Source: an uncultured Acholeplasmatales bacterium (lineage in GTDB: Bacteria > Bacillota_I > Bacilli_A > Acholeplasmatales > Anaeroplasmataceae). Taken from it: DNA of 46,355 nucleotides. The DNA is taken from the NCBI GenBank assembly GCA_944324795.1, contig CALUXR010000015.1, positions 1-46,355 of the forward strand, given 5' to 3'. The notes beneath the pieces are model-generated. The model was not told where the DNA came from and did not search any database. It saw only the letters and a list, made by a program, of their open reading frames with translations. This document shows, piece after piece, positions 1 through 46,355 of this stretch (its first letter is position 1; each line of letters begins with the position of its first letter). Position numbers and translations under genes: made by a program.

Positions 1-51
1 AAAGAAAAAGCTATAAGAGACATTACAAATTTGTTCAATTCACGATTTTAG
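1..51 (+). CDS. Possible C-terminal tail of a gene cut by the window edge
   Basis: Frame 1 is open from the first base and ends in TAG at 49-51, giving about 16 residues ending in LFNSRF. It could be the end of a gene lying to the left, or chance. The piece is too short to assign a family, and no terminator hairpin follows it. Confidence 0.25.
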   Translation, partial: KEKAIRDITNLFNSRF

Positions 52-104
52 TTATACTTTTTTAAGAAGATATCGTTTTCATGTTAATTTCTCCTTTCAG
101 TTTA

Positions 105-132
105 ATTATAACAGAAAATATAGATAATGCAA
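105..132 (-). promoter_or_regulatory. Minus-strand promoter with extended -10
   Basis: On the minus strand TTGCAT (132-127) and TATAAT (110-105) are separated by 16 bases, and a TG one base before the -10 gives TGTTATAAT. An AAAGGAG ribosome site (about 98-92) and an ATG (82-80) follow at good spacing, but that frame stops after six codons. The signals look functional although no intact gene follows. Confidence 0.55.
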
Positions 133-141
133 GCGCTTTTA
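128..141 (-). promoter_or_regulatory. cre-like box over the -35 of the minus-strand promoter
   Basis: Read on the minus strand the box is TAAAAGCGCTTGCA. It fits the CcpA-site consensus TGWAARCGYTWNCW at 13 of 14 positions, the mismatch being the second base. It overlaps the -35 element of the adjacent minus-strand promoter, the usual geometry for repression. That CcpA binds here is inference; no ccpA gene is in the window. Confidence 0.45.
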
Positions 142-210
142 AATTTTTTAAGCAAAAAATAAGATTATAAAAATATTTTTTACTTAGATATACTTTTTAA
201 CACCATTTAA

Positions 211-230
211 TGTTATAATTTAGGAAAGGA
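211..230 (+). promoter_or_regulatory. Extended -10 and ribosome site of the ABC gene pair
   Basis: TGTTATAAT (211-219) is an extended -10; the -35 region (about 191-196, TACTTT) is weak. An AGGAAAGGA ribosome site (222-230) follows. Three in-frame ATGs come next (233, 236, 242). The ribosome site ends only two bases before 233, so 242 is the best-spaced start and also aligns with the start of the downstream paralogue. Confidence 0.5.
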
Positions 231-241
231 AGATGATGTTT

Positions 242-2326
242 ATGAAAATTAAAAATGTTACTAAAAGATATAAAAATAAAATAGCTTTAGATAACGTTAA
301 TATAGATATTGATACATTGGGACTTACTTTCATTTTAGGGGAAAGTGGAAGTGGTAAAACTACATTACTTAATTTAATAGGTGGGATAGATAAGGTAAAT
401 GAAGGAAGTATTTTATTCGATGATATAGATATTGTAAAATTAAGTGATAAAGAATTAGATGAATATAGGAATAAAAATATTGGTTTTATTTTTCAAGAAT
501 ATAATTTAATTGATGAATTAAGTGTTAGTGAAAATTTATCTTTAATCTTAAAAATGAGAGGAATAAAAGAAAAAGATAAAATTTTAAACAAATATTTTAA
601 TTTAGTTGATTTAGACTATGATGAATTTAAAAATAAAAAAGTGTATGAATGTTCGGGCGGAGAAAGACAAAGAATAGTAATAATAAGAGCTTTATTAAAA
701 AGTCCTAAAATTATATTATGTGATGAACCAACAGGAGCCTTAGATTCGAAAACAAGTAAATTAATACTAGATATTTTAAAAGATATATCTAGAACTAAAC
801 AAGTAATTATAGTGTCTCATGATAAAGATTTAGCTAATGAATATGCTGATAGAATAATATCATTAGAAGATGGTAAAATTATTAAAGATGAAATAATAAA
901 TGAACAAAACAAAAGTGATAATAAATTAATATTTAAAAAAACTAAATTGCCTTTAAAACATATGCTAAAAATAGGATTAAATAATTATAAGAAACATCCA
1001 ATAAGAATTGGCTTTATAATGCTGTTTTTAACATTATCTATGGCTTTATTTATGATAACATTAAACTTTATTTTTTTAAATCAAAAAGAAATGAAATATG
1101 ATTATATAAATAATAATGAATTTGAGATAGTAAAAATAGATAAAAGAAATTATGAATTGAATCAAAATAGTAGTATTTTTGAGGGCGATATAGAATCGTT
1201 ATTTATAGATGATTATTTAGAAAAAGATGAGCCTATTTTAATAGATGATTATGATTTTCTAAATAATATGATAGATGGTGTTGGCATACTATATCAAGAT
1301 ACACTCACAGCCCCATTTGTTGATGAGTATAATTCTATTTATGATTTAGAAGGTTTAAAGTCAACAGTATTACCTATTCTTCCTTCGTCTGGTGGTTATG
1401 CTTATGCTGATTATGAAGAAATTGTTGATATTGTTAGTATAGTGGGAACATATCCTAAAAATGATGATGAAATAATGATATCAAAAGATTATTTTCAGAC
1501 TTTTAAAATGTTTGGCTATAAGGATAGCGAAACAAAAGAAGAAATAAAAATAAATGATTATGATGACTTAATAGGAAAAAAAATAATTTTACATTTTGAA
1601 GATGAATTTAAATGGAAGAAGATTGTAGGAATTTATGATGGTGCCAATATTGATATAAATTATAAAGACGGATCGACAAGAACTTATGCATATTATCACG
1701 CAATTTATCTCACAAAAAATTCTTATTTTAATGAATTAAAGACTGATGGATATTTATTTTTTATTAAGTTTAATAAATTAGATTTAAAGAAAATTGTTGA
1801 TTTAAATCATAATTTAATTAATAATAAAAATTCTGATAAATCATATACGCAATATTTAATTTTAGATTTAAATAATGGTTTTGATGCTATTGATGATCTA
1901 TTTTATGCAATTACCTTTTTTAATAATTTTTTAAATACATTTGGGATTATATTTTCAGTAATTTCTATATTATTAATGTTTAATACATTTAAAACGTTTA
2001 TTAATAAACAAGAAAAGAAAATCGGTATATTAAAAACATTAGGTGTTAATAGACTTAGCATTAATAGTATTTATATTTCTATAGCTATTATAGAAGCTAT
2101 AATAGTGATCATATTAAGTAGTATAATATGTATATTTACAATGCCTATTTTCAATGATTATATTACTGAACAAACTAATATAAATGTATTAAGGTATCAT
2201 TTTAGTAGTAGTTTAATTGTATTATTAATCATAATTTCAGTAATCATTTTATCTATAATAATTCCATTAATTAAATTAAATAAAAAAACGCCAATCGAGA
2301 TAATTAAAGAAGGTAAGGCTAAATGA
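242..2326 (+). CDS. ABC transporter ATPase fused to FtsX/MacB-type permease
   Basis: A single chain joins an ABC ATPase to a permease of the MacB/FtsX superfamily, which usually exports peptides or lipoproteins or confers resistance to antimicrobial peptides. The ATPase half shows Walker A GESGSGKTT near residue 35, a Q-loop FQEYN, signature CSGGERQR, Walker B LCDEPTGALD and an H-loop VSHD. A membrane helix follows at about 255-278, then an extracytoplasmic domain of about 280 residues, then three C-terminal helices (about 558-583, 611-636, 657-677), the standard FtsX layout. The stop TGA overlaps the ATG of the next gene, so the two are translationally coupled and probably form a heterodimer. 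The substrate cannot be told from sequence. No sensor kinase gene is adjacent, unlike typical Bce modules. Confidence 0.88.
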   Translation: MKIKNVTKRYKNKIALDNVNIDIDTLGLTFILGESGSGKTTLLNLIGGIDKVNEGSILFDDIDIVKLSDKELDEYRNKNIGFIFQEYNLIDELSVSENLSLILKMRGIKEKDKILNKYFNLVDLDYDEFKNKKVYECSGGERQRIVIIRALLKSPKIILCDEPTGALDSKTSKLILDILKDISRTKQVIIVSHDKDLANEYADRIISLEDGKIIKDEIINEQNKSDNKLIFKKTKLPLKHMLKIGLNNYKKHPIRIGFIMLFLTLSMALFMITLNFIFLNQKEMKYDYINNNEFEIVKIDKRNYELNQNSSIFEGDIESLFIDDYLEKDEPILIDDYDFLNNMIDGVGILYQDTLTAPFVDEYNSIYDLEGLKSTVLPILPSSGGYAYADYEEIVDIVSIVGTYPKNDDEIMISKDYFQTFKMFGYKDSETKEEIKINDYDDLIGKKIILHFEDEFKWKKIVGIYDGANIDINYKDGSTRTYAYYHAIYLTKNSYFNELKTDGYLFFIKFNKLDLKKIVDLNHNLINNKNSDKSYTQYLILDLNNGFDAIDDLFYAITFFNNFLNTFGIIFSVISILLMFNTFKTFINKQEKKIGILKTLGVNRLSINSIYISIAIIEAIIVIILSSIICIFTMPIFNDYITEQTNINVLRYHFSSSLIVLLIIISVIILSIIIPLIKLNKKTPIEIIKEGKAK

Positions 2327-4593
2327 TTTTAAAAAATGTTAGCAAAATATATAACAATAATAAGATAGCTATAGATAATATTTCTTTAACTTTACCTAAT
2401 AAAGGATTAATATTTATTTTAGGTAAAAGTGGAAGTGGTAAGTCAACTTTACTTAATTTAATTGGTGGTATAGATAGGGTAAGTAATGGAAGCATTATTG
2501 TAGATGATTATAAAATAGAAGAATTAAATGATGCTAGTTTAGCTAGTTATCGTAATTCTTATTGTGGTTTTGTTTTTCAAGAATATAATTTGATTGAATC
2601 TTTAAATGTTTATGACAATGTTAAATTAGCTATAGATTTAAAGGGACTTAAAGAAGAATTTGTTTCAACTTATTTAAATAAGGTTGGTTTATTCAACTTT
2701 GAAAAGAAAAAAATAGGTGAATGTTCTGGTGGTGAAAAACAAAGAATAGCGATAGCCAGAGCTTTAATTAAAGAACCTAATATAATATTATGTGATGAGG
2801 TAACTGCGGCACTAGATAGTAAGAATAGTTACAATTTAATGGCTTTATTAAAAGATTTAGCAAAAGAAAGACTTGTTATTGTAGTGAGTCATAATGAAAA
2901 TTTAGCCAATTTATTTGCTGATGGTATCATTAAATTAAAAGATGGTAAAGTTATAGAAAATAATTTAATAGATGCCAAAAATTTTAATGAACATGTTAAA
3001 TTAAAAGAATCTAAATTAAATAATAGAACTAAATTTAAACTAGCATCATTGAATATTAAAACTTTTCCTATTAGAACTATTTTTAACATTATTTTATTAT
3101 CTTTATCGTTTTTATTATTAATCTTTTTTACTTTTATTAATATGTTAGATTTTAATAAAATTCATTTAAATACCATCAATAAATCAAATTATAATTATGT
3201 AACAATAAATAAAAAACATAATGGATATGATATTAATTTAAATGAGTCAGATGTCTATTATTTAGATAATATATTTAATAATTCAATAGGTGTAGTTAAT
3301 AAAGAATTATCATTAAATAATGTTAATTATAATGATGATTTATTATATTATAGTATCTTACCTAGAGGATATACATTTAATAGTGATGTTTTTAATAATT
3401 TTAATGTATTAGGAAGATTACCAAATAATGATAATGAAATAGCTATAAGTAAATTTTTAAATGAAATAATTACATATAATGGCCTAATAGATAAAGAAAT
3501 TGATACTATGTTAAATGATGTTTTAATAGTCGATAATAAAAGTTATCAAGTTGTAGGTATTATTGATACTAATTTTACTGATAAATTTAATTATTTAAAG
3601 AAAAATAATGATGAAGAATTATTAATAGAATATATTAATTATTTAAACAGTGATATATCTTCTTTAATTGTTTTTAATAAAAATAACATTAATAATATTA
3701 TTGATATTACAAATAATCCTATTTTAATAAATGAAAATAGTAATAGATTATTAAATAATATTATTTTAATAGATGAAACCTATGATTATAAAATTATTAA
3801 TGATGAAGAAGGTATAATAATTCCTATTTATACTTATCTTGAAATACTTAGTGATCTTAATTTTGATTTGTCAATTTTTAATGGTTCTGATTATTATGAA
3901 ACATTTATTAATAATATTTCATTATTTAAAGACACATTTAAAAATTTATATCTTAATACTTTAGCTAAAGATTATAAATATAAAGTTGTTGGTGTTTATG
4001 ATAATAATTCAAATAATGTTTTAATGACTAAAGAGTTATTCGATATTATTTATCAAGATATTAGTGGCATTTATGATAATGTATTAGTAGATAAAAGTAA
4101 TCTTAATTTAAATAAAATTAAAGATTTAGATAATTCATATTTGTTAGAAGAAAATATACTTAATAATATAAACAATTTTAAAACAAACATTAATAACTTT
4201 AGGATTCCTTTAGTTATTATTACAATAATATTATTAATTATGGCAGTTGGTATTTTTATAATTAATATAAATACTACTTTAACTGATAAAACTAATATAA
4301 TAGCTATATTAAAAATGCTTGGATGTAGTAATAAGAATATATTTGGGATTATTGTTATAAATATATTACCATTTATTTTACTTACTTTTTTAACCTCTAC
4401 AATTCTAAGTTTCTTTTTATTTAATTATTTTGCGAACTTAATATATATTATTTATTCTATTAATTTAACTATTAATGTATTAAGTTATTTATTTATTGTG
4501 TTTATATTGATAATTATTTCTATAATAACTATCTATATTACATTTAAGAAGATTAATAAGTTGAATTTGATAGAAATGTTTCATTTTGAATAG
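2323..4593 (+). CDS. ABC transporter ATPase-FtsX permease fusion, second subunit
   Basis: This is a paralogue of the preceding gene with the same ATPase-then-permease order. Walker A is GKSGSGKST near residue 35, the signature is CSGGEKQR and the switch region is VSHN. Walker B reads LCDEVTAALD: the usual Pro of the DEPT segment is Val, while the catalytic Glu is kept. One helix lies at about 252-276, an Asn-rich outer domain follows, and three hydrophobic segments close the protein from about residue 627. The start overlaps the upstream stop (ATGA at 2323-2326). Obligate partnership with the first protein is inferred from this coupling. Confidence 0.87.
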   Translation: MILKNVSKIYNNNKIAIDNISLTLPNKGLIFILGKSGSGKSTLLNLIGGIDRVSNGSIIVDDYKIEELNDASLASYRNSYCGFVFQEYNLIESLNVYDNVKLAIDLKGLKEEFVSTYLNKVGLFNFEKKKIGECSGGEKQRIAIARALIKEPNIILCDEVTAALDSKNSYNLMALLKDLAKERLVIVVSHNENLANLFADGIIKLKDGKVIENNLIDAKNFNEHVKLKESKLNNRTKFKLASLNIKTFPIRTIFNIILLSLSFLLLIFFTFINMLDFNKIHLNTINKSNYNYVTINKKHNGYDINLNESDVYYLDNIFNNSIGVVNKELSLNNVNYNDDLLYYSILPRGYTFNSDVFNNFNVLGRLPNNDNEIAISKFLNEIITYNGLIDKEIDTMLNDVLIVDNKSYQVVGIIDTNFTDKFNYLKKNNDEELLIEYINYLNSDISSLIVFNKNNINNIIDITNNPILINENSNRLLNNIILIDETYDYKIINDEEGIIIPIYTYLEILSDLNFDLSIFNGSDYYETFINNISLFKDTFKNLYLNTLAKDYKYKVVGVYDNNSNNVLMTKELFDIIYQDISGIYDNVLVDKSNLNLNKIKDLDNSYLLEENILNNINNFKTNINNFRIPLVIITIILLIMAVGIFIININTTLTDKTNIIAILKMLGCSNKNIFGIIVINILPFILLTFLTSTILSFFLFNYFANLIYIIYSINLTINVLSYLFIVFILIIISIITIYITFKKINKLNLIEMFHFE

Positions 4594-4611
4594 CTCTTAT
4601 GAGCTATTTTT
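4589..4611 (+). terminator. Intrinsic terminator after the ABC pair
   Basis: AATAGCTC and GAGCTATT form an 8-bp stem around a TTAT loop and run into a T tract. The stem includes the stop codon of the upstream gene. Confidence 0.7.
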
Positions 4612-4643
4612 AATTATGTATGGTTATTATTTAAATTTTAATA

Positions 4644-4680
4644 TATAATATTTATAGTATAAGCACTAATAGAAAGGAGT
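4644..4680 (+). promoter_or_regulatory. Candidate -10 and ribosome site of the helicase gene
   Basis: TATAAT at 4644-4649 follows the terminator, and GAAAGGAG (4672-4679) precedes the ATG at 4687. No convincing -35 is visible, so only the -10 and ribosome site are supported. Confidence 0.4.
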
Positions 4681-4686
4681 AATATA

Positions 4687-7600
4687 ATGGTAATTGATGA
4701 TATATTAAGAAATGAGCTTTTAAGGTTACGAAAAAGATTGAGAGAAGAAAGTAGAGCTAAAGAAACGCCACTAATTTTTAGTGATCGTGATTTAGAATTA
4801 TTGATTAAAGAAAAGCCAGATAATAAAGAAAAACTGCAAAATGTAGCGAAAATTGATTATAGATACCAAACAGATATATTATCTATTATTACTTCTTTAA
4901 AAAATAATAGTGAAGATATGTTATCTTTAAGTGATGAAGTAAGAAATACATTAAAAGAATTGGAGAAAAAACTAATTGAAATTAATAAAAGAAATAGAAT
5001 GCTTTACTTACCTAAATTGCCTGTAGCTTCTTTCGATTTAAATAAAACAACTAGTGATCCTTTTGATCTATTATTTAGGCATAAGATGTTTAGAATTACA
5101 AGTCAAATGGGCGATGCTTATAAAATCTTTAATATGGTATATCGTGATTATTCTAAGAATTATCGTGATAAAGGTATTACAGATTTATATGTTGGTTTTC
5201 CTTTTATTAAAGGTAAAATGGCTGATGATTTTTATATTCAGGCCCCACTTGCCTTATTTCCTATTAGTATGGAAAAAGGAATTGATTATATTAGAATTAA
5301 ATTAGATTCTGCAAGGGAAGTTACTTATAATAGCCATTTATTGCTTGCCTATTATAAGTTTCATGAAATTAATAAAAGTTTACCAAATGTTATTATTGAA
5401 GATTTAAATTTAGCTAATTTTTATGATAATTTAATTAAATTTTATGAAGAAGAAGGCATTCATTTTTATACTTGTCACAAAGAAAATATGCCATTTATAC
5501 CAGTTAATAAGGATAGTTTAAAATATTATAAAATAGATGACTATAGTGTTGAAGCTTATGCAATATTAGCTAGATTTTCTTCATATTCAACAATTTTACA
5601 ACATGATTTTAGATTGATGTTAGATAATAACATTATAACTAAAAATTTAAATAAATTGCTTGCTAGTGGTAATGCTAATTTTAATACAGCGGTTAAATGT
5701 CCTTTAGAACTTGATTATGTTGGTGAACTTAATAGCTCACAAGAAGAGGTTATTAGAGAAATCAATATTAAAGATGCGGTTGTAGTTGAAGGCCCTCCTG
5801 GGACAGGAAAAAGTCAAACTATTACAAGTCTAGTTACTAATTTTGTTTTAAATGATAAGAATGTTTTATTAGTTTCTGAAAAAAAGGCTGCATTAGATGT
5901 TGTTTATTCTAGACTTGGAATATTAAATAAATTTGCCTTACAAATTGATGATGTTAATGATAAAGATGGTTTTTATCAAAGTTTAAATAAAATATTTAGT
6001 ACTGACGATTTAAAGAATTTTAATTGTGAACAAGGTGAATTAATTAATATTGATAATGAAATTAACATATTTATTAAGCGTTTTAAAAGAATTAATGATA
6101 CTTTTTATAAAGAAAATGACTTTAAAGTGATTCCAAGCGAAATATATTTAGAAACTAAAGGTTTTAATTTAAACAATCCTAGTGATAAGATTAGTTATAA
6201 TGCTTTAGTTTCAACACTTAAAGATTATAATTTTAAAGATTTAAAGTATCCTGAAATTTATGATAGTTACCATAAATTTAGTGATATAGGTTTTTTAAAT
6301 AAAGTTTTAATTTATAAACAATATGCTAATAGTTTTATTTCTTATTTAAAAGAAGATTTAACAGAATTAATATTAATAGATGTAAGAAAAGAAGGAAGAG
6401 AATTAAGCAATATTATTAATATTTATAAAGATAAAATTTTTAAAAGAAAAGCTAAAAAAGTTATTAATAATTTTGCTAAAAAATATTTTATGATCAATAA
6501 TCGTAAAATAAGAAAACATATTTTAGAACTTGGAATAAATATTTCTGATTTAGATGATTATTTAATTTATGTAGATGGTAAAAAGATGTTTAATAGCTTA
6601 ACTAAGCCAAATATTTATTATTTAGACGCACTTAGATTAGTTATTAAAGATATTGAACATGACCCTTTAAAAGCTAATTATAAATTGTTAAATTATGTAT
6701 TATATAATTATATTACAAATTATGAAAAAACTCATAGTGAAGTGTTAGCTGATATTCATAATTATAATGAATTATATAAAGCATTAGATAATTTATATTT
6801 AAAGAAACAAAATATTGTTTTAAATTTAGTTTATAACAAATTAAAAGAAAATGTTGATTATATTAGAAATAGTGATAAATGGGATGAATTAAATCATAAT
6901 ATTACCTCTTCAAAGAGAAAATATAATTTAGATAGATTTTTAAACAAATATTATAATTTATTTGATAAAGGAATTAAGATTTGGCTTATGACTCCTGAAG
7001 TTGTATCTAATGTTTTTCCACTTCTAGAAAAAAATTTTGATTTGGTTATTTTTGATGAGGCTAGTCAGTTATATATAGAAAAAAGTATACCTGCTATCTT
7101 TAGAGCTAAGAAATTGGTTGTTGCAGGAGATAGTAAACAGCTTCGACCTTCAAGTCTTGGTTCAGGTAGGTTAGATTATGAATTTGATGAATATGATGAT
7201 GATAATATAGCTCTTGAAGAAGAAAGTTTATTAGAGCTTGCTAAATATAAAATATTACCACCACTTGTTTTAAATTTCCATTATAGATCAAAATATCAAG
7301 AATTAATATCATTTTCAAATTATGCTTTTTATGATGATGATTTATATATATCGCCAAATACTTGTGATAAAAGTAATGCGGCTATTAAAGTTTATAAGCT
7401 AGATAATGGATTGTGGCTAAATAGATCAAATAAGGAAGAAGCTTTAAAAGTTGTTCAAATTTTAAAAGATTTATTATTTAGCCGAAAATATAATGAAACG
7501 ATTGGTATTATTACTTTCAATAGTCAACAAAGAGATTTAATTGAAGATTTAATTGATTTAGAAAGTAGTAAAGACGCTAATTTTGCATCTTTAGTTAAAG

Positions 7601-8325
7601 CAGAATTTAATAGAGTTAAAGATGGAGAAGATATTGGTTTGTTTGTAAAAAACATTGAAAATGTTCAAGGTGATGAACGTGATATTATAATCTTTTCGGT
7701 TGGTTATGCTAAAAATGAAGCAGGAAAATTAGTTCATAATTTTGGTTGGTTGAATCAAAAAGGTGGCGAAAATAGATTGAATGTAGCTATTACAAGAGCT
7801 AAACAAAAAGTAATAATCGTAACATCTATTTCACCATATGATTTAAAAATTGAACAAACTACTAATTTAGGCCCACGTTTATTAAAAAAATATTTAGAAT
7901 ATTGTTTTGCTATATCTAATAATGATTTAAAAGCAGCCAAAGCATGTCTTTATTCTTTAAGAAGCAGCAATTTAATAAAAACTCCTAAAGAAGATGAAAT
8001 AGTTGCTGAAGTTTATCAAGAAATAAGAAGACGCGGCTTTACTTGTTTTGCTAATATTGGAGTTGGTAAATATAGTATAGCTTTAGCTATTAAACAAGAT
8101 GATAAATATTTACTAGGAATTGAATTTGATACTAAATTGTTTAGAGATATTAAAAATGAACGTGAACGTGATTATAGTAGACGTAAATATATGGAAAGTA
8201 GAGGCTGGCATATTTATCGAATTTGGGTTATGAATTGGTGGCGTGATAAAGATAAAGAAATTGATAATATATGTAAAGAATTAGCTAATATTTGTAAAGA
8301 TAATATATATCAAATGAATGATTAA
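4687..8325 (+). CDS. DUF4011-type SF1 helicase with C-terminal nuclease-like domain
   Basis: A 1212-residue superfamily 1 (UPF1-like) helicase. Near residue 95 the motif LIEINKRNRMLYLPK matches the start of DUF4011. Helicase motifs follow in order: Walker A GPPGTGKS (about 369), VIFDEASQ (about 788), GDSKQLRPSS, NFHYRS, VQGDERD and the closing LNVAITRAKQ. The last 100 residues resemble the PD-(D/E)XK/Vsr-like REase_MTES_1575 domain: an RRRGF start, LGIEFD, an RERDY segment and GWHIYRIWVMNWW. The Asp expected in the IDLAV-like strand is Ala1132, so nuclease activity is doubtful. The same architecture occurs in some antiphage helicases (Hhe type), but no other defence gene is adjacent, so a defence role is inference. 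GAAAGGAG supports this start. Confidence 0.85.
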   Translation: MVIDDILRNELLRLRKRLREESRAKETPLIFSDRDLELLIKEKPDNKEKLQNVAKIDYRYQTDILSIITSLKNNSEDMLSLSDEVRNTLKELEKKLIEINKRNRMLYLPKLPVASFDLNKTTSDPFDLLFRHKMFRITSQMGDAYKIFNMVYRDYSKNYRDKGITDLYVGFPFIKGKMADDFYIQAPLALFPISMEKGIDYIRIKLDSAREVTYNSHLLLAYYKFHEINKSLPNVIIEDLNLANFYDNLIKFYEEEGIHFYTCHKENMPFIPVNKDSLKYYKIDDYSVEAYAILARFSSYSTILQHDFRLMLDNNIITKNLNKLLASGNANFNTAVKCPLELDYVGELNSSQEEVIREINIKDAVVVEGPPGTGKSQTITSLVTNFVLNDKNVLLVSEKKAALDVVYSRLGILNKFALQIDDVNDKDGFYQSLNKIFSTDDLKNFNCEQGELINIDNEINIFIKRFKRINDTFYKENDFKVIPSEIYLETKGFNLNNPSDKISYNALVSTLKDYNFKDLKYPEIYDSYHKFSDIGFLNKVLIYKQYANSFISYLKEDLTELILIDVRKEGRELSNIINIYKDKIFKRKAKKVINNFAKKYFMINNRKIRKHILELGINISDLDDYLIYVDGKKMFNSLTKPNIYYLDALRLVIKDIEHDPLKANYKLLNYVLYNYITNYEKTHSEVLADIHNYNELYKALDNLYLKKQNIVLNLVYNKLKENVDYIRNSDKWDELNHNITSSKRKYNLDRFLNKYYNLFDKGIKIWLMTPEVVSNVFPLLEKNFDLVIFDEASQLYIEKSIPAIFRAKKLVVAGDSKQLRPSSLGSGRLDYEFDEYDDDNIALEEESLLELAKYKILPPLVLNFHYRSKYQELISFSNYAFYDDDLYISPNTCDKSNAAIKVYKLDNGLWLNRSNKEEALKVVQILKDLLFSRKYNETIGIITFNSQQRDLIEDLIDLESSKDANFASLVKAEFNRVKDGEDIGLFVKNIENVQGDERDIIIFSVGYAKNEAGKLVHNFGWLNQKGGENRLNVAITRAKQKVIIVTSISPYDLKIEQTTNLGPRLLKKYLEYCFAISNNDLKAAKACLYSLRSSNLIKTPKEDEIVAEVYQEIRRRGFTCFANIGVGKYSIALAIKQDDKYLLGIEFDTKLFRDIKNERERDYSRRKYMESRGWHIYRIWVMNWWRDKDKEIDNICKELANICKDNIYQMND

Positions 8326-8347
8326 AAAGCTTTAATAGGAGGTTTTT

Positions 8348-9370
8348 ATGTGTAGTTTTTTAACTATAGAAAGCGATCAAAATGTATTTTGTGGAAGAAA
8401 TTTAGATTTTAATCGTCTTGTTAATAGTGGGGTAATTTTTATTCCTAAAAATAGTATTTATTATACGGTTGGTTCAAAATTAGAAAACAATCTAGAATAT
8501 GAACATAAAACTAAATATGATATTTTAGGAATAGGAACTAATCTTTTATTACCTAACCTAGCATTATATGACGCAATGAATGAATATGGTTTATGTGGTG
8601 GACAATTATATTTTAGAGAATATGCTAAATATAGTGAAAAGATCATTCCTAAGATAACACCTGTTATGCCACCTTATTTGGTTGGACATATTTTGGCTAA
8701 TTGTAAGAATATTAGTGAAGTTTTAGATTTTATTAAATCTATTACTTTAATAAACAGACCACTTTTAGGAAATGTAGCCAACTTACATTTTATATTTTCT
8801 GATAAAAGTGGTGAAAGTTTAGTTATTGAACAAACTGAAGATGGTCTTAAAACATATCGTAATCATTTAGGGATTTTAACTAATAGCCCAAGTTATAGCT
8901 ATCATATAGATAATTTAAGTAATTATTTAAATTTATTTAATTTAGATATTGAAGAAAAAACATTTAGTGATGTATTAATTAAACAATCATATTCAGGTAG
9001 TGGTTTAAGAGGCCTTCCTGGTGATTTTTCTAGCCCTAGTCGTTTTGTTAGATTAGCTTTTATAAAAGAATATGCTAAAACTTCTAAATCTGATTTAGAA
9101 AATGTAAATTATGTTTTTAATATGTTAGGTAATGTGTCTTTTATCGATGGTTTAGTAAAAATAACTAATAAAAGTGATATCTCTAAAATAGATACAACTA
9201 TTGGTGATTATGATTATACAATTTATAGTGTGGTTTATGATTTAGCTAATTTTAATATTTATTTTAAAACATATACTAATCAACAAATATTAGTTGTTGA
9301 TGGTAAAGAGTTAAATGATAATTATTTTTTAGAATTTAATTTTAAACCAGAATTTAAAAAAATAAAATAA
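8348..9370 (+). CDS. Choloylglycine hydrolase family protein (bile salt hydrolase / penicillin V acylase type)
   Basis: An N-terminal-nucleophile amidase of family C59. Met1 is followed by Cys2, which becomes the nucleophile after Met removal. Arg17 and Asp20 (GRNLDF), Asn78 (MNEYGL), Asn179 (LTNSP) and Arg232 (GLPGDFSSPSRFVR) occupy the positions of the conserved bile-salt-hydrolase active-site set. At 340 residues the length is typical, and there is no signal peptide, so the enzyme is cytoplasmic. It would cleave a C-N amide bond: conjugated bile salts if the cell lives in the gut, or acyl amides such as penicillin V or acyl-homoserine lactones. An AATAGGAGG ribosome site stands in front. 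It probably shares a transcript with the helicase (22-base gap). Family assignment is strong; the substrate is inferred. Confidence 0.9.
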   Translation: MCSFLTIESDQNVFCGRNLDFNRLVNSGVIFIPKNSIYYTVGSKLENNLEYEHKTKYDILGIGTNLLLPNLALYDAMNEYGLCGGQLYFREYAKYSEKIIPKITPVMPPYLVGHILANCKNISEVLDFIKSITLINRPLLGNVANLHFIFSDKSGESLVIEQTEDGLKTYRNHLGILTNSPSYSYHIDNLSNYLNLFNLDIEEKTFSDVLIKQSYSGSGLRGLPGDFSSPSRFVRLAFIKEYAKTSKSDLENVNYVFNMLGNVSFIDGLVKITNKSDISKIDTTIGDYDYTIYSVVYDLANFNIYFKTYTNQQILVVDGKELNDNYFLEFNFKPEFKKIK

Positions 9371-9380
9371 AGGAGATAGA

Positions 9381-9629
9381 ATGTTACAATTTATTATTTT
9401 AGCAATTGTTTTTGTTATAATAGTTCTAATATTAGCTAAACTTTTAAAATTTACAATAAAAACAATATTTAAAATTTTAATTAATTTTATTATTGGTTTA
9501 GCTGCTGTATTTTTATTAAATTTAATTCCTGGAGTTGACATTCCTCTAAATTGGCTGTCAGGAATTATTCTTGGTATTCTTGGTTTACCAGGAGCTATAA
9601 TATTATTAATTATTAGTTTTATAATTTAG
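9381..9629 (+). CDS. BofA-like small membrane protein
   Basis: An 82-residue protein of two hydrophobic stretches (about 1-20 and 30-50) and a C-terminal motif LNLIPGVDIPLNWLSGII followed by GILGLPGAI. This matches the pro-sigma-K processing inhibitor BofA family. In Bacillus BofA holds the SpoIVFB protease inactive during sporulation. Nothing else here is sporulation-specific, so the family name does not prove that role. AAAGGAGA precedes the ATG, and the gene follows the amidase by ten bases. Confidence 0.75.
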   Translation: MLQFIILAIVFVIIVLILAKLLKFTIKTIFKILINFIIGLAAVFLLNLIPGVDIPLNWLSGIILGILGLPGAIILLIISFII

Positions 9630-9652
9630 TGTTACATTTGTAACACTTTTTC
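9630..9652 (+). terminator. Intrinsic terminator or attenuator before the M16 peptidase
   Basis: GTGTTAC and GTAACAC pair around an ATTT loop and are followed by five T. It lies between the BofA-like stop and the ribosome site of the peptidase gene 14 bases on. No separate promoter fits in that gap, so partial read-through is likely. Confidence 0.6.
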
Positions 9653-9665
9653 TAAAGGAATATAT

Positions 9666-12509
9666 ATGAATGATTATATTAAAATAAAAGAAAAATATAT
9701 AGAAGATGTTTTTGGAATTGTTAGTCTTTATGAACATAAAAAAACAAAAGCTCATGTTGTAGTTATTAAAAATGATGACAACAATAAAGTCTTTAATATC
9801 AGTTTTAAAACAATTCCTCATGATGATAGCGGAGTAGCCCATATTTTAGAACATAGTGTTTTATGTGGTTCAAAAAAATATAATGTTAAAGATCCATTTG
9901 TTGAACTTTTAAAAAGTTCTTTAAATACCTTTTTAAATGCTATAACTTATAGTGATAAAACTTGTTATCCTTGTGCAAGTTTAAATGAATCTGATTTTAA
10001 AAATTTAATAAGTGTTTATTTAGATGCTGTGTTTTATCCAAATATTTATAAAAATGAAGAAATTTTCTTACAAGAAGGTATTAGAATCGATGAAAATTTT
10101 AATTTTAATGGTGTTGTCTTTAATGAGATGAAGGGTGCTTATAGTTCACCTGAACAAATCTTAATGTATAATATTATGAAAAATATTTTTCCTAATACAA
10201 TCTATAAATATGAATCAGGAGGTTATCCTTTAAACATTTGTGATTTAACTTATAAGGATTTTTTAGAATATCATAAAAAATATTATCATCCTAGCAATTC
10301 ATATATTTATTTATATGGAAATATGGATGAAGAAGAAATATTAAATTATATTTCTAACAACTATTTAAATAATTTTAAATATCAAGAATATGTTGAAGAA
10401 ATTGAATATGAAAAAGCATTTTTAAAACCTAAAAAGATAATGAATACTTATTATTTATCTGGTAATGATTTAAATAATAAAACATTTTTATCTTATAATA
10501 TAGCTTTAAATAATAATAAAGATATTAAAGGATTGATTGCTTTAAATTTAATATTAAATTATTTATTTAGTAGTAACGGACCATTACTTAAAAAAATAGT
10601 AGATGAAGAAATTTGTTATGATGTAGCTATAACTTTTACAGATAATATTAAACAACCTTTAATAAATATAATAGGAATTAATGGTGATTTAAAAAATGAA
10701 GATTTATTTATAAATATTATAGACAATGAATTTAAAAGATATTTTAAAGAAGGATTAGACCATAAGGCAATTTTAAATTTAATAACTTATGCAGAATTTA
10801 AAGCTCTTGAAAAGCCACTTGGCTATAATCCTAGAGGTTTAAATGTAATCCTTAATTCTCTTGCTACTATGTTATATGATAATTATGATCCTTTTAGTCA
10901 AATTGATGTTATTAAATATTATAAAATTTTAAAAGAAGATTTAGATAAAGGTTATTTTGAAGAAGTTTTATCTAAATATATTATCAACAATAATCATAAA
11001 TTATATGCTAGTTTAGTTCCTACTAATAAAATTAATTTAGAATTAGATGACAAACTAAATATTATTAAAAATAAATTAACTAATGAAGATATCAAATTGA
11101 TTAAAAAGAAAAATGAATTATTAAAAATATATCAAAATAAAGAAGATAATAAATTAGATTTATTAAATATTCCTAAATTAGAATTAAAAGATATTGAAAT
11201 AAATAAAGAAAAATTTAATTTAGATATAATTAATAAAGAATATAAAACATTATATAGTAATTATCAAACTAATACAATATGCTATACAAACATGTATTTT
11301 GATATTTCTAATTTAAATGAATTAGATTTAAAATATATGTCTTTATTAAGCCAAATTTTATTAAATGTACCAACAAAAAGACATGATATATATAATTTAG
11401 AACAAATAAAACTTGAATTAACAGGAATGTTAAATTTTACTAATTCAATTACCTGTTTAGGTACTAAATATTTAGTTTATTTTGTTATAAATTTTAGTAC
11501 TTTATTAAAAAATTATGATAAAACAATTGATTTTATTATAGAGATAATAAATGATACAATTTTTAATTATGATGATATATATAAATGTTTAAAAGAAAAT
11601 AAGGCGAATATGGCCTATAATATACCATATATTTCTAATAATCTTGCTAATTTAAAAGCTTTATCTTATATTAGCCCAAGTCATAAAATATCAGAATTGA
11701 TAAATGGTTTAAGTTATTATGAATTTATTAGTAATTTATGTTTAAATTTTTCTAATTTAAAAGATGAAATTATTTATAATTTAAAAAGAATTTATAATAT
11801 TATTTTTAATAAAAAAAGATTTATGGTAAGTTTAACTTGTAGTAAAGCTGAATATAAGATAGCAAATAATTATTTAGATATATTTTATAAGCAATTAAAA
11901 GAAAATGATTATTATAATGAATTTAAATTTAATTATAAAGAAAATAAAATTGCTTATATAACTTCAACAACCATTAATTATGTAGCTATGGCTTTTAAAT
12001 TTAAAAAAGAATTATATGATGGTCATTTATTAGTTTTAAATAGGATTTTAAATTATGATTATTTATGGCAAGAAATAAGAGTTTTAGGTGGAGCATATGG
12101 TATACAAGCTAATATTAATAGTGGTGGCTATATTTATTTAGCAAGTTATAGAGATCCTAATATTAAATTAACCTTAAATAAATATTATCAAATTATTGAT
12201 TATATTAATAATTTAGAAATTGATGAAGATACTCTTAAATCATATATTATAGGTACTTTTAGTGAATTAGATATACCACTACATAATAAAGATAAAGCAA
12301 GAATAGCGGTTAATTATTATTTAAAGGGCTATAAATATAATGATATTATTAAATTAAGAAAAGAAATAATTAATACAAATATTGATGATTTAAGAAAATC
12401 AATTAATATATATAAGAATTTATTAAATAATTCAATATGTGTTATTGGGGAAAATGATAAGATAAATGAAATTAAAGGTGAATTTTTAGAAATTAATAAT
12501 TTAGAATAA
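9666..12509 (+). CDS. M16C-family zinc metallopeptidase (PreP-like insulinase family)
   Basis: A 947-residue inverzincin. The HxxEH zinc site is His59-Ile-Leu-Glu62-His63, and Glu154 in the FNEMKGAYS segment is the expected third ligand. The GVAHILEHSVLCGS and GNMD segments and the length of about 950 residues, which forms four M16 repeats in one chain, point to the PreP/Cym1 subfamily that degrades unfolded peptides up to several tens of residues. No signal peptide is seen, so it probably works in the cytosol. The second half is very rich in Asn, Tyr and Lys. Together with the peptide importer at 26493-35056 it could feed amino acid supply, which is inference. Confidence 0.9.
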   Translation: MNDYIKIKEKYIEDVFGIVSLYEHKKTKAHVVVIKNDDNNKVFNISFKTIPHDDSGVAHILEHSVLCGSKKYNVKDPFVELLKSSLNTFLNAITYSDKTCYPCASLNESDFKNLISVYLDAVFYPNIYKNEEIFLQEGIRIDENFNFNGVVFNEMKGAYSSPEQILMYNIMKNIFPNTIYKYESGGYPLNICDLTYKDFLEYHKKYYHPSNSYIYLYGNMDEEEILNYISNNYLNNFKYQEYVEEIEYEKAFLKPKKIMNTYYLSGNDLNNKTFLSYNIALNNNKDIKGLIALNLILNYLFSSNGPLLKKIVDEEICYDVAITFTDNIKQPLINIIGINGDLKNEDLFINIIDNEFKRYFKEGLDHKAILNLITYAEFKALEKPLGYNPRGLNVILNSLATMLYDNYDPFSQIDVIKYYKILKEDLDKGYFEEVLSKYIINNNHKLYASLVPTNKINLELDDKLNIIKNKLTNEDIKLIKKKNELLKIYQNKEDNKLDLLNIPKLELKDIEINKEKFNLDIINKEYKTLYSNYQTNTICYTNMYFDISNLNELDLKYMSLLSQILLNVPTKRHDIYNLEQIKLELTGMLNFTNSITCLGTKYLVYFVINFSTLLKNYDKTIDFIIEIINDTIFNYDDIYKCLKENKANMAYNIPYISNNLANLKALSYISPSHKISELINGLSYYEFISNLCLNFSNLKDEIIYNLKRIYNIIFNKKRFMVSLTCSKAEYKIANNYLDIFYKQLKENDYYNEFKFNYKENKIAYITSTTINYVAMAFKFKKELYDGHLLVLNRILNYDYLWQEIRVLGGAYGIQANINSGGYIYLASYRDPNIKLTLNKYYQIIDYINNLEIDEDTLKSYIIGTFSELDIPLHNKDKARIAVNYYLKGYKYNDIIKLRKEIINTNIDDLRKSINIYKNLLNNSICVIGENDKINEIKGEFLEINNLE

Positions 12510-12520
12510 TTCAGATAATA

Positions 12521-12551
12521 TTCACATCTTAAAGTATATTAAATGTATAAT
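12521..12551 (+). promoter_or_regulatory. Candidate promoter of the DUF2238-like gene
   Basis: TTCACA (12521-12526) and TATAAT (12546-12551) are 19 bases apart, longer than ideal. An AGAGG ribosome site follows before the ATG at 12572. Confidence 0.4.
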
Positions 12552-12571
12552 ATAAAAGAGGTTGATATTAA

Positions 12572-13330
12572 ATGAAAAATAAAAGAATAGTAAGCATATC
12601 ATTTTTAATATTATATATAATAACATTAATAATAGCTGTTATTATAAATCATTATAATGGTATGGAAGCAATTGAAATTTTTGGTAAAACAATGCAGGGG
12701 ATTGCCGGTATTTTTATAATTTTTTCTTTTGGGATTGTTGAAAAAATGTTTAAAATAGAAATTGCCCCATCTATTAGAATCATATTATTAATTTTTACAT
12801 ATTGTGCAATTTTTTTAGGAACCAATTTAGATTTTTACAGACTTATTCCATCTTGGGATATAATTCTTCATTTTAGTTCTGGTATTTTATTTACATTTAC
12901 AGCATTTATAATTGTTAAGAATTTATTTTTAAATGATTTACCATATAAGAAAAATTATATTTTATCGCTTACTATGGCCGTTTTTATTTCTTTTTCAATC
13001 GCTTATTTATGGGAATTGTTTGAATTTACTTGTGATTCATTATTTCATGGTAACAGTCAAAGATTCATTCCTGAGGTTGATGGAATTTTTAATGGTGGAG
13101 ATAGTTCATTAAATTTAAATGGTGATAAAGATTTAATATATGATTTTTTTATAAAACCAGAAGGGTATCGTTATGCATTGATGGATACGATGATTGATAT
13201 GACTGTTTGCTTTTTAGGAACAATGATTTCAACTATTGGTTTGACCTTAGCTTATAAACATGTTAATGAAGATTCATTCCAAGCTATTGTAAAGGCTAAA
13301 ACTGTACTTGAAATGAATAAAAAAGACTAA
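12572..13330 (+). CDS. Multi-pass membrane protein, DUF2238/YjdF-like
   Basis: A 252-residue protein with about six hydrophobic segments (near 7-27, 40-55, 68-88, 94-118, 130-150, 210-230). Features shared with the DUF2238 (YjdF) family are a WDIILHFSSG segment, a YLWELFEF segment with acidic residues inside a helix, and DTMIDM before the last helix. The family has no firmly known role. It has its own candidate promoter and ends in a bidirectional terminator. The family call rests on motif memory, so moderate confidence. Confidence 0.6.
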   Translation: MKNKRIVSISFLILYIITLIIAVIINHYNGMEAIEIFGKTMQGIAGIFIIFSFGIVEKMFKIEIAPSIRIILLIFTYCAIFLGTNLDFYRLIPSWDIILHFSSGILFTFTAFIIVKNLFLNDLPYKKNYILSLTMAVFISFSIAYLWELFEFTCDSLFHGNSQRFIPEVDGIFNGGDSSLNLNGDKDLIYDFFIKPEGYRYALMDTMIDMTVCFLGTMISTIGLTLAYKHVNEDSFQAIVKAKTVLEMNKKD

Positions 13331-13357
13331 AATCCTAAATTAGGGCTTTAGTCTTTT
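13321..13357. terminator. Bidirectional terminator between convergent genes
   Basis: AAAAGACTAAA pairs with TTTAGTCTTTT, with an inner CCTAA/TTAGG stem. It overlaps the ends of both the plus-strand membrane protein gene and the minus-strand TIGR04076 gene and can act in both directions. Confidence 0.75.
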
Positions 13358-13656
13358 ATAGTTTCTAATAGAAATGTTACAGGTCTTATTCCGTCATTAC
13401 AAGCTACTAAGGCTTGGTTTTTATTTTTTAACCAACCATTATAAAAATTAGTACCACCAGCACTTAAAGCTAAGGCATAAGGATAGATATTTAACCAAGC
13501 GCTAGGGCAAATTCCTTTAGGAATATTTTCACCATCAAATATATAGTTATCACCAATTTCATAAGGACAGGGGTTACTTATTTCATTTTCATATTGCTTA
13601 ACTAAATCATAATGGCATATTTTTTTAATTATTGTTATTTTGACTTTATACATCAT
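13348..13656 (-). CDS. TIGR04076 family protein
   Basis: A 102-residue soluble protein with the pattern of TIGR04076: a KITIIKKIC opening, CPYEIGD near residue 30, GICPSAW with a nearby aromatic, and ACNDGIRPVTF near the end. The conserved Cys residues suggest metal or redox chemistry, but the family function is unknown to me. ATGATG at the start leaves two possible start codons, both close to AGGTGAT. A TATAAT at 13674-13669 lies so near that the leader would be only a few bases long. Confidence 0.72.
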   Translation of the reverse strand: MMYKVKITIIKKICHYDLVKQYENEISNPCPYEIGDNYIFDGENIPKGICPSAWLNIYPYALALSAGGTNFYNGWLKNKNQALVACNDGIRPVTFLLETIKD

Positions 13657-13777
13657 ATCACCTAATAAATTATACTATAAAATTACCTAATTTTGAAACT
13701 TTGATATCTTTAAATTAAAAAAATAATGATTTTTATTAATATTAAATGTATAATAATTGTTTGAAAGGTGTGGTTTT
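13657..13777. promoter_or_regulatory. Divergent promoter region
   Basis: Two outward-facing TATAAT boxes are present: 13674-13669 on the minus strand for the TIGR04076 gene and 13749-13754 on the plus strand for tatD. Neither has a clear -35. Confidence 0.4.
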
Positions 13778-14545
13778 ATGATTGATTCACATGCTCATTT
13801 ATTTAGTGAAGAATTCAATTTCGATTTAGATGAAGTTATTAGTAGAGCAAAGGCTAATAATGTTAATAAAATTATGTCTGTAGGCTTTTCAATTAAAACT
13901 AATGATTTAGCATATGATTTAGCCTCAAAATATTCTATGTTATATCCTACTTGCGGAATGCATCCGAGTGAAGCAATTTACGATATAAAAGAACTATTAA
14001 CTAATTTAGAAGATTTTATAATAAATCATAAAATATATGCAATAGGAGAATGTGGTCTTGATTATCATTATGATGTAGATCGCAATAAACAAAAAATATT
14101 ATTTGAAGAACAAATCAAATTAGCTATTAAATATAATTTACCACTTATCATTCATTCAAGAGATGCAATAAATGATACTTACGAATTATTGAAAAAATAT
14201 CCTAAATGTTATGGTGTTATGCATTGTTATAGTGGTAGTAAAGAAATGGCTTTAAAGTTTTTAGATTTAGGTTTCTATATTAGTCTTGGTGGTCCTGTTA
14301 CATTTAAAAATGCTAAAACACCTAAAGAAGTTGCAAGTATCGTTCCTTTAGATAAACTTTTAATTGAAACAGATTCTCCTTATTTAGCTCCAATGCCAAA
14401 TAGAGGGAAAAGAAATGAACCTAGTTATGTTAGATATGTATTAGAAGAGATAAGTAAAATTAAAAATGTTGATATTTTAGAATTAGATAAAATTACGGAA
14501 AATAATACAATTAAATTATTTAAATTGGAGGCAAATCGTGCGTAA
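13778..14545 (+). CDS. tatD: TatD family metal-dependent hydrolase
   Basis: A TIM-barrel metallohydrolase (3'-5' DNase/RNase family). Metal-binding motifs are all present: DSHAHL at the N-terminus, GECGLDYHY, LIIHSRDA, MHCYSGS and IETDSPYLAP. The frame is open upstream to a TTG at 13757, but GAAAGGTG (13763-13770) followed by the ATG at 13778 gives the usual start MIDSHAH. The 255-residue length is typical. The end overlaps the next gene by eight bases, so the two are coupled. Confidence 0.92.
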   Translation: MIDSHAHLFSEEFNFDLDEVISRAKANNVNKIMSVGFSIKTNDLAYDLASKYSMLYPTCGMHPSEAIYDIKELLTNLEDFIINHKIYAIGECGLDYHYDVDRNKQKILFEEQIKLAIKYNLPLIIHSRDAINDTYELLKKYPKCYGVMHCYSGSKEMALKFLDLGFYISLGGPVTFKNAKTPKEVASIVPLDKLLIETDSPYLAPMPNRGKRNEPSYVRYVLEEISKIKNVDILELDKITENNTIKLFKLEANRA

Positions 14546-15716
14546 AAAAAGTATATTTTTAATTATTATAATGTTATTAGTGTGTTTAACAAGTTGTAAT
14601 TTAACATTCACTGACCCAGAAGCCCCCTTATCAACAGTTGTAACAGATGATACAACTTATGAAAAGATTGAAACAAATCTTACGAAGGTCGTAGAAGATG
14701 TTAAGAATGCTTGTGTTGGGGTTTATGTAGAATATAATCAAGCAATTACAAAAGAAAAAACCGCCTCAATAGGTAGCGGTGTTATTTATAAAATGATTGA
14801 TAAAGACACTAAAGATATAGCTACTGAAAATACAAAAGAGGCTCTATGTTATGTCATAACTAATGAACATGTTGTAAACGTTAATGGTGGAAGTAATCCT
14901 AAATATAAAATTTATATTGGTAATGATGTTTATTTTAAGGCTGATTCAGTTGGTAGTGATTCTAAAAATGATTTAGCTGTTTTAACTTTTAATTGTGATT
15001 TATCTAAATATGATTTAAAATCTGTTAGTATCGACGATACTGAACAATCCTTAGCTACACAAGGTAATTATTGCGTAGCTATTGGTTGTCCACTTAGTTT
15101 AGATAATTTTAATTATGTATCTATTGGTCATATAGCTAAAGTTAATTTAAGTGATATTATGCATACGGCATCTATAAATCCTGGTAATAGTGGTGGAGCT
15201 TTATTTTCTGTTAGTGGTAAATTGCTTGGCATCAATTATATGAAAAACACGATGATTGAAGAAGAAGGAGATTTAGTTCCTATTGAAGGAATGGGTCATG
15301 CAATACCGATTTGGAAAGTTAAGCAAGTTGTTTTAGACATTGAAACAAATAATACAATTATTGAAAGACCTACACTTGGAATTGAAGTCGTTACTATAAA
15401 TGTTTCTTTAAATGAAGAAGATAGAGATAAGTTACCTAATACTGTTGCCGATAATGTTGATTTTATTCAAGGTGTAGTAATAAATAGTGTTTCAGAAGAT
15501 GGTAATGCAGCTAATGCAATCTCAAATGATATTAGTGAAAAAGGGCTTAAAAAAGATGATGTGATTTATGAAGTTAATGAAAAAATTATAAATCGCAATC
15601 AAGATATAGCTGATGAATTAAATTTAATGTTAAAAGGAGAGAAGATGACTTTAGTGATTTATCGTAAAGTTAATAATGTTTGGCAAGAATTAAACTTTAC
15701 AATAACATTACAATAG
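14538..15716 (+). CDS. HtrA/DegP-like serine protease lipoprotein
   Basis: A trypsin-like protease with a C-terminal PDZ domain. It starts at GTG 14538 behind TTGGAGG. Residues 1-20 form a lipoprotein signal ending in LTSC, so Cys20 would be lipidated and the protease anchored outside the cytoplasmic membrane. The triad is visible: His111 in TNEHVV, Asp145 in KNDLAVL and Ser218 in NPGNSGGAL. A PDZ-like region spans about 285-385. The role would be envelope protein quality control. Bacillus HtrA proteins usually carry a transmembrane anchor, so the lipid anchor is a variation. Confidence 0.9.
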   Translation: MRKKSIFLIIIMLLVCLTSCNLTFTDPEAPLSTVVTDDTTYEKIETNLTKVVEDVKNACVGVYVEYNQAITKEKTASIGSGVIYKMIDKDTKDIATENTKEALCYVITNEHVVNVNGGSNPKYKIYIGNDVYFKADSVGSDSKNDLAVLTFNCDLSKYDLKSVSIDDTEQSLATQGNYCVAIGCPLSLDNFNYVSIGHIAKVNLSDIMHTASINPGNSGGALFSVSGKLLGINYMKNTMIEEEGDLVPIEGMGHAIPIWKVKQVVLDIETNNTIIERPTLGIEVVTINVSLNEEDRDKLPNTVADNVDFIQGVVINSVSEDGNAANAISNDISEKGLKKDDVIYEVNEKIINRNQDIADELNLMLKGEKMTLVIYRKVNNVWQELNFTITLQ

Positions 15717-15723
15717 TTAGTAT

Positions 15724-16890
15724 ATGGTTAATTTATTAAGAAAAATATTTATAAAAAACTATAAGGATATAGAAAATCCAATTGTTAGAACTAAGCATGG
15801 TACTTTAGCAAGTTTAGTTGGAATTTGTTCAAACTTTATTTTATTTTTAGCTAAGATAATTATTGGCTCAATTGCTAAATCAGTTTCTATTGTCGGTGAT
15901 AGTTTTAATAATTTATCTGATATGTGTTCTTCGACTATTAACTTATTAGGATTTAAGATTGCTTCAAAACCGGCTGATAAAGAACATCCATATGGTCATG
16001 CAAGATTTGAATATGTTGCTGGATTGATTGTTAGTGTGATTATAATTGTTTTTGGTATTCAAATTTTAATGGATTCTATCAATGCTATTATCGCAAATGA
16101 TCAAACAAAAATTGATATTTTAACTTTAATAATATTAGCTTTAGCCATCATTATTAAATTATGGCAAGGCTATTTTTATAGGAAAATTGGTAAGACAATC
16201 AATTCAATATCTTTAATTGCTTCAAGTCAAGATTCATTGAATGATGTTTTATCAACCAGTGTTATTTTTGTTGCTAGTTTAGTTATATATTTTGTTCCTA
16301 ATATGCCATTTTCTTTAGATGGAGTTTTAGGTATTTTAGTTGGTATTTTTGTTTGTATCTCAGGCATTAAAATGATAAAAGAAACATCAGATCCATTAAT
16401 TGGTGTTAATCCAAGCCACGAATTTATTCAAAATATATTAAGTGATATTTTAGCTTATCCTGTAGTTCTTGATGTTCATGATGTAAGATGTCATATGTAT
16501 GGTCCTGCAAAGAGTTTTATGACTGTCCATGTTGAAGTTAATGCTAAAGAAAATTTTATGGAAGTTCATGACCAAATCGATAATATTGAACGCGATATTA
16601 ATAAAAAATATGGAGTAGAATTGACGATCCATATGGATCCTGTTGAAAGTGATAATGAATATGTTAACGGACTTAAAAAGGAAGTAAATGAATTGCTTCA
16701 ACCATATGGTTTTACTATTCATGATTTTAGAGTTGTAACAGGTCCAACTCATACTAATATGGTTTTTGATATTGTTTTACCAAGAGATAATAAATTAAAA
16801 GAAGATGAAATTTTGAAAATGTTAAATGAACATTTCAAAGGTCGCAATTTTTATTTTGTAGTTAATTTTGATGGTGATTATCTTGATTAA
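15724..16890 (+). CDS. Cation diffusion facilitator (CDF) metal exporter, possibly Mn2+
   Basis: A 388-residue CDF transporter with about six membrane helices and a cytoplasmic C-terminal domain containing HDVRCHMYGP and VHVEVNA. The TM2 motif GDSFNNLSD provides N-x3-D and the TM5 motif SQDSLND provides D-x3-D. In known CDFs an Asp in place of the TM5 His goes with manganese rather than zinc, so Mn2+ export is a reasonable inference. HPYGHARFEY is the conserved segment after TM2. No strong ribosome site is visible; the start lies seven bases after the protease stop. Confidence 0.88.
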   Translation: MVNLLRKIFIKNYKDIENPIVRTKHGTLASLVGICSNFILFLAKIIIGSIAKSVSIVGDSFNNLSDMCSSTINLLGFKIASKPADKEHPYGHARFEYVAGLIVSVIIIVFGIQILMDSINAIIANDQTKIDILTLIILALAIIIKLWQGYFYRKIGKTINSISLIASSQDSLNDVLSTSVIFVASLVIYFVPNMPFSLDGVLGILVGIFVCISGIKMIKETSDPLIGVNPSHEFIQNILSDILAYPVVLDVHDVRCHMYGPAKSFMTVHVEVNAKENFMEVHDQIDNIERDINKKYGVELTIHMDPVESDNEYVNGLKKEVNELLQPYGFTIHDFRVVTGPTHTNMVFDIVLPRDNKLKEDEILKMLNEHFKGRNFYFVVNFDGDYLD

Positions 16891-17584
16891 GTATCATTAT
16901 TATTTAAAGAAATTAGCTAGTGGTAATTTATTAGACGATAATGAATTAAATTATGTTAAAGCTTATCAAGCTTATGCTTATAATGTTTATTTAACTATTC
17001 TTTTAGCGGTAGGGATTGTTATTTTTTTAACAGGTTTTATCTTCACTTTATTAATGAATTTAATTGTAGGTTTAATATTACTTATATTAGGATTGTTAAT
17101 AATAATTTATTATTCACCAATATTCTTTTTTCTAAATAGAAAATATTATAAAAAAGCTCTAGCAAAATATTTAGAAAATAGATTAAAAGAATATCAAAAT
17201 AAAAAAATTTTATATGTATATTTTAAATGTCATTCTAATTTTAATATAAAAAAAGATAGTGTTTATTTTATATATGATGAATATTATTTCACTATTAAAG
17301 AAGATTTATTATGTGAAGAAAAAATAGGTAATAATATTTTTAAATATCCTGATAATAATTTTGAAAAAATAGGAATTAAATTTAAATTAAATGAAATCTC
17401 CTCTTTTTTATCATTAAAAGAAGGAAAATATCATAATGCTAATTATTTAGAATTAGTAGAAAAGAAAATAGTTAAAGAGGAATTTTGCCAAATTAATCTT
17501 AAAGATTTTAGAACTATTAATATAGGTATGGAAGTTGGTTTAGTATTAAATGAATTATTACCATATTTAAATGAAGCAAATTAA
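16871..17584 (+). CDS. Two-helix membrane protein of unknown function
   Basis: I do not recognise this family. The protein is about 237 residues with two adjacent membrane helices (about 35-60 and 65-85) and a long Lys/Tyr/Asn-rich cytoplasmic-type tail. It overlaps the end of the CDF gene. The start is uncertain: ATG 16871 has no ribosome site, while TTG 16883 sits just behind GGTGAT (16873-16878) and may be the real start. No terminator is evident before the rpsF promoter. Confidence 0.6.
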   Translation: MVIILIKYHYYLKKLASGNLLDDNELNYVKAYQAYAYNVYLTILLAVGIVIFLTGFIFTLLMNLIVGLILLILGLLIIIYYSPIFFFLNRKYYKKALAKYLENRLKEYQNKKILYVYFKCHSNFNIKKDSVYFIYDEYYFTIKEDLLCEEKIGNNIFKYPDNNFEKIGIKFKLNEISSFLSLKEGKYHNANYLELVEKKIVKEEFCQINLKDFRTINIGMEVGLVLNELLPYLNEAN

Positions 17585-17653
17585 ATCAAATCTTTATTAA
17601 ATAAGTTTTCTTTTTTGTTAGTCTTAAAACCCTTATATCTAGTAAAAAATAAC

Positions 17654-17682
17654 TTGTTTTTTATTTGGCTATATTGTATAAT
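17654..17682 (+). promoter_or_regulatory. Promoter of rpsF-ssb-rpsR
   Basis: TTGTTT (17654-17659) and TATAAT (17677-17682) have the ideal 17-base spacing. Transcription would start near 17689. Confidence 0.75.
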
Positions 17683-17689
17683 ACTTTAG

Positions 17690-17745
17690 CGCTTATTAGC
17701 GACCTTGCCTAATTGAAATTAGGCCATAAGACCATAAGGAGGTAA
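17690..17745 (+). promoter_or_regulatory. rpsF leader hairpins, candidate S6:S18 autoregulatory site
   Basis: The leader of about 60 nt holds a small CGCT/AGCG hairpin and a strong GCCTAAT/ATTAGGC hairpin with a TGAA loop (17707-17724), followed by the ribosome site AAGGAGGT. CCTT at 17703-17706 could pair with AAGG of the ribosome site. Many bacteria carry an S6:S18-binding RNA at this position. I cannot confirm the conserved CCG bulge, so the identification is positional. Confidence 0.4.
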
Positions 17746-17750
17746 AAATA

Positions 17751-18038
17751 ATGAAAAAATATGAAGTTATGTATATTCTTCGTTCTAATCTAGAACAAGA
17801 AGTTATTAAAGAAGAAGTAGCTAAATTAGCTAAAATATTCGAAAATAACGATTCTAAAGTTCTAGAAACTAAAGAATGGGGTCTTAGAGAATTAGCTTAC
17901 GAAATCGAAAAAATGCGTAAAGGATATTACGTATGGATGTTAGTTGAAGCTGCACCTAAGGCTATCGAAGAATTTAACCGTGTTGTCGGTTATGATGAAA
18001 ATGTTATTCGTCACATTGTTGTAAAAGATGGTGAATAA
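17751..18038 (+). CDS. rpsF: 30S ribosomal protein S6
   Basis: A 95-residue S6 with the typical opening KKYEVMYILR and the WGLRELAYEIEKMRKGYYV segment. It binds 16S rRNA in the platform together with S18, encoded two genes on. AAGGAGGT precedes the ATG. It is the first gene of a classical rpsF-ssb-rpsR operon with its own promoter and a structured leader. Confidence 0.97.
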   Translation: MKKYEVMYILRSNLEQEVIKEEVAKLAKIFENNDSKVLETKEWGLRELAYEIEKMRKGYYVWMLVEAAPKAIEEFNRVVGYDENVIRHIVVKDGE

Positions 18039-18040
18039 GA

Positions 18041-18556
18041 ATGAACAGAGTAATTTTAACGGGAAGAATTACTAAAGATCCGGAAATACGCTATTCTAGT
18101 CAAGGTATAGCTGTATTATCATTTTCTCTAGCTGTTGATAGACAAACTAGAGATGCTAGTGTGGCAAGACAAGCAGATTTCTTTAATTGTACAGCATTTA
18201 GAAATCAAGCTGAATTTATTTCACGTTATGTAAAAAAAGGTTATATGCTTTGTGTAGAAGGAAGATTACAAAATAGATCTTATCAAGCTCAAGATGGTAC
18301 GATGCGTTATGTTACAGATATCATTTGTGATCAAGTAGAAAATTTAACTCCACGTCAACAAACAAATGAATATCTAAGTCAAGATAATCAGCAAATGGCA
18401 TATCAACAACCTACTTATCAAGCACCAAAACCAAGTCCTATGCCTCAAGATAATTTAGGACCACAAAACTTCCCAAATACTTTTGAACAACCTAGTTATG
18501 CTAATGATGACAATGTTGATTCAATGAATGTTGAAGACGATGACTTACCATTTTAG
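18041..18556 (+). CDS. ssb: Single-stranded DNA-binding protein
   Basis: A 171-residue SSB. The OB fold covers about 1-110 ([19 protein letters not shown] at the start, then [12 protein letters not shown]). A Gln/Pro-rich linker follows, and the acidic tip DDDLPF recruits partner proteins in replication and repair. It begins two bases after the rpsF stop, so it is translationally coupled. Confidence 0.97.
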
Positions 18557-18570
18557 AAAGGAGAATAATT

Positions 18571-18816
18571 ATGCAAAATAAAGGCGAAAAACGTGATTTT
18601 GTTCGTCGTGGCAGAAAAAAAGAATGTTACTTCACTAAAAATCATATTGAACATATTGATTTTAAAGATGTTGAATTATTAAAGAAATTCGTTACTGAAA
18701 GAGGTAAAATTCTTCCTCGTCGCGTTACAGGAACAAGTGCTAAATATCAAAGAAAATTAGCTATAGCTATTAAAAGAGCACGTCATATGGCATTATTACC
18801 ATTCGTAAAAGAATAA
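18571..18816 (+). CDS. rpsR: 30S ribosomal protein S18
   Basis: An 81-residue S18 with the conserved [20 protein letters not shown], the [26 protein letters not shown] stretch being split here as [12 protein letters not shown] and [12 protein letters not shown]. It partners S6 in the small subunit. AAAGGAG precedes the ATG, and an intrinsic terminator closes the operon. Confidence 0.97.
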
Positions 18817-18824
18817 AACTAATC

Positions 18825-18850
18825 AATCACAAGGAAACTTGTGATTTTTT
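18825..18850 (+). terminator. Intrinsic terminator of the rpsF operon
   Basis: AATCACAAG and CTTGTGATT form a 9-bp stem with a GAAA tetraloop, followed by a run of T. Confidence 0.9.
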
Positions 18851-18872
18851 AATGGGATTTAAGTCCTTTCAT

Positions 18873-18900
18873 TGTAAAATTTAGAATTAATTGGTATAAT
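18873..18900 (+). promoter_or_regulatory. Promoter of the gdpP-rplI to GH105 operon
   Basis: TTGTAA (18873-18878) and TATAAT (18895-18900) are 16 bases apart, with an extended -10 (TGGTATAAT). GAGGTGAT then leads to a TTG start at 18921. Confidence 0.75.
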
Positions 18901-18920
18901 TAGTCAAATGAGGTGATAAT

Positions 18921-21347
18921 TTGATTTATCTATTATTGTGTATTATAGCTCTTGGTGGTTCAGGAGTTTTATGGTATTTTTATACAGCTGAACAGACAAT
19001 TTTTTTAGAAAATGTGTATTTAATTTCAGCATGTGTTCTATTATTTGTTTCTATTAGTGCTCTATACGCTTATTTTTATGTTCAAAAAAAGAAAGAAGCT
19101 AAGAAACTAAGAGAACAATTAGAAGTATGGGCTGATACAACATATCATATTAATGCCGCTGGTGATATGGCTTTTCAAACTTTACCGATTGGAATTATGA
19201 TTTATGATAAGAATTATACAATTAAATGGTTTAATGCGTTTGCTCAAAAGTGTCTTAAAAAAAGTTTGAAAGATTTACAAGTTTCTTCTATTAGTACTGA
19301 ATTAGCTGATTTTCTTTTAAGTGATGAAACATCCTTTAATTTAAAGGATGGAACTAACACTTATGAATTTAATGTTAAAAGAGAAAATAAAATTTTATAT
19401 TTCTTTGATATTACACGTGAAACAGAATTAAGAACACGTTATTTGAATCGTAATATTGCTATTGGAATAATCGTTGTTGATAATTTAGAAGAAAGTTTAA
19501 AAAATTATGGTTTACAAGATAAAACAACTATCAACGCAAAAATATTAGGTCAAATTTCTGAATGGGCCGCTAAATACAATTGCTTTTTACAAGGTATTGA
19601 TGATGATAGGTTCTTAGTGATTAGTGAACGCGAAGAATTAGAAAAAATGGTTGCTTCTAAATTTGATATATTAGATAAGGTTAGAGACTTATCTAAACAA
19701 AGTAGACTTAAAGCTACAATAAGTATAGGCATTGCATCATTTGATTTAAAAGCAAATGAAGTTGGAGCATTGGCTAAACAAGCTGTTGATTTAGCTGAAA
19801 AAAGAGGCGGGGATCAAGTGGTTGTCAATGTCCAAGGTTCTAAAATTCAATATATTGGTGGCCAAGTTAATGCCTTAGAAAAGAACACTTTAGTTGCTGT
19901 AAGAATGCAAACAAATGCATTAAAAGAATTGACAGAAACATATGAAAAAGTTTTAATTATGACTCATAATAAGGCCGATTGTGATGCGATTGGTTCAAGT
20001 CTTGGGGCTTTAAGATTAATTGAAAGTTTTGGTGCTACAGTAAGATTAGCTATAGATTATGATAGATTAGATGTTACAGCTAAGAAAGCTTATGATATTT
20101 TAATTGAAGAAGAACCAGAAATTATCGATTTCTTTTTAGATGAAACTAGAGCTTTAAGTTATTTAAACTCTAATACATTATTACTTGTTTGTGATACTCA
20201 ATCACCAAGCTTAGTTATGTTTAAAGAAATCATCGATAAAGCGCAACACTGTGCTATTATTGACCACCATAGAGTTGGTGATGTTGATTTTAATAATGTA
20301 GAAATGAGTTATGTAGAAACATATTCATCATCGACAGTTGAACTGATAACGGAAATGTTTATGTTTACACAAAATTCTAAATTGAGTCCGATTGAAGCTA
20401 CCTTGATGCTTTCTGGGGTAGTTGTAGATACTAATTATTTTAGCTATAGAACTGGTTTTAGAACTTTTGAAGTAGCTTCTACTTTAAAGGAAAACGGAGC
20501 TGATATGGTCAAAGTAAAAAGAGTTTTAAGAGATTCTTATGATTCAGAAAAAGAAATATCAGAAGCTGTTGTTAAAAGTGAGATTTTGCTTGGTCATTTT
20601 GCGATTAGTGTTATAGATAAAACATTTGATGATCGTACTATTTTAGCTAAAATATCTGATCGTTTACTAACGATTGAAGGTGTAGATGCTTCATTTACTA
20701 TTAGTAAGACAAATGATAATGAAGTAGCTATTTCAGCTCGTAGTTTAGATACAATAAATGTGCAAGTTATTATGGAAGAAATGGGTGGTGGTGGTCATTT
20801 ACAAGCAGCTGCTGTCCAAATTAAAGATGCAAATATTGAAGATGTTAAAGAACAACTTTTAAACATTTTAAAACGTGATTATGATGTAGAAGGTGAAGAT
20901 AAAATGAAAGTTATTTTACTTAAAGATGTAAAAGGTAAAGGCAAAAAAGATGATGTTATTGAAGTTAATAATGGTTATGGTAATTATTTAATCAATAATG
21001 GTGAAGCAATTATTTGTAATGATGCTAATTTAAAACAATTAGAAGAAAATAAAAAACAAGAAGCGATTGATAAAGAAAATAGACGTAATTTATTATTAAA
21101 ATTAAAAGAAGATATTGATTCTAAATCAGTAACAATTTATATTAAACAAGGTGCTGATGGCAAATTATTTGGGCATGTTACATCTAAACAAGTCGTTGAA
21201 GAATTTGATGCTCAAAATGGTATTAGATTAGATAAAAGAAAATTAGAATTACCTGCTGATATCAATGCGATTGGTATTTATCAAGCTACAGTTGATTTAG
21301 ATAAAGATATTCAAGCTACCTTCCAAATTAATGTTGTAGGTTGTTAA
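18921..21347 (+). CDS. gdpP-rplI: GdpP c-di-AMP phosphodiesterase fused in frame to ribosomal protein L9
   Basis: One uninterrupted 808-residue frame starts at TTG 18921. Residues 1-661 are GdpP (YybT): two N-terminal helices, a PAS-like region, a degenerate GGDEF domain (GIDDDRF near 233), then DHH/DHHA1 catalysis with THNKADCDAIGS (about 348), IDHH (about 446) and GGGGH (about 621). Residues 662-808 are a complete L9 beginning MKVILLKDVKGKGKKDD and keeping both L9 domains. GdpP hydrolyses c-di-AMP at the membrane; L9 belongs to the 50S subunit. In Bacillus the two are separate adjacent genes before the replicative helicase gene, so the order is preserved and only the stop is missing. An internal ribosome site at the junction may yield free L9. 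Confidence 0.93.
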   Translation: MIYLLLCIIALGGSGVLWYFYTAEQTIFLENVYLISACVLLFVSISALYAYFYVQKKKEAKKLREQLEVWADTTYHINAAGDMAFQTLPIGIMIYDKNYTIKWFNAFAQKCLKKSLKDLQVSSISTELADFLLSDETSFNLKDGTNTYEFNVKRENKILYFFDITRETELRTRYLNRNIAIGIIVVDNLEESLKNYGLQDKTTINAKILGQISEWAAKYNCFLQGIDDDRFLVISEREELEKMVASKFDILDKVRDLSKQSRLKATISIGIASFDLKANEVGALAKQAVDLAEKRGGDQVVVNVQGSKIQYIGGQVNALEKNTLVAVRMQTNALKELTETYEKVLIMTHNKADCDAIGSSLGALRLIESFGATVRLAIDYDRLDVTAKKAYDILIEEEPEIIDFFLDETRALSYLNSNTLLLVCDTQSPSLVMFKEIIDKAQHCAIIDHHRVGDVDFNNVEMSYVETYSSSTVELITEMFMFTQNSKLSPIEATLMLSGVVVDTNYFSYRTGFRTFEVASTLKENGADMVKVKRVLRDSYDSEKEISEAVVKSEILLGHFAISVIDKTFDDRTILAKISDRLLTIEGVDASFTISKTNDNEVAISARSLDTINVQVIMEEMGGGGHLQAAAVQIKDANIEDVKEQLLNILKRDYDVEGEDKMKVILLKDVKGKGKKDDVIEVNNGYGNYLINNGEAIICNDANLKQLEENKKQEAIDKENRRNLLLKLKEDIDSKSVTIYIKQGADGKLFGHVTSKQVVEEFDAQNGIRLDKRKLELPADINAIGIYQATVDLDKDIQATFQINVVGC
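20904..21347 (+). CDS. rplI: Ribosomal protein L9, possible internal translation product
   Basis: This is the L9 portion of the fusion. ATG 20904-20906 is in frame with the upstream GdpP sequence and is preceded by GAAGGTGA (20889-20896), about eight bases away, which is good ribosome-site spacing. Translation from here would give a normal-length 147-residue L9 that need not stay attached to the membrane enzyme. Whether it is used cannot be seen from sequence. Confidence 0.5.
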   Translation: MKVILLKDVKGKGKKDDVIEVNNGYGNYLINNGEAIICNDANLKQLEENKKQEAIDKENRRNLLLKLKEDIDSKSVTIYIKQGADGKLFGHVTSKQVVEEFDAQNGIRLDKRKLELPADINAIGIYQATVDLDKDIQATFQINVVGC

Positions 21348-21348
21348 G

Positions 21349-22683
21349 ATGCAAAATATTGTTATACCTGCTAATACTGAAGCGGAAAAGGGGTTACTTG
21401 GTTCTGCTATTTTAGACGCTAATATTTTGGCTAAGGTTGAAGGTAGATTATATGAAAGAGATTTTTATGAACCAAGAAATAAAATCATTTTTTCATCTTT
21501 AATAAGCTTATATCGTGAAGGAAAAAATGTTGATATTACCTCATTAATTAGTGATTTAGAAGTTAAAGGTAATTTAAATAAAGCTGGAGGATTTGAATAT
21601 ATTTCAAGTCTTGCAGACCTAGGTTATTCTACAAGTAATGTCGACACTTATATCTCTTTTATTGAAGATGCAAGTTTGCGTAGAGATACTTTAAAATTAT
21701 TACAAACTTTAATAGAAAAAGGATATCAACCTTCTAATAAAACTCAAGATTTTTTAGAAGATATGGAAAAAAGTGTCTTTGAAATCTCTAAAAGAAGAAA
21801 AATAGGTTCATTTACTAATATTAAAGATATAACTATTAAAGTTTTAGAAGCTGCAGAAGCAAGATCTAAACAAAGAGATAATATTGTAGGTTTAAAAACA
21901 GGTTTTAGTGTCCTTGATAAATATACACTTGGTTTTCAACCTGGGCAATTAATAATTTTAGCGGCTCGTCCGGCTATGGGTAAATCAGCAATGGCTTTAA
22001 ATTTAGCTTGTAATATTGCTTCTAAAAATAAAGAAGGTAGAGCTACTTGTGCTATATTTTCTCTTGAAATGCCACAAGAACAACTTGTTGAAAGAATGAT
22101 TGCTTCAGATAGTAAAATAGAATTAAAGAATATTAAAACCGGACGTTTAAAAGAAGCTGAATGGATTCGTATTCAAACAGCTTGTACGCGTTTAAACAAT
22201 TTAAATATATATTTTAGTGATGAATCAGATTTAACAGTTTCAAAAATCAAATCAGTTTCAAGACAATTGAAAGAAATTTCAGATTTAGATTTTGTTGTAA
22301 TCGATTATTTACAGTTAATTAAATCTGATGGAGGACGCTCTACTAATGAAGAAGTTTCACGAATTTCAAGAGCTTTAAAATTAATGGCTCAAGAATTATC
22401 AATACCAGTATTAGCTTTATCACAATTATCGAGAGCTGTCGAAAAAAGAGATGATAAACATCCATTGATGGCTGATCTTCGTGATTCAGGAAGTATTGAA
22501 CAAGATGCCGATATTATTATGTTTTTATATCGTGATGATTATTATAATAAGAGTAATAGTACCCGTAAAGGTGAAGCAGATTTAATTATTTCTAAAAATA
22601 GAAGTGGTCAAACAACTGATGAAAAGGGTATTGCCCTTTTATTTAATGGTGAATATTCTAATTTCTCAGAAAAAATAGATTAA
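21349..22683 (+). CDS. dnaB: Replicative DNA helicase
   Basis: A DnaB-family hexameric helicase (called DnaC in Bacillus subtilis) of 444 residues, normal length. The N-terminal domain has the EAEKGLLGSAI opening. The RecA-type ATPase has Walker A ARPAMGKSA (about 206-214), Walker B FVVIDYLQLI and an LSQLSR segment. There is no intein. It starts one base after the L9 stop, so it is probably coupled to it. Confidence 0.97.
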   Translation: MQNIVIPANTEAEKGLLGSAILDANILAKVEGRLYERDFYEPRNKIIFSSLISLYREGKNVDITSLISDLEVKGNLNKAGGFEYISSLADLGYSTSNVDTYISFIEDASLRRDTLKLLQTLIEKGYQPSNKTQDFLEDMEKSVFEISKRRKIGSFTNIKDITIKVLEAAEARSKQRDNIVGLKTGFSVLDKYTLGFQPGQLIILAARPAMGKSAMALNLACNIASKNKEGRATCAIFSLEMPQEQLVERMIASDSKIELKNIKTGRLKEAEWIRIQTACTRLNNLNIYFSDESDLTVSKIKSVSRQLKEISDLDFVVIDYLQLIKSDGGRSTNEEVSRISRALKLMAQELSIPVLALSQLSRAVEKRDDKHPLMADLRDSGSIEQDADIIMFLYRDDYYNKSNSTRKGEADLIISKNRSGQTTDEKGIALLFNGEYSNFSEKID

Positions 22684-22697
22684 AGGAGTTAGTTTTA

Positions 22698-23765
22698 ATG
22701 AATGATCGTTTAGAATTAATGGAAAAAAGATATGATGAGTTACAACAATTGATGCAAGACCCTAAAGTTTGTATGGATATCAAATTATTAACAAACTATG
22801 CAAAAGAATCTAGAGGTCTTGAAAAAGTTGTAAATTTATATCGCGAAGAAAAAAAGTTAAATGCTAGTTTAGCTGATTTAAAAGAAATGAAAAAAGAAAA
22901 TGATCCAGAAATTCAAGCAATGGCAGAAGAAGAGTATGATAATGCTATAAATAGAATTGCTGAAATTGATGAAGAAATAAAAGTTTTATTATTGCCTAAA
23001 GATCCAAATGATGATAAAAATGTTATTATGGAAATTAGGGGAGCAGTAGGTGGCGATGAAGCTAATATTTTTGCTGGTGATTTATATAGAATGTATTCTA
23101 AATATGCTGAATCTAAGGGTTGGAAAATTGAAGTCTTAGATGCAATATATAGCGAAATGGGAGGATTTTCTTCTATTCAATTTATGGTTAAAGGTGAGGG
23201 AGCATACTCATTTTTAAAATATGAATCAGGCGGACATCGCGTTCAAAGAGTACCGCAAACTGAATCTCAAGGTAGAATTCATACTTCAATCGCGACTGTG
23301 CTTGTTATGCCTGAAGCTGAAGAAATTGATTTTGAACTTGATATGAATGATTGTCGTATTGATACATTTTGTTCATCAGGACCTGGTGGTCAAGGTGTAA
23401 ATACTACTTATAGTGCAGTTCGAGTTACACATATACCTACAGGCATAGCGGTTGCTTGTCAAATCCATCGTTCTCAACATGAAAATAAAGCGGCCGCAAT
23501 CCAACTATTAAAAACACGTATTTATAATAAAATGTTAGAAGAACAAGCTGAAAAAGATGGAAATACTCGTAAAACTTTAGTAGGACATGGCGAACGTAGT
23601 GAAAAGATTCGTACTTATAATTATCCTCAAAATAGAGTAACTGATCATAGAATTGGTTTTACAATTAATCGCCTTGATGTAATTATGGAAGGTAAACTTG
23701 ATTTAGTTATTCAAGAACTTATTAATGCTGATCAAAAAGAAAAACTTGAGGCTGAAATCAAATGA
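22698..23765 (+). CDS. prfA: Peptide chain release factor 1
   Basis: A 355-residue RF1, which recognises UAA and UAG. The stop-codon reading loop is RVPQTESQGRIHTS (PxT type, hence RF1 not RF2), and the catalytic GGQ lies in SGPGGQGVNTT near residue 230. AAAGGAG precedes the ATG. Its own stop is TGA, overlapping the prmC start, so the organism must also decode UGA as stop through RF2 encoded elsewhere. Confidence 0.97.
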   Translation: MNDRLELMEKRYDELQQLMQDPKVCMDIKLLTNYAKESRGLEKVVNLYREEKKLNASLADLKEMKKENDPEIQAMAEEEYDNAINRIAEIDEEIKVLLLPKDPNDDKNVIMEIRGAVGGDEANIFAGDLYRMYSKYAESKGWKIEVLDAIYSEMGGFSSIQFMVKGEGAYSFLKYESGGHRVQRVPQTESQGRIHTSIATVLVMPEAEEIDFELDMNDCRIDTFCSSGPGGQGVNTTYSAVRVTHIPTGIAVACQIHRSQHENKAAAIQLLKTRIYNKMLEEQAEKDGNTRKTLVGHGERSEKIRTYNYPQNRVTDHRIGFTINRLDVIMEGKLDLVIQELINADQKEKLEAEIK

Positions 23766-24616
23766 CTTTAAATAAATTTATTAGAAATAAACAAAATGAA
23801 GCGATAACCGCCTTAAAAGAAGATAGCGCGGTTATCTTTTTACTAGAATATATTTTAAATATGACTTCACCTGAATTATATAGCAATTTAGATAATGAAA
23901 TGAGTGAAGAAAATATCAATAAGTTTAATGAATTATTTAATGAATATCTATATAATAATAAACCTATTCAATATTTAATTGGTAAAACTTGTTTTTATGG
24001 CTATGATTTTATTGTTAATAGTGATGTTTTAATTCCTCGTTTTGAAACGGAAGAATTAGTAGAAAATATCATTTATAGAATAGATAAATATTTTAAAGAA
24101 AAAACAATAGATATTGTAGATGTCGGTACAGGTAGTGGTTGTATCGCCATCACTTTAGCAAAAGAAATAAAAAATGCCAATGTTACAGCCACAGATATAT
24201 CAGAAAAAGCCTTAAATGTAGCTAAACAAAATGCTTTAAATTTAGATGTTAATATTAATTTTATAGAAGGCGATATGTTAGAACCAATTCATGCTAAATT
24301 TGATATTTTAGTCTCTAATCCACCTTATATTCCAGATAGTGAAGTTGTAGATCCTTTAGTTAAAGATAATGAACCAAATATCGCTTTATTTGGCGGTAAT
24401 AATGGACTTAAATTTTATGAAATTATTTTAAGAGATGCTAAAAGAATCTTAAAAGATAAAGCTATTATTTGTTTTGAACATGGTTATGATAAAAAAGAAG
24501 AAATGCATCTTTTAGCAAAAAAATATTTTCCTTTAGCTGTTGTAGAAACTATAAAAGATTTAGAAGGAAAAGATAGAATGACTTTCATTTATATTGGAGA
24601 TGATTTTAATGAATAA
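23762..24616 (+). CDS. prmC: Release factor glutamine N5-methyltransferase
   Basis: PrmC (HemK) methylates the Gln of the GGQ motif of release factors. The class I methyltransferase fold shows VGTGSGCIAI (SAM binding) and the catalytic NPPY at about 186-189. The helical N-terminal substrate domain with RFETEEL is present. ATGA overlaps the prfA stop, so substrate and enzyme are made together. At 284 residues it is full length. Confidence 0.96.
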   Translation: MTLNKFIRNKQNEAITALKEDSAVIFLLEYILNMTSPELYSNLDNEMSEENINKFNELFNEYLYNNKPIQYLIGKTCFYGYDFIVNSDVLIPRFETEELVENIIYRIDKYFKEKTIDIVDVGTGSGCIAITLAKEIKNANVTATDISEKALNVAKQNALNLDVNINFIEGDMLEPIHAKFDILVSNPPYIPDSEVVDPLVKDNEPNIALFGGNNGLKFYEIILRDAKRILKDKAIICFEHGYDKKEEMHLLAKKYFPLAVVETIKDLEGKDRMTFIYIGDDFNE

Positions 24617-25172
24617 TGTTATTATTTTTCCAACAGATACAGTTTATGGAATTGGTTGTAAAGTTTGCGATAAAGAAGGTATAGATTTAATTTATAAAAT
24701 TAAACATCGTGATAAATCAAAACCACTTGCCATATTATGTGCTAATATTTTACAAATAGAAGATATAGCTTATGTTGATGAAAGAATTAAAAAAGTTATT
24801 AATAAGTTTTTACCAGGCCCATTAACTTTAATTTTAAAAGCTAAAGAAAATATTAAAAAAATAACTAATTTAGATACTATTGGAGTTAGAATTCCTGATG
24901 CTAAACTAGCTTTAGAAATATTATTAGAAAATGGACCGATGTTTGTTACAAGTGTTAATGAAAGTGGTGAAGAAAGTTTAGATGATTATGATATAATTTA
25001 CAAGAAATATCATGATAAAGTAAAAAAAATCTATCCTAAAACAAATATTTCTAGTCATTTACCTTCTTCTGTTGTAGATTTTTCAAAGTATGATATAATA
25101 GTGCTAAGAGAAGGCGCAATTACTAAAGATGAAATATTAGCGTGCTTAGGAGGAGAAAATGCAAATTGTTGA
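24609..25172 (+). CDS. tsaC: L-threonylcarbamoyladenylate synthase (TsaC/YwlC family)
   Basis: A YrdC-fold enzyme that makes threonylcarbamoyl-AMP for the t6A modification of ANN-decoding tRNAs. It has FPTDTVYGIG at the start, KIKHRDKSKPL, LPGPLTLIL and GVRIPD. About 188 residues with no C-terminal Sua5 domain, hence TsaC-like. The frame is open further upstream, but GGAG at 24596-24599 is best spaced for ATG 24609, which overlaps the end of prmC. The prfA-prmC-ywlC order is typical of Bacilli. Confidence 0.93.
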   Translation: MNNVIIFPTDTVYGIGCKVCDKEGIDLIYKIKHRDKSKPLAILCANILQIEDIAYVDERIKKVINKFLPGPLTLILKAKENIKKITNLDTIGVRIPDAKLALEILLENGPMFVTSVNESGEESLDDYDIIYKKYHDKVKKIYPKTNISSHLPSSVVDFSKYDIIVLREGAITKDEILACLGGENANC

Positions 25173-26292
25173 TAATTATATTGCTAAATTAATGACATCA
25201 AAACCAGATGAACCGTTATGGAACATTGAACAAATCAGACAAGGAAAAAAGGCTCATTGGAATTATATTGATGGCTGCATGATGAATTCTTTAATTCAAT
25301 TATATGAAGTTACAAATGATAAGAAATATTTAGATTTTGTAAAGAATTATGTTGACTATTATATTTTAGATAATGGTAATGCTATTTTAGGCTACAATAT
25401 GGAAAATTATTCTACTGATGATGTAGCTGAATCAAGAATTTTATTTGATTTATACAAATATTTTAAAGAAGAAAAATATAAAAACGCTATTGAATTATCT
25501 TATAAACAAATTCTTAGTCATCCTAGAACTAAGGAGGGTAATTTTTGGCATAAAAAGATTTATCCAAATCAAGTTTGGCTTGATGGTCTTTATATGATGC
25601 AAGTATTTTATATGCGTTATGAAACAGTATTTAATGGTTATAAGAATTATTTTGATATTAAAAAACAATATAAAAATGTTCATGATTTAATGTTTAATAA
25701 AAAGAAAGGCTTACATTATCATGGTTATGATTCATCAAGAGAAGCTTTCTGGTGCGATAAAGAAACAGGCTTATCTAAAAACTTCTGGTTAAGAGCTTGT
25801 GGTTGGCATTTAGTCAGTTTAGTAGATATATTAGGATATATGGATGAACAAATATATGAAGATTATGCTTTTTATAAAGATTTATTAAAAGAAACAGTTG
25901 ATGGTATTTTAAAATATTTAGATAAAGATAATAATATGTTCTACCAAGTGATTGATAAAGGTGGTAAAGAAGGTAATTATCTTGAAACTAGTGGTTCAGC
26001 TATGGTAGCTTATACATTATTAAAAGGGGCAAGACTTCGTGTTTTACCAGAACGTTATCGTGAAATAGGTTTAAAAATATTTGATGGTATTTGTAATAAA
26101 TATTTAACAAATAAAGATGGTGACTTAAATTTAGGTGGAATTTGTTTAGTTGCCGGTTTAGGACCTGAAAATAATAAAAGACGTGATGGTACATTTAAAT
26201 ATTATATTAGTGAACCAATTGTTGAAAATGATGCTAAAGGTGTAGGACCATTTATTATGGCTTATACAGAAGTAATAAGAGTAAGAAAATAA
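25159..26292 (+). CDS. GH105-type unsaturated rhamnogalacturonyl hydrolase
   Basis: A glycoside hydrolase of family 88/105 (YteR/YesR-like), which removes the unsaturated uronic acid from pectin fragments made by lyases. The (alpha/alpha)6-barrel motifs are visible: IYPNQVWLDGLYM with Asp142 in the catalytic position, DSSREAFWCDK, NFWLRACGWHL and ETSGSAMVAY. There is no signal peptide, so it acts on imported oligosaccharides. TAGGAGG precedes the start, which overlaps tsaC by 14 bases. It is out of place functionally in a translation operon. No pectin lyase or dedicated sugar importer is in the window. Confidence 0.87.
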   Translation: MQIVDNYIAKLMTSKPDEPLWNIEQIRQGKKAHWNYIDGCMMNSLIQLYEVTNDKKYLDFVKNYVDYYILDNGNAILGYNMENYSTDDVAESRILFDLYKYFKEEKYKNAIELSYKQILSHPRTKEGNFWHKKIYPNQVWLDGLYMMQVFYMRYETVFNGYKNYFDIKKQYKNVHDLMFNKKKGLHYHGYDSSREAFWCDKETGLSKNFWLRACGWHLVSLVDILGYMDEQIYEDYAFYKDLLKETVDGILKYLDKDNNMFYQVIDKGGKEGNYLETSGSAMVAYTLLKGARLRVLPERYREIGLKIFDGICNKYLTNKDGDLNLGGICLVAGLGPENNKRRDGTFKYYISEPIVENDAKGVGPFIMAYTEVIRVRK

Positions 26293-26293
26293 A

Positions 26294-26313
26294 ATGTAAA
26301 AGTGGTTTTACAT
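26294..26313 (+). other. Hairpin without T tract
   Basis: ATGTAAAA and TTTTACAT pair around a GTGG loop directly after the GH105 stop. With no T run it may protect the 3' end or work with the terminator just downstream. Confidence 0.4.
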
Positions 26314-26318
26314 AATGT

Positions 26319-26360
26319 ATAAAATTCGAACGTATTTTACTATGTTCGAATTTTATTTTT
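26319..26360 (+). terminator. Intrinsic terminator of the 18921-26292 operon
   Basis: AAAATTCGAAC (26321-26331) and GTTCGAATTTT (26344-26354) form an 11-bp stem, extended by flanking pairs, followed by a T-rich tail. Confidence 0.8.
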
Positions 26361-26394
26361 ATATATTCCGATGCATAATTTCATAATGTTTCAT

Positions 26395-26408
26395 TGAAAA
26401 CACTTTCA
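26395..26408 (+). promoter_or_regulatory. cre-like operator upstream of oppA
   Basis: TGAAAACACTTTCA is a near-perfect inverted repeat that fits the CcpA consensus at 13 of 14 positions (the central G is A). It lies 23 bases upstream of the -35 of the opp promoter, a position compatible with activation or partial repression. Control by CcpA or another LacI-family protein is inference. Confidence 0.45.
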
Positions 26409-26431
26409 TTCTAATTTTAAACATTTTCGAC

Positions 26432-26459
26432 TTGTTTTATTTATTTTTATTGTTATAAT
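26432..26459 (+). promoter_or_regulatory. Promoter of the opp operon
   Basis: TTGTTT (26432-26437) and TATAAT (26454-26459) are 16 bases apart with an extended -10 TGTTATAAT. GAAAGGAGA then leads to the ATG at 26493. Confidence 0.75.
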
Positions 26460-26492
26460 GTATGATACATATATTTGAAAGGAGATTTTATA

Positions 26493-29036
26493 ATGAAATT
26501 ATTAAGAAAAATTGCATCTATTGGATTAGCAACAGTTGCTGTTTGTGCAATAGCAAGTTGTAGTTCTGAAGAAGACAAAGTCTATAGTAATGATGGTACT
26601 CATACTTATAATCAAGCTACTTCAACATTCCCAAACAACTGGAATCCATTTACATATCAAACTGCTACAGCAAATGATTTAATTTTATCATATACATCTG
26701 GTGGCTATTATAAATTTGATTATAATGATGATAAAACAGGTTATGAAATGGTAGAAGATATAGCAATTGGTGAACCTGTAGATGTTACAAATGATTATGT
26801 TGGTGAAGAATGGGGCATTGCCTCTGGTGATTCTTCAAAAGCATGGAAAATCACTATTCGTGATGATGTAAAATTTGAAGATGGTAAAGCTATTACAGCT
26901 CAAACAATAGTTGATTCTATGCAATTATTACTTGCTCCTGAAGCTCAAAATTTTAGAGCTGATAGTGCTTATTCAGGTACTTTTGTAATACATAATGCGC
27001 AAAATTACTTATATCAAGGACAAGAAGGTTTATACGCTGCTGATATAGCTAATGATCCATATGATTCTGCAAAAGATGGTGACTATATCTTTAAATTAGG
27101 TCCAGCAAGTGAAGATGATAGTAATGCTGTTTCATCTATCAGAGGAGGTTTAGGGTTACCTAATTCATATGATTTAGCGACAACAATCGATTATTTAGTT
27201 AGTAATTATTTAAAAGGTGACATAACAGCTAGATACTCAGGAAATAAAAATTATGCTGCATTAGATGATGAAGGTGCTAGTGCTTTAGTTGCTACTATAA
27301 CTTCAATGGAAGGTAAAACTTTTGCTGAAATTAAAGCAGATCCTGCTATGAGTGAAGCTTGGGGCAGAATTATTTCTTGGTGGCAAAGTGAACCTAATGA
27401 AGAATTGGATTTCTTTGTTGCTAATTACGTATGGCCACCAGTTTCATTTGATGAAGTTGGTATTAAAGCTATTGATGATAACACAATTGTTTATATTATA
27501 GATAACCCATTATCTGGTTTCTATTTAAAATATTCATTACCATTATTTATAGTAGATACTGAACTTTACGAATCATGTGAAAGTTCAAATGGTGGAGTAT
27601 ATGCTAATACTTACGGCACTAGTGTAAGTACATATAATTCATGGGGACCATATAAATTAGACTATTTCCAAGCTGATAAAGAAATTAGATTAGTAAGAAA
27701 TACAAATTGGTATGGTTATAATGATAAAGAAGCTGGTCCTGGTTGGTATCAAACTGATGTTATTAAGACTGTTTTCCAAGAAGAGAGTAGTACACAATTA
27801 CAAATGTTCTTAAGTGGTGAATTAGATGGTTATGGTTTAGTTGAATCTGATATGGAAACATATCAATCTAGTCCATATACTTATTATTCAACTGGTGCTT
27901 CAACATTCTTCATTGCTATTAACCCAATGAACGATACATGGGGCGATAAGGCGCTTGAAACTTTAGAATTCCGTCAAGCTATATCATTCGCTGTTGATAG
28001 AAAAGCCTTTGCTTTAGCATGTTCTCCTATGAATAATGCTGGTTTAGCCTTATTCTCTAACTTGATTGTATCTGACCCTGATTTAGGTCTTACTTATCGT
28101 AGCGAAGAAATAGCTCAACAAGTTGTTCTTGATTTCTGGGGTTTAACTGATCAAATTGGTGAAGGTAAACGTTATGCAACTGCCGAAGAGGCTATCGACT
28201 CTATCACTGGTATAGATGTTCCACAAGCTAAAGAAAAATTCAATGCTGCTGCAGCAAAATTAAAAGAAGCAGGTTGGAATGGCACTGACGTATTAGAAAT
28301 TGTAGTAGGTGCTCCAAGTAGTGCATCATTCTATTCTAAGGGTTCAGAAGTATTAATAAGCAACTGGGAATCAGCATTAGAAGGAACAGAATTAGAAGGA
28401 AAAGTTAAATTTTCTACTAATTTAAATTTAGGTGATAACTTTGGTAATTCATTACGTCAAGGTCAAGTAGACATTTTATTTGGTGTAGGTTGGAAAGGTG
28501 CTGAATTAGATCCATATGGCTTAATTTCTGCTTATACAGACCCACAATATACATATGATTCAGGAATAGATTATTCACAAGTTATGGTTGATATTCATTT
28601 TGATAGTATTGAAGCAACACCTGTTGATAACCAAGGTAAACCTAGTGGTGATGCTGTTACTTTAAAAAATGTAACATTAAGAGCTTCAGCATATGATTGG
28701 TCAATGAATGGTTTAGCTTCTAGTCTTCAAGTCACATTAGTTGATGGTGATAATAATAAGCAATATCTTGTAAGTGGTAATACTGATGCTCCTTATGAAG
28801 TAAGATTAGCTATATTAGCTGGTGTTGAAGCTGCTGTATTAGAACAATACACAATGATTCCATTAATTGACAATTCTCATGCTCAATTAAAAGGACATAA
28901 GATTAATTTTGCTACTGATGAGTATATATTTGGTATGGGATTTGGTGGCATTCAATATTATACATATAATTATGATGATGCAGGTTGGGCAGAATTTGTT
29001 GCTGATAATGGTGGCAAATTAAATTACATCAATTAA
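26493..29036 (+). CDS. oppA: Oligopeptide ABC transporter substrate-binding lipoprotein
   Basis: An SBP_bac_5-type peptide-binding protein. GAAAGGAGA supports ATG 26493 over the upstream in-frame TTG at 26475. The signal ends in AIASC, with Cys23 as the lipid-anchored residue. Family signs are FEDGKAITAQTIVDS, the WNPF segment near the mature start and a GWKGAELDPYG segment near the C-terminus. At 847 residues it is far longer than the usual 540 or so. The extra length includes a segment around 150-280 after the FEDGK region. It would deliver peptides to the permease encoded next. Codon use looks slightly less AT-extreme than in the neighbours, as expected for an abundant protein. Confidence 0.9.
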   Translation: MKLLRKIASIGLATVAVCAIASCSSEEDKVYSNDGTHTYNQATSTFPNNWNPFTYQTATANDLILSYTSGGYYKFDYNDDKTGYEMVEDIAIGEPVDVTNDYVGEEWGIASGDSSKAWKITIRDDVKFEDGKAITAQTIVDSMQLLLAPEAQNFRADSAYSGTFVIHNAQNYLYQGQEGLYAADIANDPYDSAKDGDYIFKLGPASEDDSNAVSSIRGGLGLPNSYDLATTIDYLVSNYLKGDITARYSGNKNYAALDDEGASALVATITSMEGKTFAEIKADPAMSEAWGRIISWWQSEPNEELDFFVANYVWPPVSFDEVGIKAIDDNTIVYIIDNPLSGFYLKYSLPLFIVDTELYESCESSNGGVYANTYGTSVSTYNSWGPYKLDYFQADKEIRLVRNTNWYGYNDKEAGPGWYQTDVIKTVFQEESSTQLQMFLSGELDGYGLVESDMETYQSSPYTYYSTGASTFFIAINPMNDTWGDKALETLEFRQAISFAVDRKAFALACSPMNNAGLALFSNLIVSDPDLGLTYRSEEIAQQVVLDFWGLTDQIGEGKRYATAEEAIDSITGIDVPQAKEKFNAAAAKLKEAGWNGTDVLEIVVGAPSSASFYSKGSEVLISNWESALEGTELEGKVKFSTNLNLGDNFGNSLRQGQVDILFGVGWKGAELDPYGLISAYTDPQYTYDSGIDYSQVMVDIHFDSIEATPVDNQGKPSGDAVTLKNVTLRASAYDWSMNGLASSLQVTLVDGDNNKQYLVSGNTDAPYEVRLAILAGVEAAVLEQYTMIPLIDNSHAQLKGHKINFATDEYIFGMGFGGIQYYTYNYDDAGWAEFVADNGGKLNYIN

Positions 29037-29042
29037 TATTTA

Positions 29043-29051
29043 TGTTATAAT
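29043..29051 (+). promoter_or_regulatory. Possible internal promoter (extended -10) before oppB
   Basis: TGTTATAAT occurs seven bases after the oppA stop. The -35 region is poor. It could give oppBCDF transcription apart from oppA. Confidence 0.3.
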
Positions 29052-29070
29052 AAAGATGTTATAAAATATG

Positions 29071-29100
29071 TAGTTAGGGAGGCTATGCCCCCCTTTCTAC
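29071..29100 (+). terminator. Hairpin between oppA and oppB, partial terminator or mRNA stabiliser
   Basis: GGGAGGC and GCCCCCC pair around a TAT loop with one mismatch and are followed by a T-rich but broken tail. Such hairpins after a binding-protein gene often set its level above that of the membrane subunits. It is the most GC-rich short stretch in this intergenic region. Confidence 0.5.
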
Positions 29101-29132
29101 TTATTTTTATTTTATTAAAGGAGTAAAATACT

Positions 29133-30089
29133 ATGTTAAAATATGTACTAAAAAGATTAGCACTTTTAGTATTTACTTTTCTAGTAATTATTACAATGTG
29201 TTTTTTCTTAGTAAAATTGTTACCATTACCAGATATTACACAAGCTGGTAAAGATTCAGCCATTTTAGAGGCAAGACGTGAACAATTAGGTTATAATAAA
29301 CCATTAATTGAACAATATTTTATATTTTTACGTTTAACATTATTTGGTGGCAACTGGGGTTTAGGTGAAAGTACAAAATATCAAGGACAAGAAATTTTGA
29401 ATATTTTCTTATCAAAATTACCAAGTACTATTTATATTAACTTTATTGCTATGTTAATAAGTGTACCTATTGGTTTAGGACTTGGTATTTTTGCAGCATT
29501 AAAGAAGAATAAATGGCAAGATCATATTATAAGTACAGGTGTAATGATATTCATATCTGTACCATCCTATGTATATGCTTTTTTAGTTCAATATTTCTTA
29601 TGCTTTGAATGGAATTTATTACCTATTCAAATGGAATCTGGTTATAATTTCTTTTCTTGGTCAATGTTTATTTCAGCTTTGCCAGCAATTTTATCATTAT
29701 CATTTGGAACAATAGCTGGTTTAACTAGATATACTAGAGCAGAGTTGACGGAAGTATTAACTAGCGAATTTATGTTATTAGCTAGAACTAAAGGTTTAAC
29801 TAAGGCACAAGCAACAACAAGACATGCTTTAAGAAATGCGATGGTACCTATTTTCCCGTCAATAATTTCCCAATTTATTGGTATTATTAGTGGTTCATTA
29901 ATTATTGAAAAAATATTTGGTGTTCCTGGTGTTGGTCAATTATATGTTGAATCAGTTCAAGGTCAACCAGAATATAATTTATTCTTATTATTATCAGGTT
30001 TCTATTGCTTAGTAGGTCTAGTTGCTGGTATTTTAGTTGACTTAAGTTATGGATTTATTGATCCGCGTATTAGAATGGGGGCGAAATAA
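29133..30089 (+). CDS. oppB: Oligopeptide ABC transporter permease OppB
   Basis: A 318-residue inner-membrane permease of normal length with about six helices and the first-helix pattern LKYVLKRLALLVFTF typical of OppB/DppB. The EAA loop that contacts the ATPases is LARTKGLTKAQATTRHALRNAMVPI, read as LARTKGLTKAQ then RHALRNAMVPI. It ends with the family-typical DLSYGFIDPRIRMG. AAAGGAG precedes the ATG. This is the only Opp component here without an insertion. Confidence 0.95.
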   Translation: MLKYVLKRLALLVFTFLVIITMCFFLVKLLPLPDITQAGKDSAILEARREQLGYNKPLIEQYFIFLRLTLFGGNWGLGESTKYQGQEILNIFLSKLPSTIYINFIAMLISVPIGLGLGIFAALKKNKWQDHIISTGVMIFISVPSYVYAFLVQYFLCFEWNLLPIQMESGYNFFSWSMFISALPAILSLSFGTIAGLTRYTRAELTEVLTSEFMLLARTKGLTKAQATTRHALRNAMVPIFPSIISQFIGIISGSLIIEKIFGVPGVGQLYVESVQGQPEYNLFLLLSGFYCLVGLVAGILVDLSYGFIDPRIRMGAK

Positions 30090-30091
30090 TT

Positions 30092-31594
30092 ATGCAACAA
30101 GAAGTAAAAGTTGATAAATCATTGTTCGAGTTTGTAAATGATAAAACTGTTATTCATGATACAAAATTTGAAACAAAAAAGATTGGTTATTTCAAAGATG
30201 CCTTAATAAGATTTAGAAAAAATAAAGCATCGGTAGTCGCCTTTATAATAATTTGTATTCTTTTATTATATGCTATATTTATCCCGATTATTGCTGGAAC
30301 TAGTTATACTAAGAGTGCAACAGATACAAATAGACAAAATTATAATAGATTATATCCAAAAATTAGTTTTTTAGAAGGAACTGGTTTTTGGGATGGAACT
30401 AAAAAAATATCTATTAATCAAAATCAATATAACACTTACTATTTAACGTATGCAGAAAGTGGTTATAATCCTATTTCTAAAGTTATTTCTATTGATACAG
30501 TTAGAAATAATCAAAATCAACAAGTTAAACAATATACTATTAGATATGATGCCTATAATGGATTAGGTATGATGTTTATAAATTCAATAACAGATGAAGA
30601 AATTGCAAAAATGGAAGCTTGGCAAGATGAAACAGGTATCCAATTAATATATCCAGCTGTTAGTATTAATTCATCTATTGCTACAATAAAAGAAAATGCC
30701 AATATTTATTATGAAGTAGATCGTAATGGTAATCCATCTATTAATAGTTATGATGAATTTGGTAATCCGATTCCTAAAACATCATATTTATTAGATGCTG
30801 ATGGCAATCTAGTTTATAAGAAAGCTGTAGGTATTTCAGGATATCAAATAAGAGTGTCAAAATATGCATATTTCCAATATGTTTATGGTTATGAACCATC
30901 ATTTGTTTTTGGAACTGATAATAGTGGCTATGACATTTTTACAAGACTTGCCCAAGCTGCGCGTTTTAGTTTTATTTTAGCTATTGGAATTTCTATAATC
31001 AATCTTTTGATTGGGGCTATTTATGGTGCAATTGAGGGGTTTTATGGAGGTAAAATAGATTTGGTAATGGAACGTATTTGTGATATATTAGGTAATATCC
31101 CATTTATTGTAGTTACAACGCTATTTCAATTACATTTATCTCAAAAAGTCGGGGTTGTCCCAGCATTATTATTTGCCTTTATTTTAACAGGGTGGATTGG
31201 TACTGCTGCAACGACAAGAATGCAATTCTATCGTTATAAAAACCAGGAATATGTTATGGCAGCGAAAACTTTAGGTGCTTCTAACAAGCGTTTGATGTTT
31301 AAACACATTTTCCCTAATGCTTTAGGTACATTAATTACATCATCTGTGTTAGTTATTCCAAGTGTTATATTTAGTGAATCTTCACTTACATACCTAGGTA
31401 TAGTAAATCTTGATTCAGCTGAATTAACATCAGTAGGTACAATGCTTGCAAATGGTAAAGACGTAATGCAAACATATCCACACGTAATATTATTCCCAGC
31501 ACTTTTAATTTCTCTTTTAATGATTACATTTAATTTATTTGGTAATGGTTTACGTGATGCCTTCAACCCTTCATTGAGAGGAGCTGATGACTAA
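30092..31594 (+). CDS. oppC: Oligopeptide ABC transporter permease OppC with enlarged outer loop
   Basis: A 500-residue permease, against about 300 for the family. The N-terminal cytoplasmic segment and first helix (about 48-70) are followed by an inserted extracytoplasmic domain of roughly 170 residues (about 75-270). The sequence then resumes at the conserved FGTDNSGYDIFTRL. Five further helices and the EAA loop AAKTLGASNKRLMFKHIFPNA follow, ending at DAFNPSLRG. The insert is polar, rich in Asn, Tyr and Ile, and lies on the substrate-binding-protein side. It starts two bases after oppB. Confidence 0.93.
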   Translation: MQQEVKVDKSLFEFVNDKTVIHDTKFETKKIGYFKDALIRFRKNKASVVAFIIICILLLYAIFIPIIAGTSYTKSATDTNRQNYNRLYPKISFLEGTGFWDGTKKISINQNQYNTYYLTYAESGYNPISKVISIDTVRNNQNQQVKQYTIRYDAYNGLGMMFINSITDEEIAKMEAWQDETGIQLIYPAVSINSSIATIKENANIYYEVDRNGNPSINSYDEFGNPIPKTSYLLDADGNLVYKKAVGISGYQIRVSKYAYFQYVYGYEPSFVFGTDNSGYDIFTRLAQAARFSFILAIGISIINLLIGAIYGAIEGFYGGKIDLVMERICDILGNIPFIVVTTLFQLHLSQKVGVVPALLFAFILTGWIGTAATTRMQFYRYKNQEYVMAAKTLGASNKRLMFKHIFPNALGTLITSSVLVIPSVIFSESSLTYLGIVNLDSAELTSVGTMLANGKDVMQTYPHVILFPALLISLLMITFNLFGNGLRDAFNPSLRGADD

Positions 31595-33762
31595 TGGAAA
31601 AATTTAAAGATAAAAAATTAAGTGTTGAAAACTTAACTATTTCATTTAGGACAGTAAATGGTAATGTTCAAGCTGTAAGAGGAATTTCATTTGATTTATA
31701 TGCTGGTGAAACATTATGTATAGTTGGTGAAAGTGGTAGTGGTAAATCTGTTACTTCAAGAGCAATCTTAGGAATTTTAGCTAGAAATGCTATTGTTCAA
31801 GGTGGAGAAATATTTTATGATGGTAAAGATTTATTAAAAATTTCTGAAGATGACTTTCATAAAATTAGAGGCGATAAAATTGCTATGATTTTCCAAGATC
31901 CTATGTCAAGTTTAAATCCAATTATGAGAGTTGGTAAACAACTTACAGAGGCTATGATTCTTAAAAATAAAGCTAATCGTAAAGAATCTCGTAAAATATT
32001 TAACCATTTATTAAAAGAAGTAGTTAGATATATGGATGTTGATGCTAGTGAAAGTGATAAAAAAGAACATGCTTTAAAAGCTGAGAAATTTAATGCTTTT
32101 GAAGTGAAACATTTAGAACTTGAACAAGCTTATAATGCTAGTAAAGAAGCATGTGAAGATTTATATATTTATATTACAGATCTTTTATTTAAATTAGAAA
32201 AAAATGCAATTAATAATCCTACTAAAGAATGTAAATATATAATATCTCATTCTAAATTATTACAAAATGAATATTATATGCCTGATGTTTCTTCTTTTGT
32301 AGAAGAAGCAAATAAATTAGTTGTTAAGTTAGATTCTAATAAGAAAATAAGTAATAGTGATGAAATAGTTCAAGTTTTAAATAAAATTAAAGGTATTTTA
32401 TCTGAAGTAAAGAAAAATAATGAAATAGAACCTAATTTCTTCTCACTTGGTTATTATTTAACAAATGTATCAGACAATTTACCTAATTTTAAAGATTTTA
32501 AAGAATTAAATAAACTAACTTTAAAACATTTAGATGATGAATTTATGTTAGATTTTATTAAACTTGTTGAAAAAGCTTTAAAAGAAAGTCATAAAGAAAA
32601 TGTTATTAATACAAATGAAGCATTAAATGATTTAAAAGCATTAATGCAAATAGATTTAGCTACAACATTAAAGAAAGATTATTTAAAAAAATTAAAAGAA
32701 GTAATAATTAAAGTCGAAAATGCAATTGATAAATTAGATATTTATCGTACAAGTCCATGTTATACATTTAGGACTAGTATAATAGATACAATTGAAAATT
32801 ATTATGATGTAGATAAAAATAATAATTTAGAAGATAAAAGGTTTAATAAGCAAACTGAAAAATATAATGCTATTATTGCTAAAGGTAAAACACCTAATTG
32901 GGCTGTTGTTCCTAAAACTATATGGGATAAAGAACAAATTAAGCATGAAATAAATACTATATATTTTAATTTAGTTGAATATTTTGAAAAATATTTATCT
33001 ATTAAAGAAATAAATTATAATAAAGAAGCTATTGCTATAATTGATTATTTTAAAGAAAAGGCTTCTAATGTAGCTACAAAAGTTACAAAAAAAGTTGCAA
33101 AAACAAGAGCTATTAAACTATTAGAAGAAGTAGGTATCAATGATCCACAAAGAAGATATAAACAATATCCATTTGAATTCTCAGGTGGTATGCGCCAAAG
33201 AATTGTTATAGCTATTGCTTTAGCAGCTAACCCCGATATTTTGATTTGTGATGAACCAACTACTGCTTTAGATGTTACAATTCAATCACAAATTCTTGAA
33301 CTTATTACTAAATTAAAGAGAGAAAGACACTTATCTATCATTTTTATTACTCATGATATGGGTGTTGTAGCTAATATGGCAGATCGTATTGCTGTAATGT
33401 ATGCTGGTAAGATTGTTGAAATTGGGACTAGCGAAGATGTATTTTATGATCCTAAACATCCATATACTTGGGCATTATTATCTAGTATGCCAGATTTAGA
33501 TACAAAAGAGAGATTAGAGTCTATTCCAGGTACGCCTCCTAATATGATTTATCCTCCTAAAGGTGATGCTTTTGCGTCTCGTAATAAATATGCAATGAAA
33601 ATTGATTTTGAAATGCAACCACCAATGTTTAAAGTTAGTGATACTCATTACGCTGCTACTTGGTTATTACATCCTAATGCGCCAAAAGTAGAACCACCTA
33701 AAACTATTATAAATCGTATTAATAGAATGAAAGAGATGGTGAAGAAAGATGCAACAAAATGA
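31594..33762 (+). CDS. oppD: Oligopeptide ABC transporter ATPase OppD with large insertion
   Basis: A 722-residue ATPase, about twice the family length. Walker A GESGSGKS (about 46-53) and the Q-loop IFQDPMSSLNPIM (about 99-111) are normal. A Lys/Glu-rich, mostly helical insert of about 360 residues (about 135-498) interrupts the helical subdomain before the expected ALELLEEVGI-like segment, here IKLLEEVGI. Then come the signature FSGGMRQR (about 528), Walker B ILICDEPTTALD, ITHD and the OppD C-terminal PGTPPN motif. No frameshift or stop breaks the frame. All catalytic motifs are intact, so it should be active. It overlaps oppC by one base. Confidence 0.93.
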   Translation: MEKFKDKKLSVENLTISFRTVNGNVQAVRGISFDLYAGETLCIVGESGSGKSVTSRAILGILARNAIVQGGEIFYDGKDLLKISEDDFHKIRGDKIAMIFQDPMSSLNPIMRVGKQLTEAMILKNKANRKESRKIFNHLLKEVVRYMDVDASESDKKEHALKAEKFNAFEVKHLELEQAYNASKEACEDLYIYITDLLFKLEKNAINNPTKECKYIISHSKLLQNEYYMPDVSSFVEEANKLVVKLDSNKKISNSDEIVQVLNKIKGILSEVKKNNEIEPNFFSLGYYLTNVSDNLPNFKDFKELNKLTLKHLDDEFMLDFIKLVEKALKESHKENVINTNEALNDLKALMQIDLATTLKKDYLKKLKEVIIKVENAIDKLDIYRTSPCYTFRTSIIDTIENYYDVDKNNNLEDKRFNKQTEKYNAIIAKGKTPNWAVVPKTIWDKEQIKHEINTIYFNLVEYFEKYLSIKEINYNKEAIAIIDYFKEKASNVATKVTKKVAKTRAIKLLEEVGINDPQRRYKQYPFEFSGGMRQRIVIAIALAANPDILICDEPTTALDVTIQSQILELITKLKRERHLSIIFITHDMGVVANMADRIAVMYAGKIVEIGTSEDVFYDPKHPYTWALLSSMPDLDTKERLESIPGTPPNMIYPPKGDAFASRNKYAMKIDFEMQPPMFKVSDTHYAATWLLHPNAPKVEPPKTIINRINRMKEMVKKDATK

Positions 33763-35056
33763 TAATAAACCATTATTAAAAGTTGATAATTTAAGTCAAT
33801 ATTTTAAATTGGGTGATACAACTTTAAAAGCAGTTGACCACATTTCTTTCGATATTAAAAAAGGCGAAGTATTTGGGTTAGTAGGTGAATCTGGTTGTGG
33901 TAAAACAACTACAGGTAGAACGATTATTAAACTTTATAATGCTACGGGTGGTAGTGTTTATTTTGAAGATCAAAGGATTGTTGCAGGCACTCTAGATTAT
34001 AAAGAAAATATAAAAAAGAAACGTCGTGAAACTAAATCAGCTATAAAAGTTCTTGAAAAAGAAATGGAAGAAGAAATAGCTAAAAATAGTAGTGATATAG
34101 AAAATATTAAAGATAAATATAATAAAGAAATTGCTAAAATTAATGAAGAAGCAAATTTATATATCAATGAGCAAAAATTAGAAATTAAAAAAGCTAAACA
34201 TGATCAAAAATATTGTAATAGAGATTATATAAAAGAAAACATTTTGAAAGTTGAAGAAAAATACGCTCCTTTATTAGCAGAAGCTAGTAATGATGTTAAT
34301 AAATTAGAAGAACTAAAAAGAGAATATAATAAAGCTAAACATAAAGCTAGTCATGAAAATTTAGTAACAAAAATTCAAATGATTTTCCAAGACCCTATTG
34401 CTTCATTAAATCCACGTATGACTGTTAAAGATATTATTTCTGAAGGTTTAGTTATTCAAGGTGTTAAAGATAAAAAATATATTGAAGAAAAAGTATATGA
34501 AGTTTTAGAACTTGTAGGTTTAGTAAAAGAACATGCCGACCGTTACCCACATGAATTTAGTGGAGGTCAACGTCAACGTATTGGTATTGCAAGGGCTATA
34601 ATTATGAATCCAGATATGATTATAGCTGATGAACCTATTTCAGCTCTTGATGTTTCTATACAAGCTCAAGTGTTAAATTTATTGAATGATTTAAGAAATA
34701 AACTAGGCCTAACTATTTTATTCATTGCTCATAATTTATCGGTAGTTAAATACTTTTCTGATCGAGTTGGGGTTATGTATTTTGGTAAAATGGTTGAATT
34801 AGCTTCATCAGAAGAATTATTTAAACATCCGCTTCATCCATATACAAAGTCTTTACTATCAGCTATTCCTTTACCAGATCCAACATATGAGAAAACAAGA
34901 ACAAGATTTGCATATAATCCATTAGCTTGTCATGATTATTCAAAGGAAGAACCAACATTTAAAGAAGTTATTCCTAATCATTATGTATTATGTAATAATG
35001 AAGAATTGAAGAAATATCAAGATGAAATTAAAGAATTAGATGCTAAGAAAGAATAA
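33749..35056 (+). CDS. oppF: Oligopeptide ABC transporter ATPase OppF with coiled-coil insertion
   Basis: A 435-residue ATPase against about 310-330 usually. Walker A is GESGCGKTT (about 47-55). An insert of about 120 residues rich in Lys and Glu, likely coiled coil (about 83-205), separates it from the Q-loop IFQDPIASLNPRM (about 211). The signature FSGGQRQR, Walker B MIIADEPISALD and IAHN are intact, and the C-terminal HPLHPYTKSLLSAIP is typical OppF. The insert sits at a different place from the one in OppD. It overlaps oppD by 14 bases. Confidence 0.93.
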   Translation: MQQNDNKPLLKVDNLSQYFKLGDTTLKAVDHISFDIKKGEVFGLVGESGCGKTTTGRTIIKLYNATGGSVYFEDQRIVAGTLDYKENIKKKRRETKSAIKVLEKEMEEEIAKNSSDIENIKDKYNKEIAKINEEANLYINEQKLEIKKAKHDQKYCNRDYIKENILKVEEKYAPLLAEASNDVNKLEELKREYNKAKHKASHENLVTKIQMIFQDPIASLNPRMTVKDIISEGLVIQGVKDKKYIEEKVYEVLELVGLVKEHADRYPHEFSGGQRQRIGIARAIIMNPDMIIADEPISALDVSIQAQVLNLLNDLRNKLGLTILFIAHNLSVVKYFSDRVGVMYFGKMVELASSEELFKHPLHPYTKSLLSAIPLPDPTYEKTRTRFAYNPLACHDYSKEEPTFKEVIPNHYVLCNNEELKKYQDEIKELDAKKE

Positions 35057-35058
35057 TA

Positions 35059-35478
35059 ATGAAAAATATATTAAAAAAGCTTAGTTGGTTAAATATAATA
35101 ATATTTTTAATTCTTGGATTAATAATAAGTGGTTTATGTATTATTTTTCGTAATCCATTTACAACCACATCTACTAAAGATACTTTAAAATATTGGTCTG
35201 ATATAACTTTAATTCCTGCTATTATAGAATATGGAATAATTGCTTTAAACTTTTCTGCTCATCATGGAACTTTTGATGGTTTAACTTATTCTTTTAAATA
35301 TATAGCTTGTAAGTTTATTCCAATGCCTAAAATTGATGAAGAAATCTCAGGAACATATGCTGATTATAAAGAAATTAGGAAAGAAAAAAGAAAACCTATT
35401 CCTTATGAAGGGTTGATTGTTGCTACAATATTTTTAATTGTTGCCATATCTTGTTTTATAGCATATTATCAAGTATAA
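35059..35478 (+). CDS. DUF3899 family membrane protein
   Basis: A 139-residue protein with three hydrophobic segments (about 10-30, 48-65 and 115-135). The order of a WSDITLIPAI segment, GTFDGLTYSFK and a charged YADYKEIRKEK segment before the last helix matches the DUF3899 family. The family function is not known to me. It starts two bases after oppF and so is the last gene of the opp operon. A role beside the transporter is only suggested by position. Confidence 0.7.
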   Translation: MKNILKKLSWLNIIIFLILGLIISGLCIIFRNPFTTTSTKDTLKYWSDITLIPAIIEYGIIALNFSAHHGTFDGLTYSFKYIACKFIPMPKIDEEISGTYADYKEIRKEKRKPIPYEGLIVATIFLIVAISCFIAYYQV

Positions 35479-35502
35479 AAAAAGCCGTAAATACGGCTTT
35501 TT
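35478..35502. terminator. Bidirectional terminator between the opp operon and trpS
   Basis: AAAAGCCGTA and TACGGCTTTT form a 10-bp stem flanked by A and T runs on either side, so it works for both convergent transcripts. Confidence 0.88.
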
Positions 35503-35509
35503 CTTTTAA

Positions 35510-36709
<1,200 letters not shown>

Positions 36710-36715
36710 ATCTAA

Positions 36716-36743
36716 ATTATAACATTTTTTATAATTAAGTAAA
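36716..36743 (-). promoter_or_regulatory. trpS promoter
   Basis: On the minus strand TTTACT (36743-36738) and TATAAT (36721-36716) are 16 bases apart, with an extended -10 TGTTATAAT. The insertion sequence ends only 19 bases upstream. Confidence 0.65.
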
Positions 36744-36761
36744 CAAAAAATATAACGTTTA

Positions 36762-36773
36762 TAGGGCAATCGC
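36762..36773 (+). repeat. Left terminal inverted repeat of the IS
   Basis: TAGGGCAATCGC is an exact reverse complement of the right end at 38367-38378. The AGGGC start resembles other ISAs1-family ends. Confidence 0.85.
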
Positions 36774-36821
36774 TTAAAATTTTTAAAAAGTATCAGAAAT
36801 GCTACTTTTATTTTTTATTAC

Positions 36822-36842
36822 ATAGTGTATAATATACACTAT
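36822..36842 (+). promoter_or_regulatory. Palindrome over the IS promoter -10
   Basis: ATAGTGTATA and TATACACTAT are perfect 10-base arms around one A. TATAAT (36828-36833) lies inside the palindrome. AGAGGTGAT and ATG 36855 follow directly. A repressor bound here would block the IS promoter; which protein does so is unknown. Confidence 0.55.
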
Positions 36843-36854
36843 AGAGGTGATACG

Positions 36855-37217
36855 ATGTTCCCTGATTGGGTAAATAAATTTAAGACAAAAAGTAGTACGA
36901 TTAAAAAAAACGGCAATAATTATTATTTGTATAAAGCTACTAGTTATTACGATTCATCTAGTAAAAAGCCTGTTTCTATTCAAGAATATATTGGGAAAAT
37001 TACTGCAGATGGTGTTCAAACTAAAAAAATATTATTAGATTTATCAGAAGTTGAAGTAGTACCTTTAAATAGTATTTATACTTCTACGACTTATAATTTA
37101 AATAACATATATTTACTTAAATTTAAAAGTGAATATTATTTCTCTAAGTTAAGCAAACAACAATTAAAAATAGTAAAGGAGTTACAATTATATGATAATG
37201 GCAAATTCATTTTTTAA
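36855..37217 (+). CDS. Small IS-borne protein of unknown function
   Basis: A protein of about 120 residues starting at ATG 36855 behind AGAGGTGAT (the frame is open upstream to 36825). The N-terminal half, with IKKNGNNYYLYKATSYYD and IQEYIGKITADG, resembles the N-terminal segment of some IS1634-type transposases. The C-terminal half is KELQLYDNGK-type and ends inside the transposase start. Typical ISAs1 elements carry only one gene, so this is an accessory ORF, perhaps a regulator. It overlaps the transposase start by 26 bases. Confidence 0.6.
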   Translation: MFPDWVNKFKTKSSTIKKNGNNYYLYKATSYYDSSSKKPVSIQEYIGKITADGVQTKKILLDLSEVEVVPLNSIYTSTTYNLNNIYLLKFKSEYYFSKLSKQQLKIVKELQLYDNGKFIF

Positions 37218-38340
37218 TATTTTTAATAGGGTAGATGATCCAAGAGACAATAGAGGTAAAAAATATCATTATTAGATGTAATAATTTTAGCTTTGTATGG
37301 TGTATTAATTAGATTTGAAGATTTTAGTAATATGGCATATTATTTAAAAAGAAATGTTGTCTAAGGAACTTGGCTTAACAAACGGGGTTCCATCACACGA
37401 TACTTTCTCTGATGTGTTTAGAAGTATAGATGTAGGAAAATTTGTGAATGTTTTTATAGAGTGGACAAAATCACTTTATGAAGCCAAAATTGGTATGCAT
37501 ATAGCTATAGATGGTAAAGCAATTCGAGCTGCTACTGAAAAAGCTAAGAATGGTAATATTCCATATATTTTAAGTGCGTTTCTTTGTGATTGTGGCATTT
37601 CTATAGGACAAATAAAAGTTGATGAAAAAAGTAATGAAATAAAAGGAATACCAGAATTATTAGATTTATTAGATATTGAGGGAGCTGTTATTACTATAGA
37701 TGCGATAGGAACTCAAGTAGAAATTATGAATAAGATACATGAAAAGAAAGGAGATTTTTGTTTACAATTAAAAGCTAATCAAGGTAATTGTTTTGATAGT
37801 GTAGAATTGTTTTTTAAAGATTTGTCTAAAGCTGAATTAGAAAAGCTAGACAAAATAACTATTACAGAGAAGAATCATGGTAGAGTAGAAAAAAGAACCT
37901 ACGCCATTTATGCAGGTCCAGAATTAGAAAATATAGTGGATTTAGAAAAATTTAAGCATGTAAAAGAAATTGGAATGGCCATATTAGAACGTGAAATAAA
38001 TGGCGAATCAAGTAAAGAGGTTCACTATCATCTTTTAAGCAAGGAATTTAAAGCTACAGAATATCATAAATACGCAAGAGATCATTGGAAAATAGAAAAT
38101 AACTTACATTGGATATTAGATATGCATTATAATGAAGATAGGTGCACTGCACGTAAAGATAAGGCAAAAGAAAATATAGCTTTATTACGAAAAATAGCAT
38201 TTAATTTAACAAAATTAGATAAAAATCTAGCAAAGAAAACAACAAAAAAGATAATGATAGATTTACTTTTGGATATAAATGTGTTTAAAAACTTAATTTT
38301 TAATGAAATTCCAGAAAAACTATTAAAAAATGACCAATAA
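37192..38340 (+). pseudogene. ISAs1-family transposase, two frameshifts
   Basis: The start at ATG 37192 follows AAAGGAG (37175-37181) and encodes a VDDPRDNRGKKYH opening, the ISAs1 hallmark. The frame then shifts by -1 near 37268 into LLDVIILALYGVL and returns by +1 near 37337-37345, in an A run, to the long open part from 37354. The DDE residues lie in AIDGKAIR, ITIDAIGTQ and NEDRC after NLHWILDM. The two shifts cancel, so one lost T and one gained A explain both. Protein production is unlikely unless these are sequencing errors. Confidence 0.85.
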
Positions 38341-38366
38341 AGGACATTAAATATTTTTATTTTTAT

Positions 38367-38378
38367 GCGATTGCCCTA
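38367..38378 (-). repeat. Right terminal inverted repeat of the IS
   Basis: GCGATTGCCCTA is the exact reverse complement of the left end at 36762-36773. Confidence 0.85.
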
Positions 38379-38416
38379 GCTAATTATGTTTTTTAATAGC
38401 ATTAATAGCTAAAATA

Positions 38417-38425
38417 TGCTATACT
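38417..38425 (+). promoter_or_regulatory. Extended -10 of the spx gene
   Basis: TGCTATACT is an extended -10 with no clear -35. ACGGTGAT then leads to the ATG at 38444. Confidence 0.45.
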
Positions 38426-38443
38426 AATTGACGGTGATGAAAT

Positions 38444-38881
38444 ATGGTAAAAATATATACAACTAATAGTTGTGCGTCATGTCGTAAAGCTATTAAATGG
38501 TTTAAAGAACATAATATTCCTTATAAAGAAGTTAATTTTTTTAATACACCTATTACTAGGGAAGATATAATTTCAATTTTAGAAAATACAGAAGAAGGAT
38601 TTGAAGATATAATATCTACTAGATCTAAAGTATTTAGTGAATCTAAATTAAATATTGAAGATATGAAATTTAATGAATTAGTTGATTTTATTATCAAAAA
38701 CCCTAGTGTTTTAAAAAGACCAATTATTGTTGATGAACATAAATTACAAGTTGGTTATAATGATGAAGAAATAAGAGTATTTATACCACGTGAACTTAGA
38801 AGACAATGGACTTGTAATGAGAATGTAGATAATTGTTCTTATGCAAAAGAATTGAAATTTATGTTAAATAAAGAAAAATAA
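38444..38881 (+). CDS. spx: Spx/ArsC family transcriptional regulator
   Basis: A 145-residue thioredoxin-fold regulator that binds the RNA polymerase alpha C-terminal domain and redirects transcription under thiol stress. The redox switch C10-x-x-C13 (NSCASCRKA) is intact. Gly52 in TEEGFEDIISTRS matches the Spx residue that contacts alpha. RPIIVDEHKLQVGYNDEEIR is split here as RPIIVDEHKLQ and VGYNDEEIRVFIPRELR, the last part being typical Spx. It is slightly longer than Bacillus Spx (131). It has its own promoter and terminator. MgsR-like paralogues are an alternative. Confidence 0.88.
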   Translation: MVKIYTTNSCASCRKAIKWFKEHNIPYKEVNFFNTPITREDIISILENTEEGFEDIISTRSKVFSESKLNIEDMKFNELVDFIIKNPSVLKRPIIVDEHKLQVGYNDEEIRVFIPRELRRQWTCNENVDNCSYAKELKFMLNKEK

Positions 38882-38915
38882 AACAATCTAGTTTCTAGAT
38901 TGTTTGTTCTTTTTA
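38881..38915. terminator. Terminator between convergent spx and CYTH genes
   Basis: AAACAATCTAG and CTAGATTGTTT form an 11-bp stem with a TTT loop and a T-rich tail; A residues on the other side let it serve the minus-strand gene too. Confidence 0.82.
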
Positions 38916-38920
38916 TAAAG

Positions 38921-39475
38921 CTATTTATTGATTATAGCATTATAAGCTCTTGTACTTTTTCTTTCTGGTTCAGTATATGGAATATCATGTTCTTTTAAAA
39001 ATTGTAAGAAGTCTTTTTTACCTTGTTCAATAGAATCAACTTCATATTCAATTTCATAATCTGTTTTACCATAATATTCAGATTTATCAAAAAATAATAT
39101 ACCATCTTTATAAGTTGTTTTAGCTCTATAAGTAGTTAATTCACAAACATTGTGGACTTTATAATTTAATTCAATAATATTAGCATCAAAACCATTTTTT
39201 AAGAAATCTAAAGCCATCTCTTCTTGTAAGAAAACATGAGATTCACATGCTTCATTAGCCATAACTCCCCGTTCTTTTTTAGTCAATTTAAAGTTTTCAC
39301 CTTTTTGTCTTATTCTTAAGACAACATTTTGTTTAAATAGATCTAAATTAGGCGTGTCAAAATAGAAATTTGTTTGTGGAAAAATGTTATTTTCTAATTC
39401 AAATTCCTTAATTAAAGCGTTATATTGTTCCTCACTAATTTTTGTTTTAAATTCTAGTTCAATATTATTTGGCAT
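38921..39475 (-). CDS. CYTH domain protein
   Basis: A CYTH (triphosphate tunnel) enzyme-type protein of about 184 residues. The defining ExExK motif is ELEFK near residue 5. Strands rich in charged residues follow: VLRIRQKGENFKLTKKE, DYEIEYEVD and the closing RKSTRAYNAI. The family includes thiamine-triphosphatases and inorganic triphosphatases such as YjbK. AAAGGAG followed by ATG 39475 sets the start, better than the in-frame GTG nine bases upstream. Adjacent NAD kinase is on the opposite strand; in other Bacilli a CYTH gene also lies near nadK. Confidence 0.88.
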   Translation of the reverse strand: MPNNIELEFKTKISEEQYNALIKEFELENNIFPQTNFYFDTPNLDLFKQNVVLRIRQKGENFKLTKKERGVMANEACESHVFLQEEMALDFLKNGFDANIIELNYKVHNVCELTTYRAKTTYKDGILFFDKSEYYGKTDYEIEYEVDSIEQGKKDFLQFLKEHDIPYTEPERKSTRAYNAIINK

Positions 39476-39588
39476 CTGAATCACTCCTTTAGTATTTAAT
39501 ATATTAACATTTTTTTATAATTTTGACTAGTTGTTTATATAAAAAAATGATTAATAATGATATAATTTTAATGAAAGTGGTGATGATT

Positions 39589-40374
39589 TTGTTAAGTTAT
39601 ATGATTATCCACAAATATGATGAAAAAACTTTAGAAATTTGTGAATTTATTAAAAATAAAATGAAGATTCCTTATAATGAAATAACACCTAATATTGTTT
39701 TTACTATTGGTGGTGATGGAACTTTTATTAGAGCCTGTCATAGATATCCAACTGCTACATTTTTTGGAATTCATACAGGTCATTTAGGCTTCTATTCTAA
39801 TTATAGTGTTGAAGAGCTTGATGAATTAATAGAACAGATTAATAATGGTAATTATAAGTATGAGAAAATACCTTTATTATCAGTTCAAGTTATAGCTGAT
39901 AAGATTTATAATTATACAGCGATAAATGAAATGACAATTATTAGTCCCCCTAGAACTTTAAAGTTAGATGTTTATATTAATGATGAATTTTTTGAACATT
40001 TTAGGGGAACAGGAATTTGTATTTCTACACCAACAGGCTCAACCGCTTATAATAAGTCTCTTGGAGGTGCTGTAATAGATCATAATTTAAAAATTATGCA
40101 GTTAACTGAAATTGCAGGTATTAATTCTAGCAGTTATGAAACTATTAATTCACCTTTAGTTTTGGGCAATGGTTATGTTGTCGAATTAAAAGCTGTAGGT
40201 AAATATAATAATATCTTTTTAACTGTTGATAATTTAGCTTTAGAATTACATAGTTATAAATCATTAAAAGCTTATATGGGTAATTATTTTGTTAAAGTTG
40301 GGGTAAATGGTAAGCTTAATTTTATAAATAGAATTAAACGTTCATTTTTAGATAATAATTCTAGTTCACAATAA
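39589..40374 (+). CDS. nadK: NAD kinase
   Basis: It phosphorylates NAD to NADP. The signature TIGGDGTFIRA (Asp43) and the second conserved region ISTPTGSTAYNKSLGG are present, with the GIHTGHLGFY segment. A TATAAT at 39561-39566 would place the transcript start after the first in-frame codons, so the usable starts are TTG 39589, just behind GGTGAT (39579-39584), or ATG 39601. TTG gives 261 residues, normal for Gram-positive NadK. Confidence 0.93.
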   Translation: MLSYMIIHKYDEKTLEICEFIKNKMKIPYNEITPNIVFTIGGDGTFIRACHRYPTATFFGIHTGHLGFYSNYSVEELDELIEQINNGNYKYEKIPLLSVQVIADKIYNYTAINEMTIISPPRTLKLDVYINDEFFEHFRGTGICISTPTGSTAYNKSLGGAVIDHNLKIMQLTEIAGINSSSYETINSPLVLGNGYVVELKAVGKYNNIFLTVDNLALELHSYKSLKAYMGNYFVKVGVNGKLNFINRIKRSFLDNNSSSQ

Positions 40375-40384
40375 AACGTTTTCA
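40371..40384 (-). promoter_or_regulatory. cre-like box upstream of gap
   Basis: On the minus strand TGAAAACGTTTTAT fits the CcpA-site consensus at 13 of 14 positions. It overlaps the nadK stop and lies 16 bases upstream of the gap -35. Function is inferred. Confidence 0.4.
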
Positions 40385-40400
40385 AGGGGTGCTATAGAGT

Positions 40401-40428
40401 TTGCAAACCACATGATTTGTGCTAAAAT
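40401..40428 (+). promoter_or_regulatory. Promoter of gap
   Basis: TTGCAA (40401-40406) and TAAAAT (40423-40428) are 16 bases apart with an extended -10 TGCTAAAAT. AGGAGG precedes the ATG at 40495 after a leader of about 60 bases. Confidence 0.65.
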
Positions 40429-40494
40429 ATAATTGTCAAAGGGCTTTAATATTTATGAAGCTCTACGCAAAAAATTTAGGAGGAATTAAAAATT

Positions 40495-41520
40495 ATGGCA
40501 GGTAAATCTGTTAGAGTTGCGATCAATGGTTTTGGTCGTATCGGTCGTCTAGCTTTTAGACAAATGTTTGGAGCAAAAGGATATGAAATCGTTGCTATTA
40601 ACGATTTAACAGATCCAAAAATGTTAGCTCATTTATTAAAATATGATTCAGCTCAAGGTCGTTATGCATTAGCTGATAAAGTATCATGCGGTGAAGATTC
40701 AATCACTGTTGATGGTCAAACTATTAAAATTTATTCTGAAAAAGATGCAGTTAATTTACCTTGGAAAGAATTAGATGTAGATGTAGTATTAGAATGTACT
40801 GGTTTCTACACTAAGAAAGATAAAGCAATGGCTCATATTAATGCCGGTGCTAAGAAAGTTGTTATTTCAGCTCCAGCTGGTAATGATGTTAAAACTATCG
40901 TTTATGGTGTAAATGAAAACACATTAACTAAAGAAGATCAAATTATTTCAGCAGCTTCTTGTACAACTAACTGCTTAGCTCCAATGGCTTATGCATTAAA
41001 TAAATATGCTCCAATCCAAAGTGGTATCATGACTACAGTTCATGCTTACACTGGTGACCAAATGATTCTTGATGGTCCACATAGAAAAGGTGATTTACGT
41101 CGTGCTAGAGCAGCAGCTATTAATATTGTTCCAAATTCAACTGGTGCTGCAAAAGCTATCGGTTTAGTTATCCCTGAATTAAATGGTAAATTAATCGGTT
41201 CTGCTCAACGTGTTCCTGTATGTACAGGTTCAACTACTATCTTAGTAGCTGTTATTGAATCTAAAGAAGAAGTTACTAAAGAAGCAATCAATGCTGCTAT
41301 GAAAGCTTCAGAATCTCCATCATTTGGTTATACTGAAGAACCACTTGTATCATCTGATATTATTGGTATTACTCAAGGTTCATTATTTGATGCAACTCAA
41401 ACTATGGTGGCTAAAATTGATGATACTCATTATCAAGTTCAAGTTGTTTCTTGGTATGATAATGAAAATTCATATACTAGCCAAATGGTTAGAACAATTA
41501 AACATTTTGCAGAAATTTAA
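40495..41520 (+). CDS. gap: Glyceraldehyde-3-phosphate dehydrogenase, type I
   Basis: A glycolytic enzyme of 341 residues. The NAD-binding N-terminus [13 protein letters not shown], catalytic Cys156 in [12 protein letters not shown] and the [26 protein letters not shown] region, read as [12 protein letters not shown] then RRARAAA, are all typical. WYDNENSY closes the catalytic domain. It is transcribed alone from a strong promoter to a strong terminator. Codon use is less AT-extreme than in the neighbours (more C-ending codons), in line with high expression. Confidence 0.98.
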
Positions 41521-41535
41521 TTAATTCTAAACAAG

Positions 41536-41585
41536 AAAAAGTGTCTTAACCTAGACTTTAAAGCCTAGATTTTGGCACTTTTTAT
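41536..41585 (+). terminator. Intrinsic terminator of gap
   Basis: AAAAAGTGTC pairs with GGCACTTTTT, enclosing a second CTAG-CTTT/AAAG-CTAG stem, and a T-rich tail follows. Confidence 0.8.
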
Positions 41586-41799
41586 TTTATATAACCTATA
41601 AACTAAGTATCAAAGAAAAAATTAAATGATCTTTTTGCTATCTTTATATTTTAAATTGTTTAAAATGAATTAATTTAATTAACCTTTATATATTACAAAG
41701 CTACTATTTTTAATTATTATTTCGCCATATAAATTTAAATAACTTATAGCTATTAATTTAATATATTGTATAATCAAACTAAGAAAGCTGGTGATTAAA

Positions 41800-42555
41800 A
41801 TGAAATATGAAGAAAGTGATAGAATAGAACTCAAATGAGAATTGATAAAAGATTTGGATAAGGAAATCATCGCTTTTTAAATGCACATGGAGGAACTATT
41901 TAATGATACATCTGCAAAAATTATTCCTGGCCAAATATCAAGAGTAGAAACAAAATCTTATCCTGGTGCAAGTTTAAGAGAAAGAATAATAAATGCTATC
42001 TGACATGCTGATTATTCTTTACCATCAAATATAATAGTTGAATTTTTTAGAGATAAAGTGAGGATAATTAACCCTGGCAATGTTTATAATTCAACATTAG
42101 AGGCTGTTCTTGGTGGAGTACAAACATTTAGAAATCCAGCACTAGTTAATATTCTTTATAAGCTAGGGTTTATAGAAAATTACGGAACAGGGCTAGAAAG
42201 AATTAGAGAAGCTTATGAAAATGTGGAATTAAAGCCAGAATTTAAAGTTATCGATAGATATTTTTTCTTAACCTTGCCTAATTTAAATAAAGATAGTTAT
42301 TTATTTGATGCTCAAAACGAGGCCCAAAATGATGCTAATGATGCTAAAAATGATGCTAAAACTGAAACTCAAAAAACTTTAGAAGAAGAGATTATTGATT
42401 TAATAAAAAAAAATAATTCAATTAGCAAAATTGAGATGGCTCTGAAAACAGGAAAATCTAAGGCTACTATTGAAAGATTATTAAAACGCTCAAAAGTTAT
42501 TAATCATGTTGGGCCAAAGAATGGCGGTCATTGGGAAATAGTTGAGGATAAATAA
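41800..42555 (+). pseudogene. Decayed AlbA_2 / HATPase_c_4 family regulator
   Basis: From ATG 41800 behind GGTGAT the frame reads an AlbA_2-type N-terminus (ESDRIELK, then KDLDKEIIAF) broken by TGA at 41836 and a one-base loss near 41877. After a large internal gap it continues with NDTSAKIIPG and the ATPase-like RERIINAI-stop-HADYS (TGA at 42001). The last part, open from 42058 to 42555, keeps the NPGNVYN and GFIENYGTGLERIREA motifs and a winged-helix C-terminus after an Asp/Ala/Asn-rich linker. Intact relatives are about 450 residues or more. This copy is clearly non-functional as a whole, although the C-terminal piece could still be translated. Confidence 0.8.
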
Positions 42556-42834
42556 TCAAATTAACATAAGTGATTAAATAAGCATATTAAAAAATGTTTA
42601 AATTTCACAAGCTACTAGAGTTATTTATCGCGAACATCATTTTTATATAGAATGTATATTTTTTTGAGTAGTTTTTGTTAAATAAAATAAAGAAAGTTGA
42701 ACTAAAATTATAAGTTTGTGATTTTAGTTCTTTTTATATTAATTATGTTTAGTTTATTTATAATCTTTACAATTTAAAAGTAGTTTTTCTTATTCTTTTT
42801 TTATATAATAAAAATAAGAAAGAAGGTTTTTAAA
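42556..42834 (+). other. AT-rich intergenic region before ppx
   Basis: It holds a terminator-like hairpin (42699-42735) and a TATAAT at 42804-42809 without a clear -35, then AGAAGG before the ppx ATG. I see no gene in it. Confidence 0.5.
42699..42735 (+). terminator. Terminator-like hairpin upstream of ppx
   Basis: GAACTAAAAT (42699-42708) and ATTTTAGTTC (42721-42730) form a 10-bp stem with a 12-base loop, followed by TTTTT. The nearest upstream gene is the pseudogene, whose last codon is about 140 bases away. Confidence 0.65.
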
Positions 42835-43737
42835 ATGTATGCGGTAATAGATATTGGTTCTAATACGATTAGACTTAAAACTTATGAATGTAAGGAAGGA
42901 AATTTAATAAGTGTTTTTGATCGTAAAGAATTTGCAGGTCTTGCAGGTTATGTTGATAAAATTGGTAATTTATCAGAAGAAGGTATCAAAAAATGTTTAG
43001 AAGTACTTGCTGAATATAAAAAATGTTTAACAAATGTAATTATAGATAAATTATTAATATTCGCTACAGCTTCAATTCGTAATGTTAATAATACTTTAGA
43101 AGTTGTTTCGCGTGTTAAAGAAGAATTAGATTTAGATATTGTTGTATTAAGTGGGACTGAAGAAGCTTTATATGATTTTAAGGGAGCTAAATTAAAATAT
43201 AATTTAGATGATGGCTTAATGATTGATATTGGTGGTGGTAGTTCGGAATTATTGTTTTTTAAAGATAATAAAATATTATATAAGACCTCATTACCTCTTG
43301 GTAGTTTAAATGTTTATACTAAATGTGTAGATGAAATATTACCAACTAAAAAAGAATTAGATGCTGTTAAAGATTTAGTTAAGAAATATTTAAAAGAAAT
43401 TAAATATGAAGATGATAATAATTTTTCTAATGTTTGTGGCATTGGTGGCACTATAAGAGCGGCGTTAAAGATGAAAAATTATTTATTTAAAGACACCGAT
43501 GAACTTGTTATGACATATGAAGAAATAAAGAAAATGTTAGATATAGCTAAAGATGATAGTTATAACTGGCAAGTCGCAATCTTAAAAGTTATTCCTGAAC
43601 GTGTTTTTACTTTTACTCCTGGTTTAATGATTTTAAAAACAATTATGAAATATTATAAAGCTAAACAAGTTTATGTTTCTCGTTATGGTGTAAGAGAAGG
43701 ATATCTACTTCATAATTTAGAAAAGGATGAAAAATGA
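42835..43737 (+). CDS. ppx: Ppx/GppA family exopolyphosphatase
   Basis: A 300-residue member of the ASKHA fold. IDIGSNTIRL near the start is the phosphate-1 motif, and MIDIGGGSSELL near residue 135 is the phosphate-2 motif. TASIRNV is the conserved segment between them. It is the short form without the HD C-terminal domain found in longer Ppx proteins. The stop TGA overlaps the ppk1 start, pairing polyphosphate breakdown with synthesis. GppA activity on pppGpp is an alternative. Confidence 0.9.
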   Translation: MYAVIDIGSNTIRLKTYECKEGNLISVFDRKEFAGLAGYVDKIGNLSEEGIKKCLEVLAEYKKCLTNVIIDKLLIFATASIRNVNNTLEVVSRVKEELDLDIVVLSGTEEALYDFKGAKLKYNLDDGLMIDIGGGSSELLFFKDNKILYKTSLPLGSLNVYTKCVDEILPTKKELDAVKDLVKKYLKEIKYEDDNNFSNVCGIGGTIRAALKMKNYLFKDTDELVMTYEEIKKMLDIAKDDSYNWQVAILKVIPERVFTFTPGLMILKTIMKYYKAKQVYVSRYGVREGYLLHNLEKDEK

Positions 43738-46112
43738 TGGAATATACACAAAATAGAGAATTATCATGGCTAAAATTTAATGAGAGATGTTTAGATGAAG
43801 CGAATAATATTAATATTCCTATTTTAGAAAGATTAAATTTTTTTCAAATTTTTAATTCTAATTTAGATGAATTTTTTATGATTAGAGTAGGTTCATTAAA
43901 AGATTTATATTTATTAAATGAAGTAGTAATAGATACTAAAACTGGGATGACACCTTATGATCAATTGATTAATATATATCAAAGAGTTAAAGAATTATAT
44001 TTAAAAAGGGAAGAAATATATAAAAACTTAATTAAAGATTTAACTTTATCTAATATTAATATAATTCAATCTAAGAATTTAAATGAAGATGAAGAAAAGA
44101 AAATAAAAAAGATAATAAAAGGCGAATTGATGCCGTTTTTATCACCTCAACTAATTGATTTTAATCATCCTTTTCCAAACCTTGAAAATAAAGTTAGTTA
44201 TATTATTGTAACTCTTGCTGATAAAGCTAATAAAGATGTGTTTGGTATATTAGAAATTAATTCTAAATTAAATAAAATGATTACATTAAACAACAAATAT
44301 TTATTTGTTGAAAAGCTATTATATGATTATATAGATATTATATTTAAAGGATATAAAATTAAGACTAAAAATATTATTAGAATTACTCGTAACGGTGATT
44401 TAAATGTTGAAGATAGTATTTTAGAAGAACATGATGATTTTCGTAAATTGATGAAACAATTATTAAAGAAAAGAAAAACATTAACTCCAGTCCGTCTTGA
44501 ATGTCATAAAAAATTAGATGACAGATTAAAGGAATATTTAATGAATAAATTAGAATTAGAAGAGCGAGAAGTTTTTATATCTAAAGCTCCATTTGATTTA
44601 GCTTTTTTAAATGTTTTAAGAAAAAATGCCCAATATAAAACATATTTATATCCTAAATTAGAACATGTAAAACCTGCTTATTTAAATCCAGATGATAATA
44701 TTATTAATCAAGTTAAAAAACAAGATGTTTTGTTATTTTATCCTTTTAATAGTATTGATCCATTTATTAAATTAATCAAAGAAGCTGCCTATTCTAAAAA
44801 CGTTCAATCTATTAAAATTACAATATATCGTTTAGCTAGTAAATCAAGACTTGTAGATTATTTATGTCAAGCTGCTGAAATGGGGAAAGAAGTAACTGTC
44901 TTAATTGAATTAAGAGCTCGTTTTGATGAAGCTAATAATATAGATTATTCTGAAAAACTTGAAGAATCTGGTTGTAAGGTAATGTATGGTTTTGATGAAT
45001 TTAAAGTTCATTCTAAATTATGTTTAATAACTGAAAATGATAATGGCAAGGTAAGTTATGTTACTCAAATAGGTACAGGTAATTATAATGAAACTACAGT
45101 TAATATTTATACTGATTATAGCTTAATCACAACTAATTATGAAATAGGATATGATGCTTCAATGTTTTTTAATAACATGTTATTAAGTGAACTAGATTAT
45201 AAATATGATCACTTATTAGTATCACCTTATCATATGAGAAAAGAGCTTTTAGATTTAATAGAAAAAGAAATTGAAAAAGGGCCTAATGGCTACATTTTTT
45301 TAAAACTTAATTCCATTACAGATATTAAATTAATTAATAAATTACAAGAAGCTAGCAACGCTAAAGTTAAGATTAATATGATTATTAGAGGGATTTGTTG
45401 TATTTTACCAAATGTTTTAGGTTATACTGAAAATATTACAATTCATAGTATTGTTGGTCGTTTCTTAGAACATAGCCGAATTTATCAATTTGGAAAAGGA
45501 GAAGATTCTAAAATCTATATATCATCTGCCGATTGGATGACTCGTAATACTGTAAGAAGGGTTGAAGTTGCAGTACCAATTTTAGATCCTAGAATAAAAC
45601 AACAAATTTTAGATGATATTGATATTATGTGGTCTGATAATGTTAATGGTAGAATATTAGATAATGAGGGCAATTATCATAAATTAGAACAAAATGATAT
45701 TTTAATTGATTCACATAAATATTTTTTATCTTCTAATAATAATATTGAAGTTAAAAAGAAGAATACTTTAATTAATGAATTCAATAAATATTTAAAAGAA
45801 AATAATATTAATGCATTAAGAAAAGTAATGTATGAAAAAGAAGAATTAGCTTATAATATTAATTTTGAATATCAAATTAATAATAAATATATTGAAGCTA
45901 TTAATGTTTTAAAAGATGATAAAGCAAATATTCATTTAATTGCTAAATATTTATATATTAATAAGGTATTAGAAAATAATAATGATAAATTATATATAAT
46001 TATTAAAAATAATAATAAAATAAATATTATTAATCAATTTCAAAAATTTGGTATTAAGGCATTTAATGAAAATAATATTATGAATTTAATAGATGAGATT
46101 AAGACGGTTTAG
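43734..46112 (+). CDS. ppk1: Polyphosphate kinase 1 with C-terminal extension
   Basis: It makes polyphosphate from ATP. The N-terminus is NRELSWLKFNERCLDEA, with FNSNLDEFFMIRVG. The autophosphorylated His is His426 in FKVHSKLCLI, and the second active-site His lies in GRFLEHSRIY (about 579), followed by SADWMTRN. The core ends near residue 665, where PPK1 normally stops around 690. A further 125 residues, rich in Asn, Ile and Lys, follow (about 668-792) with no family I recognise. ATG ATG at the start overlaps the ppx stop. Confidence 0.94.
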   Translation: MMEYTQNRELSWLKFNERCLDEANNINIPILERLNFFQIFNSNLDEFFMIRVGSLKDLYLLNEVVIDTKTGMTPYDQLINIYQRVKELYLKREEIYKNLIKDLTLSNINIIQSKNLNEDEEKKIKKIIKGELMPFLSPQLIDFNHPFPNLENKVSYIIVTLADKANKDVFGILEINSKLNKMITLNNKYLFVEKLLYDYIDIIFKGYKIKTKNIIRITRNGDLNVEDSILEEHDDFRKLMKQLLKKRKTLTPVRLECHKKLDDRLKEYLMNKLELEEREVFISKAPFDLAFLNVLRKNAQYKTYLYPKLEHVKPAYLNPDDNIINQVKKQDVLLFYPFNSIDPFIKLIKEAAYSKNVQSIKITIYRLASKSRLVDYLCQAAEMGKEVTVLIELRARFDEANNIDYSEKLEESGCKVMYGFDEFKVHSKLCLITENDNGKVSYVTQIGTGNYNETTVNIYTDYSLITTNYEIGYDASMFFNNMLLSELDYKYDHLLVSPYHMRKELLDLIEKEIEKGPNGYIFLKLNSITDIKLINKLQEASNAKVKINMIIRGICCILPNVLGYTENITIHSIVGRFLEHSRIYQFGKGEDSKIYISSADWMTRNTVRRVEVAVPILDPRIKQQILDDIDIMWSDNVNGRILDNEGNYHKLEQNDILIDSHKYFLSSNNNIEVKKKNTLINEFNKYLKENNINALRKVMYEKEELAYNINFEYQINNKYIEAINVLKDDKANIHLIAKYLYINKVLENNNDKLYIIIKNNNKINIINQFQKFGIKAFNENNIMNLIDEIKTV

Positions 46113-46123
46113 GCTGTCTTTTT
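46101..46123 (+). terminator. Intrinsic terminator of ppx-ppk1
   Basis: AAGACGG and CTGTCTT pair, with one G-T pair, and are followed by T residues. The stem includes the last ppk1 codons and the stop. Confidence 0.65.
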
Positions 46124-46305
46124 CTTATAATTAATTTTGTAAGATATTTGTTGTCATAGGGATTTTATAGGAATTTTCTTTTATATTTTTTTAGTTTTTA
46201 TGATATTTTTATAAAAAAATAGAATTTTTTTAAAATTAAATAATTTTGAATTAAGAAAAAACTTTATTTTTATATATGATAATCTCGTTTTCGACAGTTT
46301 TATAG
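46124..46305. other. AT-rich intergenic region at the right edge
   Basis: Long A and T runs; I see no gene, promoter with both boxes, or repeat in it. Confidence 0.4.
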
Positions 46306-46335
46306 AAAAAACGTGGCAATTACCACGTTTTTTTG
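46306..46335. terminator. Strong bidirectional hairpin near the right edge
   Basis: AAAAAACGTGG (46306-46316) and CCACGTTTTTT (46323-46333) pair around CAATTA. A runs on one side and T runs on the other let it work in either direction, probably for a minus-strand gene beyond the window. Confidence 0.7.
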
Positions 46336-46355
46336 ATTTTATAGTGTTGTTAATT

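Follow-up and report, generated by a model that had tools for sequence, protein, structure and literature searches.

The gdpP-rplI Locus

We analyzed a stretch of 46,355 nucleotides from an uncultured Acholeplasmatales bacterium (hereafter the window). Its open reading frame list contains one frame on the forward strand, here called gdpP-rplI, that runs without interruption from a TTG start codon at 18921 to a TAA stop codon ending at 21347 and encodes 808 amino acids. The TTG is preceded by a Shine-Dalgarno sequence, GAGGTGA (18910–18916). The frame contains, all above Pfam cut-offs, the domains PAS_GdpP (19149–19412, residues 77–164), GGDEF_GdpP (19470–19844, residues 184–308), DHH (19947–20420, residues 343–500) and DHHA1 (20625–20870, residues 569–650), followed by Ribosomal_L9_N (20904–21041, residues 662–707) and Ribosomal_L9_C (21099–21338, residues 727–806). 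An in-frame fusion of GdpP to ribosomal protein L9, as the original prediction had proposed, is thus borne out by the domain content. The fusion itself is already known, as the whole chain (residues 34–806) matches the named family NF011110 with 727.9 bits against a curated cut-off of 707.

The GdpP part has the complete set of domains, including a degenerate GGDEF. Its DHH/DHHA1 motif residues (H349, D353, D355, D425, D448-H449-H450, D503, and GGGGH at 622–626), which had been reported as kept, are indeed invariant in an alignment of six fusions. The PDB chain closest to the window protein, 9n0l (E 9e-83), belongs to a cyclic-di-AMP phosphodiesterase. By its domains and intact catalytic motifs, the GdpP part is a predicted c-di-AMP phosphodiesterase. 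The L9 part (20904–21347, 147 aa) was likewise rightly described as complete: besides both of its domains it matches TIGR00158 (112.5 bits, cut-off 58.6) and conserves Gly24 and Gly90. It is a complete bL9 for which incorporation into the 50S subunit is predicted. No second L9 was found elsewhere in the assembly of the window, which is 99.5% complete. An AlphaFold2 model built with six sequences has a mean pLDDT of 66, and below 50 at the junction and in the L9 N domain, which is too weak for a structural claim; with the same low confidence, it shows two long helices near the N-terminus (residues 2–22 and 27–71), where the sequence is hydrophobic, as candidate membrane helices.

Upstream lie genes that we take from their translations to be rpsF, ssb, and rpsR, and downstream presumably dnaB, prfA, and prmC, a setting that is the usual one in Bacilli. 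A terminator-like stem-loop (18825–18846) and a promoter-like site (18872–18900; a consensus match alone, 10 of 12 positions, with a TG before the second hexamer), both on the forward strand, set rpsR apart from gdpP-rplI, so the latter may form a transcript of its own together with dnaB. Further upstream, before rpsF, we also noted a 238-aa frame with hydrophobic stretches (16868–17584).

Distribution and Origin of the Fusion

Among 100 close genomes, 97 have the locus, and in all 97 it is one frame without a stop; two of the remaining genomes gave no match (G035, G084) and one only a weak DHH paralogue (G047). A further member of the order, G435, is also fused, which brings the total to 98 of 98 order members with the locus. 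Outside the order, the fusion extends to five sister families (f9, f16, f19, f23, f24), where it was seen in 90 genomes, so that the relatives sharing the fusion, for which the original prediction had called for a search, prove to be numerous. Named species with the fusion include Acholeplasma oculi and A. equifetale. Unfused genes were found in 46 genomes from 17 other families of the class. Most of the genomes compared are metagenome assemblies.

In a GdpP tree of 103 rows, with the rooting assumed, the fused forms are explained by one change (support 86), which makes a single origin the simplest reading, and the fusion probably arose once. In unfused relatives, the L9 Shine-Dalgarno sequence is located where gdpP ends or shortly after it. 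In the unfused genome G101, for example, GdpP, the motif GAGGG, a TAA stop, AAA, and the ATG of L9 follow each other in the same frame (GAGGGATAAAAAATG). Replacing the stop in such an order gives the fused layout and leaves the L9 start site unchanged. This agrees with the earlier suggestion that nothing but a stop codon disappeared, and the fusion was probably formed by loss of the stop between adjacent gdpP and rplI genes.

Two observations stand apart from this distribution. Genome G178, of genus g84 (97% complete, 10 contigs), yielded neither GdpP nor L9, unlike G348, G354, and G360 of the same genus, which may reflect a real loss or a gap in the assembly. In G226 (L206), an open frame of 397 aa that covers L9 was considered as a further fusion and rejected: two separate genes encode GdpP and L9 there, each in its own frame, and the long frame arises by chance read-through of GC-rich DNA. 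A frame of this length over L9 is also listed for G279.

A Probable Internal Start Site for L9

Within the fused frame of the window, the linker peptide V-E-G-E-D-K is encoded in part by a candidate internal Shine-Dalgarno sequence, AAGGTGA (20890–20896), which lies 7 nt before an ATG (20904–20906). This ATG is codon 1 of L9 and codon 662 of the fusion. We compared this junction across 148 fused genomes from 61 genera, of which 143 (60 genera) have a single L9. The first codon of L9 is a start codon in all 143 of these single-L9 fusions (ATG in 135, GTG in seven, and TTG in one). In the eight cases other than ATG, the residue in the fused chain is Val (seven) or Leu (one), always encoded by GTG or TTG, even though GTG accounts for just 3–16% of all Val codons of the genes concerned and, in the gene with TTG, 18 of 92 Leu codons are TTG.

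The same 143 genes have a mean Shine-Dalgarno energy before L9 codon 1 of −9.55 kcal/mol, the weakest being −4.6. By comparison, 2391 other in-frame ATGs of these genes average −1.75, with about 11% reaching −4.6, and the starts of stand-alone L9 genes have a mean of −9.03. Synonymous recodings of the same peptides average −7.48, weaker than the real sites (per-genus Wilcoxon p = 5e-8, n = 60). This shuffle test is conservative, as linkers rich in Gly and Glu favor a Shine-Dalgarno sequence anyway; in such linkers the gain is modest, and in 39 of the 143 genomes the site is no stronger than the mean of its own shuffles. Weak junctions occur in G196, G103, and G208. Single-L9 fusions thus combine a conserved start codon with a Shine-Dalgarno sequence beyond chance, as expected of an in-frame internal start.

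Inherited preference for certain linker peptides could in principle have kept the site. Across the fusions, the Shine-Dalgarno sequence is read as 42 distinct short peptides, and it occurs in each of the three codon phases (readings include EGG, EGE, QEE, KEE, KGD, and LGD), and therefore it is the DNA, not the peptide, that is kept. All 10 complete fused-clade genomes that we checked carry a matching 16S 3′ tail; the 16S tail of the window's own genome was not found in its assembly. RNA structure at the internal start showed nothing unusual (z −0.26 and −1.22), and codon bias was no different in the L9 part from that in the GdpP part, so it gives no sign of separate high expression. On the strength of the conserved start site and of the two natural experiments described below, free L9 is very probably made from the internal start.

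Two Lineages With a Second L9

Five genomes carry a second, stand-alone L9 gene directly downstream of the fusion: two in genus g5 of family f1 (L076 and L079 in G011 and G044) and three in genus g84 of family f9 (L180–L182 in G354, G360, and G348). On the L9 tree the two sets fall in different families, with the g84 tails and stand-alone copies grouping together at 94/77, and we therefore count two independent tandem duplications. They represent a natural experiment on one sequence under two demands.

The fused copy has lost its Shine-Dalgarno sequence in all five genomes (0 to −1.2), and the stand-alone copy keeps one (−4.7 to −10.3). The start codon of the fused copy is also gone in three of the five, all from genus g84 (AAG, AAG, and ACT). 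Loss in 5/5 against retention in 143/143 gives a Fisher p of 2e-9 when genomes are counted, although these represent only two independent events. Such loss after duplication is what one would predict for a ribosomal L9 that is produced from the internal start.

The L9-like tail of GdpP itself remains full length and in frame in all five genomes. Between G011 and G044 its dN is 0.086 and its dS 0.75 (dN/dS about 0.11), and between G354 and G360 these values are 0.17 and 0.53 (about 0.32); the tail is thus under purifying selection in both duplicated lineages. Gly24 and Gly90 are lost from the tail in all five. Among the other L9s compared, Gly24 is never missing, and Gly90 is retained by 99% of the single-L9 fusions and by 94% of the stand-alone genes. 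Gly24 is expected to lie in a loop of the N domain that contacts rRNA. Because these glycines are lost while the tail stays under selection, its role in GdpP is probably independent of ordinary ribosome binding.

One Gene, Probably Two Products

We propose that gdpP-rplI is one gene with two products, a GdpP-L9 chain with a function of its own and free L9, and give this reading a probability of about 0.8. Ribosomes starting at TTG 18921 would read through into L9 and produce a putatively membrane-bound GdpP of 808 aa that ends in an L9 tail, and those starting at the internal Shine-Dalgarno sequence and ATG (20890–20906) would produce the free 147-aa L9 for the 50S subunit. The open frame argues for the long chain, which we think is likely to be both made and useful. 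In this proposal the stop between gdpP and rplI would have been lost once, the L9 ribosome-binding site, already within the 3′ end of gdpP, would have stayed, and the tail would later have gained a role in GdpP. After a tandem copy took over the ribosome supply, the tail could then have shed its start site and some residues otherwise invariant in L9. Our guess is that the tail is a folded C-terminal module that may aid the assembly, stability, or regulation of GdpP. Somewhat more tentatively, we favor a clade-wide double selection on this one gene, for free L9 and for the GdpP tail; duplication would have released the conflict twice, leaving rplI to the ribosome and the tail to become a non-ribosomal L9-like domain.

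Other readings of the locus were weighed against this one. Free L9 could come from the internal start with the GdpP-L9 chain as a tolerated by-product without function, given that L9 works unfused in other Bacilli and that the internal start alone would account for the ribosome supply. Against this, a regained stop was found in none of the 188 fused-clade genomes checked, even though a single mutation would turn 55% of the final 15 codons of the linker into one, and after duplication two lineages preserve the tail intact under the selection described above; we therefore regard a functionless chain as unlikely. An error of assembly or sequencing that hides a stop is negligible as an explanation, since every relative with the locus has the fusion, in independent assemblies that include cultured Acholeplasma.

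The remaining readings concern how L9 would reach the ribosome. That there is one L9 per genome in a continuous frame would fit a fused chain that is the sole L9, sits in the ribosome, and ties ribosomes to the membrane. We consider this very improbable: it leaves unexplained why the start codon and Shine-Dalgarno sequence are kept in every single-L9 fusion and lost only beside a second L9, and, from established knowledge, a scarce membrane enzyme would need to reach the numbers of ribosomes. The original prediction that L9-containing ribosomes could be membrane-tethered is not supported as a general statement, as single-L9 genomes keep the L9 ribosome-binding site and start codon; with the start site lost only beside a second L9, most L9 is probably made free. 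Tethering is unlikely to be the main outcome, since free L9 should be far more abundant than the fused chain, and a minor tethered fraction may still occur. Cleavage of the linker by a protease would agree with the near-constant L9 boundary, 37–41 residues from the DHHA1 GGGH motif (46 in three genomes), but the linker peptide is variable and conservation is seen instead in the Shine-Dalgarno DNA and in the start codon, GTG and TTG included, which makes this route hardly credible. We thus retain the two-product reading. Under it, the NF011110 entry is better understood as a two-product gene than as a curious bifunctional protein, and annotation pipelines probably overlook the rplI product in the whole order and its sister families. 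The duplicated lineages also suggest an unrecognized C-terminal module in a c-di-AMP enzyme, which could connect signaling with ribosomes or be merely a borrowed fold.

Comparison With Known Systems

Among openly licensed papers, we found none that joins GdpP, L9, and their fusion. A survey of translation in Mollicutes labels some genes as "fusion," in its supplement only. The manner in which L9 would be supplied from the fusion has no earlier record that we could find, and is thus the new part of this account. The closest known entry is NF011110 (PRK14538), "putative bifunctional signaling protein/50S ribosomal protein L9," which has the same domain order over the whole chain. Its name implies one bifunctional protein, and it is silent on the internal L9 start and on the duplicated lineages.

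The Bacillus-type arrangement of GdpP (YybT) and a separate rplI has the same neighboring genes as the fusion, and in unfused relatives the 3′ end of gdpP carries the L9 Shine-Dalgarno sequence, as it does in the fusion. It differs in the stop between the two genes and in a GdpP without an L9 tail. A similar layout is known from IspH-RPS1, in which an enzyme forms an in-frame fusion with a ribosomal protein for which the genome has no second gene (PMC4746011); both the enzyme and the ribosomal protein differ from those of GdpP-L9, and an internal start is unmentioned there. For the production of two proteins from one frame, a parallel is archaeal Cas11b, a smaller protein that is reported to be made separately from an internal start in the same frame (PMC11899642). 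In gdpP-rplI the shorter product would be a ribosomal protein and the longer a signaling enzyme, with separate production predicted from sequence.
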